From contig NZ_AP012273.1 of the NCBI RefSeq assembly GCF_000828615.1, positions 1,798,001 to 1,862,000 of the forward strand: a stretch of 64,000 nucleotides of DNA. Direction: 5' to 3'. This document shows, piece by piece, positions 1-64,000 of the stretch (its first letter is position 1; every line of letters begins with the position of its first letter). The notes beneath the pieces are model-generated. The model ran no database searches, was not told where the DNA came from, and saw only the letters and a list, made by a program, of their open reading frames with translations. This DNA is from Thiolapillus brandeum (GTDB taxonomy: Bacteria > Pseudomonadota > Gammaproteobacteria > Chromatiales > Chromatiaceae). The position numbers and the translations under genes are program-made.

Positions 1-280
1 CCAGCAAAATGGCGGCATTCAAGTCAATACAAAAACGGCATCGGGCCGCAGAAGACACCAGGTAACGGATGAATACCATCAACTTCATATTCAGTCGAGG
101 GTGTTCCATATAGTAGCCCACCAGGTTGACGAACTGTTCCAGGACCGGGGGACTGATGGCATACAGACGCAGCCCGGCCGGGACGAACCCCAATCGCATT
201 TCCACGCCCTTGAGGATACGTTCGACCCGCTCACGATCGGTTGCCGGGATTTCGGGGTTTATCAGTACATTGTTTGTCAT
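1..280 (-). CDS. AhpD-like / carboxymuconolactone decarboxylase-family protein (3' part outside window)
   Basis: The first 93 codons are visible, starting at ATG 278-280; the rest lies beyond the left edge. The fragment ends in an A-A-R-C-R-F-C-I-D-L-N stretch, the CxxC motif typical of AhpD-like/carboxymuconolactone decarboxylase (CMD) family proteins. In that family the cysteine pair works in peroxide reduction or thiol exchange. No signal peptide is seen, so it is probably cytoplasmic. The tetR gene lies upstream in the same orientation, and a TetR-operator-like palindrome sits about 190 bp before the start, so this is the likely regulatory target. The exact substrate cannot be told from the fragment. 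Confidence 0.65.
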   Translation of the reverse strand, partial: MTNNVLINPEIPATDRERVERILKGVEMRLGFVPAGLRLYAISPPVLEQFVNLVGYYMEHPRLNMKLMVFIRYLVSSAARCRFCIDLNAAILL

Positions 281-469
281 GTGATTCTCCAGTTTGGATA
301 TACCTGAATCCGTGAGTTCATCAGGGCACTTAGCACAAACTCTTGATCCGTCTAGCTATATGAAAAATCTCACCAGACCTATGGGTATGGCTGCGATTTT
401 TCATTACGCTATCCGAATCAATATCTTGCGCTCTGCGCTCCCTCTGAACCCACGGATTCAGGATATAAT

Positions 470-485
470 AACCGACCAGTCGGTT
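470..485. promoter_or_regulatory. Putative TetR operator upstream of the AhpD-like gene
   Basis: A 16-bp near-perfect palindrome has 7-bp arms AACCGAC and GTCGGTT around a 2-bp centre. Thirteen bases (GACCAGTCGGTTT) recur at 1171-1183 just upstream of the tetR start. TetR-family repressors normally bind such palindromes near their own gene and their targets. An AT-rich stretch (ATATAATA, 463-470) abuts it and could be a -10 region. Binding itself is inferred. Confidence 0.55.
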
Positions 486-543
486 TATTTTTGTGGGTAA
501 AAAAATGCCGATCATATTTCAGCAAATAGGGTTTCGATATTCC

Positions 544-1155
544 TCAGGCCTGATTATGCACCAGGCATTCCTTGATAAACCGGATACTGTGGTAAAAATT
601 ATCCGGCTGCTGCTGCGCCTTGTCCAACAGGATGGCACCTTCAATCTGCCCCAGTATCACAGCCGCAAACCGGGCCGTATCCAGTTCCGGGCTGATCTGA
701 CCGGCTTCCTGGGCGCGGCTCAATAGCGACTTGATCAACCGGCGGTAATTCCTGAATATCCTGTTCACTGTGTTTCGCACCTCTGAACTGACGGTACTGA
801 ATTCCAGGGCAAAGTTACCGAAATAACACCCGCAGATCTGTCCTTCGCGGTATTGCTCTTTTTGCCGACCGACCATGTAGTCGAACAACAGAAACAGCTT
901 CTCCAGGGGCGGCTTGTTCCTGCTCAGGATCCTTTTTTCGACATCCTCGGACAATCGGGAAAACTGCCATTCCAATGTCGCAATGGCAAGCTCCTCCTTG
1001 CTACTGAAATGGTAGTAAAAATTGCCTTTGGTCACTTCTGCCTGTCGAATGACTTTTTCGAGCCCCGTCGCGTGATAACCATTCCTGTAGAACAGTTCGG
1101 TCGCTGCCGAGAGAATACACTCACGGGTTACCAGGGCTTTGTCGGATAAAGTCAT
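544..1155 (-). CDS. TetR/AcrR-family transcriptional repressor
   Basis: A 203-residue protein of typical TetR-family length. The N-terminal helix-turn-helix is clear: TRECILSAATELFYRNGYHATGL followed by the recognition helix region and the family hallmark KGNFYYHFSSKEEL at about residues 45-58. The C-terminal part would hold the ligand pocket and dimer interface; it has a Cys-containing segment (GQICGCYFGNFALE) similar to NemR/AcuR-like members that respond to electrophiles or oxidants. That ligand class is inference. An operator-like palindrome lies 12-27 bp upstream of the ATG, consistent with autorepression, and a second copy lies ahead of the AhpD-like gene downstream. Confidence 0.85.
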   Translation of the reverse strand: MTLSDKALVTRECILSAATELFYRNGYHATGLEKVIRQAEVTKGNFYYHFSSKEELAIATLEWQFSRLSEDVEKRILSRNKPPLEKLFLLFDYMVGRQKEQYREGQICGCYFGNFALEFSTVSSEVRNTVNRIFRNYRRLIKSLLSRAQEAGQISPELDTARFAAVILGQIEGAILLDKAQQQPDNFYHSIRFIKECLVHNQA

Positions 1156-1166
1156 ATACCACTAAT

Positions 1167-1182
1167 TACAGACCAGTCGGTT
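1167..1182. promoter_or_regulatory. Putative TetR operator at the tetR promoter
   Basis: The sequence TACAGACCAGTCGGTT matches the palindrome at 470-485 in its right half and centre. It lies directly upstream of the minus-strand tetR ATG (1153-1155), where an autorepressor site is expected. The left arm is degenerate, which could mean weaker binding than at the target. Confidence 0.5.
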
Positions 1183-1331
1183 TGTTTACTATAGTGTATT
1201 CCCTGCGCTTCTGTCAAAATACCCGGGTCGGGAGGAGACAAATGCCTCTCTCCCCAACTCGATTCAGGCCCCTTCCCCAAGCGCAATACTATTCGGTTCC
1301 AAACCAGGCTGGTTCCGGCCATTCCAGAGCA

Positions 1332-3554
1332 TTATTTGGTCAATGCCAGGAACAGCTTGGGCAGCTTCTCGGGCAGGCTCTCGAGCTTGTCGATGATGGA
1401 ATATTGATTGCCAAAGATATCCGCCACGTACTCATCCGCCTTGGGATCAAGATTGATGCAATAGCTGTAAATGCCCAGCTGATCCAGTTCCCGCACCGCC
1501 ATACGCGAATCCTCGATGAGGTGCTTTTCATCACGCACATCAATATCCGAGGGTTCCCCATCGGTAATCACCAGCAACAGCTTTTTGTCGGATTTCTGGT
1601 GCTCGAGATAATGCGCCGCATGACGCATGGCAGCGCCCATGCGGGTGGAATAACCGGCTCCCATGGCCGCGAGGCGGCTTTTCACATCCAGATTCCAGCG
1701 CTCACTGAACCCCTTGATGTGGTAATAGCGCACTTCATGACGGGTGTTGGAATGAAAACCGGCGATGGAGAAGTTGTCACCCAGTTGCTCGATAGCCCAG
1801 GCCAGCAGGGATACGGCCTCCTGCTCCAGTTCCAGCAATGTCTGTCCGGTATTGCCCACGGGTTGCGCCAGGGATTCGGACAGATCGAGCAAAATGGTCA
1901 CGGCGATGTTCCGGTCATTGTGCTTGTGGCTGATGTTGATACGTGGATCAGGGTCATGCCCGGTCTTGTAGTCGATAAGCGACCGAATGGCGATATCCAG
2001 ATCCAGCTCGGTGCCCTCTTCCTGATAGCGGATACGCTGGTAGTTCTGTGGTTTGAGCAGATCCAGCATACGCTTGATCTGTTTTGCCAGACGATCATGC
2101 TTGCGCAACAGGCCGTCGATATAGGCGGCATCTTTCGAGGGATGCAGGGTCTCATAGACACTGGCCCAGTCCGGCCGATAAGTCTGGCTGGTATAGTCCC
2201 ATTCCGGGTAATGCCGGGGCGGCAGCGTATCGTCAGGCTCGGCTTCCTCCAGTTCTGTCGGCTCTACATGGAAGTCTTCATCATCATCCAGCTCATAGAA
2301 TTGCCACAGGTTGCGGTTATCGTCCCGATAGCTGATCTCGGTATCCTTGAACCAGACATTGGGCAGTGCATCTGACTGCAGCCGGGTTCTGGCCATGAAC
2401 TGGATACCCAGGGTTTCCATATCCATGGTGGTGGTCTCGCCTTGCTCCATGACAGCGAAGAACTGCTGTACAAAATCGAGTATGACCGGATTCTGATAAC
2501 CGTGGGCAGGATCGAGGATGGCCCGGGACAGCATGGTCAGGCGATGGCGTACACAGGCTTCCTCAGCATCATTGCATTCGTCTTCGACAGGAACCGGATG
2601 CAACGCCTGAAAAATCCGTCGCAAACCGGGATATTCCTGCATTAGCAGGTATTCAATGCGCGAGTCTTCAAAGGTTTCGATGGCAATGCGCTGCATGGGA
2701 CTGCGGTTGTCGGCAAACACCGGCGCCGTCCAGCGGCGATGTCCCGCCATATGCGCCAGGGCAGCACGGTACTGGTCCATGCCGGAAATACCATTATCCA
2801 GATCATCGTAGACATCCGGCAGGAAGATACCCTGATCATCATAATAAGGACGCGGATCGGACCGCTCATCGAGCATCCGCGAATAGGGATAGATACTGGC
2901 GTCTATCTTCCACAGAGCCAGTTCAAACAAATCCAGACGCCGCTCCATATCCACCAGCAGTGTGCCATGGCGCTCGCGTTGCATCACTGCCCGGCTGTCC
3001 GCCGATTCCAGTGAAAAGAATTCTGCCAGATGGTCCGGATGATGGCTGTGCTGGGCGATACCATAATCCATCCAGCGCTTGAGCCCGCCGATAGTCAGTT
3101 CACCCAGTAATACAGGTGCTTTTTCAAGGAATGGAATCAGGCCGGGACTGGCCATGGTGGCATGGGAGCCGTGAATGGAAATGGAGGTGCGCTCCACCAT
3201 TTCCAGCACAATATCCAGATAGCCCTGCAACAGCTTTGGCTCTTCCAGACGCCGGGCGATCTCCGCCAATGACTGAAGGAAAGGCACGATGGCCTGGGCA
3301 TTTGGGCTGCGTGAGATCTGGTAGGCGGTTCTGGCAGCCGGATAGACCATTTTCTCACTGGTATGCCGGGCGATTTCTGCGGCCTCTTCCATGTACACCA
3401 GTACCGGCTCGGCGCCACGCCCCATCATGCACAGCAATTCCAGACCTTCGATGAAATCTTTCAGGCCTTTCCCGCTCAATACCAGTTCGACTTCTTCCAG
3501 GCAATCCGCTAGAACAGCCTGCACTTCCCGGTAATTACAATGTACTTCAGTCAT
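1332..3554 (-). CDS. cbbO: CbbO: von Willebrand factor A domain RubisCO activation protein
   Basis: A 740-residue protein, third in the cbbM-cbbQ-cbbO order. The N-terminal half (about 1-350) is helical with no familiar enzyme motif. The C-terminal third (about 540-740) is a von Willebrand factor A domain beginning RNIAVTILLDLSES, whose D-x-S-x-S is the MIDAS metal-binding signature, with later conserved LLVITDGEPSDIDV. In characterised systems CbbO binds a hexameric CbbQ AAA+ motor and acts as adaptor to RubisCO, letting the motor remove inhibitory sugar phosphates. The close linkage to a form II RubisCO supports the Q2O2-type activase role. NorD is the closest alternative family, but the neighbourhood favours CbbO. 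A 130-bp gap with a REP-like hairpin separates it from cbbQ. Confidence 0.92.
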   Translation of the reverse strand: MTEVHCNYREVQAVLADCLEEVELVLSGKGLKDFIEGLELLCMMGRGAEPVLVYMEEAAEIARHTSEKMVYPAARTAYQISRSPNAQAIVPFLQSLAEIARRLEEPKLLQGYLDIVLEMVERTSISIHGSHATMASPGLIPFLEKAPVLLGELTIGGLKRWMDYGIAQHSHHPDHLAEFFSLESADSRAVMQRERHGTLLVDMERRLDLFELALWKIDASIYPYSRMLDERSDPRPYYDDQGIFLPDVYDDLDNGISGMDQYRAALAHMAGHRRWTAPVFADNRSPMQRIAIETFEDSRIEYLLMQEYPGLRRIFQALHPVPVEDECNDAEEACVRHRLTMLSRAILDPAHGYQNPVILDFVQQFFAVMEQGETTTMDMETLGIQFMARTRLQSDALPNVWFKDTEISYRDDNRNLWQFYELDDDEDFHVEPTELEEAEPDDTLPPRHYPEWDYTSQTYRPDWASVYETLHPSKDAAYIDGLLRKHDRLAKQIKRMLDLLKPQNYQRIRYQEEGTELDLDIAIRSLIDYKTGHDPDPRINISHKHNDRNIAVTILLDLSESLAQPVGNTGQTLLELEQEAVSLLAWAIEQLGDNFSIAGFHSNTRHEVRYYHIKGFSERWNLDVKSRLAAMGAGYSTRMGAAMRHAAHYLEHQKSDKKLLLVITDGEPSDIDVRDEKHLIEDSRMAVRELDQLGIYSYCINLDPKADEYVADIFGNQYSIIDKLESLPEKLPKLFLALTK

Positions 3555-3599
3555 CTACCCATCCCAAAAGCATTTCAGATTCAAGGGCTTTTTGAACGA

Positions 3600-3672
3600 T
3601 TGTCATTCCGGCACAAGCCGAAATCCGTAAGCGCTTGAAAAAACCGGACGCCGGCATTTGCCGGAGTGACGC
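3600..3672. repeat. REP-like imperfect inverted repeat between cbbQ and cbbO
   Basis: TGTCATTCCGGCA (3600-3612) is the inverse of TGCCGGAGTGACG (3659-3671) with two changes, flanking an inner CCGGACGCCGG palindromic stretch. Such TCATTCCGGC/GCCGGAATGA hairpins are a common class of extragenic palindromes in proteobacteria. Between cotranscribed genes it could stabilise the upstream mRNA and lower cbbO expression relative to cbbQ; that effect is inference. Confidence 0.5.
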
Positions 3673-3684
3673 CAAGGGCCTGTA

Positions 3685-4503
3685 TCAAGACCCTTCAGTA
3701 AAAACCGCATCAATAGCATTGTCCAGGGTGTCACGAATATCAAAGTCATCAGTAATAGGACGCACCATGGCCATGCGAGCCGCATCGCGGGGGCTGATGC
3801 CTTTGCTGATCAGGCTTGCTGCGTAAACCAGCAGGCGGGTGGAAATACCTTCATCCAGACCATGCCCCTTGAGGTTACGGGCGGCTTCGCCCACCTGCAC
3901 CAGCCTGGCGGCAGTGCCTGCATCGATACCGGTTTCTTCAGCCACGATCCTTGTTTCGAGATCTGCGGGTACATAATCGAAATCCATACCCACGAAGCGC
4001 TGCTTGGTGGACTGTTTCAGATCCTTCATCAGGCTCTGGTAGCCCGGGTTGTAGGAAATAACCAGCTGAAAATCCTCATGGGCCTTCACCACCTCGCCCT
4101 TCTTGTCCAGAGGCAGGGTACGGCGATGGTCTGTCAGCGGGTGAATCACCACGGTAGTGTCCTGGCGGGCTTCGACGACCTCGTCCAGATAGCAGATGGC
4201 GCCAATACGGGCTGCCGTGGTCAGGGGGCCATCCAGCCAGCGGGTGCCATCGGCATCCAGCAGGTAACGGCCCACCAGGTCAGCGGCCGTCATGTCTTCA
4301 TTACAAGCTACGGTAATGATGGGTTTGCCCAGCTTCCAGGCCATGTATTCGATGAAGCGGGACTTGCCACAGCCTGTGGGGCCTTTCACCATCACCGGCA
4401 GGCGGGCAGCGTAAGCCGCCTCATACTGGTCTATCTCATTGCCGGAGGGCTGATAGAAAGGCTCTTCGGTAATCTTGTATTGTTCGATGTCTATATCGCT
4501 CAT
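3685..4503 (-). CDS. cbbQ: CbbQ: MoxR-type AAA+ ATPase, RubisCO activase motor
   Basis: A 272-residue MoxR-family AAA+ protein. The Walker A motif is VKGPTGCGKSRF near residue 40, and a Walker B-like segment AICYLDEVVEAR follows near residue 105. The length matches CbbQ/NorQ proteins, which form hexameric rings. I chose the ATG at 4501-4503 (MSDIDIEQYK) rather than an in-frame start 51 bp upstream, because the extra 17 residues are not family-like. Lying between cbbM and cbbO it is most likely the ATP-driven motor that reactivates form II RubisCO together with CbbO. NorQ is the closest alternative, but no nitric oxide reductase genes are near. Confidence 0.93.
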   Translation of the reverse strand: MSDIDIEQYKITEEPFYQPSGNEIDQYEAAYAARLPVMVKGPTGCGKSRFIEYMAWKLGKPIITVACNEDMTAADLVGRYLLDADGTRWLDGPLTTAARIGAICYLDEVVEARQDTTVVIHPLTDHRRTLPLDKKGEVVKAHEDFQLVISYNPGYQSLMKDLKQSTKQRFVGMDFDYVPADLETRIVAEETGIDAGTAARLVQVGEAARNLKGHGLDEGISTRLLVYAASLISKGISPRDAARMAMVRPITDDFDIRDTLDNAIDAVFTEGS

Positions 4504-4618
4504 GCTCGCACCTGTTTGATGATGTTCATGTCCCCGGAATGCTAACGGGCGCATTCGGTAGGGGTAAACAGAAATTTATTGTGGGTTCAGGCAGCCACCT
4601 TTCCAACTGCCGGAACGA

Positions 4619-4645
4619 AAAAGCCCCCGCCAAGGGCGGGGGCTT
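4619..4645 (-). terminator. Rho-independent terminator after cbbM
   Basis: On the minus strand an 11-bp GC-rich stem (AAGCCCCCGCC at 4621-4631, GGCGGGGGCTT at 4635-4645, 3-base loop) is followed by a T tract. It lies 28 bp past the cbbM stop. It would cap most cbbM transcripts and let only a fraction read on into cbbQ-cbbO, which fits the need for far more RubisCO than activase. Confidence 0.85.
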
Positions 4646-4672
4646 CCTTTGGCTTCAAAGCAGAATCGGCGC

Positions 4673-6052
4673 TTACTTGTGTACGCCCAGCTTCTCTCTC
4701 CAACCCGGGAAGATGGCATCAGCATCGTGGGGGAAGGACTCGAACGCACGGGCGAATTCCTTGTGCTCCTTGGCGAACTCGATGGGGTCGGCACCCTCTT
4801 TCCAGCACTCGTATGCCTGACGCAGGGAGATGGCACCCGCTGCCGGAGAGTCGATGTGGCCGTAGGAGCCGCCACCAGCGGTGTTGATCACGTTGGCATG
4901 GCCCAGGTTCTCGAAGAAACCGGGCAGACGCAGGGCGTTCATGCCACCGGAGATGATGGGAGTCGTCGGCTTCATGCCATACCACTTCTGGTAATAGACA
5001 GGACCCTGGCACTCGTCACGCTCGATCATATAGGCAATGATCTTGTCATCCGCAGCACCTTCCATCTTGCCGTAACCCATGGTACCCACGTGAATGCCGG
5101 AAGCACCCTGCAGACGGGACATCTTGGCCAGAACATAGGCGGTATACCCGCGCTTGGAGGAAGGCGAGGTAATCATGCCGTGGCCGGCACGATGATAGTG
5201 CAGGTATTGATTGGGATACTGACGGCGTGCAGTGGTCACCATGCCGGGACCACCGACGAAACCGTCTACAAGGAAAGCCACCTTGTCGGCATCTTCACCA
5301 AAGGTTTCCAGGGCGAAATCAGCCCGGGCGCACATCTCGTAATGGTCGTCTGCTGTGATGTTCATGGAGAACAGCTTGGCTTCACCCGTCTCATCCTGGG
5401 CACGTTTCATGGCATCGGCCACCAGAGGGATAACTTTCTTTACAGGTGCAAACACCTGGTTACCCTGGGGTTCATCGTTCTTGATGAAGTCACCGCCCAG
5501 CCAGAACTGGTAGGCTGCTTCGGCAAAAGGCTCGGGACGCAGGCCCAGTTTGGGCTTGATGATGGTACCGGCAATATAACCACCGTTTTCAACCGGACGA
5601 CCCAGGATGCGCCACAGATCGGAGATATCCTTGGCAGGACCATCAAACAACTGAATAGCGCGAGGCGGCATGTAGAAATCAATCATCTGGCCATAGGCGA
5701 TGTCGCCCATGCCCTGGTTGTTACCGATAACCAGAGTGAGGAAGGACACCAGCAACATGCGGCCATCCGTCACGTTGCGGTCGAACAGCTCCATGGGATA
5801 GGCGATACGCATGTCCTCGGTTTCTTCATCGATGTGATAGACCAGTGCATCGACGCCCTTGGTAAAATCATCAGTGGTGGAAACTTCCACGTTGGTGCCT
5901 GTGGAGGATTCAGCAGCAAAATGCGCAGCCGCTTCCAGATAGCCAACACCGTCCACCGGCTTCATTTTGTACGCAACAAGAATATGCTTGCCGCCTTCGA
6001 TCAGGTCTTCTTCTTTCAGGCTGAGATCAGCGTAACGATTCGATTGATCCAT
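4673..6052 (-). CDS. cbbM: Form II ribulose-1,5-bisphosphate carboxylase/oxygenase
   Basis: A 459-residue protein, close to the roughly 460 residues of form II RubisCO. It carboxylates ribulose 1,5-bisphosphate in the Calvin cycle. Visible active-site segments include [12 protein letters not shown] (catalytic lysine of loop 1), [10 protein letters not shown] (the lysine carbamylated for Mg2+ binding plus the Asp/Glu metal ligands), RAGHGMI (histidine) and the phosphate-binding [12 protein letters not shown]. No small-subunit gene is near, as expected for form II. The N-terminus [18 protein letters not shown] is the usual CbbM start. It is divergent from cbbR and followed by a strong terminator. 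Form II enzymes suit high CO2 and low O2, consistent with a sulfidic suboxic niche and with the cbb3 oxidase nearby. Confidence 0.98.
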
Positions 6053-6082
6053 GGGTATTCACCTCTGTTGATTAATATTCAT

Positions 6083-6150
6083 TCGGTAATTACTACCGAG
6101 TGCGTGCATTCTGCCTTCGACCCCCCATAAGGTAAAATCAATATTTTATA
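6083..6150. promoter_or_regulatory. Candidate CbbR operator / cbbM-cbbR divergent promoter region
   Basis: The 120-bp gap between cbbM and cbbR holds a perfect 6-bp inverted repeat TCGGTA-N5-TACCGA (6083-6099) and an AT-rich partial palindrome ATAA...TTAT (6127-6149). LysR-type regulators such as CbbR usually bind T-N11-A palindromes in exactly this kind of divergent spacer. Which of the two is the recognition site cannot be told from one sequence. Confidence 0.4.
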
Positions 6151-6172
6151 TGACCATGATAGACTATTCTCT

Positions 6173-7105
6173 ATGACAGGCTTCTCCACTGATTCCCTTG
6201 CCCGCACGACCACCCTGCGCCAGCTGCAAATACTGGTAGCCGTGGCTCGCTTTGGTGGCTACACCCGCGCCGCCGAGGCTCTGCACCTCACCCAGCCTAC
6301 GGTTTCCATGCAGGTCAAAAAACTCAGTGAATCCATTGGCTTGCCATTGTTTGAAGTCAGTGGCAAACAACTGCAACTGACACCGGCTGGAAGAAAAACC
6401 CTGGACGCCTCTCAGGACATTCTCAATCGACTGGAACTGCTTGGGGGGGAGATCTCCTCTCTCACCGGTGAGGTCAAAGGTGAATTGCGTATTGCCGTAG
6501 TCACCACGGCCAAGTATTTCATGCCCCATTTGCTGGGGGTATTCGTACATCGCTACCCCGATGTGGAGCCCCGCCTGTTCGTCACCAATCGGGAAAAGAT
6601 CCTGGAGCGCCTGGAAGAAGCTCAGGACGATCTGCTCATTATGGGAAAGGTGCCGGAAGAACTGGAAGTGGATGCCACGCCTTTCCTGGACAACGACCTG
6701 GTGGTCATTGCTCCCCCTGGCCACCGCCTGGCCAAGAAACGCGCCATATCCCTCAAACAGCTTCTGAACGAACGTTTTCTCCTGCGTGAGCCTGGTTCCG
6801 GCACACGCCTGGCCATGGATAAACTGTTCAAGGAAGAGCATCTGGTGCTGGAACCTTATATGGAACTGGGCAGCATAGAAGCTATCAAGCAAGCCGTCAT
6901 GGCAGGCCTGGGCATATCTGTCATGTCGGAACACAACCTGCGTCTGGAACTGGACAGTGGCAAGATCAGCGTACTGGATGTGAAAGGCTTTCCCCTGCGC
7001 CGTCACTGGTTCGCCGTACATGCCTCCAGCCGCAAACTCAGCCTGGTGGCCCAGACTTTCCTGGACTTCATCAGAGACGAAGGGAGCGCCATTCTCCATG
7101 ACTGA
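6173..7105 (+). CDS. cbbR: CbbR: LysR-type regulator of RubisCO genes
   Basis: A 310-residue LysR-type transcriptional regulator. The N-terminal winged helix-turn-helix spans about residues 12-70 (TTLRQLQILVAVARFGGYT, then HLTQPTVSMQVKKL as recognition helix). The remainder is the periplasmic-binding-like effector domain, including a VVTTAKYFMPHLLG segment typical of CbbR proteins. CbbR activates Calvin-cycle operons in response to metabolites such as RuBP, PEP or NADPH in studied species. Its divergent position 120 bp from cbbM fits the standard arrangement. Its stop overlaps the start of the TatD-family gene by 8 bp, so the two are cotranscribed. Confidence 0.93.
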   Translation: MTGFSTDSLARTTTLRQLQILVAVARFGGYTRAAEALHLTQPTVSMQVKKLSESIGLPLFEVSGKQLQLTPAGRKTLDASQDILNRLELLGGEISSLTGEVKGELRIAVVTTAKYFMPHLLGVFVHRYPDVEPRLFVTNREKILERLEEAQDDLLIMGKVPEELEVDATPFLDNDLVVIAPPGHRLAKKRAISLKQLLNERFLLREPGSGTRLAMDKLFKEEHLVLEPYMELGSIEAIKQAVMAGLGISVMSEHNLRLELDSGKISVLDVKGFPLRRHWFAVHASSRKLSLVAQTFLDFIRDEGSAILHD

Positions 7106-7883
7106 TTTCATCATCGACAGCCATTGCCACCTGGATATGCCCGACTTTGACAAAGATCGGCAACAGGTTCTGAAAAATGCGCGTAAGGCGGGAGTGCATG
7201 GGTTCGTCATTCCCGGCACCACTGCCGGACGTTGGAACAAGGTACTGAAGATCGCCCGCAATGCAGAGGATATCTGGCCGGCCCTGGGTCTGCACCCCTA
7301 CTATTGCAATGATCATACGGAAACGGAACTGGAACAGCTCGCAGCGCAGATTGCCAGGGAACCGCCAGTAGCCATCGGTGAAATCGGCCTGGATCTGTTT
7401 CTTCCCCAATTGGACGAGGCAAAACAACGTTTCTACCTGGAAGCACAACTGGACATGGCAAGGGAATTTGACCTGCCGGTCATCCTGCATATCAGGAAAG
7501 CCAATGATCCGATGTTACAACTGCTCAGGAATCATCCGGTCAAAGGGGGAATCTGCCATGCCTTCAGCGGCAGCCTGCAGCATGCCCACAAGTTTATCGA
7601 TATGGGATTCTGCCTGGGTTTTGGAGGCATGCTCACCTACGAGCGCTCACGCAAACTGCGCCAACTGGCCAAAAACCTGCCTCTGACGGCTCTGCTGCTG
7701 GAAACCGATGCCCCGGACATGTCCGGGGAAAAACACCGTTACCAGCGCAACAGCCCCGAATATCTGCCAGAGGTGCTGGACGTTCTGGAAAAACTCAGAG
7801 CGGAAAGCCGGGAACGAATCGCCCATCAGACAACTTTGAACCTGCAACAGCTTCTCGGCCTGGAGATCCCCGGTTTCCATTGA
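7098..7883 (+). CDS. TatD-family metal-dependent hydrolase (putative DNase)
   Basis: A 261-residue amidohydrolase-fold protein of the TatD family. The N-terminal DSHCHLD is the metal-binding HxH motif; later motifs are GEIGLDL (metal-bridging Glu), PVILHIRKA (His), ICHAFSG (His) and ETDAPDM (Asp near the C-terminus). TatD proteins are Mg2+-dependent 3'-5' exonucleases linked to repair of oxidative DNA damage. The sequence style (VIPGTTAGRWNKV, CHAFSGS) resembles the YjjV subgroup. I chose ATG 7098 because the 26 residues upstream are the cbbR tail read in another frame. Nothing ties it functionally to carbon fixation. Confidence 0.88.
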   Translation: MTDFIIDSHCHLDMPDFDKDRQQVLKNARKAGVHGFVIPGTTAGRWNKVLKIARNAEDIWPALGLHPYYCNDHTETELEQLAAQIAREPPVAIGEIGLDLFLPQLDEAKQRFYLEAQLDMAREFDLPVILHIRKANDPMLQLLRNHPVKGGICHAFSGSLQHAHKFIDMGFCLGFGGMLTYERSRKLRQLAKNLPLTALLLETDAPDMSGEKHRYQRNSPEYLPEVLDVLEKLRAESRERIAHQTTLNLQQLLGLEIPGFH

Positions 7884-8290
7884 TCCGACACCTCATGCCT
7901 GGACTGAAGCGCCTATCGGTTGCTCACGTATTCCGGACGAATACAACCTGTCCGGAAAACAGGGTAATGAGATAGGAAATATGCATTCCAACTCAACAAA
8001 ACAGCCAAGACATGATCCTTGTCAACAGTACGGCAGTCTAGTTGGCATATTTCTACCCTCCTGGCCTGAGTGCCATATCTATTTATTCCCTCCGGGTGCT
8101 ATATTCAATATATAAATCCAGTAACCAAAACTATTGGGTTCAGGCCAATGCCAGGAAGCAGGATACTGAGAATGAATAGCTCTGACCCGAGCGGTTTCGT
8201 TGCTCACAGTCTTCCGCCCTTTGTTTGATATTTTTATGCTGCCAAGGAACAGGGTTGTCCCGAAAGCACTTGTAACTGTAGGTAACAGAA
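7884..8290. other. Gene-free spacer ahead of the SLH-protein gene
   Basis: There is no convincing ORF. An AT-rich segment around 8098-8117 (CTATATTCAATATATAAATC) could be a promoter for the downstream SLH gene. No terminator with a T tract was found after the TatD-family gene. Confidence 0.4.
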
Positions 8291-9979
8291 ATGCGTAATG
8301 AGATAACGACAAACGTTCTTCATAAAGTCTGCGGCTGGATGGCGCCATGGATTTTGATATTGTCCGCCACGTTCCTTTTTCAGGCCTCTGCTTTTGCCAG
8401 CAACCAGATTTCGGGGGTACTCAGCCTGCCTGGAGGTGATGTAGCACCTGCGGGCGGAATATCGGTGACGGTTGGCTATATCGACAGCCTCAATGAAACC
8501 GGAACTTCGGTCTTTGAGATTCCTGCCGGAACATCCTCCACCAACTATAGTATTACCGTACCCACGAATCCCCCCGGTGACTGGCGCATGTACTACTTGT
8601 GTGATGGCTGCGGAGTTTATGTCAGAAAAGGATACTATTCCTCAACCGGAACGACATGGGACATCGATGCAGCCACCTGGCTCGCAGATGGCATGGATCA
8701 TACGGGGATCGACCTCAACTTATTACCGGCCTACGAGATTAGCGGCACCCTCTTTTTGCCCAACGCTGATCTGGCGCCCGCGGGTGGAATCTGGCTGGAT
8801 GTCCAGACGTGGGATACCAGTGGAGGAGCCGGCTCCTTTGGCGATAACCTTGCCTTTTTTGCGGAAGGCACGAACTCCACCAGCTACTCCGCCATGGTGC
8901 CCCAGGTTGCTGAAGCTAACTGGATCGTTGGATATGTATGTTGGGACTGTGGAAGCTACGTCAACAATGGCTTTTATGCAGCCGCCGGCACGACATGGGA
9001 TCCCGGTATTTCCACCTTGGTTGCCGGAGACTCGGATCACACGGACATCGATCTTACCTTGCTTCCGGGCGTCCAGGTCACCGGCCTGCTTTCCTACCCA
9101 CCCGGATATCTGTCACCCCCGGGCGGCAGTTCCATACTGGTCACCTTCGAAGAACAAGGGGGCGCTCACGCAGACGCCTCGTTCAGCTTCGACATCGGTG
9201 AAGGTGAATCCTCAACGGCTTACAGCCTGACAGTGCCCAGGAGTGCCACCAGCCAATGGCTGATCAGTTATGAGTGTCTGGCAGAGGCAGGATGCAATGG
9301 GTTCGTTCAAACAGGGTATTACGCCACCAATGATACAACCTGGAAACAATCCGCCGCCACACCCCTGTCCGGAACCCAGGATCATGCCGGCATCGATCTT
9401 ACCCTGCTCACACAGATGTTTGATGATGTATCCCGCTACCACATTTTCTATCACGAAATCGGCGCCATTGCTTTTGCCGGAATTACCAGCGGGTGTGGAG
9501 ACAATAACTATTGTCCGGACGACATTGTCAGCCGCGCTCAAATGGCCGTTTTTCTGGAGAAGGGAATGCAAGGCAGTAGTTTTGTACCCCCACCAGCCGG
9601 CGGCACGCTTTTCGATGATGTTGGTGTGGACTACTGGGCTGCGGCCTGGATAGAACAACTGGTGACTGATGGCATAACCTCTGGCTGTGATGCCAACAAC
9701 TATTGTCCCGAAAACAGCGTTACACGGGCCCAGATGGCCATATTCCTGCTACGCGCCAAGTATGGATCAGCCTATGCTCCTCCACCTGCCAGTGGCACCA
9801 TCTTTTCCGATGTGCCACTGACGCACTGGGCGGCAAGCTGGATTGAAGCTTTGGCTGGCGAAGGCATTACCACCGGTTGTGGGGAAGGGAACTACTGTCC
9901 GGATGAATCCGTCTCACGGGGACAGATGGCGGTTTTCATCCAGCGTACATTCAACCTGCCATTGCCGGATAATATTTAG
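8291..9979 (+). CDS. Secreted protein with three beta-rich repeats and three C-terminal SLH-like domains
   Basis: A 562-residue exported protein. Residues 1-36 form a signal peptide with a hydrophobic core (MAPWILILSATFLF) and an A-F-A type cleavage site. Residues about 40-375 hold three tandem repeats of about 110 residues, each opening with I/V-S/T-G-x-L and LAPxGGI-like turns, containing GYY and TTW segments, and closing with a DHxxIDLxLL block. This looks like a beta-sandwich array. Residues about 377-562 are three SLH-type units, each with an F-x-D-V start, W-A-A-x-W-I-E helix, GIT-x-GC-x5-YCP loop and RAQMAVFL helix. The two cysteines per unit are not part of the classical SLH consensus. 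The same variant occurs in the proteins at 32.5 kb and 56 kb. The ligand or surface partner is unknown. Confidence 0.8.
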   Translation: MRNEITTNVLHKVCGWMAPWILILSATFLFQASAFASNQISGVLSLPGGDVAPAGGISVTVGYIDSLNETGTSVFEIPAGTSSTNYSITVPTNPPGDWRMYYLCDGCGVYVRKGYYSSTGTTWDIDAATWLADGMDHTGIDLNLLPAYEISGTLFLPNADLAPAGGIWLDVQTWDTSGGAGSFGDNLAFFAEGTNSTSYSAMVPQVAEANWIVGYVCWDCGSYVNNGFYAAAGTTWDPGISTLVAGDSDHTDIDLTLLPGVQVTGLLSYPPGYLSPPGGSSILVTFEEQGGAHADASFSFDIGEGESSTAYSLTVPRSATSQWLISYECLAEAGCNGFVQTGYYATNDTTWKQSAATPLSGTQDHAGIDLTLLTQMFDDVSRYHIFYHEIGAIAFAGITSGCGDNNYCPDDIVSRAQMAVFLEKGMQGSSFVPPPAGGTLFDDVGVDYWAAAWIEQLVTDGITSGCDANNYCPENSVTRAQMAIFLLRAKYGSAYAPPPASGTIFSDVPLTHWAASWIEALAGEGITTGCGEGNYCPDESVSRGQMAVFIQRTFNLPLPDNI

Positions 9980-10045
9980 CTGCAATCGCCGCACAGGGAT
10001 GTGCAGCCGTTGAAAATGAAAAAGAATGACACAGTGGTCTGGTGA

Positions 10046-10726
10046 TCAAAGAGAAAGATAGAATTCAGCCAACAACAGATCTGCCGGTCGGGTGATCTTG
10101 ATATTGCTGGATGCACCTTCCACCATCAGGGGCTGACAACCGGCCCATTCCATGGCGCTGGCTTCATCCGTGACGGCGATGCCCGCTGCCAAGGCTGCCT
10201 GCAGGCTGTCATGCAGCTTCCCCAAAGGAAACATCTGTGGGGTGAAAGCGTGCCAAAGCCGGTCCCGCTCCACGGTTTCCAGGATTCTTCCCTGGGTGTC
10301 GGTTCTTTTCATGGTGTCATGGACAGGGACACCCAGTACGCCGCCGCCATGGGCACTGGCCTGCTGAACGAGACGGGAAATATCCTCGGGCCGGACGCAA
10401 GGGCGTGCAGCATCATGAACCAGCACCCAGTCATTCTCATCATTTTCTTGGGAAAGTGCTTCCAGGGCATTCAGCACTGAATGGCAACGCTCCCGGCCAC
10501 CGGCCACGGTTTGAATTCGGTGATCTGCCGCGCTTTGAGTATCCGGCCAATACTCATCCTGCGAACTGAGCGCAACTGTGACTGTTTCTATATCCTCATG
10601 GGAAAGCAGGGTTTCCAGGGTCCAGTCAATGACGGCCTTGCCATGGATCTGCAGGTATTGTTTGGGAATATCCGCCCCCATACGCCTCCCGGCCCCGGCA
10701 GCAGGCACGACAGCCAGGCAACTCAT
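10046..10726 (-). CDS. ispD: 2-C-methyl-D-erythritol 4-phosphate cytidylyltransferase
   Basis: A 226-residue cytidylyltransferase of the MEP isoprenoid pathway, joining CTP and methylerythritol phosphate. The N-terminal nucleotide-binding loop is VVPAAGAGRRMGADIPKQYL, with the catalytic Arg and Lys of the family. HDAARPCV and VTDEASAMEW are the other family motifs. Length is normal. Its ATG overlaps the ftsB stop by 4 bp. The IspF partner is not seen before the convergent SLH gene, so it is encoded elsewhere. Confidence 0.95.
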   Translation of the reverse strand: MSCLAVVPAAGAGRRMGADIPKQYLQIHGKAVIDWTLETLLSHEDIETVTVALSSQDEYWPDTQSAADHRIQTVAGGRERCHSVLNALEALSQENDENDWVLVHDAARPCVRPEDISRLVQQASAHGGGVLGVPVHDTMKRTDTQGRILETVERDRLWHAFTPQMFPLGKLHDSLQAALAAGIAVTDEASAMEWAGCQPLMVEGASSNIKITRPADLLLAEFYLSL

Positions 10727-11036
10727 TCGCTGGCCGGGGCGGGAGTCCGGTCATGGGATTCAATGACCTGGTAGAAAGTTTCCCCTTCCTTGATCATGCC
10801 CAGATCCAGGCGCGCCCGGGCTTCAACCGCGTCCAGACCATCTTTCAGGCTCTGTACTTCGGCACGCAGCTTCTCGTTACGATCACGCATTTCTGCCAGG
10901 CGCAGCTGCTGGCGTTCTATCTGATGCTGAAGCCGATATACTTCCGCCTGGCTGCCCTGTCCCACCCACAGGCGGTACTGAAGCACGAAGAACGTGGCCA
11001 GCAAAACAACAAACAGCAGACGGAAATACCAGGGCA

Positions 11037-11037
<1 letters not shown>
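10723..11037 (-). CDS. ftsB: Cell division protein FtsB
   Basis: A 104-residue bitopic membrane protein. Residues about 4-22 form one transmembrane helix (LLFVVLLATFFVLQYRLW), followed by a heptad-rich coiled coil (about 28-75, with LQHQIERQQLRLAEM) and a short periplasmic tail containing ARxxLGMIKEGETFY, the FtsB/DivIC signature. It scaffolds FtsL and FtsQ in the divisome. The eno-ftsB-ispD order is standard in Gammaproteobacteria. It overlaps eno by one base (TGATG). Confidence 0.92.
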
Positions 11038-12329
<1,292 letters not shown>

Positions 12330-12403
12330 TTAATTTTTTGTTAACAATATTCAATTGAGTATGCCCCATGTCCGTGTCAGTCGGATGACAGGGCCGCAGC
12401 TGA

Positions 12404-13239
12404 CTACATCAGTGAATCTTCGATAAAGCCGCGCCCCTTGACCAGGGCATCGATCTCCAACAGGGTTTCCAGAAGTTCCCTCATCTGTCCCAGGGGCCAT
12501 GAATTGGGGCCATCACTAAGCGCTTTTTCAGGGTTTTCATGAGTTTCCATGAACAACCCGGAAATCCCCGCAGCTACTGCAGCCCGAGCCAGCACGGGCA
12601 CGAATTCCCGTTGACCCCCTGAAGATTTACCCAATCCACCAGGTTGCTGCACCGAGTGAGTCGCATCGAATACTACGGGGCAGCCCGTGTTACGCATGAC
12701 AGCCAGACCGCGCATATCCGAAATCAGAGTGTTATAGCCAAATGATGCCCCACGCTCACAGACCATGATCCGTTCATTGCCTGCAGCCCGTGCCTTGTCC
12801 ACCACATTGACCATATCCCAGGGCGCCAGAAACTGGCCCTTCTTGATGTTTACAGGCAAACCCTGCGCCGCTACTTTTTGGATGAAATTGGTCTGACGGC
12901 ACAGAAAAGCCGGCGTCTGCAGTACATCCACCACCGCAGCCACTTCGTCCAGAGGGGTATCTTCATGGACATCCGTGAGCAGGGGAAGGTTCAGTTCCTT
13001 CTTTACCTGCTCCAACACCTTCAGACCCTCTTCCAGACCGGGACCGCGAAAACTGTCATGGGAAGAACGGTTCGCCTTGTCGAATGAAGACTTGTAAATC
13101 AGGGGAATATCCAGAGCACCGGCAATTTCCTTCAGAGCACCGGCAGTATCCATGGCGGACTGCAGACTTTCCACCACGCATGTGCCTGCAATAAGAAACA
13201 GGGGCCGATCCAGGCCGACCTCAAAGCCACACAGATCCA

Positions 13240-13240
<1 letters not shown>
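12404..13240 (-). CDS. kdsA: 3-deoxy-D-manno-octulosonate 8-phosphate synthase
   Basis: A 278-residue aldolase that condenses arabinose 5-phosphate with PEP for lipopolysaccharide inner core. Family features visible are [11 protein letters not shown] near the N-terminus, [12 protein letters not shown], the [10 protein letters not shown] segment, LTDVHED, and [12 protein letters not shown]. Its presence confirms a Gram-negative outer membrane. ATG overlaps the pyrG stop by one base (TGATG), so translation is likely coupled. Confidence 0.97.
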
Positions 13241-15273
<2,033 letters not shown>

Positions 15274-15672
15274 ATGCAAAAACTAGTAAAAACACTGGGT
15301 GCAGTCGCCATTGCCAGCGCTGCCATCTTCACCATGTCCAGCGCCAGCGCCTGGTGGGGCGGCCCATGGGGCGGTGACCGTGGCTACGGCAACAATGCCT
15401 GGGACAACATGGGCGACTGGATGGGCGACGGCAACGGCGACGCCAACTTCAACATGGGTTTCAGCGGCCGCGGCAGCGGTAACGGTTATGGCCGTGGCTA
15501 TAACCGTTACAACAATGGCTACGGCTATGGCTATGCTCCATACGGCTATGGCCCCGGTTACGGTTATGGCCCCGGCCCCGGTTATGGTTACGGCCCTGGT
15601 CCCGGCTATGGCTATCCTGGAATGATACCTCCTCCGGCACCTCAGGGCGCGCCCGCCGCACCTTCCAAGTAA
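15274..15672 (+). CDS. Sulfur globule-type Gly/Tyr-rich exported protein
   Basis: A 132-residue protein starting at ATG 15274 behind AAGGAG. Residues 1-26 are a classic signal peptide ([16 protein letters not shown], cleavage after S-A-S-A). The mature part opens WWGGPWGG and is then almost wholly Gly, Tyr, Asn and Pro, with repeated GYGYGPGP-type units at about 80-115, and ends [13 protein letters not shown]. This matches the build of sulfur globule proteins (SgpA/B/C of Allochromatium), structural envelope proteins around periplasmic sulfur deposits. It is monocistronic with its own terminator. Assignment rests on composition and signal peptide, so another glycine-rich envelope protein remains possible. 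Confidence 0.75.
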
Positions 15673-15675
15673 CAC

Positions 15676-15710
15676 CCGGATCACCTGGGCTTGGCGCCCG
15701 GGTGATCCGG
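15676..15710 (+). terminator. Strong hairpin right after the sulfur globule gene
   Basis: A 15-bp stem (15676-15690 with 15696-15710, one mismatch, 5-base loop TTGGC) begins 4 bases after the stop codon. No T run follows, so it more likely protects the mRNA 3' end, with the true terminator 30 bp further on. This suits a highly expressed structural protein. Confidence 0.7.
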
Positions 15711-15740
15711 CTCGGTTTGGCATGATGTCGGCCGTTACTT

Positions 15741-15773
15741 AAAGCCATCGATCCCAATCGATGGCTTTATTTT
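15741..15773 (+). terminator. Rho-independent terminator
   Basis: A perfect 12-bp stem AAAGCCATCGAT / ATCGATGGCTTT (15741-15752 and 15757-15768) with loop CCCA is followed by ATTTTTG. It ends the sulfur globule transcript before the fnr promoter. Confidence 0.9.
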
Positions 15774-15827
15774 TGCAAGTTCAATACCAACACCATGACC
15801 ACCAATGTCAATTTCTCCGGGCAACTG

Positions 15828-15841
15828 TTGATCTGGATCAG
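15828..15841. promoter_or_regulatory. FNR box ahead of fnr
   Basis: TTGAT-CTGG-ATCAG matches the FNR consensus TTGAT-N4-ATCAA at 9 of 10 positions. It lies 2 bases before the TTG at 15844 and 53 bases before a second possible TTG start at 15895. Position suggests FNR autoregulation. Confidence 0.6.
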
Positions 15842-15843
15842 AT

Positions 15844-16656
15844 TTGCATTCAAAATACCCCGATCCCAACCAATCACCCCTTATCGAGAACGTTTTGCCA
15901 CAAACAAAAGTCGTTTCCCTGGAAAAACTCAAGACCGCCTGCAAGAACTGCGGTCTTGCAAAACTCTGCCTGCCCCTGGGGCTGGAAAACAACGATATCG
16001 AGAGACTGGACGCCATTGTGCGGCGCAATCGGCCACTTCATCGGGGCAACCATATATTTCAGACCGGCAGCAGTTTCGGCAGCATCTATGTGGTGAAAAG
16101 CGGCACCATCAAGAGCTATACCCAATGCCCCAATGGCACGGAACAGGTCGTGGGTTTTCATCTTCCAGGTGAGGTGGTGGGACTCGATGGTATTGAAACC
16201 GGCAAGCATATCTGTTCCGCAAAGGCCCTGGAAACCACAGCCGTATGTGAAGTACCCTTCTCCCGCCTTGAAGAACTCACTGCCACTGTCCCCGGCTTGC
16301 AGCACCAGATGTTCCGCCTCATGAGCAAGGAAATTTCCAAGGAAACCGGCCTCATGGTGCTATTGGGAAAAAGCACCGCTGAAGAAAGGCTTGCAGCTTT
16401 CCTGCTCAGCCTGTCGGTACGCTTTCACAGCTATGGATTTTCTTCCACGGAATTCAATCTCAGTATGTCCCGCCGCGAAATTGGCTCTTATCTGGGGCTT
16501 GCCCTGGAAACCGTGAGCCGCCTGTTCACCCATTTTCAGGAAGAAAATATCCTGGAAGTGGATCGCAAGCACATCAAGATCCTGGAGATGGAGCAATTGT
16601 TCAAACTGTTGTCCGATCAGAACGGTTGCCTGGATCGCCTGCAGCACCCCCAATAA
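15844..16656 (+). CDS. fnr: FNR: oxygen-sensing [4Fe-4S] transcription regulator
   Basis: A 270-residue (from TTG 15844) Crp-superfamily regulator with all FNR cluster ligands: CKNCGLAKLC gives C33, C36, C42 (CX2CX5C), and C135 sits in AVCEVPF, each offset by 13 from E. coli C20, C23, C29, C122. The cNMP-like beta barrel carries KSGTIKSY and GFHLPGEVVG. The helix-turn-helix MSRREIGSYLGLALETVSRL keeps the E-x2-S-R that reads TTGAT. In E. coli the cluster holds FNR as an active dimer only without oxygen. The start is uncertain: TTG 15895 gives 253 residues, closer to usual length, and leaves the FNR box in the promoter. Downstream targets probably include ccoN. Confidence 0.93.
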   Translation: MHSKYPDPNQSPLIENVLPQTKVVSLEKLKTACKNCGLAKLCLPLGLENNDIERLDAIVRRNRPLHRGNHIFQTGSSFGSIYVVKSGTIKSYTQCPNGTEQVVGFHLPGEVVGLDGIETGKHICSAKALETTAVCEVPFSRLEELTATVPGLQHQMFRLMSKEISKETGLMVLLGKSTAEERLAAFLLSLSVRFHSYGFSSTEFNLSMSRREIGSYLGLALETVSRLFTHFQEENILEVDRKHIKILEMEQLFKLLSDQNGCLDRLQHPQ

Positions 16657-16686
16657 GCTGGATATAACCACCGGGATCAGGAGCAT

Positions 16687-17403
16687 ATGGAACTGAAGGT
16701 TGCCGCCGCTGTTGCCTGCCGTGATTGCGCCCTGTATCAAACGGCAAAAGTGCTGGGGCTGGAAACCCCGGATTGCAGCTCGCTCAATCGCGTGGTACTG
16801 CGCGACCATCCCGTCAACAAAAATGAAGTTCTCTATCGGGAAGGCGACAGTTTTCGTTATCTCTACCTGGTGCATTCCGGTTCCTGCATCAGCAGCGCGA
16901 CCATTCTGGGCCGCCGCAGTCAGGTAATGGGATTTTATCTGCCCGGGGAGATGGCCGGCATCGAGAGTATCGGCCAACAAAAATGCAACCACACCACCCG
17001 GGTGCTTGAAAAAGGCTCTGTTTGCCAGCTCGATTTTCTGATGTTGGAGGAAACTCTGGGAAAGGACGAACTGATTCGCGTCCAATCCTATCTGCTCGGC
17101 GCATCCGCCATCCATGCACGGCAACTGCAATGGGAACGCTCATTGACCAGCCTGCAAACGGCCGAACAACGAGTAGCCGCCTTCCTCCTGAACCTTGCCG
17201 GGCGTTTCGAATCCCATGGATTCCCCGGGCATCAATTTCGCCTGCCCATGTCCCGGGAAGCCATTGCCGACTACCTGGGACTGGCCATGGAAACCGTAAT
17301 CCGTACCTTAAAGAGCCTCCACAAAAAAGGACTGATCAGCAGCCGGGCAAAACATATTGAAATTCTGGATCGTACCGCCTTGAGTACCCTGCTACGATCC
17401 TGA
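16687..17403 (+). CDS. Atypical FNR-like regulator lacking one cluster cysteine
   Basis: A 238-residue FNR paralogue 30 bp after fnr. It keeps C11, C14 and C113 (matching E. coli C20, C23, C122), but the third N-terminal ligand is A20; a new cysteine C30 lies ten residues on, with more at C67 and C100. In the recognition helix (MSREAIADYLGLAMETVIRT) Ile205 replaces the conserved Ser that contacts TTGAT, while E202 and R206 remain. The fold motifs HSGSCIS, GFYLPGEMAG and AAFLLNLAGRF are intact, so it is not a dead gene. It may sense another signal or hold a different cluster, and read a shifted DNA site. It ends 376 bp before ccoN. Confidence 0.8.
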   Translation: MELKVAAAVACRDCALYQTAKVLGLETPDCSSLNRVVLRDHPVNKNEVLYREGDSFRYLYLVHSGSCISSATILGRRSQVMGFYLPGEMAGIESIGQQKCNHTTRVLEKGSVCQLDFLMLEETLGKDELIRVQSYLLGASAIHARQLQWERSLTSLQTAEQRVAAFLLNLAGRFESHGFPGHQFRLPMSREAIADYLGLAMETVIRTLKSLHKKGLISSRAKHIEILDRTALSTLLRS

Positions 17404-17779
17404 TTGAAATATTGAACCTATTTCTACAGCATCGATTCCGCCAAATCTGTGCATATTCAGCCAACGCCCCCTCTCAGATCCGCAACAATAAGCCGCCCTT
17501 TTCCACCCATTATCACTATTTATCTGCGTTAACCATACATATACCATGTTTTTCACCGCATACCTGATAAAGGTCAAGTTCAGAACAAAAAACTGACATT
17601 TCTCATATAACCGTCCTCTAATCTTTGTATAATCCTGTCGGTCGGGAACCTTTTTTTGCGAAGCAGGTCGCGCGCGCCTTTAATTGCGCACCCTTCTGCT
17701 GCCAGGAAAAGGCTTTCGCCATCATTGAAATTTTTAGCTTCTGGGTTGTTTTTTTCGAAATCTGAATTGGGAGGTTTTC
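17404..17779. promoter_or_regulatory. cco promoter region with FNR-type box (17564-17577)
   Basis: A 376-bp spacer without a gene. CTGAT-AAAG-GTCAA at 17564-17577 resembles the FNR/FnrL/FixK boxes found ahead of cbb3 operons, with two departures from TTGAT-N4-ATCAA. AT-rich -10 candidates follow: CATATAAC at 17604-17611 and TATAAT at 17628-17633. A GGGAGG Shine-Dalgarno (17769-17774) precedes the GTG start of ccoN. Anaerobic or microaerobic induction by FNR is inferred. Confidence 0.55.
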
Positions 17780-19195
17780 GTGGAAGAAACGAAATATAAC
17801 TTTGACGTGGTCCGATGGTTCGCCGTCATGGCCGTCGTCTATCTGGTCGTAGGTACCCTGGTGGGCACCTACATCGCCTCGGAACTGGCCTGGCCGGTTC
17901 TGAACTTCGACATCGCCGAAATCACTTTCGGTCGTCTTCGTCCCCTGCATACCAATGCGGTAATCTTTGCCTTCGGCGGCTGCACCCTGTTCGCGACCGG
18001 CTTTTACAGCGTTCAGCGTACCGGCAGCACCTCCCTCTGGAGTCCGAAAATGGCCTGGTTCACCTTCTGGGGTTGGAACCTGATCATTGTTGCTGCCGTC
18101 ATCACTCTGCCTCTGGGTATCACCCAGTCCAAAGAGTATGCTGAACTGGAGTGGCCCATCGATCTGGCCATTGCTGTTGTCTGGCTGTCCTTCGGTCTGA
18201 ACTTCATCATGACCGTGGCCAAGCGCAAGACCAGCCACATTTACGTGTCCAACTGGTTCTTCATGGGCATGTTCGTAATGATCACCTATCTGCATGTGGT
18301 CAACAGCCTTGCAATACCCGTAAGCCTGTTCAAGTCCTACTCCATTTTCTCTGGCGTCCAGGATGCCATGATCCAATGGTGGTGGGGCCACAACGCAGTG
18401 GGTTTCTATCTGACTGCGGGCTTCCTCGGCATCATGTACTACTTCGTACCCAAGCAGGCCAACCGTCCGGTATTCTCCTACCGGCTGTCCGTGCTGCATT
18501 TCTGGGCACTGATGTTCGGTTATGTATGGCTGGGCGCTCACCACTTGCAGTACACTGCCCTGCCTGACTGGACCGGCTCTTTGGGCGCTGCCGTTTCTCT
18601 GGCCATGATCATCCCTTCCTGGGGTGGTGCCATCAACGGCATGATGACCCTGTCCGGCGCCTGGGACAAACTGCGCACCGACTACATCCTGCGCTTCATG
18701 ATCATGTCCCTGGCCTTCTACGCCATGTCCACCTTCGAAGGTCCGGTCATGTCCTCCAAGACGGTCAATGCCCTGTCACACTACACCGACTGGACCATTG
18801 GTCATGTGCATTCCGGTGCCTTGGGTTGGGTTGCCATGGTTTCCGCCGGTGCGCTGTACCATCTGGTAGAAAAGCTGTGGAACACCAAGATGTACTCTGC
18901 CAAGCTGGTCAACGTCCACTTCTGGACCTCCACCATCGGTACCGTTGTATACATTACGGCCATGTGGGTATCCGGCATCATGCAGGGTCTGATGTGGCGC
19001 GACTATGACGAGTTCGGCACCCTGACCTACACCTTTGCCGAGTCTGTAGCTGCCATGCATCCCTACTACGCCATGCGCGCCATCGGCGGCATGATCTTCT
19101 GGACAGGCGGCGTCATCATGCTCTTCAACGTCATCATGACCATTCGCCAGGCCTCTGCCCAGCGCAGCTCTTCCGCTGCTGCGGCTACGGCTTAA
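17780..19195 (+). CDS. ccoN: cbb3-type cytochrome c oxidase subunit I
   Basis: A 471-residue polytopic heme-copper oxidase catalytic subunit. Metal-ligand segments are visible: [14 protein letters not shown] (low-spin heme His), [12 protein letters not shown] (CuB His), GAHHLQY (paired CuB His) and HVHSGALGW (heme b and b3 His). The start is GTG (E-E-T-K-Y-N-F), behind GGGAGG. It reduces O2 to water and pumps protons with high oxygen affinity. It heads the operon ccoNOQP. Length and motifs are normal, with no sign of truncation. Confidence 0.98.
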
Positions 19196-19218
19196 ACGGA
19201 TAACAGGAGAAACTGAAA

Positions 19219-19971
19219 ATGGCTGATAAAATCTATTCAACCAAACTGCAAGACAAGGCGGAACGCAATGTTTTCGTCATGTTTGTCATGCTCCTGGTGC
19301 TTCTGTCTGTGGGTGGCCTGGTGGAAATCGTTCCCCTGTTCTACCTGGATGACACCATGGAATCCAACAAGCACCCTGAGATCGTCTGGCAAGGCAATGT
19401 TGCTCAAGCAGATCGCAAACCCATCAGTGTTGCCAACTTCAAGGTGGGCGACAGCATAACCTGGAAGCCGGGAGATGGCATTCGTCCATATACCGCACTG
19501 GAACAGGCCGGTCGGGATATCTTCATCCGTGAAGGTTGCTACCTGTGCCATTCACAGATGGTTCGGCCCTTCCGTGACGAAGCTGAGCGCTATGGTCATT
19601 ACTCACTCGCTTCCGAGTCCATGTATGACCATCCTTTCCAGTGGGGCTCCAAGCGTACCGGTCCTGACCTCGCAAGGGTTGGTGGCAAGTACTCCAATGA
19701 GTGGCATCTGCAGCATCTCATGGGTCCACGCACCGTGGTGCCTGAATCTGTCATGCCCAACTATCCCTGGCTGGCAGAGAACACCGTGGACGGCAAGGCC
19801 CTCAAGGGGCACCTGGAAGGCCTGCGCATGATTGGCGTTCCCTACACGGATGCTGATATTGAAGCTGCCGCAAAAGTGGATGGTGTTCGCGAAGTGGATG
19901 CCCTGATCGCCTACCTGCAGGTGCTTGGCACCATGGCAAATCTCAAAGAAGGCGTGGATTACCGTGAGTAA
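19219..19971 (+). CDS. ccoO: cbb3-type cytochrome c oxidase subunit II (monoheme)
   Basis: A 250-residue membrane-anchored monoheme cytochrome c. One N-terminal transmembrane helix spans about residues 13-35 ([20 protein letters not shown]). The heme site is [13 protein letters not shown] at about residue 110, a CXXCH followed by the conserved Q-M-V-R-P. Downstream [15 protein letters not shown] and a Met in [10 protein letters not shown] supply the axial ligand region. It passes electrons from CcoP to CcoN. Starts 23 bp after ccoN behind AGGAGA. Confidence 0.97.
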
Positions 19972-20164
19972 TCTTCGGGAATACTTCCAGACCAACTGGG
20001 CGGCAATGACCCTGCATGACTGGATCGGCCTGATCCTGACGGTAGGGGCATTCCTGGCCATGGTCTGGATCTACTCCTATGTGTTCAATCCAAAGAACAA
20101 AGAACGCCTTGAATCACAACGGAACATTCCGTTTGACGAAGAGAATACGGACTCGGAGAAATAA
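19964..20164 (+). CDS. ccoQ: cbb3-type oxidase small subunit IV
   Basis: A 66-residue protein read from GTG 19964, overlapping the ccoO stop by 8 bp. It has one transmembrane helix ([25 protein letters not shown]) followed by NPKNKERLE and a short acidic tail with NIPFDEE, the usual CcoQ layout. CcoQ stabilises the CcoNO/CcoP complex. An earlier in-frame ATG at 19925 would extend it into ccoO and is less likely. Confidence 0.88.
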
Positions 20165-20166
20165 AC

Positions 20167-21009
20167 ATGAGTGAAGATAAGAACCGTTATGGTCAGACCA
20201 CCGGGCACGTCTGGGACGAAACCCTGGCGGAACTGACGAACCCACCTCCCAAGTGGTGGATGCTGGGCCTGCACGCCAGCTGGATCCTGGTGGTGCTGTA
20301 CACCCTCTACTATCCTTCCTGGCCCCTGGTCCACAGCCACTTCAAGGGCTTCGCCGGCTGGACCGCCATTGGTGAGTTCAAGAAGGACATGAAGGAAGTA
20401 CAGGACGTTCGTGCCAAATATGAAGACAAACTTCCCGGCATGAGCGCTGCGGCCATCCTGGCGGACAACGAGCTGAAGAACTATGTGGTTCGTTCCGCCA
20501 AAGTGCTGTTTGGCGACAACTGTGCAGCCTGCCACGGCAGTGGCGGCGCGGGCAACCCCGGCTTCCCTGCCCTGGTGGATGATGACTGGCTGTATGGCGG
20601 CACCATAGACAACATTCAGCAGACCATCACCAATGGCCGCAAGGGCATGATGCCCAAAATGGGTGGCAACCAGCTCACTGATGAGGAAATCGACAAGCTG
20701 GCCAATGCCATTGTCGGCGGCACCATCACCAAGGAGCCCCTGTTTGCGGCAAAGGGCTGCATCGGTTGCCACGGCCCCGACGGCAAAGGCATGGCGGCAT
20801 TGGGTTCCGCCAACCTGACTGACAAGATCTGGCGCTTCAAGGCCCAGGATCAGTTGGCCAGTGTCAAGACAACCATCAAGCATGGTGTCAACGATCCCAG
20901 TGACCCCAATACCCGCAAGGCTGAAATGCCCTCCTGGAAAGATCGCCTGACCGACACCCAGATCAAGAAGCTTGCCGTTTACGTGCATGAGTTTGGTGGT
21001 GGTAAGTAA
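20167..21009 (+). CDS. ccoP: cbb3-type cytochrome c oxidase subunit III (diheme)
   Basis: A 280-residue diheme cytochrome c. An N-terminal amphipathic segment with HVWDETLAELTNPPPKWW is the CcoP signature, followed by one transmembrane helix (about 35-58). Two CXXCH heme sites are seen, CAACHGSGGAGNPGFP and CIGCHGPDGKGM, each with a Met ligand downstream (GRKGMMPKMGG; RKAEMPSW). It accepts electrons from soluble cytochrome c or the bc1 complex. Starts 2 bp after ccoQ. Confidence 0.97.
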   Translation: MSEDKNRYGQTTGHVWDETLAELTNPPPKWWMLGLHASWILVVLYTLYYPSWPLVHSHFKGFAGWTAIGEFKKDMKEVQDVRAKYEDKLPGMSAAAILADNELKNYVVRSAKVLFGDNCAACHGSGGAGNPGFPALVDDDWLYGGTIDNIQQTITNGRKGMMPKMGGNQLTDEEIDKLANAIVGGTITKEPLFAAKGCIGCHGPDGKGMAALGSANLTDKIWRFKAQDQLASVKTTIKHGVNDPSDPNTRKAEMPSWKDRLTDTQIKKLAVYVHEFGGGK

Positions 21010-21022
21010 TCGTTAGTTAACA

Positions 21023-21046
21023 GGAAGCACCCGGTCGGGTGCTTCC
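21023..21046 (+). repeat. Hairpin between ccoP and the small membrane gene
   Basis: A perfect 11-bp stem GGAAGCACCCG / CGGGTGCTTCC with a 2-base centre. There is no T run, so it probably marks an mRNA processing or stability boundary after ccoP rather than full termination. Confidence 0.65.
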
Positions 21047-21074
21047 GTTACACATACCTAGGGAGACTTTAGTC

Positions 21075-21191
21075 ATGTCAGATTGGGTAGCAATAGCCTC
21101 TTACCTTTCTGTCGGAATCGCTGCAGTTATCGTTATACTCTTGATGATCAAAGCGAAAAAACTGATGGACAGTACACATTCAGAAGACTGA
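21075..21191 (+). CDS. 38-residue single-helix membrane protein next to ccoP
   Basis: This short ORF starts at ATG 21075, 9 bases after AGGGAG, and ends at TGA 21189-21191, directly before a terminator. The protein has a short polar start (MSDWVAIAS), one hydrophobic helix (YLSVGIAAVIVILLMIKAK) and a charged tail (KKLMDSTHSED). Position, ribosome site and terminator all indicate a translated gene at the end of ccoNOQP. A 37-residue extra subunit, CcoM, is known in Pseudomonas stutzeri cbb3; this could be a functional equivalent, but I see no sequence proof of homology. Confidence 0.7.
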   Translation: MSDWVAIASYLSVGIAAVIVILLMIKAKKLMDSTHSED

Positions 21192-21215
21192 TGCAGTCTT
21201 CATAAGACAGTCAAG

Positions 21216-21242
21216 AAAAGGGGGGCAGAAGCTCCCCTTTTT
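21216..21242 (+). terminator. Rho-independent terminator of the ccoNOQP unit
   Basis: AAAAGGGG (21216-21223) pairs with CCCCTTTT (21234-21241) and is followed by T-rich sequence. It separates the oxidase structural genes from ccoGHIS. Confidence 0.85.
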
Positions 21243-21401
21243 GTTTACTCTGTTGAAACCCCATCAACAGCAGTGTTTATTCATTGAAATATTGTGAATT
21301 ATCACTGACATAGTAGCCATTTATTGGCAAGATCGGCACTCTACATTTCAGCTACAATTCACCATTCCACGTTACAAGGTTGTCGTATCCAGGAGAGCAT
21401 A

Positions 21402-22826
21402 GTGAGCGAGCCCCAAACTTCTGAAGAAAAACACACACAATACGCCAATGACATCTATGAGGAAGCCGCCAACTGGCACGTCAACACGGGTGAAGAAAAA
21501 ATATATCCGAAAAAAGCCGTAGGGAAATGGCGCAGGCTGAAATGGATTACGCATAGTATCTGGCTGATCCTGTTCATTGGCCCATTCCTTCGCTGGCATG
21601 GCCACCAGGCGATTCTGTTCGACATTCCCAACCGTCAGTTCCATATTTTTGGCCTGACCATCCTGCCCCAGGATGTCTGGATGCTGTCCCTGGTGCTACT
21701 GTTCTTTGCCATGCTGCTTGCAGCAGTCACTTCCATCGCCGGCCGGGTCTACTGTGGTTTTTTCTGTTTTCAGACCGCCTGGACAGACCTGTTCATCTGG
21801 CTGGAAGACAAAATAGAAGGGGTGCCTGCAAAACGCCGCAAGCTGGATGCTGGTCCCTGGACGGGTGAAAAGGTTCGCAAGAAAGCCTTGAAGTACTTCG
21901 TTTGGACAGTGATTGCCGTGCTCACTGGCATCAGCTTTGTTTCCTGGTTTACGGATGCCCGGCAGTTATGGCATGACATCTTCACCGGACAGGCCAGCAG
22001 TACCGCCTATGGCGTTATTGCCCTTTTCACCGTAGGCACCCTGGTGCTGGCCGGAAAGTTACGGGAACAGGCCTGCTTCTGGCTGTGTCCTTATGCCCGG
22101 ATACAGGGCGTCATGTATGACAAGGAAACCATCCTGCCAACCTATGATTTTCATCGCGGCGAACCACGTGGCCGCCTGAAAAAAGGCAAACCTGCCGAGG
22201 GCAATGGTGATTGCATCGACTGCAAACAGTGCATAGCGGTATGTCCTACGGGGATCGATATCCGCATGGGACAGCAGGAAGGATGCATTACCTGCTCACT
22301 TTGCATCGACGCCTGTGATGCTGTCATGGAGAAAATTGGCCGACCCAAGGGCTTGATCCGTTACGCATCCATGGACGAGATGGAAGGCAAGACTCAACTG
22401 CCTCTGTTCAAACGTCCCCGGGTGCTGATTTACCTGACCATACTGATTCTGGCAATCAGCGGCATCATTTATGGCATTACCCACCTTGGCGCCATAGAAG
22501 TCAAGGTACTGCACGGCCGCTCCCCCCTGTTCGTACAACGCAGTGACGGCACCATACAGAACAAATACAATGTGAAGATTCTGAACAAAACCGCCAATGA
22601 TATTCCTGTAAAAATCACTGCCGAAGGCATCAAGGGTATGCTTGTCAAAGGTACTGAGACCAACGTTGAGGCCAAGAAAGGCAATACCGGATCTTATATC
22701 GTGTTCATCAATGTCCCTGCAGAGAATATCAAGGCTGAACGGACGCCAATCATCTTCAAAATCGTGAATCAGGATGATCCCACACAGACTTCATCCTATG
22801 AAAGCATGTTCTTTGCCCCCAAATAG
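21402..22826 (+). CDS. ccoG: CcoG: polyferredoxin-like cbb3 assembly protein (copper reduction)
   Basis: A 474-residue membrane protein read from GTG 21402 behind AGGAGAG; an in-frame ATG 78 bp upstream is less likely. Transmembrane helices occur near residues 50-70, 80-110, 165-185, 200-220 and 340-360. Cysteine motifs are GRVYCGFFCFQTAW, ACFWLCPYARIQG, CIDCKQCIAVCPTG and CITCSLCIDAC, the last two typical two-[4Fe-4S] ferredoxin sites. The C-terminal periplasmic Ig-like domain follows. CcoG reduces Cu(II) to Cu(I) for delivery to the CuB site. It heads ccoGHIS. Confidence 0.95.
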   Translation: MSEPQTSEEKHTQYANDIYEEAANWHVNTGEEKIYPKKAVGKWRRLKWITHSIWLILFIGPFLRWHGHQAILFDIPNRQFHIFGLTILPQDVWMLSLVLLFFAMLLAAVTSIAGRVYCGFFCFQTAWTDLFIWLEDKIEGVPAKRRKLDAGPWTGEKVRKKALKYFVWTVIAVLTGISFVSWFTDARQLWHDIFTGQASSTAYGVIALFTVGTLVLAGKLREQACFWLCPYARIQGVMYDKETILPTYDFHRGEPRGRLKKGKPAEGNGDCIDCKQCIAVCPTGIDIRMGQQEGCITCSLCIDACDAVMEKIGRPKGLIRYASMDEMEGKTQLPLFKRPRVLIYLTILILAISGIIYGITHLGAIEVKVLHGRSPLFVQRSDGTIQNKYNVKILNKTANDIPVKITAEGIKGMLVKGTETNVEAKKGNTGSYIVFINVPAENIKAERTPIIFKIVNQDDPTQTSSYESMFFAPK

Positions 22827-22837
22827 CAGATACAATC

Positions 22838-23383
22838 ATGGCCACAATGACTGAAAACAAGACACCAAGGTTCTCTCAGCACAACAAGCAGGCTTTTCGC
22901 AATCCCTGGGTGCTCGGCTGGATAGCCGGAATCCTGTTGGTACTGGCGGTGAATGTTGCCTTCATCGTCACCGCCGTGGTCACCAATCCCGGCCTTGTGG
23001 ACAAAAACTATTATGAAAAAGGCCGGGATCAGGAACAGCACTTCATCGAGCAACAGCTCACCCGGGATCGCCTGGGCTGGCAAATGAAACTGGAGGCCAT
23101 TGACACACCTGTAGCTGGACAGCCGGTTCGTTATACCTTCAATATCGTAGACACCAGCGGCGTGGCCATCGATGGTGACAAAGCCACATTGCACGCCTAC
23201 CGTCCCAGCGACATGACAGCGGATTTCGACCTGCCCATGCAGGAAATCGCTCCCGGGGTCTATAGTGCTGAGTTGACATTCCCTCTGAAAGGCATCTGGG
23301 ATCTCAGTGCTGTTCTGGTCAAGGGAGAAGACAGTCTTAAAGTCACCCGGCGTATTTCGGTAGAGGCCGCTGACCCCCGATGA
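22838..23383 (+). CDS. ccoH: CcoH/FixH cbb3 assembly protein
   Basis: A 181-residue protein with one transmembrane helix (about 25-48, VLGWIAGILLVLAVNVAFIV) and the FixH signature NPGLVDKNYYEKGRDQEQ just after it. The remainder is a periplasmic beta-rich domain ending in FPLKGIWDLSAVLVKGED. CcoH is needed for stable assembly of cbb3. Its stop overlaps the ccoI start by 4 bp. Confidence 0.93.
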   Translation: MATMTENKTPRFSQHNKQAFRNPWVLGWIAGILLVLAVNVAFIVTAVVTNPGLVDKNYYEKGRDQEQHFIEQQLTRDRLGWQMKLEAIDTPVAGQPVRYTFNIVDTSGVAIDGDKATLHAYRPSDMTADFDLPMQEIAPGVYSAELTFPLKGIWDLSAVLVKGEDSLKVTRRISVEAADPR

Positions 23384-25836
23384 CCCAGAGGCAGGACGCA
23401 GGCTGCTTTCATTGCGGCCTGCCGCTTCCTGAACAGGACTTCAGCACCGACATCGACGGACAACCCAGGCACTTCTGTTGCTTTGGTTGTCAGTCCGTAT
23501 GCGAGGCCATTTATGCCGCCGGCATGGAAGGGTTCTATCAACGCACTCCCGAAGGGCTGCTTCTGGAACCCCCGCCCCCTCCTCCCGATGACCTGGGTCT
23601 GTACGATCTTGAAGAGGTTCAAGCAGAGTTCGCGCAGGGCGATGGATCCAAACGTGAAATCCACCTCCTGGTGGAAGGCATCCATTGCGCCGCCTGTGTC
23701 TGGCTTATCGAACATACACTGAACCGGCTGCCAGGAGTGATTTCTGCCCAGGTCAACCTTTCTGCCAAACGATTGCTTTTGCGTTGGGACAATGAACGCA
23801 TCAAGCTCTCAGAGATCATTGCTGCGTTGTCCCGGGTCGGCTACAGTGCCACTCCTTTCGATCCCGAAGCCGCCGAAGGCATACTGAAGAAACAGACCCG
23901 CGACCTGTTATTCCGCATTACCTTCGCCGGGTTCACCATGATGAACCTGCTATGGGTGTCCATCGCCCTGTATTCAGGCGCCGACGAGGGAGAATATCGC
24001 AGCCTGTTCCACTGGGTAGGTTTTGCCCTGGCCACTCCCACCCTGTTCTATTCCGGCTGGCCCTTTCTCAAGGGTGCCTGGACCAGCCTGCGCACGGGCC
24101 ACCTGGGAATGGATCTGCCCATTGCCCTGGGCGCTACTGTCACCTGGGCCTATTCAAGCTGGGTGACATTCCTGGATCTGCCCGGGCATCAGGTGTACTT
24201 CGACACCGTGGTGAACTTCATCTTCGTCATCCTGATCGGACGGCATCTCGAAGGAGTATCCAAACGCCACGCCGTTGCTGCCACCCAACGCCTGCTGGAT
24301 CTTCAACCCCGCGTTGCGCTGGTCATACAGGACGGAGAGGAGAAGACAGTACCCATCCGGCGTGTACAACCCGGGGACAGGGTAATGGTCAAACCCGGCG
24401 CCAAGATCCCCGTGGATGGCATCATTCTGCAAGGCAGCAGCCAGGTTGACGAGGCCATGCTCAGCGGCGAATCCACACCGGTTTCCAAGCACCCGGGGGA
24501 CAAGGTTTCTGCCGGCACTGTCAACAGCGAGGGCACCCTCACCATCGAAGTAACGGGAACCCTTGCCAATACGGCACTGGGGCGGATCATTCAACTGGTG
24601 GAAGAAGCCCAGGCTTCCAAGGCGCCGATACAGTGTACGGCAGACCGGATTGTACCCTGGTTCGTACTCGCCACCCTGAGCCTGGCTACCCTGACTTTCT
24701 TCATCTGGGTGCGGCAGGATTTTGAACTGGCGCTCATGGCCGCTACTTCGGTACTCATCATCACCTGCCCCTGCGCCTTTGGCCTGGCCACGCCCATGGC
24801 CATTGCCGTGGCCTCCGGCCAGGGTGCCCGGCATGGAATTCTGGTCAAGAACGGCTCAGTGCTGGAAACCATGTCGAAAGTCAATCATTTCGTGTTCGAC
24901 AAGACCGGCACCCTCACCCAAGGCAAGATGCAGGTTACCCGGGTCATCAGCCCTGTCCTCCCCGAAGACAAACTGTTGGTTCTGGCCGCTGCAGCAGAAC
25001 GCCTGTCTGAACACAGTCTCGGCCAGGCCATCGTCGAACGGGCCCGGCAGAACAACCTGGACTACCGGAACCGGACGATCCGGGACTTCTTTAGCCAGTC
25101 TGGCCAGGGCATACGCGCCCTGGTGGATGACCATGAAGTCGTCATCGGCAATACAGGCTGGTTGTCCCACAATGGCATCCAGGAAGACCCCGCATTGACC
25201 CTGCAGGCCCAGGACATCGAGACACAGGCAGTGTCAGCCATTCATGTTGCGGTTGATGGCCAGCATGCGGGACTCATCGGCATCGCAGATACCCTGCGTC
25301 CGGACGCTCCCGCCCTGATCCACGCCCTGCGTGACCAGGGTATTGCCCTGACCCTGCTTTCCGGTGACCGTCAGCAGGTTGCTGAAGCCGTAGCCCGGCA
25401 GTTGGGCGGAATGGATGTCATTGCTGAAGTATTGCCCGAGGACAAGGACAAGATCATTGCCAGGCTGCAGAAGCAGGGTAAAACCGTGGCCATGGTGGGT
25501 GATGGCGTCAACGATGCCCCGGCCCTGATTCGGGCGGACGTGGGCATTGCCATTGGCTCGGGCACCGATGTTTCCGTGGAGAGCGCAGATATCGTCCTGA
25601 TGAGCGATGAACTGAACAAGATTCATCTGGCGGTCGCTCTGTCCCGCCGCACTTTGCGTACGATCCGGCAAAATATCCTGATCTCCTTCGCCTACAATAT
25701 CATTATGGTACCCTTGGCCATGGCGGCCATGATCACACCCCTGATTGCTGCCATTTCCATGCCCATCAGCTCTTTGCTGGTCATTGGCAATGCGGCACGT
25801 ATCCGCACCCTGTTCAAATCTGAGAAAATACAATAA
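23380..25836 (+). CDS. ccoI: CcoI: copper-exporting P1B-type ATPase for cbb3 maturation
   Basis: An 818-residue heavy-metal P-type ATPase. An N-terminal zinc-ribbon-like segment (CFHCGLPLP, CCFGCQSVCEAIY) is followed by a heavy-metal-associated domain with GIHCAACVWLIEH. Then come the transmembrane region, the actuator motif SGES, the intramembrane metal site TCPCAFGLATP, the phosphorylation motif DKTGTLTQG and the hinge GDGVNDAPAL. This FixI/CcoI class moves Cu(I) to the periplasm for insertion into CcoN rather than for detoxification. It overlaps ccoH by 4 bp and ccoS by 1 bp. Confidence 0.96.
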   Translation: MTQRQDAGCFHCGLPLPEQDFSTDIDGQPRHFCCFGCQSVCEAIYAAGMEGFYQRTPEGLLLEPPPPPPDDLGLYDLEEVQAEFAQGDGSKREIHLLVEGIHCAACVWLIEHTLNRLPGVISAQVNLSAKRLLLRWDNERIKLSEIIAALSRVGYSATPFDPEAAEGILKKQTRDLLFRITFAGFTMMNLLWVSIALYSGADEGEYRSLFHWVGFALATPTLFYSGWPFLKGAWTSLRTGHLGMDLPIALGATVTWAYSSWVTFLDLPGHQVYFDTVVNFIFVILIGRHLEGVSKRHAVAATQRLLDLQPRVALVIQDGEEKTVPIRRVQPGDRVMVKPGAKIPVDGIILQGSSQVDEAMLSGESTPVSKHPGDKVSAGTVNSEGTLTIEVTGTLANTALGRIIQLVEEAQASKAPIQCTADRIVPWFVLATLSLATLTFFIWVRQDFELALMAATSVLIITCPCAFGLATPMAIAVASGQGARHGILVKNGSVLETMSKVNHFVFDKTGTLTQGKMQVTRVISPVLPEDKLLVLAAAAERLSEHSLGQAIVERARQNNLDYRNRTIRDFFSQSGQGIRALVDDHEVVIGNTGWLSHNGIQEDPALTLQAQDIETQAVSAIHVAVDGQHAGLIGIADTLRPDAPALIHALRDQGIALTLLSGDRQQVAEAVARQLGGMDVIAEVLPEDKDKIIARLQKQGKTVAMVGDGVNDAPALIRADVGIAIGSGTDVSVESADIVLMSDELNKIHLAVALSRRTLRTIRQNILISFAYNIIMVPLAMAAMITPLIAAISMPISSLLVIGNAARIRTLFKSEKIQ

Positions 25837-26048
25837 TGGATGTCATCTACAGTCTGATTCCCGGCATGATCTTTTTTGGACTGGTGTTCGTGGGCGTGCT
25901 CATCTGGGCCATCAAGCGCGGCCAGTACGAAGACCTGGAAGGTGACGGCAATCGTATTCTCATGGATGAGGACGGGGATCAGGACAAGCCCCTGGAACCG
26001 GGGGAACGCAGGAAACGAGTGGGTCTCAACTTTCCAGACGACGATTGA
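25836..26048 (+). CDS. ccoS: CcoS cbb3 maturation protein
   Basis: A 70-residue protein with one N-terminal transmembrane helix ([30 protein letters not shown]). The W-A-x-K-x-G-Q-Y/F-D/E-D-L-E-G motif is the CcoS/FixS signature. It is required for heme and copper insertion in CcoN. Its 3' end overlaps the convergent recQ end by 23 bp. Confidence 0.93.
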
Positions 26049-28152
26049 GATCCGCACGTATGCAGGCCAGCACCCCGTAATCCAACGCTCCTCCCAGGGC
26101 TTCATGCACGGGGCCCAGGCGAATCTCCTCTCCTTGTTCCAGCATCAGTTCCCGGGCGCTGGCCAGCAGCTCTTCTTCCAGGGTGATGACCTCTGCCAGT
26201 TCCACCAGCCCCTGTTCTATACCTTTCGCCAAGTGCCCCAGTATCGTGGAAACCTTCAGTCCCCGGCGTCTGGCAATATTTTCCGCATCCATTCCCAGAC
26301 GAAACAGATCCAGGCTTTCACTCACGGTATCCGTAACCAGAGTGGCCTCCGCATCGAAGTCCGCCAGCAGATCCAGGAAAGCCTGACCATAGGCTTCCAG
26401 CTTGCGTTCCCCCACGCCTGAAATCCGGCTCATCTGCTCCAGGGTTTGGGGCTGGTACTCCATCATGGCCATGAGGGTAGCATCATGGAAGATTACGTAT
26501 GGCGGTACGCCCTGTTCCTGGGCCAGTTCCAATCGCTTCTGACGCAGAGCCTCCCACAGCGCTCCCTGTACCCCCTGATAGGCGGTTCTTTGCTTGCGAA
26601 GCTTGCCGCTTTTCTCCTTTTGCAGCCGGCGCAATTGCAGGCGCACTTCACCCCGAAGCAAAGGACGACAGGATTCTGACAGCCTCAGGCCTCCATGGCC
26701 TTCCTGATCCACCGCCAGGTAACCCTGGGCAATCAACTGGCGGAACAAACTGCGCCATTGTTTTTGATCCAGCTCAGTACCAATCCCGAAGGTACTGACC
26801 CGATCATGGCCAAAGCGCTGAATGCGTTCATTGTTCTTTCCCAGCAATACATCGATAAGATAGTTCACACCAAAGCGCTGGCCGGTGTGATGCACACAGG
26901 ACAGCGCCTTTTGCGCGGCCACGGTGCCGTCCCAGGTTTCAGGGGGATTCAGGCAGGTATCGCAGTTGCCACAGGCTTCCTTCTGCACATCCCCAAAATA
27001 GGCCAACAACGCCTGCCGACGGCAACTGGTAAGTTCACAGTAACCCAGCATCCGTTCCAGCTTTTGGGTTTCGATGCGTTTGTGCAACTCATCGGCATCC
27101 GACTGTTCCACGAACTGGCGCAAGGTGATGACATCCTGGAGATTGTAGAAAAGCAGGGCCTCTGCCGGCTCACCATCCCGCCCTGCCCGGCCGGTTTCCT
27201 GGTAGTAGGCTTCAAGGCTCTTGGGCAGATTCATGTGAACGACGAAGCGCACATCCGGCTTGTCGATACCCATGCCAAAAGCAATGGTGGCCACCATGAC
27301 CACGCCATCTTCGCGCAGAAACCGGTCCTGATGGTTGGCCCTGTCCTGCTGGCTCATGCCCGCATGGTAGGGCAAGGCCTGGATCCCCTGTTTTTGCAGC
27401 CAGATGGCGGTATCCTCCACCTTGCGGCGGGACAGACAATATACGATGCCCGCTTGCTGTGCATAGTTCAACTGTATGAAACGCAGCAGTTGCTGCCGGG
27501 CATTGCTGCTGTCATCACTGACCCGGTAGCGGATATTGGGGCGGTCGAAGCCACTGATGAAATGCCGGGCACGCTCCAGTTTCAGACGCTGGATGATTTC
27601 CCGTCGTGTCAGTTCATCCGCCGTAGCCGTGAGGGCCACTCTGGGCACTCCGGGAAAGTTTTCGTGCAGGGCGGACAACTGGATATATTCCGGGCGGAAA
27701 TCATGGCCCCACTGGGACACGCAATGGGCTTCATCGATGGCAAACAAGGCAATATCGATCTGCTGCAACAAAGACTGGAAACCTGACGTCATGAGGCGCT
27801 CCGGCGCCACATACAGGAGTTGCAGTTCTCCGTTCCGCAGTAGAGTACGCATGCGCGCATCTTCTTCCGCAGAGAGAGCGGAATTCAACGCGCCTGCCGC
27901 CACACCGGCCTGGCGCAGCGCGGCAACCTGATCCTGCATCAGGGCGATCAGTGGGGATATCACGATACCCACGCCAGAACGCAACAGCGCGGGAATCTGG
28001 TAGCAAAGGGATTTACCACCGCCGGTAGGCATCAACACCAGAGCATCTTCGCCCCGGACCAGAGTATCGATGATCTGCTGCTGTGGCTGACGATAGCTGG
28101 AATAGCCAAAAACCTGCTGCAGGATCTGCAACGACGTATCGCGGGTATTCAT
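26026..28152 (-). CDS. recQ: ATP-dependent DNA helicase RecQ
   Basis: A 708-residue superfamily 2 helicase. Motifs: [13 protein letters not shown] (Walker A), [20 protein letters not shown] (DEAH plus aromatic loop), [11 protein letters not shown] (motif VI). The zinc-binding [11 protein letters not shown]...ACGNCDTC and winged-helix region follow, then an HRDC domain ([24 protein letters not shown]) and a further helical tail, so it is somewhat longer than E. coli RecQ. I chose ATG 28150-28152; upstream in-frame sequence is the tail of the previous gene. Unusually, it is the last gene of a tight unit with an SQR-like flavoprotein. Confidence 0.96.
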
Positions 28153-28168
28153 GGGTTGGGCAAATAAA

Positions 28169-28867
28169 TCATCCTTGATCAGAAGTCTTACCATGCTCTG
28201 GAGAGGCATGTTCCAACAGGGGCCGGCGAAGCTGCTCAAAATCGCGTGGCGCGACATACTGCAGCACTTCTTTCGCATTCTTGTCCATCACCACATCCAG
28301 GCCTTTGTCCGGATAGAGCCAATGTTCTTTCTGTCCTCCAGCCTCGGCGATCTTTTCGGCGGGCTGACCGAAACGCTTGATGACAACGCTCTCTTGAAGA
28401 TTGACCCGCGGCAGATAGGTCAAGGCAACCACAGGCGTCATCCGGGTCAACTGCATGTCCTGGCCGGAAAGGCTGATCTTGCGTTTACCCTGGGCGAGCG
28501 TGGAGATTCGTTCTCCCCGGTCAAACATGGCCTGCAGCTGAGCATCGCTGAATCCCAGGGTGGCCACGATCTTGGATTTGAGACCACTCAGAGTGACACT
28601 GTTGAAAAAAGCCTCCACGACGCGTTCGCCGTCGTCCGTGGCAAACATGCTTACCTCGGAAGGTTCCTGAAACTGTTGCTCCACCTGATCCAGGGTGCTG
28701 GCACCCAGGTGAACGCCAAACACCCGGCTGCTGCCATCATCCATCACTTCGATCTGCCAGGGCAGATTCCGGTATTCTTCGGGGGGTTGCCCGGCAGGAA
28801 TCAACAGGGCTGCCACGATCAGCAACAGGGTCACCCCCAGCACCTTCAGAAATATATGATCACCCAT
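28169..28867 (-). CDS. Uncharacterised membrane-anchored protein
   Basis: A 232-residue protein with an N-terminal hydrophobic helix (about residues 7-25, [20 protein letters not shown]), lacking a lipobox, then a soluble domain probably on the periplasmic side. Features include [18 protein letters not shown], a helical [15 protein letters not shown], and [21 protein letters not shown]. No catalytic motif is recognised. It overlaps the membrane-protein gene upstream by 8 bp and lies 16 bp before recQ, so all are cotranscribed. Conserved partner of the SQR-like gene is the most that can be said. Confidence 0.7.
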
Positions 28868-29375
28868 TGGTGGACAGCGCTTCGGGCGGTGGAAACTTCT
28901 TCACCATCCAGTCCGGCACATCTCCGATGTTGGCCTTGTGTACGGCATCGGACTCCATGATGATGAGCACCAGTACGGTAAACAAGGTGGGTAGCATGAC
29001 CATGCCGCCAATGGCATAGTGGCCGGGCCGGAGATCCGCAACATTGCCACCCACGGAAGTCAGGATAGCGGCAATCCCCAGACCCATGAGAGCGATCATG
29101 CCAATAAAAAACCGGCTGCGCCGGGCGCAGAGCTGCCAATGGCAAAACACGAACCAGGGATCCCGTTTGCGGGACAGGGCTGCCCGCCACACCAGGTAGG
29201 TCAGAATGACGATGGAAACCACTGGCACGATAAGCAGCGCCCAGGGTTCCTGCTTGGCCATGCCCAGCAAACCGACGAACACCAGAATATGATTGGTAAT
29301 CAGGTTGATGAGAAAAAACTCGTGGGGATGACGCGCCTTCTTGTGTTGCTCGCCAGGTATGCCGTTGAAGATCAT
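28860..29375 (-). CDS. Uncharacterised polytopic membrane protein downstream of the SQR-like gene
   Basis: A 171-residue protein, starting at ATG 29373-29375 one base after the previous stop. It has four likely transmembrane helices: about 25-40 (ITNHILVFVGLLGMA), 45-65 (LLIVPVVSIVILTYLVW), 85-108 (FFIGMIALMGLGIAAIL) and 122-140 (MLPTLFTVLVLIIM). A WFVFCHWQLCARR loop carries two cysteines and a histidine. The topology would suit a quinone- or flavoprotein-interacting anchor, but no known family is recognised. Confidence 0.7.
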   Translation of the reverse strand: MIFNGIPGEQHKKARHPHEFFLINLITNHILVFVGLLGMAKQEPWALLIVPVVSIVILTYLVWRAALSRKRDPWFVFCHWQLCARRSRFFIGMIALMGLGIAAILTSVGGNVADLRPGHYAIGGMVMLPTLFTVLVLIIMESDAVHKANIGDVPDWMVKKFPPPEALSTNG

Positions 29376-29376
29376 A

Positions 29377-30507
29377 TTATTTTCTGTATTCCCGCAGATA
29401 GTGCCATTCAAACAGACGTTTGGCCCAATGAAACCCGGAAAAAGCCGGTGTCACGATATTCCTTTTGTCCGTGCGATATACCAGCATTCCGCTGTCATAG
29501 CTGTCGATGATACATACCAGTTCCACTTTGAAGGTTTCCGCAGGCTGGCTGCCATTCAGCTCCGCAAGCAGATTGGTGGCAGCGGCCTCAGCCTGAAGAT
29601 CGGCCATATGCGCCTGCTTTGGCATCCAACCGGGACCAGGATAACTGCCGGAATCCCCCGCCACATAGACCTTGTCCTGGCCTTCCACCTGGCAAAAGGT
29701 ATTCGCCTTGAGCATACCACCTTCAGAGAGTGGCAACCCACTATCAGAAAACCATTGATTCCCGGTCATGCCCGGCATGAAGACAATCAGGTCTGCATCA
29801 AACTCACCGCCCTCGGTAATCACCCTGTCAGCTTCGAAAGCCTTCATCTTGTGTCCCAGGTGGGTCTTGATACCCCGTTTCTTCATGGTGGACAGAATCC
29901 CCTTCACCGCCTTTTCACCCAGACGCTGCCCGGGCTTTTCGGCAGGGGTGAAGAACACCAGCTCAAATTTGTCACGCCTGCCTTCCTTGCGCAACCAGCG
30001 ATCGATGCCGAACAAGAACTCGAACATGGGGCCGCCACGCATGGCGGAAGGTTCCTTGGGATTGCTGGCAAATCCGAAGGCAATGGTGCCTCCTTCCATG
30101 GCTGCCAGGCGGTCACGGATCTTCTCAGCGGCCGGAATACCTTCACATGGAGTAATGGCATGTTCGATACCAGGAAGTTTCTTGAGGAAACGGCCACCAC
30201 TGGCAATGATCAGACCATCATTTTCAACGATACCATTGTTGGTGATCACCACGCGCCCGCCATCACGCACGCCCTGCACATGCCCGGCATGAAAATGCAC
30301 TTTCAGGCGCCGGAAAAAGTTGTCCAGGGAAATCGTGAGATCCTCAGCCTTTCTCAAGCCCATGGGAACCCAGATCAAACCTGGCAGATAAATGAACTCG
30401 GCCTTGGGCGCAATCACATCGATATGCAGCTCCGAATCCAGTTTGCGCAGTTTCTGCACCGCGGTCAGAGCGCCAAATCCGGCGCCTATTACAGTAACTC
30501 GTGACAT
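29377..30507 (-). CDS. FAD-dependent sulfide:quinone reductase-like oxidoreductase
   Basis: A 376-residue flavoprotein. The FAD-binding N-terminus is VTVIGAGFGALTAVQKLRK, a second Rossmann region includes IIASGGRF, and the C-terminal FAD motif is KVYVAGDSG with MPKQAHMADLQ. C121 (AITPCEG) and a later cysteine (NTFCQVEG) could be catalytic thiols, as in SQR-family enzymes that pass electrons from sulfide to quinone. The SQR-like core FIYLPGLIWVPMG is visible. NDH-2-like and flavocytochrome c relatives are alternatives, since the exact SQR cysteine triad cannot be confirmed by eye. Cotranscribed with two membrane-associated proteins. Confidence 0.75.
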   Translation of the reverse strand: MSRVTVIGAGFGALTAVQKLRKLDSELHIDVIAPKAEFIYLPGLIWVPMGLRKAEDLTISLDNFFRRLKVHFHAGHVQGVRDGGRVVITNNGIVENDGLIIASGGRFLKKLPGIEHAITPCEGIPAAEKIRDRLAAMEGGTIAFGFASNPKEPSAMRGGPMFEFLFGIDRWLRKEGRRDKFELVFFTPAEKPGQRLGEKAVKGILSTMKKRGIKTHLGHKMKAFEADRVITEGGEFDADLIVFMPGMTGNQWFSDSGLPLSEGGMLKANTFCQVEGQDKVYVAGDSGSYPGPGWMPKQAHMADLQAEAAATNLLAELNGSQPAETFKVELVCIIDSYDSGMLVYRTDKRNIVTPAFSGFHWAKRLFEWHYLREYRK

Positions 30508-30743
30508 CAGCTAAGGTTTCCGTATTATGTTTTCATACACTCCGGGAAAAGCCGAATATGCGTTCAATCACAGATATCCGCTCCTCCCGGGCAATAGTGT
30601 ATTCTATCCGTTACACTATGGCGATTCGTCGCAATATACATCTTGGTATTTGGGGAAATATCCTGCTCTTGCGCCTGATGCCGCCAGGCAGTTGCACCCC
30701 ACTTTCCCACTGATTGTTTTTTGTCTTGTTCAAGGGAGCAACT
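30508..30743. other. Divergent promoter spacer between SQR-like and HerA genes
   Basis: About 235 bp without a supported gene. It contains AT-rich stretches such as GTATTATGTTTTCATA (30519-30534) near the SQR-like start and a CAAGGGAG Shine-Dalgarno (30731-30738) ahead of the HerA ATG. No clear regulator site was found. Confidence 0.35.
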
Positions 30744-32435
30744 ATGCAGACATCGGATACCACACTGGTCGGCCGCATTACAGAGGTCTCTGGCGGTCAA
30801 CTCATCGCCACTCTGCGCACCGAAGCCGATGGTTTCGAACCGGTAGTAAAGATCGGCACTGAAACTCTTTCCGTAGGCCAACTGGGCTCCCAGCTGATCA
30901 TCAAGCATCGCCACATCAGCGTTCTCGGACAAGTGCTACGCATGTGGGAAGATCCGCCTGAAGAGTTTATCGCCAACAAGTCACGGGAAACCATGACCGG
31001 AAGCATTGCAAAAGCCTCGCGAACCCGCTACGTGAGCATTCTTCCCCTGGGGGAAATCAATCAACAAGGCGAGTTCATTCGTGGCGTCAAGCAATTCCCG
31101 GTAACCGGCGCTGAAGTCCACCTGGTGACGGCCAAACAGCTGGAGGTGCTGTTCGACCGGTTCCGCAACGAAGACCTGGCCCTGGGGAAACTGTCCAGCC
31201 GGGCTGAAATCGATGTCTACCTCGATCCCAATCCCTTGTTCACCCGCCATTTGGCCATTCTTGGCCAATCCGGCGCGGGTAAATCCTGGACCGTCACCAG
31301 TCTGCTGCAAAAAGCTGTACGCACCATGCCGAAAGCACATATTGTCATGCTGGATCTGCATGGCGAGTATGGCTGGAAGGATGATAAAGGCGAGATGCAC
31401 AGTGCTTTTCCCCCGGAAATGGTTCACCACCTGGATGCACGAGAGCTCGAGATTCCCTACTGGTTGCTCACCTATGCGGAGTTGGTGGACTTCCTCATCG
31501 ACAAGACCGATCCCACAGCCACTCTACAGATCGCCTATCTGCGGGATGTTCTCTATGCCCTGCGCAAGAAAGCCAATGCTCATCTTGGACTGGAGCAGCT
31601 TTCCGTGGACTCGCCCGTCTATTTTTCCATCAAGGAGCTGTACCTGCATTTCAAGCAGGCCAACGAGCAACAACTGGATTTCGGCAAGACCAAAGGCACT
31701 TTGTACGGCGCCTTTGACAACTTTCTGGTGCGCTTTCAGTCCATGTACAACGACAAGCGTTATGACTTTCTGCTGAGACCGAAAAAACGCACCAAATCGG
31801 AAGACCTGGAAGAGTTGATGCGGGATTTCGTCGGTCTGGGCGAAGAAAAACGCCAGGTTACGGTCATCGACCTCAGCCCTATTCCCTCAGATGTACGGCC
31901 CATGGTGTCCTCCCAGATTGCCCGTCTGGCCTATGAATTCAACTACTGGAACCCCCGGCGCCGGGAGTTTCCCATACTTCTGGTCTGCGAAGAAGCTCAC
32001 CAGTATTTGCCAAAGGATGGCGATCCCGCCCTGGCGGCCACCCGCAAGGCCATGGAGCGCATCGCCAAGGAAGGCCGGAAATACGGCGTGGCTCTGTGTG
32101 TCATCAGCCAGCGTCCCACGGAATTGTCGGAAACCGTGCTCGCCCAGTGTTCCAACTACCTTTGCCTGCGCATCTCCAACCCCGATGACCAGGCCTACGT
32201 ACGGGGACTCATGCCCGAAGGTGAGGCGGACATGGCGGAAACCCTGGCCTCACTCAGCCGGGGCGAAGTCCTGGCCGTCGGGGACGCCACTCCCCTGCCC
32301 ACCCGCTTCCAGGTGGATGTACCCAACCCGCCCCCGGCCAGTTCGGACGTGCCCTTGTCCAAGAGCTGGCGCACAGGTCCTGATGACCTGGATGTGGGGG
32401 ATATCGTCAATCACTGGTGGCAGCAGAAACGCTAA
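30744..32435 (+). CDS. HerA/FtsK-superfamily ATPase (HAS-barrel plus ATPase domain)
   Basis: A 563-residue protein starting at ATG 30744 behind CAAGGGAG. Residues about 1-130 form the beta-rich HAS-barrel (VGRITEVSGGQLIATL). The ATPase domain has Walker A ILGQSGAGKSWTV near residue 178, LDLHGEYGW, and a Walker B region PILLVCEEAHQYLP, with an ISQRPTELSETVLAQCSNY sensor segment. HerA hexamers translocate DNA, usually with the nuclease NurA, or as part of antiviral complexes. No NurA, SIR2 or DUF4297 partner lies nearby, so this looks like a stand-alone bacterial form. It ends at a strong bidirectional terminator. Confidence 0.85.
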   Translation: MQTSDTTLVGRITEVSGGQLIATLRTEADGFEPVVKIGTETLSVGQLGSQLIIKHRHISVLGQVLRMWEDPPEEFIANKSRETMTGSIAKASRTRYVSILPLGEINQQGEFIRGVKQFPVTGAEVHLVTAKQLEVLFDRFRNEDLALGKLSSRAEIDVYLDPNPLFTRHLAILGQSGAGKSWTVTSLLQKAVRTMPKAHIVMLDLHGEYGWKDDKGEMHSAFPPEMVHHLDARELEIPYWLLTYAELVDFLIDKTDPTATLQIAYLRDVLYALRKKANAHLGLEQLSVDSPVYFSIKELYLHFKQANEQQLDFGKTKGTLYGAFDNFLVRFQSMYNDKRYDFLLRPKKRTKSEDLEELMRDFVGLGEEKRQVTVIDLSPIPSDVRPMVSSQIARLAYEFNYWNPRRREFPILLVCEEAHQYLPKDGDPALAATRKAMERIAKEGRKYGVALCVISQRPTELSETVLAQCSNYLCLRISNPDDQAYVRGLMPEGEADMAETLASLSRGEVLAVGDATPLPTRFQVDVPNPPPASSDVPLSKSWRTGPDDLDVGDIVNHWWQQKR

Positions 32436-32436
32436 A

Positions 32437-32465
32437 AAAAGCCCCGGATCTTATCCGGGGCTTTT
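32437..32465. terminator. Bidirectional Rho-independent terminator
   Basis: A perfect 13-bp stem AAAAGCCCCGGAT / ATCCGGGGCTTTT with a 3-base loop starts at the HerA stop and serves the convergent SLH gene as well. Confidence 0.92.
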
Positions 32466-32487
32466 AAACCGAAATAATCAGAATCTG

Positions 32488-33291
32488 TTAATTCCACCAA
32501 TGCAATCCCAGTGCCTTGGACAGGAACACAGCCATTTGTCCCCGGGTAAGAGGATCATCCGGGCAGTAATCGGTTGCAGTACACCCGGAAGTGATTCCGG
32601 AGGCCGCCAGAGCTTCTATGTACTGGAAAAAGGGATGCGACGATGAAACATCGTTAAAGGTTGCGGTTGTCGGCGCCGGAGAAACCTGTAACTGATATAC
32701 TGAGAACACCGAGCGAAATTGGGTGTTACTGTCACCCGCCAGTTCTATGCGTATAAGATAGGTATTGTGCAAATAATCCGCTGTCGTAGCGGTCGTCGGG
32801 AATACTTGTAAATACTGTCTGCTGGTACCTTGACCCGTTGTACTGTCAGTACCAATCTGCACATAATCAGACGCTAAAAAACCGGCCCTGTTTAAACGAA
32901 CCACAACATCATTTGTCGCATCATTATCATAGACTTCAACACCCACAAAGATAAGAGACGCCCCTTGCGGAATGTCCACAGTGCAATCAAACCATGAGCT
33001 TGCTCCCGTTGTTGACCAACGCCAGCCAAAATTCTGGCCATAAGTAAAGGTTGATCTGATGGGATCGCAATCGCTGCTCCAAGATGCATGGACGTGTGTC
33101 GCGCTTGTGCCATATTTCGGTTCGGGTAATGCCTCTAACATATCCAGAACACCTGCTGACTCATTTCCAACCTGATTGGCTATTGCCATTGAAAGATCAT
33201 TTCCCTGCTCATCAAGCTGGGCGTGTGCGGGAAGCCAGGCAACGCTCATTGGTGTAAGCAGCAATATCGTAGAAAATAGTTTTTTCATCAA
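32488..33291 (-). CDS. Small secreted protein with one C-terminal SLH-like unit
   Basis: A 267-residue exported protein. The signal peptide is residues about 1-24 (LFSTILLLTPMSVAW, cleavage near A-H-A). The body (about 30-210) resembles a beta-sandwich with WSSDCDPIRSTF and SSWFDCTVDIP, whose cysteines may form a disulfide. The last 55 residues are one SLH-type unit: TFNDVSSSHPFFQYIEAL, GITSGCTATDYCPDD and LTRGQMAVFLSKAL, the same cysteine-paired variant as the other two SLH genes. Having only one unit it may be a truncated or monovalent member. An IS200 remnant lies just upstream. Confidence 0.8.
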   Translation of the reverse strand: MMKKLFSTILLLTPMSVAWLPAHAQLDEQGNDLSMAIANQVGNESAGVLDMLEALPEPKYGTSATHVHASWSSDCDPIRSTFTYGQNFGWRWSTTGASSWFDCTVDIPQGASLIFVGVEVYDNDATNDVVVRLNRAGFLASDYVQIGTDSTTGQGTSRQYLQVFPTTATTADYLHNTYLIRIELAGDSNTQFRSVFSVYQLQVSPAPTTATFNDVSSSHPFFQYIEALAASGITSGCTATDYCPDDPLTRGQMAVFLSKALGLHWWN

Positions 33292-33314
33292 TCAATCTCC
33301 ATTCTAGTGAACGA

Positions 33315-33378
33315 CCACCGGCTAAAAGCCGGTGGCTTCAAGTTACGGCTGAAAGCCGATCATTTCGCCTAAAGGCGA
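33315..33378. repeat. Three short hairpins flanking the IS200 remnant
   Basis: Three consecutive palindromes: CCACCGGC-TAAAA-GCCGGTGG (33315-33335), CGGCT-GAA-AGCCG (33346-33358) and TCGCCT-AA-AGGCGA (33365-33378). They end 2 bases from the transposase remnant. IS200/IS605 elements carry hairpins of this type at their ends, so these probably are the element's right-end structures. Confidence 0.6.
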
Positions 33379-33379
33379 T

Positions 33380-33580
33380 TTACAGCACGCTGAAATCATC
33401 GTCGGGTTCATTCGGCTTCTGATTCTTGATGTACTCCTTCCCGACTTAGTCTGTCACGTTTCCGATTGAAGCCACCCAATAACCTCTTGCCCACAAATGC
33501 TGGCCCCAATACCGTTTTCTCAACGACGAAAACTCTGACAGCTGCCGCTCCCCGAGCCTCAACATACTACTTTTTGGACA
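33380..33580 (-). pseudogene. C-terminal remnant of an IS200/IS605-type TnpA transposase
   Basis: On the minus strand one frame reads LRKRYWGQHLWARGYWVASIGN then VTD-stop-VGKEYIKNQ and ends DDDFSVL-stop. The W-x-x-H-L-W-A-R-G-Y-x-V-A-x-G-N block and the IKEYIENQ-like helix are hallmarks of the C-terminal end of Y1 (HUH) transposases. The N-terminal part with HUH is missing, an in-frame TAA breaks the end, and sequence before 33580 loses the frame. It is a dead copy. Confidence 0.72.
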
Positions 33581-33784
33581 TACAAGGCTCTTGCAAGGCA
33601 ATAGCCATTGCCTATTTTTACGCTACATCACTTTTATAGCACAGATTCTGTTGATTTACCCAAGGAACCTTGGATCGCACGATACAAAAGTACTTTTTTC
33701 AGGCGGTAACACCAAACACTTTGGCAGGATTCATTGCGAAGAGTTAAAATCAGAAATTTACTGATTCCTGTGTTGACGACCCCA

Positions 33785-34642
33785 ATGAGCGCCAAAATTC
33801 TTGATGGCAAAGCCATTGCCGCTGAGCTGCGCGGCCAGATCCGCCATGACGTAGAAACCATCACCCGTTCCGGGCAGCGCCCTCCAGGCCTGGCCGTGAT
33901 CCTGGTGGGCGAGAACCCTGCTTCCCAGGTGTATGTGCGCAACAAACAAAAAGCCTGCGAGGAAGTCGGCTTTGTCTCCGAACTCATACGCATGGACGCC
34001 GACACGCATCAGGACCAGTTGCTGAACGTCATCGATGAACTGAATGCCCGAACCGAAATCGACGGCATCCTGGTTCAGCTTCCCCTGCCCGATCAAATCG
34101 ACGAGGAAACCATCATCGAGCGTATCCTGCCCACCAAGGATGTGGACGGCTTTCATCCCTACAACGTGGGACGCCTGGTGCTGCGCATGCCGCTCCTGCG
34201 CCCCTGCACGCCCAAGGGCATCATGACCATGCTGGAACACACCGGGGTGGATCCAGCGGGCAAGGATGCAGTGATCATCGGTCAATCCAACATCGTGGGC
34301 CGTCCCATGGCCCTGGAACTGCTCATGGCGCGCTGCACCATCACGGTCTGCCACAGCCGAACCAAAGACCTGGAAGACAAGATGCGCGGCGCTGATATCC
34401 TGGTGGCCGCCGTAGGCAGGCCCAACTTCGTGCAGGCCGACTGGGTAAAACCAGGCGCCACGGTCATCGACGTGGGCATCAACCGTCTGGAGGATGGCAA
34501 GCTCTGTGGCGACGTGGATTTCCATGCCGTGAAAGAAGTCGCGGGATGGATCACGCCCGTGCCTGGCGGTGTTGGCCCCATGACCATCGCCACCCTGTTG
34601 GAGAACACCTTGCAGGCCGCCAGGCTCCACAGTACTCCCTAG
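33785..34642 (+). CDS. folD: Methylenetetrahydrofolate dehydrogenase / methenyl-THF cyclohydrolase
   Basis: A 285-residue bifunctional one-carbon enzyme. Signatures: [20 protein letters not shown] with the catalytic Lys, [25 protein letters not shown], and the NADP-binding [17 protein letters not shown], ending [16 protein letters not shown] chose ATG 33785 ([12 protein letters not shown]); the 17 residues before it are not family-like. No terminator follows before ettA; a degenerate repeat and a REP hairpin fill the gap. Confidence 0.96.
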
Positions 34643-34690
34643 CAGGATATTGAAAATATCCTTTCCAGGGTGTTTTTCAACAGCTGCCAG
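34642..34690. repeat. Degenerate short relative of the 170-bp hairpin element
   Basis: AGCAGGATATTGAAAATATCC, then TTTCCAGGG and TTTTTCAACAGC, resemble the outer ends and first stem of the element at 38586-38755 (AACAGGATGTTGAAAAAGCCC ... TTTTTCAACAGCCTGC) with the interior removed. It starts at the folD stop. Confidence 0.5.
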
Positions 34691-34733
34691 GCCGAACTCA
34701 GACCGGGGAATCTCCACAAACCCAATCATTCAA

Positions 34734-34749
34734 TCGGGCTGAAGCCCGA
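34734..34749. repeat. REP-like hairpin 22 bp ahead of ettA
   Basis: TCGGGCT-GA-AGCCCGA is a perfect 7-bp palindrome. Its place directly ahead of the ettA start means it would fold in the 5' leader and could affect ribosome loading. Confidence 0.5.
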
Positions 34750-34771
34750 CCTACGGAAGCAATCCACTCTT

Positions 34772-36439
34772 ATGGCTCAATACATCTTCACCATGAACCG
34801 CGTCAGCAAGATGGTGCCGCCCAAGCGGCAGATTCTGCGTGACATTTCCCTGTCCTTCTTTCCCGGCGCCAAGATCGGCGTACTCGGACTCAACGGTTCG
34901 GGAAAATCCACCCTGCTGCGCATCATGGCGGGTATCGACAAGGATTTTGATGGCGAGGCCCGTCCTCAAACCGGCATCCGCATCGGCTACCTGCCCCAGG
35001 AACCCCAACTGGATGAAAGCAAGGATGTGCGTGGCAACATCGAGGAAGCCATGGGAGAAGTCAAGGAAGCCATGGAGGAGCTGGAGCAAGTCTATGCCGC
35101 CTATGCCGAACCGGATGCGGACTTCGACGCCCTGGCCAAGCGCCAGGCGGAACTGGAGAACATCATTCAGGCGGCGGACGGCCACCAGATGGACCGCCAG
35201 CTGGAAGTGGCTGCCGATGCCCTGCGCCTGCCCCCCTGGGATGCTGATGTCAGCAAACTTTCCGGCGGTGAGCGCCGCCGGGTGGCCCTGTGCAAACTGC
35301 TCCTGTCGAAACCCGATATGCTGCTGCTGGACGAGCCTACCAACCACCTGGACGCCGAGTCCATCGCCTGGTTGGAGCGCTTCCTGCACGAGTACAAAGG
35401 CACCGTGGTGGCCGTGACTCACGACCGTTATTTCCTGGACAATGTCGCCGGTTGGATCCTGGAACTGGATCGCGGACATGGCATCCCCTGGGAAGGCAAT
35501 TACTCTTCCTGGCTGGAACAGAAGGAAGCCCGCCTGGAACAGGAAGCCAAGACCGAAGCCGCGCGTATCAAGGCCATGAAAAAGGAACTGGAATGGGTAC
35601 GCTCCAATCCCAAGGGGCGCCATGCCAAATCCAAGGCCCGGCTGCAGCGTTTCGATGAACTGCAGAGCCAGGAGTTCCAGAAACGCAACGAGACCAACGA
35701 AATCTACATTCCTCCGGGGCCACGCCTGGGTGATCTGGTCATTGAAGCCAGCGGCCTGAAAAAGGGCTATGGTGAGCGTTTACTGTTCGAAAACGTGGAA
35801 TTCAACCTGCCCCCGGGTGGCATTGTCGGGATCATCGGTCCCAACGGCGCGGGTAAAACCACCCTGTTCCGCATGATCACCGGCCAGGAAAGCCCTGATG
35901 ATGGGGAACTACGCATTGGCCCCACAGTACAACTGGCCTATGTGGATCAAAGCCGTGACTCACTGGACGACAGCAAAACCGTGTGGGAAGAAATCTCCGA
36001 CGGCCAGGACATCATCACCGTGGGCAGTTTCGAAATGCAGTCCCGGGCTTATGCCGGACATTTCAACTTCCGTGGTTCGGATCAGCAAAAGCGCGTTGGA
36101 GACCTGTCCGGCGGCGAACGCAACCGTGTGCATCTGGCCAAGCTGCTGCGTTCCGGTGGCAATGTGCTGCTCCTTGACGAGCCCACCAACGACCTGGACG
36201 TGGAAACCCTGCGCGCCCTCGAAGAAGCCCTGCTCACCTTCCCCGGCTGCGCCGTGGTCATTTCCCACGACCGCTGGTTCCTGGACCGTATTGCCACCCA
36301 TATCATGGCCTTTGAAGGCGATTCAAAAGTGGTCTGGTTCGAGGGGAATTATGAGGACTACGAGGCTGATCGCAAACGGCGCCTGGGGGAAGCGGCGGAG
36401 CAGCCTCATCGTATCAAGTACCGTCGCATTGACGCCTGA
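34772..36439 (+). CDS. ettA: EttA: ABC-F energy-dependent translational throttle
   Basis: A 555-residue ABC-F protein, the same length as E. coli EttA. Two ATP-binding cassettes are present: [12 protein letters not shown] with [15 protein letters not shown] and [11 protein letters not shown], then [12 protein letters not shown] with [15 protein letters not shown] and [11 protein letters not shown]. Between them lies the charged P-site tRNA interaction motif region ([20 protein letters not shown]). EttA gates the first elongation step according to the ADP/ATP ratio. The start [13 protein letters not shown] is canonical. Its last 11 codons plus stop form the first part of a 130-bp tandem repeat unit, described separately. 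Confidence 0.97.
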
Positions 36440-36866
36440 GCCAGATACATCCCTGTAGCGGGGATTCCGGCCCGGCTTCCCTGCCGGGCGTGCGCCAGCT
36501 TCCTCATGCCACTGGCATGAGGGTCTGGCTTACCCTCATCGTATCAAGTACCGTCGCATTGACGCCTGAGCCAGATACATCCCTGTAGCGGGGATTCCGG
36601 CCCGGCTTCCCTGCCGGGCGTGCGCCAGCTTCCTCATGCCACTGGCATGAGGGTCTGGCTTACCCTCATCGAATCAAATACCGACGCATTGATGCCTGAG
36701 CCAGATACATCCCTGTAGCGGAGATTCCGGCCCGGCTTCCCTGCCGGGCGTGCGCCAGCTTCCTCATGCCACTGGCATGAGGGTCTGGCTTACCCTCATC
36801 GAATAAAATACCGTCGCATTGATGCCTGAGCCGGATACATCCCTGTAATAGGGATTCCGGCCCGGC
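36404..36866. repeat. 130-bp tandem array carrying copies of the ettA 3' end
   Basis: Three full copies (36404-36533, 36534-36663, 36664-36793) and a partial fourth (36794-36866), exact period 130. Copies 1 and 2 are identical. Each begins with the codons for [11 protein letters not shown] and a TGA; copy 1 is the true end of ettA. Copies 3 and 4 differ there at five positions in all, every one a silent third-base change. The non-coding part carries two hairpins per unit (36470-36489 and 36502-36522 in copy 1), the second a perfect 9-bp stem, so the array would fold into serial stem-loops after ettA. It runs to 10 bp before the msrQ stop. Confidence 0.95.
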
Positions 36867-36875
36867 ATCTGAATC

Positions 36876-37478
36876 TCAGCTGACCACCTTGCGGCGAAAG
36901 GGCATGGGCTTTCTTTCCGGCAAACCCGGCAGACGCAACCCCATGAGCAACAAAAAAACCACCATATAAATCATGGGATGCAACAGATCCGCCTTGACCA
37001 GCCAGAGGTAATGCAAGATACCCAGGGCCGCCGCCGCATACGCGAACCGATGCAGGCGCTTCCAGCGCCGTCCCAGACGCTGCATGCTGAAACTGTTGGA
37101 TGTTGCCGCCAGGGCCGAAAGGATCAGGAAAGCAATGAAACCCACAGTGATATAGGGCCGTTTGAGAACATCATCAAACATTCCGCTCCAGATCAGCTCC
37201 CGATCCAGCCACAGCCAGATCAACAGATGCAGACAGGCATAGAAAAAGGAGAACAGGCCCAGCATGCGGCGTAACATCACAGGTCTGCGCCAGCCGGTAA
37301 AGCGCCTCAAAGGGGTGATGGCCAGAGTCAGCAGCAGTAGGCGAAGAGCCCAAATGCCGGTTTCATGGGTAAGATACTCCACCGGATTGGGGCCGAGGTC
37401 TTCCTCGTATATCCCCAGCCCCAGGTACCCCAGGGGCAGCAGGCAGAGAACAAAAACCATCAGTTTCCAGGCATTCAT
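36876..37478 (-). CDS. msrQ: MsrQ: heme-binding membrane subunit of periplasmic methionine sulfoxide reductase
   Basis: A 200-residue YedZ-type ferric-reductase-like membrane protein with about six helices. Conserved segments include the family's ETGIWALRLLLLTLAITPL, RRMLGLFSFFYACLHLLIWLW (heme His), RPYITVGFIAFLILSALAATS and RLGRRWKRLHRFAYAAAALGILHYLW (heme His). It brings electrons from the quinone pool to MsrP. Its ATG overlaps the msrP stop by 1 bp. Confidence 0.95.
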   Translation of the reverse strand: MNAWKLMVFVLCLLPLGYLGLGIYEEDLGPNPVEYLTHETGIWALRLLLLTLAITPLRRFTGWRRPVMLRRMLGLFSFFYACLHLLIWLWLDRELIWSGMFDDVLKRPYITVGFIAFLILSALAATSNSFSMQRLGRRWKRLHRFAYAAAALGILHYLWLVKADLLHPMIYMVVFLLLMGLRLPGLPERKPMPFRRKVVS

Positions 37479-38443
37479 CAGAAATTCTTGCGCAGATCCA
37501 TGCCTTTGTACAAACCGGCAACCTCTTCAGCATAGCCATTGAACAACTGGGTATCCTCCTTGCTGCCAAACAACCCTCTACCCAGTACGCGATGGCGTTT
37601 CTGGCTCCAGCGGGGATGCGGAACCCTGGGGTTCACATTGGCGTAGAACCCGTATTCATCTCCCGCAATACGCCGCCAGGTATTTGCTGGCATCTCCTGT
37701 GTAAAGCGGATGGATACGATGGATTTGATGCTCTTGAAACCATATTTCCAGGGAACCACCAAGCGTAAAGGGGCACCATTCTGTGCGGGAAGCTGCTCAC
37801 CGTAAAGCCCCGTCGCCATGAATGCCAGGGGATGCATGGCTTCATCCATACGCAAACCCTCCCGATAGGGCCAGTCCAGCACCTTGCGTTTCTGACCGGG
37901 CATCTGCTTAGGATCATACAAAGTGGTGAACTCCACGTACTTCGCCCGGGAGGTAGGCTGGAAGCCCTTGAGAAAATCACCCAAGGGGAAACCCACCCAG
38001 GGCACGACCATGGCCCAGGCCTCCACGCAACGGAATCGGTAGACTCGTTCCTCCTGGTCGATCTTCAGAATATCCTCCATATCCAGAACAGCAGGCTTTT
38101 CGCACTCTCCCGAAACCTTTACAGTCCAGGGACGTGGCTTGAGAGAATCTGCATTCTCTGCTGGTGCACGTTTTCCGTAGCCCAGCTCGTAGAAATTGTT
38201 ATAGCTGGTGATATGCCGATATGCGGTGGGCTTCAGATCCTCGCCATAATCCGTATCCCGCACATCCGGAATACTCTGGAGCTTACCCGGCCCCCGATAC
38301 AAAGCCTCAGCCAAACCACTCATGCCAGTAAGCAGCAATCCTGAGCCCGCTGCTGCCGCCTTGATCAATTGGCGGCGTTGCCGCCAGATTTTCTGGTCAG
38401 TGATCTCTGATGAACGGATTTTACTGGCCGGTTTGATGATCAT
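37478..38443 (-). CDS. msrP: MsrP: molybdopterin catalytic subunit of periplasmic methionine sulfoxide reductase
   Basis: A 321-residue oxidoreductase. The Tat signal is WRQRRQLIKAAAAGSGLLL near residue 25, so the folded cofactor-loaded enzyme goes to the periplasm. The Mo-ligating cysteine sits in YRFRCVEAWAMVVPWVGFPL, and the family's PLRLVVPWKYGFKSIKSI follows. It repairs oxidised methionines in envelope proteins, typically after hypochlorous or reactive chlorine stress. I chose ATG 38441-38443 (MIIKPASK); a start 51 bp upstream is possible but non-canonical. Operon msrPQ. Confidence 0.95.
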   Translation of the reverse strand: MIIKPASKIRSSEITDQKIWRQRRQLIKAAAAGSGLLLTGMSGLAEALYRGPGKLQSIPDVRDTDYGEDLKPTAYRHITSYNNFYELGYGKRAPAENADSLKPRPWTVKVSGECEKPAVLDMEDILKIDQEERVYRFRCVEAWAMVVPWVGFPLGDFLKGFQPTSRAKYVEFTTLYDPKQMPGQKRKVLDWPYREGLRMDEAMHPLAFMATGLYGEQLPAQNGAPLRLVVPWKYGFKSIKSIVSIRFTQEMPANTWRRIAGDEYGFYANVNPRVPHPRWSQKRHRVLGRGLFGSKEDTQLFNGYAEEVAGLYKGMDLRKNF

Positions 38444-38585
38444 ATTACATGTCCCATGACTGGAGTCGTCTCTCCTGTCCGTGTTTGCGGACAAAGATGT
38501 TTCTGGCTGGATATTGAAGAAGCCCTTTCATCCTCTCTATTCAAATTGAAAAGGTAAAAAACAGGACTTCATTTTCCGGTATTCC

Positions 38586-38755
38586 CTAACAGGATGTTGA
38601 AAAAGCCCTTCCCTGGGCTTTTTCAACTCGGAAAGACAAAAATGCGATTTTGTCTTTCCTCCATTTTCAATGACTTATCGCCATTGAAAATGGCCGCACA
38701 TCCTTGTGCGGCAATCAGGCTGCCGAAAAACAGTGTTTTTCAACAGCCTGCTAAG
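38586..38755. repeat. 170-bp MITE-like element made of five consecutive stem-loops
   Basis: Terminal inverted repeats CTAACAGGATGTTGAAAAA (38586-38604) and its counterpart TTTTTCAACAGCCTGCTAAG at the right end differ at a few bases. Inside lie back-to-back hairpins: a 13-bp stem GTTGAAAAAGCCC (38596-38627), a 12-bp stem GGAAAGACAAAA, a 12-bp stem CCATTTTCAATG, a 7-bp stem CCGCACA, and a final imperfect GGCTG...CAGCC stem. There is no ORF. It looks like a non-autonomous mobile element or structured REP cluster. Confidence 0.75.
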
Positions 38756-39014
38756 GTTTATACTCACTGAAAAATCCACATTCCCTGCGTGGATATCAGA
38801 TCAGGCTGCCAACAATGGTATTTTCATCCGCCTGTTGGATCAGGATAGAGACCTGCCAAGGACAGCATTTGTTTCAAAAGCTTCGATGAATGGGCCTCTT
38901 GGTCGCTTCCGGCATGGCGTTGTGGTCCTTGACAAGCACTTCAACCATGCCTGTAGCCATGCCTTGTGAAGCGACCTTCTCTGTGTCCTGAAACCAGCCT
39001 ATTGGGTTGCCCGA
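38756..39014. other. Gene-free stretch next to the hairpin element
   Basis: About 260 bp with no supported gene. A minus-strand reading frame with V-E-V-L-V-K-D-H-N-A-M-P is soon stopped and has no match I recognise. It may be relic coding sequence. Confidence 0.3.
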
Positions 39015-39719
39015 TCAATAATATCGGCCGGCGCTTGATGGTGGCGCCTCATGGGCACGGCTTTCTTCACCTTCCACTACAGGTTTCAAAAATATCTCCA
39101 CCCGTCTGTTCAGCTGGCGGCCTGCTTCTGTGGCATTGGTGGCACGGGGTTCAGATTCACCCCTTCCTTCCGTATGAATACGCCCTGCAGCCACGCCATG
39201 GGCACTCAGATAACGGCCCACCGCCCGGGCTCGGCGTTCCGAAAGCTGCTGATTGTATGCCGCAGACCCTACGCTATCCGTATGCCCCACTACATGTACG
39301 ACTGTCTTGTCGTATTTCTGAATGACTGATGCCAGCTTGTCCAGAGTCTGCTGAAACCCATGTTTGATTTCGGCACTATCGAAATCAAAGGAAACTTCAT
39401 TGTTGAGAGTCAGCTTCAGGCTGTCATCCTTCATACGCTGGATTTCCAGCTCATGGGCTGCCTGTTCCCTGGCAAGTTGCTCTTCCAGTTCCCTTTGCTG
39501 CTTATCCATGTAGTAGCCAACACCGCCACCCGCAAGCGCGCCCAAGGCTGCTCCCACATAAGCGCCGTTCTTGTGATTCACCTGGTGGCCGATAACAGCC
39601 CCCGCAACGGCACCCACCATGGCTCCGGTTTTGGTCTTGCGATTGGGATCCGACGGATCTGTACAGCCCGCCAAAGCAACCATCCCGGCCAGCATGGGTA
39701 TCCCCAGCAGTTTTTTCAT
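39015..39719 (-). CDS. OmpA-family lipoprotein with glycine zipper
   Basis: A 234-residue outer-membrane lipoprotein. The start MKKLLGIPMLAGMVALAGC gives a signal II peptide with lipobox LAGC; an upstream in-frame start is ignored for this reason. Residues about 30-65 are a glycine zipper (GAMVGAVAGAVIGHQV, GAALGALAGGGVGYYMD), then a coiled region (QQRELEEQLAREQAAHELEIQR), then an OmpA-like peptidoglycan-binding domain with VSFDFDSAEIK, VVGHTDSVGS and LSERRARAVGRYL. It resembles YiaD, tying the outer membrane to peptidoglycan. The tail GEESRAHEAPPSSAGRYY is disordered. Confidence 0.9.
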   Translation of the reverse strand: MKKLLGIPMLAGMVALAGCTDPSDPNRKTKTGAMVGAVAGAVIGHQVNHKNGAYVGAALGALAGGGVGYYMDKQQRELEEQLAREQAAHELEIQRMKDDSLKLTLNNEVSFDFDSAEIKHGFQQTLDKLASVIQKYDKTVVHVVGHTDSVGSAAYNQQLSERRARAVGRYLSAHGVAAGRIHTEGRGESEPRATNATEAGRQLNRRVEIFLKPVVEGEESRAHEAPPSSAGRYY

Positions 39720-39986
39720 TCTCTTTTCTCCACCCTGTCTTTGCAGGGAACAATCTCTCACGAATACCTGGGACTATGGCCGTGCGCTACAGTTCCGCAA
39801 CTGCTGAAACAATACACCAGCAGCCATGCCTTTGAACCCATTCTTTGCTCCAGAACCTTAACCGTAGCTTAATCGCTCATATGATGATGAAATTTATTTA
39901 GTGAAACAATAACCTGTACTCATTGAACTGAACCCGAATCTCCGTCAAAATAGGACGCATCCGGGCAAAAATCAGGGAAAGGAAAG
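39720..39986. other. Divergent spacer between OmpA-like lipoprotein and DUF1631 genes
   Basis: No gene is supported in these 267 bp. A Shine-Dalgarno-like AGGAAAGG (39980-39987) precedes the GTG of the DUF1631 gene. The rest is AT-rich around 39880-39910 and probably holds both promoters. Confidence 0.35.
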
Positions 39987-42119
39987 GTGACTATCAGCTA
40001 CAAGTACCGCTATCTGCTGAATGACTGGCAACAGCAGGCCGTTGAGCTTTTGAACGACAAGTTCCGTCAGCAATTGCGCGCCACCGATGACGTACTGATG
40101 GAATTCGCCGACAAGTCCGAAAACATCAACATCCAGAATCATTTTTTTGAAGCCCAGCGGGAAATCTGGCTCAAGATGGAAGACCTGTCTCTGGATTTCC
40201 ATGATCTCCTGGTCAAATTCCTGAGTAAATTTCCAGCAGAAACCCAGAAAGACAAGCATCACCTCGGTGAAGAAACACTGAGTCTGATCAATATTGATCT
40301 TTACGAAAGGAATCTCGCTTTGCATACCCTGGCTGAACGCGCCGAGCGCAAGAATTACCAGCTCATGTATGTACTGGCCCAAAGACTCACTGTGATCAAC
40401 GGCGGCCAGCCAGTGAAGATCGCAAGTATCCCCGCCTCCCCCCGGCAATTGGCCGAGATATTTGCCCGTTGCGTGGATCGTCTGAGTATTGAAAACGATG
40501 CCCTGCTGGTTTTATATACCTTGTACGACAAGTATGTTCTGAGTGAACTTGGAGACCTGCATGAAAAACTCAACCAGGACCTGATCAATGCCGGCATTCT
40601 CCCCAACCTGAAATACAAGGTCAAAATCAAGGAATCGTCAGACAACGAAGAAGACAGTAAAAAGAGCACCGAACACAAACCATCCGATAACGACAAACCC
40701 CAGACAACAGAAGAACTGGGTGAAGAGACCTTGTCGCGTATCCAGGAGCTGCTCATGGCAAAACGCCGTATGCAGCATAAGCAAACACCATTGCCCACAG
40801 GGGTGAACGCAGCAAGCACCCAGGAAATCGTCAGTGCAACAAATACGGCCATTTCACGCTCTGAAGAGGCTTATCCCGAGGCCGTAAGCCTGGACAAAGC
40901 CGTGATTCCCGGCAACGTCAATGCCGATGTTCTGCATCAGGTTCAGGATGCCATGGAAACCCAACGCAGTTCCATCAAGGAAAGTGTTGGTCCTGACCGC
41001 CTGGGTGAAGTGCAAGAGAACGTCATCGACCTGGTAGGCATGCTTTTTGAGCGTATGCTTGATGACCCCCGTATCCCCGATATTGCCAAGGCCCTCCTGG
41101 GACACCTGCATACACCCTACATCAAGATCGGCCTCCTGAATGATGATTTTCTATCATCGAAAACGCACCCGGCCCGCTTGTTTCTTGATGAAGCCGTGGA
41201 AGCCTCCGCCTTATGGATGAACCAGGAAGATCCCAATGAAGGCATCTATCCATTTCTCAAGGATATGGTATTCAGAATTGTCAGGCTTAAGCATCACGAG
41301 GATGCTGACTTCGAGGAATACCTGAATCTGATCAAGGAGGAAACTACCCGCCTCAGTGACAAGTTCAGCATCCTGGAAAAACACAGCCGGGAAGCGGAAA
41401 AAGGCAAAGAACTGATGTCCCGGGCCAAAGAACTGGCCAACAATGCAACCAAAAAGATTTTTTCCGGACAGACCGTTCCAGAATACGTGGAAGGCTTTAT
41501 CAACCAGGTATGGATAGACTATCTGACACTGCTGCGATTGCGTGAAGGGGTGGACAATAACGACAGCCCCGCCTGGAACGAAGCCCAGGAACTGGGACAA
41601 TACCTGCTGAGTATTTCCGCTGAGATTCTTGATGGATCTGTGCAAAAACCCCAGCTCGACACGCTTTCTGAGCAAATCTGGACACAGGTGGGAGGATTGC
41701 TGCCTCACAAGGGTAAAGAAATCGAGTTCTTCATCCATTCCCTGGAAAGCAAGCCGGAATCCCAGGTTGTCCTGGATTTTTCGGGAACAGTACACAGATT
41801 GAAACCCAAGATCAGCCAGAACATGCTGGATCTGTACAATACACTCCGTGCCCTGCCGGAAAATACATTGTTCGAATTCAATGTGAAGGAAGGCAAGTCA
41901 CACAGAGCCAGATTGTCCTGGTATAACCCTTTTTCGGATCGCTTCCTGTTCGTCAACTACCGGGGTAAAAAAACCGATCTCGTCGATATCAAGGAACTGG
42001 CAGAAGGAATCAGGGCTGGCAACATCCTCTATTTCGAGGACGTGAATACCTCCTTCTGGAGCAGGGCCATGACTGCCATCAGAGGCATGCTAGAGAAAAG
42101 CGTAAAAACCACAGGTTGA
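39987..42119 (+). CDS. DUF1631 family protein
   Basis: A 710-residue cytoplasmic, mostly helical protein read from GTG. The C-terminal two thirds are recognisably DUF1631: GPDRLGEVQENVIDLVGMLF, ERMLDDPRIPDIAKALLGHL, PYIKIGLLNDDFLSSKTHPAR and FLDEAVEASALW. A charged, low-complexity linker lies at about 215-245 (KESSDNEEDSKKSTEHKPSD). The C-terminal part (WYNPFSDRFLFVNYRGKK) looks beta-rich and may be a PilZ-like domain. The function is unknown. It is followed 17 bp later by a PilZ protein, hinting at c-di-GMP signalling. Confidence 0.85.
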   Translation: MTISYKYRYLLNDWQQQAVELLNDKFRQQLRATDDVLMEFADKSENINIQNHFFEAQREIWLKMEDLSLDFHDLLVKFLSKFPAETQKDKHHLGEETLSLINIDLYERNLALHTLAERAERKNYQLMYVLAQRLTVINGGQPVKIASIPASPRQLAEIFARCVDRLSIENDALLVLYTLYDKYVLSELGDLHEKLNQDLINAGILPNLKYKVKIKESSDNEEDSKKSTEHKPSDNDKPQTTEELGEETLSRIQELLMAKRRMQHKQTPLPTGVNAASTQEIVSATNTAISRSEEAYPEAVSLDKAVIPGNVNADVLHQVQDAMETQRSSIKESVGPDRLGEVQENVIDLVGMLFERMLDDPRIPDIAKALLGHLHTPYIKIGLLNDDFLSSKTHPARLFLDEAVEASALWMNQEDPNEGIYPFLKDMVFRIVRLKHHEDADFEEYLNLIKEETTRLSDKFSILEKHSREAEKGKELMSRAKELANNATKKIFSGQTVPEYVEGFINQVWIDYLTLLRLREGVDNNDSPAWNEAQELGQYLLSISAEILDGSVQKPQLDTLSEQIWTQVGGLLPHKGKEIEFFIHSLESKPESQVVLDFSGTVHRLKPKISQNMLDLYNTLRALPENTLFEFNVKEGKSHRARLSWYNPFSDRFLFVNYRGKKTDLVDIKELAEGIRAGNILYFEDVNTSFWSRAMTAIRGMLEKSVKTTG

Positions 42120-42136
42120 TCCCAGGAGTCTGAAGA

Positions 42137-42487
42137 GTGCACAAAAGAGCGTATGATCGTTTTTCACCCCCATCGACGATGGAGGTCGTGGACAAGCTCA
42201 GCGGTTCTACCCTGGGAGTCCTGATAAACATCTCCAAGGCAGGATTCATGATGCTTTCGGAGGGCAACTGCCCGGAAGCCGGTGACATCCATCAGGTCCA
42301 ACTCATCGACCCCGATAGTGGAGAACCCGATGTCTCTGTGGGAGCCACCTGTCTTTGGAACGACGAAGCCAATGCACGACACAGCTACTGGTCGGGCTTC
42401 CAGATCATCGATATCTCCCCCGAAGATCAGGCCAAACTGGACAATTACCTCCAACTCCTTGAACGCTCCCCCCAAGGGAACCTCTGA
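42137..42487 (+). CDS. PilZ-domain protein (putative c-di-GMP receptor)
   Basis: A 116-residue single PilZ domain from a GTG start. The two binding signatures of the family are present in order: K-R-x-x-x-R (HKRAYDRF, N-terminus) and the (D/N)-x-S-x-x-G motif as NISKAGFM about 30 residues later. WSGFQIIDIS is a typical late strand. It is expected to bind cyclic di-GMP and relay it to a partner, perhaps the DUF1631 protein encoded just upstream. Confidence 0.85.
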   Translation: MHKRAYDRFSPPSTMEVVDKLSGSTLGVLINISKAGFMMLSEGNCPEAGDIHQVQLIDPDSGEPDVSVGATCLWNDEANARHSYWSGFQIIDISPEDQAKLDNYLQLLERSPQGNL

Positions 42488-42502
42488 TCAATTCAGGAAT
42501 AT

Positions 42503-42531
42503 TTGACCTGGAGCAAGTTTTTTTGTACTTT
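42503..42531 (+). promoter_or_regulatory. Possible sigma-70 promoter of the cold-shock gene
   Basis: TTGACC and TACTTT are separated by 17 bp. This would give a leader of roughly 80 bases before the csp ATG, as is common for cold-shock mRNAs. Matches to consensus are partial. Confidence 0.35.
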
Positions 42532-42620
42532 TGAAGCACAGGTTGGCTAGTGACAAGATGGCCATCATAAAAATAAACGACAAAGTATTTTCAACACCGA
42601 AGGAACGCAGGAGGAGCAAC

Positions 42621-42830
42621 ATGCCCAGTGGTGTAGTCAAGTGGTTCAACAATGCCAAGGGTTACGGTTTCGTCACCCCGCATGATGGAGAAGAAGATGT
42701 ATTCGTCCATTTCTCAGCAATCGAAATGGATGGCTACAAAACATTGAAAGAAGGTCAGGCAGTCGAATTCGATATTGAGCAAGGCCCCAAGGGTCTGCAT
42801 GCACAAAACCTCAAGTACGCCGCAGAATAA
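42621..42830 (+). CDS. Cold-shock domain protein
   Basis: A 69-residue single OB-fold protein. The RNA-binding motifs [12 protein letters not shown] (RNP1) and DVFVHFSAI (RNP2) are both intact. It starts at ATG 42621 behind AGGAGGAG; an in-frame ATG 90 bp upstream adds a non-family extension and is rejected. The position of [11 protein letters not shown] suggests the CspD-like or general CspA-like branch, as nucleic-acid chaperone. Monocistronic with its own terminator. Confidence 0.93.
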
Positions 42831-42848
42831 CCTTCATTACCAGCGCAA

Positions 42849-42884
42849 AAAAAGCCTGACGGAAAAATCTCCGTCAGGCTTTTT
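42849..42884. terminator. Rho-independent terminator between csp and icd (convergent)
   Basis: A perfect 14-bp stem AAAAAGCCTGACGG / CCGTCAGGCTTTTT with an 8-base loop and T tract on both strands serves both genes. Confidence 0.92.
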
Positions 42885-42902
42885 TCTTTTTGCGGGATAT
42901 TC

Positions 42903-44159
<1,257 letters not shown>

Positions 44160-44244
44160 CAAAAATACCCTTGTTTTGCTATAGTTCGGCGCGCATTCTA
44201 CCATCATTGGCCTATTCCGGTGTTCGGAGCACCTCCAACGATTC

Positions 44245-44796
44245 ATGAGCCAACTCATACTCTTCAACAAGCCCTGGGGGGTACTCACCCAGTTCACGGA
44301 CAAGGAAGGGCGCCCGGTACTCGCGGATTTCATCCCCCTCAAAGGCGTATATCCGGCAGGACGCCTGGACAGGGACAGCGAAGGCCTGCTGCTGCTTACA
44401 GACGATGGAAAACTGGCACACCGTCTCACCGAGCCCAAAAAGCGCACCTGGAAAACCTACTGGGTGCAGGTGGAAGGCGATCCGCAGGAATCCGACCTGG
44501 AACCTCTGCGCAAAGGGCTGCACCTCAAGGATGGCCCCACCCTGCCCGCCCGCGCCAGGCTGCTGGCCACGCCGGATCTGTGGCCCAGGGATCCCCCGGT
44601 ACGCTACCGGGCCAGTATTCCAGACCGCTGGCTGGAGATACAGATCCAGGAAGGCCGTAACCGCCAGGTGCGGCGCATGACTGCCGCCATCGGCTTTCCC
44701 ACCCTGAGACTGGTACGGACAGCCATCGGTCCCTGGCGCCTCGATGATCTCAAGCCCGGGCAATGGAAACGGATTCCCTATAAAATGGACAGATGA
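44245..44796 (+). CDS. rluE: 23S rRNA pseudouridine synthase RluE
   Basis: A 183-residue RsuA-family pseudouridine synthase without an S4 domain, as in RluE, which modifies U2457 of 23S rRNA in E. coli. The start [19 protein letters not shown], the catalytic [14 protein letters not shown] (Asp), and [23 protein letters not shown] are characteristic. It overlaps nudJ by 4 bp and begins the rluE-nudJ-mnmA-hflD unit. Confidence 0.93.
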
Positions 44797-45242
44797 CCTG
44801 GAAACCTCATGTCACCGTAGCCGCCATCGTCGAACATCAGCAGCGTTTCCTGCTGGTGGAAGAAAATATTGGCGGGAATCTGGTGTTCAATCAGCCCGCC
44901 GGGCACCTGGAAGAAGGTGAAGACCTGATCCAGGCCGTTCAACGCGAGATGCTCGAAGAAACCGCGCGCGTCTTTCATGCTCAAGCCCTGGTGGGCGTGT
45001 ACCTGTATGAGCTTGCGGAAAAGCAGCGCAGCTACCTGCGCTTCTGCTTCTGTGGCCAGGCCGGAGAGATCCTGCCGGGCCACAGCCTGGACAAGGAGAT
45101 CGTCGCTACCCATTGGCTGACCCTGGAGGAAATAAAGGCACGGCAGGACCGGTTGCGCAGTCCCATGGTTCTGGGATGCATTCAGGACTACCTCGACAAC
45201 AGGCGCATTCCCCTGGAAGCCCTTCACTATCTGCACCCATGA
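44793..45242 (+). CDS. nudJ: Nudix phosphohydrolase NudJ
   Basis: A 149-residue Nudix hydrolase. The Nudix box runs [20 protein letters not shown] with the REMLEE metal-binding glutamates. [18 protein letters not shown] at the N-terminus and the nudJ-mnmA-hflD gene order (standard in Gammaproteobacteria) identify it. NudJ hydrolyses thiamine pyrophosphate derivatives and nucleoside di- and triphosphates. ATGA overlaps on both sides. Confidence 0.93.
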
Positions 45243-46312
45243 GCCGGGGAAAAGTCATACTCGGCCTGTCCGGCGGCGTGGATTCTGCCGTAGCCGCCCT
45301 GCTGCTCAAGGAACAGGGCTGGGAAGTGGAAGCTCTGTTCATGAAGAACTGGGAAGAGGACGACGACGCCGAATACTGCTCGGCCGCCGAGGATCTGGCC
45401 GATGCCCGGGATGTCGCCCACCGGTTGGGAATTCCCCTGCATACCATGAACTTCTCCGCAGAATACTGGGATCGGGTCTTCCGCTACTTTCTGGAAGAAT
45501 ACAAAGCCGGTCGCACGCCCAACCCGGATGTACTGTGCAACCGGGAGATCAAGTTCAAGGCCTTCCTCGATCATGCCCTGGATATGGGTGCCGACTACAT
45601 TGCCACCGGTCACTACGCCAGGGTCGATTGCAATCACGGCTGCCACCTGCTGAAAGCCGAAGATGACAACAAGGATCAGACCTATTTTCTCTACATGCTG
45701 GGCCAGCATGCCCTCAAACACAGCCTTTTCCCCCTGGGAGGCCATAGCAAGCCCCAGGTGCGTGAACTGGCCCGCCAGGCAGGCTTCGCCAACTACCGCA
45801 AAAAAGACAGCACCGGCATCTGTTTCATCGGCGAGCGCCGCTTCCGGGATTTCCTGTCCACCTACCTGCCCGCCAATCCGGGAGAGATACAGACGCCCGA
45901 TGGGCAGGTCATCGGCGAGCACCAGGGACTGATGTACTACACCATCGGCCAACGCCAGGGACTGGGTATCGGCGGTGTCCAGGGCACAGGTGAAGCTCCC
46001 TGGTTCGTGGCACAAAAGGATCTGGAGAACAACCGGCTCATCGCCGTCCAGGGCCATGACCACCCCCTGCTGTTTGCCCCCAGTCTGGAAGCAGAACAAC
46101 TGCACTGGGTAGCCGGACAGGCCCCTGGCCATGAACTGCGCTGCCAGGCCCGCTGCCGCCATCGCCAGCCCCTGCAGGACTGTGAAATAAGCATAGCAGG
46201 AGACCATATGCGGGTAGTCTTCAAGCAACCTCAACGGGCCATAACCCCGGGGCAGTCGGTGGTACTCTACCAGGGACAGGAATGCCTGGGCGGGGGTATC
46301 ATTCGTTCATGA
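45239..46312 (+). CDS. mnmA: tRNA-specific 2-thiouridylase
   Basis: A 357-residue enzyme making s2U34 in tRNA Lys, Glu and Gln. The PP-loop [18 protein letters not shown] opens the protein; the catalytic cysteines lie in [11 protein letters not shown] and [27 protein letters not shown] is in the C-terminal beta-barrel. The true start is ATG 45239, overlapping nudJ by 4 bp; a longer frame starting at 45113 is the nudJ shadow. It needs sulfur relayed from IscS via Tus proteins. Confidence 0.97.
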
Positions 46313-46938
46313 GCAGAATCTACACAGACAGGGATCATGCACTGATCCTGGCAGGCGTGTTTCAGGCGGCCCGACTTACCTTTGAACTGGCCCGTTATGG
46401 GCGCACGGAAGAAGATGCCCTGGAAGCCAGCATCGACAGCCTGTTCCAGACCCGCCCGGAGAACGTGGCTGCCGTATTTGGTGGCGTAAGCGGCGTTCGT
46501 CTGGGGCTGAAGCATTTCATTACCCAGCTGGAATCACCCGCCGACCGCAACCCGGAGCTTACCCAATACAGCATCCGCCTGTTGCAACTGGGGCGTAAGC
46601 TTATTTCCCAAGGGAAAAAACTCAATGCCCTGGGGCAGGATCTGGAGGACTTCAAGTCACGGGCGGATGCTTTCGGCTTTGAAAACACCATGCGCTACAC
46701 CCAGTTGGCAAAGATCTATCAGGATCACATCAGCACCATGTCGCCACGCATCATGGTGCAGGGAGAACCCGAGCACCTGAACACCCCGGATGTCGCGGCC
46801 CGGATACGCTGTGCCCTGCTCGCCGGCGTACGCGCCGCACACTTGTGGTATCAGTGCGGCGGCAAACGCTGGCATCTGCTTACCCGGCAAAAAAGACTGC
46901 TTGCAGCAGCCCATGAACTTCTGGAGGAAGAACCATGA
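46309..46938 (+). CDS. hflD: HflD: high-frequency lysogenisation protein homologue
   Basis: A 209-residue, mainly helical, peripheral membrane protein. [21 protein letters not shown], the [19 protein letters not shown] region and [27 protein letters not shown]-type C-terminus are typical (quoted in part). E. coli HflD lowers lambda CII activity; its cell role is unclear. The mnmA-hflD pairing is conserved. It overlaps mnmA and the lipoprotein gene by 4 bp each. Confidence 0.92.
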
Positions 46939-47342
46939 AAACCACCCATACCATCCCCGCAATCACGATCATTGCCCTTGCGCTGCTCCTGGGCGCCTGC
47001 TCGGATGAGAGCAAGAAAGAATTGAAAGAAGCTGGAAAACAAACCAAAGAGGCCGCTGTTGCCGTGGGCAAGGACATCAAGCACGGCGCTGAAGCGGCAA
47101 AGCAAAAGACCGTAGAGGTCTACCATGAGGTCAAGGAGGATGCTTCGGCTGCCGCCCAGGTAGTGGCCGAGAAAAGTGGTGAATACTATGACACCGCCAA
47201 GGAGAAAAGCGGTGAATATTACGAGGCCGCCAAGCAGAAAACCGGCGAGATCTACGAGGCCGCCAAAAAAGATGCCGGCAACTTTGTCCAGGATGACCAG
47301 TATGAGGCTCCCCAGACAGACCAGGCCCAAGACAAACCCTGA
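46935..47342 (+). CDS. Lipoprotein with 11-residue LEA-like repeats
   Basis: A 135-residue lipoprotein. The signal peptide ends in lipobox L-G-A-C at residue 22. The mature protein is almost all Lys, Glu and Ala with an 11-residue periodicity, clearest as SGEYYDTAKEK, SGEYYEAAKQK and TGEIYEAAKKD (about 85-117). Such repeats form amphipathic helices like those of LEA or apolipoprotein-type proteins and may lie on a membrane surface. A disordered QDDQYEAPQTDQAQDKP tail follows. It is translationally coupled to hflD. The function is unknown; a stress-protective envelope role is a guess. Confidence 0.8.
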   Translation: MKTTHTIPAITIIALALLLGACSDESKKELKEAGKQTKEAAVAVGKDIKHGAEAAKQKTVEVYHEVKEDASAAAQVVAEKSGEYYDTAKEKSGEYYEAAKQKTGEIYEAAKKDAGNFVQDDQYEAPQTDQAQDKP

Positions 47343-47445
47343 CAAGGGCGCTTTGGTGATAGCCTGCCTGCAAGTTTTGCCCCCGTTCCAGGGCAATTCA
47401 GGATAAAATCTCCGGCATTTCACGCTATTGACGGAGTTTTATCCC

Positions 47446-50109
<2,664 letters not shown>

Positions 50110-50133
50110 TCCGGCCATATCAGCCATCCCTCG

Positions 50134-50160
50134 AAACCCGGCGGCCGCCGGGTTTTTTTT
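50134..50160 (+). terminator. Rho-independent terminator after acnA
   Basis: AAACCCGGCGG pairs with CCGCCGGGTTT and is followed by a run of eight Ts. The run reaches the start of the DUF1538 gene. Confidence 0.93.
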
Positions 50161-50163
50161 GCT

Positions 50164-50916
50164 ATGCTTTTTGCCATGAAGCCCTATCACCTGCCAAAGT
50201 CATTGCAGCCCATTCTGGACAGCCTGCGCGACCTCTTTCCCATCGTGCTGGTGGTGAGCATTTTTCAGTTGCTGGTCATCCGTCAGCCTTTGCCAGACTA
50301 CAGGGATCTGCTGCTGGGCGTTTTATTTGTCGCCATCGGTCTGAGCCTGTTCGTCAAAGGCCTGGAAATGGGGCTTTTTCCCATCGGCCAGTCCATGGCC
50401 CAGTCCTTTGCCCGCAAGGGCAGCCTGGCCTGGTTGCTGCTGTTTGCTTTTGCCCTGGGGTTTGGCACCACGGTGGCCGAGCCCGCCCTGATCGCCATTG
50501 CCGAAGAGGCATCAGAAATCGCCGCGGCCGGAAACCTGATTCATGGATCTGCCGACGCCATGGAAAGCTACGCCCGCGGACTGCGCTACACGGTGGCTCT
50601 CTCCGTGGGCCTGGCCATTGTGCTGGGTGTCATCCGCATCCTCAGAGGCTGGCCCATACACTGGCTGATCGTGGGTGGCTATGTGTGCATTATTGCCATT
50701 ACCGAATTCGCGCCCCGGGAGATCATCGGCATCGCCTACGATTCGGGCGGCGTGACCACTTCTACCATCACGGTACCCCTGGTGACTGCACTGGGCGTGG
50801 GATTGGCCGCTTCCATCAAGGGACGCAATCCCATGATCGATGGCTTCGGCCTGATTGCCTTCGCCTCACTCACGCCCATCATGTTCGTCATGATCTACGG
50901 GATGATCGTTCATTGA
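50164..50916 (+). CDS. DUF1538-family membrane protein, first subunit
   Basis: A 250-residue polytopic membrane protein (239-250 by start; ATG 50164 or 50176, no clear Shine-Dalgarno). About six to seven helices. Recognisable DUF1538 blocks: [84 protein letters not shown] and [13 protein letters not shown]. The family is of unknown function; the small-residue-rich FGTTVAEP and YDSGGVTT loops look like re-entrant or ligand-binding segments. Paired with a second DUF1538 protein, a PII-like protein and a CBS protein in one operon. Confidence 0.85.
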
Positions 50917-51692
50917 ACATACTCTCAGGCCTTCTGTATACCGGGTTGAGCACCATTTTGGATGTGCTGCCCATTGCAGTGATTATCTTCGGTTTCCAGT
51001 TTCTGTATCTGAAGCGCCCCATCCCCAACATGAAAAAGGTTCTGCTGGGTTTTGCCTATGTACTTATCGGGCTGGCTTTTTTTCTGGAGGGACTGGAACT
51101 GGCACTGTTTCCGCTGGGAAAGACCATGGCCGCACAGCTCACTGACCCCGATTTTCTGGGCATAGCAAATCCGGCAGACATCCACTGGTCAGACTATTAC
51201 TGGGTCTATGCCTTTGCCTTTGCCATCGGCTTTGCAACGACGGTTGCAGAACCGGCCCTGCTGGCCGTGGCCATCAAGGCCAACGAGGTATCCGGCGGCG
51301 CCATCGGAATCTGGGGATTGCGTACCGCTGTCGCCCTGGGTGTTGCCCTGGGACTGGTGCTGGGCACCTGGCGCATCGTCACTGGCTATCCCCTGCACTG
51401 GTTTATTATCGGCGGTTATGTGGTGGTGGTGATTCAGACGATATTTGCGCCCCGCATGATCATCGCCCTGGCGTATGATTCCGGCGGCGTGACCACATCC
51501 ACCGTTACCGTACCACTGGTTGCGGCACTCGGCCTGGGACTGGCCCACAATATCCCCGGCCGCAGCGCCCTCATCGACGGCTTCGGCCTTATCGCCTTTG
51601 CCAGCCTGTTTCCCATGATAACCGTCATGGCCCATGCGCAAATTGCACACTGGCGGGCAGGCAGAAAACCTTCACCTTCTCTGGAGAACTGA
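50913..51692 (+). CDS. DUF1538-family membrane protein, second subunit
   Basis: A 259-residue paralogue of the gene before it, aligning along its length: [87 protein letters not shown] and [15 protein letters not shown]. The only sensible start is TTG 50913, overlapping the previous stop as TTGA, so translation is coupled. The extra [15 protein letters not shown] loop is absent in the first subunit. The pair probably forms a heterodimer in the inner membrane. Confidence 0.82.
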
Positions 51693-51693
51693 C

Positions 51694-52044
51694 ATGCACT
51701 TCAAACTCGTTGTTGCCTTTGTCGAGGATCACAAGACCGAACCCGTAATGCAAGCCGCCCGGGAAGCGGGCGCCACCGGTGCAACCATCATCAACAACGC
51801 CCGCGGGGAAGGCCTGAACACCAGCAAGACCTTTTTCGGCCTGTCCCTGGAAACCCAGAGAGACGTGCTGATGTTTCTGGTGGAAGAACACATGGCGCGG
51901 GAGATTCTGGAAACCATTGCCGAAGTTGGTGAATTCGAGGCCAAACCGGGCACGGGCATCGCCTTTCAGATCGACGTGGAAGATGCCGTGGGCATCAGCC
52001 AGCAACTCAATGTACTGAAAGAAAAAGTTAAGGAGGAAGTATGA
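51694..52044 (+). CDS. PII-like signalling protein of the DUF1538 operon
   Basis: A 116-residue ferredoxin-like fold protein of the GlnB/PII superfamily, starting at ATG 51694, one base after the previous stop. FKLVVAFVEDHKTEPVMQAA is the first beta-alpha unit and GATGATIINNARGEG leads into the T-loop region; the late KPGTGIAFQIDVEDAVG corresponds to the B-loop and final strand of PII proteins. The modifiable tyrosine of classical GlnB/GlnK is absent from the T-loop segment (LNTSKTFFGLSL), so control is more likely by nucleotide binding than by uridylylation. It probably regulates the adjacent membrane pair. Confidence 0.78.
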   Translation: MHFKLVVAFVEDHKTEPVMQAAREAGATGATIINNARGEGLNTSKTFFGLSLETQRDVLMFLVEEHMAREILETIAEVGEFEAKPGTGIAFQIDVEDAVGISQQLNVLKEKVKEEV

Positions 52045-52454
52045 CAGAACGTAAACTGATCCGGGTTCGGGAGGTCATGAAAACGCACTTCGACATGGTC
52101 AACGGCATGGCCACGGTGGCGGAAGCACTGGAACAAATGAAACATGTGGAAACCAAGTCCCTGATCGTGGACAAACGCCAGGACGACGATGAATACGGCA
52201 TGGTGATGCTGTCCGACATCTCCCGGCAGGTGCTGGCCCTGGATCGATCACCCGAAAGAGTCAATATCTACGAAATCATGAGCAAGCCAGTGATCTCCAT
52301 CGACCCCGAGATGGATATACGTTACTGCGCCCGCCTGTTCGAGCGTTTCAACATCAGTCGTGCTCCCGTGGTGGACAACAGAAAGATCATTGGCATCGTC
52401 AGCCACACAGACATGGTGTTGCGGGGCATGGAAAAGCTCCAGAAGAGAAACTGA
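52041..52454 (+). CDS. CBS-domain-pair protein of the DUF1538 operon
   Basis: A 137-residue protein made of two CBS motifs: VREVMKTHFDMVNGMATVAEAL...SLIVDKRQDDDEYGMVML (about 8-60, quoted in part) and YEIMSKPVISIDPEMDIRYC...APVVDNRKIIGIVSHTDMV (about 75-130). CBS pairs (Bateman modules) bind AMP, ADP, ATP or related ligands and regulate partners. Its ATG overlaps the PII-like stop by 4 bp. With the PII-like protein it gives the operon two adenine-nucleotide-type sensors. Confidence 0.85.
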   Translation: MTERKLIRVREVMKTHFDMVNGMATVAEALEQMKHVETKSLIVDKRQDDDEYGMVMLSDISRQVLALDRSPERVNIYEIMSKPVISIDPEMDIRYCARLFERFNISRAPVVDNRKIIGIVSHTDMVLRGMEKLQKRN

Positions 52455-52474
52455 TTTTTTGCTCACACAAAAAA

Positions 52475-52501
52475 GGGCGCCCGCAAACTGCCAGGGCGCC
52501 C
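52475..52501. terminator. Probable terminator between convergent genes
   Basis: GGGCGCCC at 52475-52482 and again at 52494-52501 can pair across an 11-base loop; an A run precedes the stem, giving a T run for the minus-strand transcript of the multicopper genes. Confidence 0.6.
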
Positions 52502-52519
52502 AACCAGCAATAAACCTGT

Positions 52520-53581
52520 TTATACCACAGTAATACGTGTTCGGGCCGTACCCAGCACTTCACCGGTTACCCAATGCAGGATATCGGCTGAAACTATGTA
52601 CTCACCTGGCTGGGTTGGCTCAAAAATAATGTCGTAGCGCTCCGCCGAATGCGCACGCAGGCTCTGTACCTGAACCGGATTTGGCAACGCACGGCCATCG
52701 GACATATGTATCGTCCCGGTCAATCCACCAAAGTCCAGGCGCTGGGGATGGTAGCCCGCACATATATAGCGCGCCAACAGCTTTTCGCCCACCTGTACCG
52801 TCGCCGCGATGCCCGGCGCCGTCAGCGCAGACTGGGCGCCATCAACACCGGTGATGATGAAGTAATCCGGGTTCAGATCATTCAGTCCCACATCGGCACC
52901 ACAGGTTCCCGCCGTCCAGCCCAGGGTGTGCCAGTATGAATCAATTTCATCAACTGCCCAGACGACTTCCTGATCATAGTCAGGACCGCCGGAATAAAGC
53001 ACCCCGGGTCCTTCCGGTGGATCGATGATCAGGGCACCATACATGCCCATCTCGGCATGCAATACCGTATTGGTATGACAATGATAAAAGTAGGTGCCCG
53101 CATGACTGGCTTTCCACTGGTAAGTATAGGTGCGAGAGCTGACATCCCAGGTGAGATGCCCTACCCCATCACTGTACTTGTCCGGTTCGATACCATGGTG
53201 ATGGATGGTGTGGGCGCAGCACATGGGAACAGACAGATTGGTGTGTACAATCTGCCCCTCGGTAACCCGGATGGCAGGCGACGGAAAGCTGCCTCCCATG
53301 CCCATCCTCATGCCGCCACCTTCAGTGAAACCCCAGATCCTGACGGTTGTTCCGTCATCCATGGTCATACTGCCGTTCATGTAGATACCCCGGTTGAAGG
53401 TAACATCGGCATCGACCAGCCGGGGATTGGACTGCTGATTTTCATCATAGATATAGCAGCCGCCTCCCATGCCGCCGCCTCCCATGCCGCCACCGCCCGT
53501 GCCGCCTCCATCACCATCGCGACCGCCCCAAAAACCACCACCCATTCTCATGGCATTCTTTGATGCATCTCTTCTGGACAT
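52520..53581 (-). CDS. Multicopper oxidase-like protein with HCH copper motif, no export signal
   Basis: A 353-residue cupredoxin protein. After MSRRDASKNAMRM comes a Gly-rich run with Met (residues about 14-42), then cupredoxin domains. Copper-type motifs are HTIHHHGIEPD (T2/T3-like HxH) and GTYFYHCHTNTVLHAEMGMYG (T1 Cys, His and Met plus T3 His). The second domain ends ILHWVTGEVLG without such a motif. No signal peptide is visible, and only 13 bp separate it from the previous stop, with GAGGAGGT as ribosome site. Substrate could be Cu(I), Mn(II), phenols or sulfur compounds; it cannot be told. Second gene of a two-gene unit. Confidence 0.85.
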   Translation of the reverse strand: MSRRDASKNAMRMGGGFWGGRDGDGGGTGGGGMGGGGMGGGCYIYDENQQSNPRLVDADVTFNRGIYMNGSMTMDDGTTVRIWGFTEGGGMRMGMGGSFPSPAIRVTEGQIVHTNLSVPMCCAHTIHHHGIEPDKYSDGVGHLTWDVSSRTYTYQWKASHAGTYFYHCHTNTVLHAEMGMYGALIIDPPEGPGVLYSGGPDYDQEVVWAVDEIDSYWHTLGWTAGTCGADVGLNDLNPDYFIITGVDGAQSALTAPGIAATVQVGEKLLARYICAGYHPQRLDFGGLTGTIHMSDGRALPNPVQVQSLRAHSAERYDIIFEPTQPGEYIVSADILHWVTGEVLGTARTRITVV

Positions 53582-53594
53582 TCTGACCTCCTCC

Positions 53595-54596
53595 TCACTC
53601 GAAAAATATGTCGGTCAGGGCACCGAACATGTAATAACCACCCGCAGCCGTCTGCGACATTTCGGAATGCAGGTGCATGGGGTATGTCCCCACATCCGTG
53701 GGTGGCCAGGCATCCGGTGGCGTCTCGAAAGGATAGATAACATCCAGCGCTCCCATGTTGCCATCCAGGAAGATACAATCCTTTTTCCAGACATCCGGGC
53801 GAATCACGCCGTTCTGCGTCAGCCACTCCATGTGGTTGCCATGGGTATGCACGGATTGGGCGCACATGCCTGCATTGAGAATGCGCACCAGGGAACGGTC
53901 ACCCACATGGCCATGCAGCGCCGTACGGGGGTCGTGCATGGCATCCTGCGCCGGATCACCACTGCCAGGCGCTCCCGGCGGCCTCCCTCCAAGCCCGTTG
54001 ATGGTGAAGTAACGAGGCACATAATCGGTGTTTGGCGTCAGACCACGGCGCAAACGGTCATGCCAGGCGGGATCGATATCGTGGAATATCCAGAAATACT
54101 GCTGAACAAAGGTGGGACTGCCCGGATAGAGTTCATCACTGGAACCTGAAGGCATGACAGCCAATCCACCATGGAGCCCCAACAAACGGTTATGGGGCGC
54201 ATTCAGCTTGTCGTAGTACATATAGGTTCCAGGAGTCGTCACGGTGAAGCGCACAGTTCGCGTCTCACCCGCAGGAACACTGCCGCTGTCAACAACCCCG
54301 TCGATGACAAAACTGTGCGCGGATGACAAGGTATTCACCAGCGTAATTTCTACAGTATCTCCCTCCTGTACGATCAGTGCCTCACCAGGGATATCCAGCG
54401 TATCGCTGTTGCTACTGAAACCTCTGAAATAGACCGACGAACCGTCGATCTGATCAATAAACCCTTCCGTAATGTAGAAAGTACGGCTGATCACGGCAGC
54501 ATGACTGCGTGGCGTCCAGGACAGCAATCCCATGCCTCCCAGCATGGTGCTCACACAGCCTGCGCTCCCGAGTCTTAAAAAGTCACGGCGTTTCAA
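53595..54596 (-). CDS. Tat-exported cupredoxin / multicopper oxidase-like protein lacking the T1 cysteine
   Basis: A 333-residue protein, read from TTG 54594-54596, which lies 9 bases after AAGGAGG; an upstream ATG at 54656 gives 353 residues but ignores this strong site. The Tat signal is LKRRDFLRLGSAGCVS. Domain one ends PGTYMYYDKLNAPHNRLLGLHGG where a T1 site would have Cys; domain two has CAQSVHTHGNHMEWLT and PMHLHSEMSQTAAGGYYMFG, that is HLH rather than HCH. T2/T3-like histidines remain, but the T1-to-trinuclear cysteine bridge is missing. It is the first gene of the unit and divergent from a Crp/Fnr regulator. Confidence 0.85.
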   Translation of the reverse strand: MKRRDFLRLGSAGCVSTMLGGMGLLSWTPRSHAAVISRTFYITEGFIDQIDGSSVYFRGFSSNSDTLDIPGEALIVQEGDTVEITLVNTLSSAHSFVIDGVVDSGSVPAGETRTVRFTVTTPGTYMYYDKLNAPHNRLLGLHGGLAVMPSGSSDELYPGSPTFVQQYFWIFHDIDPAWHDRLRRGLTPNTDYVPRYFTINGLGGRPPGAPGSGDPAQDAMHDPRTALHGHVGDRSLVRILNAGMCAQSVHTHGNHMEWLTQNGVIRPDVWKKDCIFLDGNMGALDVIYPFETPPDAWPPTDVGTYPMHLHSEMSQTAAGGYYMFGALTDIFFE

Positions 54597-54715
54597 TGAA
54601 AGAATCCTCCTTAGTGGATATATTGCTATATGTATACCTGTTGTTTTCTCCGGCATTCGCCGGACTGTCCTTCCCTGGTAGAGCCTTACTCTAGTGTCTT
54701 GCTGAAAACCCTTCA

Positions 54716-54729
54716 GTAACCCGGGTTAC
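54716..54729. promoter_or_regulatory. Perfect 14-bp palindrome in the multicopper/Crp spacer
   Basis: GTAACCCGGGTTAC is a perfect palindrome about 120 bp ahead of the multicopper start and 230 bp ahead of the Crp-family start. Such a site could bind a dimeric regulator. The binding protein is unknown. Confidence 0.45.
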
Positions 54730-54761
54730 GTGCAATTGGTGATATTGGTTACAGAGGTTGC

Positions 54762-54775
54762 GTGACTTCAGTCAC
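54762..54775. promoter_or_regulatory. Candidate Crp-family operator
   Basis: GTGACT-TC-AGTCAC is a perfect inverted repeat with the TGA-N-TCA character of Crp/Fnr family operators (TGTGA-type half-sites). It lies between the multicopper genes and the divergent Crp/Fnr-type gene. It is a natural candidate for binding by that regulator. Confidence 0.5.
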
Positions 54776-54957
54776 ACAGACCGCTGGAGAAACCACTTTA
54801 TGCTGCGATAAATTTGGTTATACTCTTTACATGATGTTAAACAAGAAAAGCCGGAATGAAACCGGCTGATGGCTGATTTCACAATCAATAAGCTGGAACA
54901 GCTCACCGGATTTCCCGGAAATATCGGGCAAGACTTACACCAGAACCGACAGTATCC

Positions 54958-55674
54958 ATGGCGCATTCCATACACGACCCGGCTTCCGACAGGAACCTTT
55001 CGTCAAACAGCAAAATGCTGTTTGACGTATATCCGGAACTGAACCAGCCCGACAACCTTCCCTGGCTGGAATTGCTGGAACGTGCAACATTCATCGACCT
55101 GCCAGCCCAGAACACCCTGGTCCGACAGGGCACTAGCTGCAACAACTTCCTGTTTTTACTCGATGGCGCGGTGCGTGTGTATCAAATGGCCGAAGACGGC
55201 AGGGAAATGACCCTCTACCGTATCAACCCCGGCGACATCTGCCTGATGAGCCTGAGCAGCCTGTTGAACGACAAACCATTCAAGGCCAACGCCAGGACAG
55301 ACACCCCCATCAAGGCGCTGGTACTCAGTGTCAGGGATTTCCACCTGGCCATGAAAGTCAGTGACAGTTTTCGCAACCAGGTATTGCGCAGCCTGGTGAA
55401 CAGTGTCTGCGAGATCATGCACAGCTTTTATGACACGGCTTTCGAGCCCCTGGAACTGCGTTTGGCCTGCCTGCTCGGACACATGTTCGAACGATCCCAT
55501 TCCGACACGCTGGACGTCACCCACCAGCAGCTTGCCATGGAACTGGGCACATCCCGCGAAGTGATCAGCCGGATTCTGAAACGCCTTGAGAAACAGCAGT
55601 GTATTACCCTGTCCCGGGCTCAGATCAAGGTTGGTCCTGCACAGAACCTGCCATGGCAGCCCCAGGGGGGCTGA
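54958..55674 (+). CDS. Crp/Fnr-family regulator without cluster cysteines
   Basis: A 238-residue Crp-superfamily protein. The N-terminal cNMP-like barrel has NTLVRQGTSCNNFLFLLDG and VYQMAEDGREMTLYRINPGD. The C-terminal helix-turn-helix is VTHQQLAMELGTSREVISRIL, with the S-R-E-V-I-S-R recognition helix of the family. There is no FNR-type CX2CX5C, so it is not an oxygen-sensing FNR; it might read cyclic nucleotide, NO/heme or redox state. The divergent multicopper genes and the palindromes between them make that unit its likely target. The fold is clear, the ligand is not. Confidence 0.85.
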   Translation: MAHSIHDPASDRNLSSNSKMLFDVYPELNQPDNLPWLELLERATFIDLPAQNTLVRQGTSCNNFLFLLDGAVRVYQMAEDGREMTLYRINPGDICLMSLSSLLNDKPFKANARTDTPIKALVLSVRDFHLAMKVSDSFRNQVLRSLVNSVCEIMHSFYDTAFEPLELRLACLLGHMFERSHSDTLDVTHQQLAMELGTSREVISRILKRLEKQQCITLSRAQIKVGPAQNLPWQPQGG

Positions 55675-55814
55675 CCGCTCCTTACAGGCCATTCTCGAAA
55701 CCCTTTGCAGATCCTATTCCCCTCAGATCATGGTTCTATCGCATTGGCCAAACAATTCAACACCAGACTATTGACCTTTCCGGGCATCCCAATTAAGATA
55801 CGCGCCTCTACTAT

Positions 55815-55890
55815 TCCGCCATAGCTCAGTTGGTAGAGCAACGGACTGTTAATCCGTTTGTCGCTGGTTCGAGCCCAGCTGGCGGAGCCA
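55815..55890 (+). tRNA. tRNA-Asn (anticodon GTT)
   Basis: A 76-base cloverleaf. Acceptor TCCGCCA pairs with TGGCGGA, D arm GCTC/GAGC, anticodon stem ACGGA/TCCGT with loop CTGTTAA (GTT), T arm GCTGG/CCAGC with TTCGAGC, and an encoded GCCA end. Confidence 0.98.
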
Positions 55891-55897
55891 TACAATG

Positions 55898-55930
55898 AAA
55901 AAGGGGTTGCTGATTCAGCAACCCCTTTTT
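55898..55930 (+). terminator. Rho-independent terminator of tRNA-Asn
   Basis: AAAAAGGGGTTGCTGA (55898-55913) pairs with TCAGCAACCCCTTTTT (55915-55930), followed by more T. It starts 8 bases after the tRNA. Confidence 0.92.
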
Positions 55931-56029
55931 TATCTCTTGCATGGCGGGTTCAGCACGGCCTGCCCCACGACCCTGATCCTCATCACCATTCCAGGAGAGA
56001 AGACCAGGATCTCGGGGATGATTCATCTC

Positions 56030-59000
56030 CTACTGCAGATTGAATGTCCGCACCAGGAACACGGCCATTTCTCCCCGGGTAACTTCTCCCGAGGGGCAGT
56101 AGTTTCCGCCACCGCATCCTGAGGTAATTCCCTCTGATACCAACTGTTCTATCCAGGCCGCAGCCCAATAGCTGAGCGGCACATCGGCAAACTCGGTACC
56201 AGTGGCAGGTGGCGGTGAGTATGCTTCACCATGTTCTGCACGCAACAGAAATACCGCCATCTCGGCTCTTGTGGAATTGTTTTCCGGACAAAAATTGCCC
56301 GCACCACAACCACCAGTGATTCCATCAGCCGCCAGCTGTTCTATCCAGTTGGCGGCCCAATGATCTTGAGCTACATCATTGAAAACAGTGCCTGAGGCCG
56401 GTGGCGGCACGTAGCTGCTGCCATGCATACCCCGTTCCAGGAATACGGACATCTGCGCCCGGGTTACCGTATTGTCAGGGCAGTAGTTGTCTCCGCCACA
56501 TCCATGGGTTATGCCATTGGCCACCAGGGTTTCAATGAAGTCATAGGACCAGAAATCCGGCGGCACATCCGCAAAAGTCTGCTGGTAGGGATGATAGATA
56601 CCAATATTTCGATAACGTCCACCACCCCAGACAAGCATTTCCGCCCCCGTCCAGAGCGCTGAATGATCAACCCTGCCCACTGGAGCGCCAAGGGTGCTGG
56701 TCGTCAACCAGGTATCCGTCTGGGGATCATAGCGGCCTCCTGTGTTGACATAATTATTGCCATCATCTCCGCCCCAGACAACCATCTCACTGCCCGTCCA
56801 GACGGCTGTATGCTGTCTGCGGTTACTCGGAGCATTCGTTGTTCCGGTAGCTTGCCAACTATCAGACTGAGGATCGTAGCGCCCACCGGTGTTCACATAA
56901 CCACTGCTGCCGCCTCCACCCCATATGATCATTTCGGTGCCAGTCCACACCGCTGTATGTTGATAGCGTCCTGCAGGCGCACCCGCCAGGGTGGTTTCAG
57001 TCCAGGTATCGGTGAGGGGATCATAACGACCACCAGTATCAACATTGATGTACTCTTCCTGGCCTCCCCAGATGATCATTTCACTACCCGTCCATACGGC
57101 CGTAGGGTAATCCCTCTTGCCCGGAGCATTTGTCTGGCTGACAGCCGTCCAGCTGTCCGTAGCCGGATCGTAGCGCCCGCCGGTATTGATCGCCAATCCG
57201 GCATGACCACCCCAGACAATCATTTCTGTCCCCGTCCAGACCACAGTAGCCGAACCTCTTCCTTCAGGGGCATTCAGGAGTGCTGTCGATTGCCAACTGT
57301 CGGTCAGGGGATTGTAACGTCCACCGGTATTCGTCACCTGGTAGTATCTGTCGATTCCGCCCCAGACGACCATCTCGATCCCGGTCCAGACAGCAGAATG
57401 ATAGGCCTTCTCATTGGGAGCATATGTGGTGGTGGTTTCCAGCCAGGTATCGGTCACGGGGCTATAACGGCTACCCGTATTGACAACCTCATCATCCATT
57501 CCACCCCAGATGATCATCTCGTTGCCGGTCCAGACGCCGGTCTGTCCCCGCCTTCCGGTAGGCCCTGTGGGTTGCCTGGTTTCGATCCAGCTGTCAGTGG
57601 TCGGATCGTAACGCCCTCCGGTATATCCACTTGAAGGATCGCCACTTCGTCCTCCCCAGACAATCATTTCACTCCCTGTCCAGACAGCCGTATGCAGTGT
57701 TCTCTGGTTGGGCGCTCCTGCTGTACTGGTTGAAGTCCAACTGTCCGTGGAAGGATCATAGCGACCACCAGTGTTTTCAATGACTGCGCCGGAACCACCC
57801 CAGACAATCATCTGATTACCTGTCCATATGGCACTGTGGAAGTATCGACCGGATGGTGCATCATTCAGGCTGGTAGCCGTCCAGCTGTCCGTGGAAGGGT
57901 CGTAGCGGCCACCGCTGTTTAAATAACCACCGCCGTATCCACCCCAGACAATCATCTCATTGCCTGTCCAGACAGCCGTATGCCTGTTTCTTCCAGCAGG
58001 CGCATTGACACTGCTGGTGGCTGTCCAGGTGTCTGTGGAGGGATCATAGCGCCCCCCGGTATTGGAAACACCTCCCCCCCAGACAATCATTTCGCTGCCT
58101 GTCCATACCGCCGCGGGATTTTGTCCTCCCACAGGCGCACCGGCAACGGTGGTGGCAACCCAGGTATCGGTGGCAGGATCGTAGCGGCCTCCAGTATTCA
58201 AGTCATTGTTGCCGTCATAGCCACCCCAGACAATCATCTCGCCATCTGCCCATACCAGTGTATGGTCGGCTCTTGCGCCGGGAACTCCCGTAGTACTGGT
58301 AGCCATCCAGGTATCAGTAGCCGGATTGTAGCGTCCTCCGGAATTCAGCACGGAGTCATCACTGGAGTCATTCAGGCCACCCCATACGATCATTTCACTC
58401 CCTGTCCAGACTGCCTTGTGCTTGTATCGCGCTACAGGGGCGCCTGTAGTATTGATTGGGTGCCAACTATCCGTCACGGGAAGATACCGCGCACCACTGT
58501 TGGTATAGTTGTTGGCATTATCCTGGCCGCCCCAGACAATCATCTCGTTGCCTGTCCAGACAGCCGTGTGCATTTTCCGGCCCTCAGGCACGTAACCCGC
58601 CGACAGGCTCCAGCTGTCTGCAGGAACAGGCCCGGCCACCTCAGGCAAACTGAGAGCATTCCCAGTCACTTCAGGTAGGCGAAACCCGTTCAGCGCAGGA
58701 GCATGCCACTTTGGTTTCAGATGGCTTTTTCTGTGCTTCCACCAATCACCGAAGGCCTGTTCGTGCCCGGTCTGTAGAGCATTTCGTCCATGCCTATAGG
58801 CGTCATGAAGCAGTTTCTTGGCCATGGTTGGGCGAACCAGACACTCTGCTACGGCAGCGGGATCATTCCCCAGTACCGAAAACAGTTCCCTGAGGCGATC
58901 CGGAGCACGGGTATGGGCTGCCATACGATCCATTTCCGTCTGCAACTTCTTCTGATCCAGAATAATCCCAAAATCTTCGCCCAATACCTCTTCCATGGCC

Positions 59001-59263
59001 AACGCATCTTCCACCCTGGTACGCAGCCGGGTATCACTCAGTATCTGCCTGCGCGATGGTTTGGGGCCGGGGTTGGCTTCCGGCCATATTTGATAGGACC
59101 AATTGATGTCCTCTACAAGCTGTTGACAGGCAACCCGCTGTTCCAGGGAAAAACTTTTGGGGGAAGCAGCACCCGCCAACAGAACAGCCGGTAGCAGCAA
59201 TAGAAACCCTGTAAGAAAAAAAATTCCTGAAAAACAGATCGAGGGAGAAAATCTTGTGTTCAT
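56030..59263 (-). CDS. Large secreted protein with 14 kelch-type repeats and three SLH-like domains
   Basis: A 1077-residue exported protein. Residues 1-33 are a signal peptide (IFFLTGFLLLLPAVLLAG). A helical domain (about 35-200) contains CQQLVEDINWSYQIW and LRELFSVLGNDPAAVAECL. Residues about 225-890 hold 14 kelch-type units of 45-50 residues built on GR-x2-HTAVWTGxEMIVWGG and NTGGRYDPxTDSW. Fourteen equals two seven-bladed propellers. The last 190 residues are three SLH-type units with the cysteine-paired GIT-x-GC-x5-YCP loop and RAEMAVFLLR helix. I chose ATG 59261-59263. It resembles surface adhesins or glycan-binding propellers; the ligand is unknown. Confidence 0.85.
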   Translation of the reverse strand: MNTRFSPSICFSGIFFLTGFLLLLPAVLLAGAASPKSFSLEQRVACQQLVEDINWSYQIWPEANPGPKPSRRQILSDTRLRTRVEDALAMEEVLGEDFGIILDQKKLQTEMDRMAAHTRAPDRLRELFSVLGNDPAAVAECLVRPTMAKKLLHDAYRHGRNALQTGHEQAFGDWWKHRKSHLKPKWHAPALNGFRLPEVTGNALSLPEVAGPVPADSWSLSAGYVPEGRKMHTAVWTGNEMIVWGGQDNANNYTNSGARYLPVTDSWHPINTTGAPVARYKHKAVWTGSEMIVWGGLNDSSDDSVLNSGGRYNPATDTWMATSTTGVPGARADHTLVWADGEMIVWGGYDGNNDLNTGGRYDPATDTWVATTVAGAPVGGQNPAAVWTGSEMIVWGGGVSNTGGRYDPSTDTWTATSSVNAPAGRNRHTAVWTGNEMIVWGGYGGGYLNSGGRYDPSTDSWTATSLNDAPSGRYFHSAIWTGNQMIVWGGSGAVIENTGGRYDPSTDSWTSTSTAGAPNQRTLHTAVWTGSEMIVWGGRSGDPSSGYTGGRYDPTTDSWIETRQPTGPTGRRGQTGVWTGNEMIIWGGMDDEVVNTGSRYSPVTDTWLETTTTYAPNEKAYHSAVWTGIEMVVWGGIDRYYQVTNTGGRYNPLTDSWQSTALLNAPEGRGSATVVWTGTEMIVWGGHAGLAINTGGRYDPATDSWTAVSQTNAPGKRDYPTAVWTGSEMIIWGGQEEYINVDTGGRYDPLTDTWTETTLAGAPAGRYQHTAVWTGTEMIIWGGGGSSGYVNTGGRYDPQSDSWQATGTTNAPSNRRQHTAVWTGSEMVVWGGDDGNNYVNTGGRYDPQTDTWLTTSTLGAPVGRVDHSALWTGAEMLVWGGGRYRNIGIYHPYQQTFADVPPDFWSYDFIETLVANGITHGCGGDNYCPDNTVTRAQMSVFLERGMHGSSYVPPPASGTVFNDVAQDHWAANWIEQLAADGITGGCGAGNFCPENNSTRAEMAVFLLRAEHGEAYSPPPATGTEFADVPLSYWAAAWIEQLVSEGITSGCGGGNYCPSGEVTRGEMAVFLVRTFNLQ

Positions 59264-59631
59264 AGTACACCTCATAGAGCAAACATAACCCACAACTCCC
59301 GCCAGGAAGGCCGGTTCTGATCATTCCGGGGAAATGCCGTCAGGGCTCAAAAGGGCAAGGCTGTTGGAAACATCTCTACGACATGATTCAGAGTGAACCT
59401 TACTGATCCAACTCCATCCTAGATCAGATAGTCTATTGTCATACTGTCCTGGATCAACGCTTCTACAGTATTGGCCCGGCTACCACTGTTGCCACCGGAA
59501 TCCACTGCCACAAGGCAGCCGGACGAATGAAGCAGGACATGCTACTATCGCGTCCGCAAAATTCAGGACAACAACCATTATTTCGATTCCCCTTTGGCAA
59601 ACCTGCCCACATTCCATTGATCCCGGCACCC
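59264..59631. other. Divergent spacer between the kelch-SLH gene and tex
   Basis: About 370 bp without a supported gene; the in-frame extension of tex from 59527 is not family-like. It should hold the two promoters. A loose inverted pair CTGATC (59404-59409) and GATCAG (59423-59428) is noted. No terminator or riboswitch-like structure was recognised. Confidence 0.35.
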
Positions 59632-61938
59632 ATGAACATCACCCAGAAAATTTCCGAAGAACTTGGCATCACTGAAACCCAGGCCTCTGCCGCCATCGGG
59701 CTGTTGGACGAAGGCGCCACAGTTCCTTTTATCGCCCGCTACCGCAAGGAAGCCACCCAGGGGCTGGATGATATACAGCTGCGCCAGTTGGAGGAACGTC
59801 TGGGCTATCTGCGAGAACTGGAAGAACGCCGGGCTACAGTGCTCAAATCCATCAGGGAGCAGGACCTGCTGACACCGGAACTGGAGGCATCCATCCTCGA
59901 AGCGGACACCAAGGCCCGTCTGGAGGATCTCTACCTGCCGTTCAAGCCCAAGCGGCGCACCAAGGCGCAGATCGCCCGCGAAGCCGGCCTGGAGCCCCTG
60001 GCTGACACCCTGCTGGACAACCCCGGCATACTGCCGGAGCAGGCCGCGAAGGCTTATATCAACGCTGAACAGAAGATCAACAACACCCAGGATGCCCTGG
60101 ATGGCGCCAAGCAGATTCTCATGGAACGTTTTGCCGAAGATGCCGAACTGGTGGGTGAATTGCGGGAAAGACTCTGGCAGCATGGCTTGCTGCGCTCCCG
60201 GGTGATCAGCGGCAAGGAAGCCGAGGCACAGAAATTCCAGGACTATTTCGAATATGAGGAAGCCCTGAAGAAAATCCCCTCCCACCGCGCCCTGGCCCTG
60301 TTCCGCGGACAAATACTGGGATTGCTCTCCCTTGAGCTGATCGTGGACGAAGAGGCCCCCTCACCCACTCCTGCGGAATCACGTATTGCCGCCCGTTTCG
60401 GCATATGCCACCAGAACCGGCCTGGGGACGACTGGCTGGCCGAGGTGGTGCGCTGGACCTGGAAGATCAAGATATTCACCCGTCTGGATCTGGATCTGAA
60501 AATGCGCCTGCGGGAAATGGCCGAAGCGGCGGCGATCGATGTGTTTGCCGCCAACCTCAAGGATCTGCTGCTCGCGGCTCCTGCGGGTTTTCATGCCATC
60601 ATGGGACTGGATCCTGGCATACGTACCGGGGTGAAAGTGGCCCTGATCGATGCCACGGGCAAGGTGCTGGCCACCGACACCATCTATCCCCATGCCCCTA
60701 AAAATCAATGGGATCAGTCCATAGATACTCTGGCAAAGCTTGCCGGCAAACACAAGATATCACTCGTAAGCATTGGAAATGGCACAGCTTCTCGCGAAAC
60801 TGAAAAACTCGTGAAGGCTCTATGTAAACGCCATCCGGAACTGGGGCTGCGGCAACTGGTCGTCAGCGAAGCGGGGGCTTCAGTGTACTCTGCCTCGGAA
60901 CTGGCCAGCATGGAACTGCCGGATCTGGATGTTTCTCTGCGCGGCGCGGTGTCTATTGCCCGGCGTCTTCAGGATCCCCTGGCGGAACTGGTCAAAATCG
61001 ATCCCAAATCCATCGGCGTGGGCCAATATCAGCATGATGTCAACCAAAGCCGCCTGGCCCGCTCTCTGTCCAACGTGGTGGAAGACTGTGTGAATGCCGT
61101 GGGCGTGGATGTGAACACGGCTTCCCCTGCCCTGCTGGAACAGGTTTCCGGCCTGAGCGCCACCGTGGCGGCCAATATCGTGGCCTACCGCAATGAAAAC
61201 GGTGCGTTTGCCAGCCGCAACGAACTTCTGAAGATTCCCAGGCTGGGAGCAAAAACCTTTGAACAGGCCGCAGGCTTTCTACGCATTCCCCAGGCCGCCA
61301 ACTCCCTGGACGCCTCTGCCGTTCATCCGGAAGCTTACGATGTGGTGACACGAATAGCCCGGCGTAACAACAGAAAAATCGAGGATCTCATTGGCGATGC
61401 AGGGTTTCTGCGCACGCTCAAACCCCAGGACTATGTGGACGATCGTTTTGGCGTACCCACGGTGCGCGATATCCTGGCGGAACTGGAAAAACCCGGACGC
61501 GATCCACGTCCGGAATTCAAAACCGCCAACTTCAGCGAAGGCGTGGAAAAAATCACCGATCTGGAACCAGGCATGATTCTGGAGGGCGTCGTGAGCAACG
61601 TGGCCGATTTTGGTGCTTTCGTGGATATCGGGGTTCACCAGGACGGACTGGTGCATATCTCGGCACTCTCATACAAATATGTGAAGAACCCCAGGGACGA
61701 GGTCAAAACCGGAGATGTGGTCAAGGTGAAAGTCATGTCCGTAGATCCGGCGCGCAAACGCATCTCCCTGAGCATGCGCCTGGATGACGAACCTGACAGG
61801 GAAAACGCCAAAGGTACCCGACCAGAACCCGGCACCCGGAAAAAACCCGCTTCACGCAAAAAGTCCGGTGCGCAAAAACCCCGGGGGAGCATGGCCAATG
61901 CCCTGCAAAACGCGCTGAACCAATCCCGCAATTCGTAA
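59632..61938 (+). CDS. tex: Tex: S1-domain transcription accessory protein
   Basis: A 768-residue protein of the Tex/Spt6 family. The N-terminal helical region begins KISEELGITETQASAAIGLL, with the YRKEATQGLDDIQLRQLEERL stretch typical of Tex. A YqgF-like domain includes GLDPGIRTGVKVALID, helix-hairpin-helix segments include GVDVNTASPALLEQVSGL and FASRNELLKIPRLGAK, and the S1 RNA-binding domain is GVVSNVADFGAFVDIGVHQDGLVH near residue 650. The basic tail (RKKPASRKKSGAQKPRG) is normal. Tex affects transcription fidelity and stress. I chose ATG 59632. Confidence 0.96.
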   Translation: MNITQKISEELGITETQASAAIGLLDEGATVPFIARYRKEATQGLDDIQLRQLEERLGYLRELEERRATVLKSIREQDLLTPELEASILEADTKARLEDLYLPFKPKRRTKAQIAREAGLEPLADTLLDNPGILPEQAAKAYINAEQKINNTQDALDGAKQILMERFAEDAELVGELRERLWQHGLLRSRVISGKEAEAQKFQDYFEYEEALKKIPSHRALALFRGQILGLLSLELIVDEEAPSPTPAESRIAARFGICHQNRPGDDWLAEVVRWTWKIKIFTRLDLDLKMRLREMAEAAAIDVFAANLKDLLLAAPAGFHAIMGLDPGIRTGVKVALIDATGKVLATDTIYPHAPKNQWDQSIDTLAKLAGKHKISLVSIGNGTASRETEKLVKALCKRHPELGLRQLVVSEAGASVYSASELASMELPDLDVSLRGAVSIARRLQDPLAELVKIDPKSIGVGQYQHDVNQSRLARSLSNVVEDCVNAVGVDVNTASPALLEQVSGLSATVAANIVAYRNENGAFASRNELLKIPRLGAKTFEQAAGFLRIPQAANSLDASAVHPEAYDVVTRIARRNNRKIEDLIGDAGFLRTLKPQDYVDDRFGVPTVRDILAELEKPGRDPRPEFKTANFSEGVEKITDLEPGMILEGVVSNVADFGAFVDIGVHQDGLVHISALSYKYVKNPRDEVKTGDVVKVKVMSVDPARKRISLSMRLDDEPDRENAKGTRPEPGTRKKPASRKKSGAQKPRGSMANALQNALNQSRNS

Positions 61939-61939
61939 A

Positions 61940-63505
61940 TCAGATCTGCGACTCGATGGGAAGCCAACGCATCAGGCTGATGCCCAGGCGCCTCCAGAAA
62001 CCGGCCAGAGGTTCCGTGGTGTAGGTTACGGGCTTGCCATTCACATAACCATGCCAGATGAGCTGTTCCGTACCTGAGCCCGATTGTGTCAGCTCCAGGC
62101 GGAAGGCCACAGTATCAACCTGTTTATCATATTCTGAAGCAATCACCCCGGCCAACTCCGGGGAGTCGATGACTAGGCCAATTTCCGTATTTTGGCTGAC
62201 CGAGCGCTGATCGAGATTCAAAGACCCGATGAACAGATTTTTCCGATCCACCACAAAGGCCTTGGCATGCAGACTGGACTTGGAATGCCCGAGATGCCCC
62301 TTTGCCTTTTCCTTGCGATCTTCGGATGAGGTGAGCTTGTTCAGCTCATGGATCTCCACCCCGGCACGCAGCAGTGCCTTGCGATAGCGTATGTAGCCAG
62401 CGTGCACGATGCTAACATCCGTGGAAGCCAGGGAGTTGGTCAATATCCGAACCCTGACGCCTTTTTCTCTCAGCCTGCGCAGAAAGGCCACCCCTTCCTT
62501 TCCGGGCACGAAGTACGGTGACAGGATAATCAGTTCCCGGCGGGCATTGGCCAGATAGGGCCAGAGCTCATTGATCATCTGGTACTGATCATCTCCCACC
62601 GCATACAGCAACTTTTCAGGAGGATCGACAACCAGTTTGACCGGGGCCCATACCCAATCCACATTCCGGTGACTGAGATCCCGTGACAAGGGAGAATCCT
62701 TGAGGCGGGCCAGGTAGACCGAATCGCTCATTTGGGCATATCTTTTCTCCCACTCGGCGTTCAGGGACTGCAAGTCGGTCTCATGCAGCTCCTCATCGAT
62801 CAATGCGGAAATGGGATAACTAAGGGGGCTGTTCCAGTAATCATCGAAAGAACGGCAAACATCCTTTGCCACCGGCCCCAGGGCCAGGACATCAAGATCC
62901 TGGAATTCCAGTTCCGGATCCCGGCTGAAGTATTCGTCTCCAATGTTTCTTCCTCCCAGGATGGTGGCCTGGCCGTCCACGATGAAGGACTTGTTGTGTG
63001 CACGCCGGGTCTGCCTGCCAAATCCTGTCACATACTGCCAGATGCGCCCCACATTGCGTCCAAAAGGGTTGAACACACGCACCTGGATATTGGGATGAAG
63101 ATCGAAACGGGCAATCGCCAGGTCTCTATCCCCTTCATCGATATCATCGAGCAGTATGCGCACCCGCACCCCCCGCTGCGCCGCCTTCCACAACTCATAC
63201 ACAAACAGGGATCCCACGTGATCCCCATGTATCATGTAGTACTGGGTGTCAATGCTGCTCTCGGCCAGACGGGCCAACACAGCACGTGCCACGAAGGCAT
63301 CCAGCCCATTGTCCAGAAGCAGCAACTCTGACTCACCGGGCTTGCGCCCAGGTGCTTCTCTCCACGCTCTTCCCAGATAACCTGCATCGCCCTTGTCACA
63401 ACAATAGGATGGCTGCCGTTGGCTGTTGTCCGGCAGCTCAGCGCATCCGGCCAACAAGAACAGCAACAACAGGCAGAGAAGCCGTGAGAACGAGACTTGG
63501 CTCAT
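61940..63505 (-). CDS. Phospholipase D-family lipoprotein (cardiolipin synthase-like)
   Basis: A 521-residue protein. The start MSQVSFSRLLCLLLLFLLAGC gives a lipoprotein signal with LAGC lipobox, so it sits on the periplasmic face. Two HKD motifs: HNKSFIVDGQATILGGRNIG (about 185) and HAKAFVVDRKNLFIGSLNLD (about 440). This resembles ClsC/YmdC-type enzymes that make cardiolipin from phosphatidylethanolamine and phosphatidylglycerol. The residues before M31 of the longest frame lie in the preceding gene's tail. It starts 16 bp after the upstream cardiolipin synthase-like gene. Confidence 0.88.
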   Translation of the reverse strand: MSQVSFSRLLCLLLLFLLAGCAELPDNSQRQPSYCCDKGDAGYLGRAWREAPGRKPGESELLLLDNGLDAFVARAVLARLAESSIDTQYYMIHGDHVGSLFVYELWKAAQRGVRVRILLDDIDEGDRDLAIARFDLHPNIQVRVFNPFGRNVGRIWQYVTGFGRQTRRAHNKSFIVDGQATILGGRNIGDEYFSRDPELEFQDLDVLALGPVAKDVCRSFDDYWNSPLSYPISALIDEELHETDLQSLNAEWEKRYAQMSDSVYLARLKDSPLSRDLSHRNVDWVWAPVKLVVDPPEKLLYAVGDDQYQMINELWPYLANARRELIILSPYFVPGKEGVAFLRRLREKGVRVRILTNSLASTDVSIVHAGYIRYRKALLRAGVEIHELNKLTSSEDRKEKAKGHLGHSKSSLHAKAFVVDRKNLFIGSLNLDQRSVSQNTEIGLVIDSPELAGVIASEYDKQVDTVAFRLELTQSGSGTEQLIWHGYVNGKPVTYTTEPLAGFWRRLGISLMRWLPIESQI

Positions 63506-63521
63506 GGATCGATTCCTGGCA

Positions 63522-64000
63522 TCAGAGCACCGGGGACAGCAGCGCACTTCCCCTGGCCTTGAGACGTTCCCAAAATCCCTGCCTGGCAAGATCATAGTCT
63601 TTTAGTTCCGTAGAGTTTTGCAGATCATGCAACAACATCTGTTCCACCTTGGAAGCAAACCCGGTATCCGCAATGGCGCCGGTCACTTCGAAATTCAGTC
63701 TGAAGGAACGATTGTCGAAATTCACCGTGCCAATAAGCGCGATCCCATCATCCAGCAAAATGGTCTTCTGATGCATGAAGCCCTTTTCATAGTAGTAAAC
63801 CCTGGCGCCCATGTCCGCCAGGTTGCTCAGATAGACATTGGCCGCGTGACGCACGAACCAGTTGTCGTTTATGCGCGGTGTGATAATGCGCACATCCACT
63901 CCCCGCAGCAATGCCAGTTTCAGGGCCACTGTGGTGGCTTCATCCGGGATGAAATAGGGTGTTGCAATCCAGATACGCTTCTTGGCGGCATTCAAGGCCG
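63522..64000 (-). CDS. Cardiolipin synthase-like protein (C-terminal part, cut by window edge)
   Basis: The last 158 codons of a phospholipase D-family synthase; the frame stays open to the right edge. IWIATPYFIPDEATTVAL and the second HKD motif HQKTILLDDGIALIGTVNFDNRSF-like block (quoted in part, with T-V-N-F-D-N-R-S-F) match the C-terminal half of ClsA. The first HKD and transmembrane helices must lie outside. The displayed start at 63995 is only an internal TTG. It forms a unit with the PLD-family lipoprotein downstream. Confidence 0.88.
   Translation of the reverse strand, partial: ALNAAKKRIWIATPYFIPDEATTVALKLALLRGVDVRIITPRINDNWFVRHAANVYLSNLADMGARVYYYEKGFMHQKTILLDDGIALIGTVNFDNRSFRLNFEVTGAIADTGFASKVEQMLLHDLQNSTELKDYDLARQGFWERLKARGSALLSPVL

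What the first reader, a model, noticed from the sequence alone, without database searches (positions are those of the whole stretch)
52520..54596. Two-gene multicopper unit: Tat signal on one protein, copper HCH motif on the other
The upstream protein has a clear twin-arginine signal but HLH where the T1-linking cysteine should be. The downstream protein has HCH...H...M but no export signal and begins with a Gly-rich stretch just 13 bp after the first stop. A simple reading is a heteromeric enzyme in which the Tat partner carries the signal-less, copper-loaded subunit across the membrane (hitchhiker export) and contributes extra metal sites.
Basis: partly seen in the sequence, partly recalled or inferred. 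Interest (0 to 1): 0.55.

Follow-up and report, generated by a model that had tools for sequence, protein, structure and literature searches.

The report
Two-protein copper oxidase sharing one signal
Two neighbouring bacterial genes appear to make a copper enzyme whose active site is split between two proteins, only one of which carries an export signal, so the pair probably crosses the membrane together already folded.

Summary
P1 (window 54596-53595, minus strand, TTG start) has a Tat signal. P2 (53581-52520, minus) has none, starts 13 bp after P1's stop and is Gly-rich at its N-terminus.
The pair is a conserved unit. Of 80 P2 places examined, 69 hold two complete genes; all 69 show RR-x-F-[LIM] on P1, and no convincing signal lies in P2's frame.
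Both proteins are degenerate two-domain multicopper oxidases with complementary losses. P2 domain 1 keeps the type-1 site plus four trinuclear-cluster histidines; P1 domain 2 keeps the other four. In 97 aligned rows neither chain keeps more than one of its partner's four. So P1 does not add extra sites: it supplies half of the same cluster.
A tethered AlphaFold model (pTM 0.87) places the chains like ceruloplasmin residues 1-697.
Signal-less P2 occurs only beside Tat-type P1; where P1 shows a non-Tat signal, P2 has its own (12 of 12 seen), but this rests on about two evolutionary changes.
Hitchhiker export of an obligate heteromer is the best reading. The substrate is unproven; Cu(I) is favoured by nearby CusBA-type genes in 19-21 of 65 loci.

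The parts
53595..54596 (-). P1: Tat-signal two-domain multicopper-oxidase-like subunit (333 aa from TTG 54596; 353 aa if ATG 54656)
   Evidence: ORF; Pfam Cu-oxidase_3 1e-9; SD at TTG; start agrees with homologues
54576..54593 (-). twin-arginine motif K-R-R-D-F-L of P1
   Evidence: RR-x-F-[LIM] in 69 of 69 complete homologous pairs
54210..54212 (-). Asp149 of P1, at the place of the type-1 Cys in domain 1
   Evidence: Asp in 97 of 97 P1 rows; 70 of 70
53832..53849 (-). P1 domain 2 half-site: H270-T-H272-G-N-H275
   Evidence: 70 of 70; aligns with domain-2 HxHG of 3g5w/2zwn
53667..53675 (-). P1 domain 2 half-site: H328-L-H330
   Evidence: 70 of 70; aligns with HDH of 2zwn
53582..53594 (-). 13-bp gap between the genes with Shine-Dalgarno GGAGGAGG
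52520..53581 (-). P2: signal-less two-domain multicopper-oxidase subunit with type-1 site (353 aa)
   Evidence: Pfam Cu-oxidase_3 5e-16; best PDB sequence match 3g5w 3.3e-20
53459..53545 (-). Gly/Met-rich N-terminal tail of P2 (residues 13-41), no h-region
   Evidence: leads of 75 main-clade P2 have median 12-aa hydropathy 0.22 against 1.68 for P1
53456..53458 (-). Cys42 of P2, invariant; with Cys227 (52901-52903) a possible disulfide (inference)
   Evidence: 70 of 70 each
53195..53212 (-). P2 domain 1: H124 (T1), H127 (T2), H129 (T3)
53042..53083 (-). P2 domain 1: H167-C168-H169 ... H175 ... M180 (T3, T1, T3, T1, T1 axial)
52469..52501 (-). intrinsic-terminator-like hairpin GGGCGCCC...GGGCGCCC-TTTTTT after P2
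   Evidence: read from sequence
54958..55674 (+). divergent Crp/FNR-type regulator next to P1
   Evidence: Pfam cNMP_binding and HTH_Crp_2; relatives near the pair in 13 of the other 68 loci

Best explanation
P1 and P2 are the two subunits of an obligate heteromeric multicopper oxidase. They descend from a type-C two-domain oxidase (type-1 copper in domain 1) by duplication and complementary loss. P2 domain 1 holds the type-1 copper and four histidines of the type-2/type-3 trinuclear cluster, and P1 domain 2 holds the other four, so one complete cluster can form only where P1 meets P2. P2 has no signal. It folds and binds P1 in the cytoplasm and is carried through the Tat translocase by P1's signal (hitchhiker export). 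In the periplasm electrons from the substrate enter at P2's type-1 copper and reduce O2 to water at the shared cluster. Shown by sequence: pairing, complementary ligands, Tat motif on P1, no convincing signal on P2. Predicted: the interface. Inferred: descent by duplication and loss, hitchhiking, O2 reduction, and Cu(I) or another metal ion as substrate (less sure, about 0.45).
For: Adjacency: 69 complete pairs among 80 P2 places in 79 loci, P1 partial or P2 cut in 4 more, contig end in 5. Co-occurrence over 369 class genomes: P2 in 24, P1 in 23, 22 shared; of the three unshared two lie at contig edges and one is a weak single-gene oxidase. Ligands over 97 rows: all four D1 trinuclear His in 96 P2 and 0 P1; all four D2 His in 96 P1 and 0 P2; no chain keeps more than one of the other half; T1 Cys in 97 P2 and 0 P1; two single-gene relatives hold all. 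Tethered in-frame pair: pTM 0.87, whole model on human ceruloplasmin 4enz 1-697, Z 26.4, rmsd 4.0 over 509; a second, Sec-type pair pTM 0.79 with whole-length Foldseek matches to ceruloplasmin (TMq 0.59-0.62). Signals: Tat/none 78, Tat/own 1, non-Tat/own 14, non-Tat/none 0 of 93. TatC is in the genome. P1-P2 distance matrices correlate r 0.84, which shared descent alone can also give.
Against: No direct evidence of binding, export, metal content or activity. The signal pattern rests on about two label changes on the tree, so it is not 93 independent tests; signals of divergent P2 were judged by eye, and in 2 of the 14 non-Tat P1 (L146, L171) the N-terminus is cut off by the contig end. Tethering may favour contact, AlphaFold may recall ceruloplasmin, and no unrelated-pair control was run. 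One Tat-type pair (L102) has a P2 with its own signal; a P2 of G036 (L128) also has an RR signal. A plasmid P1 homologue (Paenarthrobacter pTC1, L182) has no P2 beside it. Two P2 pieces with upstream DNA lack P1 (L068, L076; both P2 truncated or broken). The window itself has no Cus genes next to the pair.
Confidence: 0.78

Rival explanations
1. P1 is a Tat-exported metallochaperone or folding helper ('caddie') that carries and loads P2, as MelC1 does for tyrosinase MelC2; P2 alone is the enzyme.
For: Same gene order and signal split as melC1-melC2 (PMC2758597, passages).
Against: No P2 of 97 rows keeps more than one of the four domain-2 trinuclear histidines, while 96 of 97 P1 keep all four; P1 is itself an oxidase-fold protein.
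Confidence: 0.1
2. P2 stays in the cytoplasm and works there alone, P1 works in the periplasm.
For: P2 has no signal.
Against: Complementary half-sites; sister-family P2 proteins carry Sec-type signals, so the protein works outside the cytoplasm there.
Confidence: 0.06
3. P2 reaches the periplasm by its own unusual N-terminus or another route, and then pairs with P1.
For: P2 of the window starts MSRRDAS, many P2 tails are Gly/Thr-rich, and four main-clade P2 frames hold an RR-like pattern (L028, L048, L066, L099).
Against: Some homologues have almost no tail before the core (MSDACYVYP, MNDNNTTCYIYP); the RR-like patterns are not followed by a hydrophobic stretch and are not shared.
Confidence: 0.06

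Closest known systems
Type-C two-domain multicopper oxidases: Nitrosomonas europaea blue copper oxidase (PDB 3g5w) and metagenomic mgLAC (2zwn)
   Same: P2 is nearest to them by sequence and, as a single unit, by fold (Z 26.0 and 25.6); T1 in domain 1; in two-domain oxidases the cluster forms between domain 1 and domain 2 of neighbouring chains (PMC3918160, PMC6854816 passages).
   Different: Those are homotrimers with all ligands in one chain; here the ligands are divided between two genes, each with one degenerate domain.
Ceruloplasmin and six-domain oxidases (MnxG, algal ferroxidases)
   Same: Model aligns with ceruloplasmin 1-697, about its first four domains (domain borders recalled); bacterial and algal six-domain proteins also place the cluster between domains 2 and 3 (PMC3600357 passages).
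   Different: Single six-domain chain; the mononuclear sites of the bacterial ones are in domain 2 (same passages), here the T1 is in the third domain (P2 domain 1).
Streptomyces MelC1/MelC2 (tyrosinase and its Tat caddie)
   Same: Bicistronic; upstream gene has the Tat signal, downstream copper enzyme has none and hitchhikes (PMC2758597 passages).
   Different: Unrelated fold and copper site (recalled); MelC1 does not supply ligands of the active site in the same way (recalled).
Tat hitchhikers PaoABC and HybOC
   Same: Signal-less subunits carried by a Tat-signal partner (PMC4273604 abstract and passages).
   Different: Molybdenum (PaoABC) and nickel-iron (HybOC, recalled) enzymes; not copper oxidases.
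CueO / PcoA / CopA (Tat-exported copper-resistance oxidases)
   Same: Tat signal (recalled for these), oxidase fold, likely copper setting.
   Different: Three-domain single chain; P2 and P1 score far below the TIGR01480 cut-off (76.7 and 31.4 against 478.95 bits).

Membership tests
Type-C two-domain multicopper oxidase | two cupredoxin domains per chain | tested here: met
Type-C two-domain multicopper oxidase | complete T1 site (His, Cys, His, Met) in domain 1 | tested here: met
   P2 H124, C168, H175, M180 all 70 of 70; not met in P1 (Asp at the Cys place)
Type-C two-domain multicopper oxidase | all eight trinuclear histidines in one chain (homotrimer) | tested here: not met
   four in P1, four in P2
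Type-C two-domain multicopper oxidase | cluster at a domain 1 / domain 2 interface between chains | tested here: inconclusive
   arrangement predicted; distances not measured
Tat hitchhiker pair | one subunit with a Tat signal | tested here: met
   69 of 69 complete pairs by motif; library signal models below cut-off for the window's P1
Tat hitchhiker pair | partner without any signal | tested here: met
   of 77 main rows two were flagged by hydropathy (L022, L031) and four by an RR-like pattern (L028, L048, L066, L099), none judged a signal
Tat hitchhiker pair | partner's export depends on Tat and on the signal-bearing subunit | not testable with these tools
   needs a bench test
Six-domain oxidases (ceruloplasmin) | single chain of six domains | tested here: not met
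   two chains of two domains each
Three-domain copper-resistance oxidase (TIGR01480 CopA/PcoA, CueO) | score over the curated cut-off | tested here: not met
Copper nitrite reductase NirK (TIGR02376) | score over the curated cut-off (296.3) | tested here: not met
   52.4 (P2) and 30.7 (P1) bits

The most novel reading that the evidence does not exclude
A multicopper oxidase family in which duplication and reciprocal decay have divided one trinuclear active site between two genes. The complex can be assembled only before export and crosses the membrane through Tat on a single signal. Related three-gene arrays (T1/half-site subunit, half-site subunit, ligand-free subunit) are the same idea taken to a ceruloplasmin-like six-domain ring built from three chains with a single cluster.
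Probability: 0.6. Interest if true: 0.75.

Novelty: new variant of a known kind. Interest (0 to 1): 0.62.

Why it matters
If true, it is a natural split-active-site oxidase: neither gene product alone can hold the cluster, so assembly, quality control and export must be coupled. It gives a clean system for asking when a trinuclear copper cluster is filled relative to Tat export. It also shows, in living bacteria, a possible intermediate between homotrimeric two-domain oxidases and single-chain six-domain ceruloplasmin. It would sharpen the annotation of genes now called 'multicopper oxidase domain-containing protein' or 'hypothetical protein'.

Tried and rejected
Known families (CopA/PcoA, CueO, NirK, laccase, ascorbate oxidase, nitrosocyanin) were scanned and scored below their cut-offs. 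Stop read-through as a biological route to a fusion was rejected: the gap is not held in one frame (29, 16 and 24 of 69 in the three frames). The first ORF script framed four P1 genes wrongly (L006, L013, L018, L048); corrected. A phylum-wide search (398 genomes) returned only the window's own genome at E 1e-25, so it told little about spread; searches scored at most five candidates per genome. Viral contigs, metagenome contigs, phage records and E. coli genomes were not searched. In one search ceruloplasmin is not among the 50 rows shown for the second model, which single-unit matches fill; the Foldseek run lists it. The best Foldseek row for both models is a snake-venom factor V chain (4bxs). 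Papers: the ten searches (open-licence PMC only) listed no paper whose title or abstract start describes this pair; two searches returned none. A paper in a subscription journal could have been missed.

Rows dropped: from 99 distinct rows, 97 entered the ligand table and 93 the tree; those left out have a truncated P1 or P2. L144 and L155 are one pair, so the 97 rows hold 96 distinct pairs. L130 is counted as Tat/none although its P1 ends differently and its P2 start is unclear. L146 and L171 are counted as non-Tat although P1's N-terminus is not in view.

Full report
What is there. On the minus strand of the window lie two genes of similar size. P1 runs from 54596 (TTG, Shine-Dalgarno AAGGAGG; an ATG at 54656 is possible) to 53595, and P2 from 53581 to 52520. 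The 13 bp between them hold P2's Shine-Dalgarno GGAGGAGG, and a terminator-like hairpin follows P2. P1 begins (L)KRRDFLRLG followed by a hydrophobic stretch. P2 begins MSRRDASKNAMRMGGG and has no hydrophobic core. Pfam calls both multicopper oxidases; NCBIfam gives no family over its cut-off. The genome has a TatC and, elsewhere, another multicopper-oxidase ORF of 659 aa.

Is it conserved? A scan of one genome per species gave 79 loci with a P2 relative, the best 80 of 93 confirmed stretches being kept. Counting L065's two copies, 80 P2 places were examined. 69 had both genes complete; in 4 more P1 was present in part or P2 was cut (L007, L019, L046, L080); in 5 the contig ends first (L005, L054, L071, L073, L077); and 2, both with a truncated or broken P2, had upstream DNA but no P1 (L068, L076). 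In 69 of 69, P1 carries RR-x-F-[LIM]. The script used this motif to place P1's start; no pair lacked it. The gap is -1 to 87 bp, median 14, and 58 of 69 are 20 bp or less. In 369 genomes of the class, P2 was found in 24 and P1 in 23, with 22 shared; the exceptions are G317 (P2 at a contig edge with stops), G334 (a weak match to a single-gene oxidase) and G326 (P1 at a contig edge). Record titles name, among many unnamed gammaproteobacterial MAGs, Sedimenticola, Thiogranum, Thiobacillus denitrificans, Nitrosomonas communis, Thioalkalivibrio, Gallionellales and one Sulfurimonas.

No signal on P2. In 77 main-clade rows, the reading frame from 20 codons before P1's stop to the conserved CYxY was tested for hydrophobic stretches. 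The median 12-residue hydropathy is 0.22 against 1.68 for P1 leads (75 rows). Two rows passed 1.2: L022 (1.22, MSKILRPVFMM) and L031 (2.07), whose stretch lies upstream of P2's likely ATG, over the end of P1. Four rows hold an RR-like pattern without a hydrophobic stretch (L028, L048, L066, L099). Some P2 proteins begin almost at the core (L064 MSDACYVYP, L052 MNDNNTTCYIYP), which leaves no room for an N-terminal signal.

Complementary active site. In 75 main-clade and 22 divergent rows (96 distinct pairs) aligned with two single-gene relatives, the eight histidines expected for a trinuclear copper cluster are split. P2 has all four of domain 1 in 96 of 97 rows (one His is Asn) and the type-1 Cys and both type-1 His in 97 of 97. 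P1 has none of the four in 85 rows and one of them in 12, never more; the Cys place is Asp in 97 of 97. P1 has all four of domain 2 in 96 of 97 (one row, L130, ends early). P2 has none of those four in 91 rows and one in 6, never more (two cells per column are gaps). Profile alignment to solved structures agrees: P1 domain 2 falls on the HxHG of 3g5w and 2zwn and the HxH of 2zwn, P2 domain 1 on HTIHWHG and HCH. The single-gene relatives L134 and L173 carry all eight. The labels T1, T2 and T3 follow general knowledge of multicopper oxidases. P1's domain 1 keeps a His at the first T1 place (82 of 97 rows), the invariant Asp and an Asn (67 of 70); whether this binds metal is unknown.

Predicted complex. 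In 29 of the 69 pairs P1 and P2 are in the same frame, so the natural DNA read through P1's stop gives a tethered chain; 28 were aligned. AlphaFold2 on that paired alignment gave mean pLDDT 85.8 and pTM 0.87 with a disordered linker. The whole model (2-659) aligned with human ceruloplasmin residues 1-697 at Z 26.4, rmsd 4.0 over 509 residues, and the P2 half with 3g5w at Z 26.0. So P1 and P2 sit like four consecutive domains of the ceruloplasmin ring (domain borders recalled), with P1 domain 2 against P2 domain 1. A second model from a Sec-type pair, about 35% identical, gave pTM 0.79. Foldseek again matched ceruloplasmin and factor V over the whole chain (for ceruloplasmin TMq 0.59-0.62, rmsd 6.5-7.2); the 50 VIA rows shown are single-unit matches. 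The arrangement is a prediction from a tethered chain, without an unrelated-pair control and without distances. Published six-domain oxidases of algae and bacteria place the cluster between domains 2 and 3 (PMC3600357, passages), and homotrimeric two-domain laccases place it between domain 1 of one chain and domain 2 of the next (PMC6854816, passages).

Test of the hitchhiker idea. Tat carries folded proteins, so a signal-less partner should occur only beside a Tat-type carrier. Among 93 complete rows on the P2 tree: P1 Tat / P2 none 78, P1 Tat / P2 own signal 1 (L102, RR plus lipobox), P1 non-Tat / P2 own signal 14, P1 non-Tat / P2 none 0. P2's own signals were judged by eye. 'Non-Tat' means no twin-arginine motif was found; a Sec-type or lipoprotein signal is visible in 12 of these 14 P1, and in L146 and L171 the contig begins inside P1. 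Two alphaproteobacterial plasmid pairs add Tat/none (L177, L178, by eye). The tree needs only two changes of label, so this is a consistent pattern rather than many independent events. It does show that P2's relatives are exported proteins. Direct precedent: in Streptomyces melC1-melC2 the upstream protein has the Tat signal and the signal-less tyrosinase hitchhikes (PMC2758597, passages); PaoABC and HybOC are others (PMC4273604, abstract and passages).

Function. Of 65 loci (the window included) with at least 1 kb after P2, 21 have a CusA- or CusB-type efflux gene in the fetched DNA by protein clustering and 19 by a separate tblastn check, which missed L017 and L020. In 13 of these CusB starts 4-126 bp after P2 on the same strand (families of two representatives). 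The 13 fall in one clade of the tree, while L020, L023, L060, L061 and L074 have CusA-like genes in the opposite direction. The window itself has no such neighbour; its neighbours are a divergent Crp/FNR-type gene (relatives also near the pair in 13 of 68 other loci), and a P-II, a CBS and a UmpA-like antiporter gene. A periplasmic metal oxidase, most likely for Cu(I), is the best guess; it is inferred, not tested.

Verdict. A conserved, two-gene, split-active-site multicopper oxidase exported on one Tat signal: a new variant of a known kind. The searches of open-licence papers listed in Tried and rejected showed no description of it.

Noticed in passing
Looks like ceruloplasmin's three two-domain units as three chains.
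   Followed up: partly
L179 1993-4406 (Arthrobacter sp. FW305-BF8 plasmid): P1's frame runs on into the start of P2 and then the frame breaks inside P2 domain 1, the likely trace of a natural P1-P2 fusion; annotated as two overlapping genes.
   Followed up: partly
L182 3865-5445 (Paenarthrobacter aurescens pTC1): P1 homologue annotated 'Tat domain protein' with no P2 beside it, in a stretch with an mntH gene and cytochrome-biogenesis genes.
   Followed up: no
window 54210-54212 (P1 Asp149) and H114, N156, H162: Invariant Asp at the place of the type-1 cysteine with conserved His and Asn around it: a possible third, non-blue metal site or a proton relay; unexplained.
   Followed up: no
L065 3898-8534: Two tandem P1-P2 pairs (P1 90%, P2 85% identical) in one gammaproteobacterial MAG.
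   Followed up: no
window 50164-52454, plus strand: UmpA/UmpB-like antiporter domain (below cut-off), a P-II-like protein and a CBS-domain protein in a row, converging on the pair.
   Followed up: no
window 56030-59293, minus strand: 1087-aa protein of many 'VWTGSEMIVWGG ... GGRYDPxTDSW' Kelch-like repeats with SLH-like repeats at the C-terminus (names from recall).
   Followed up: no
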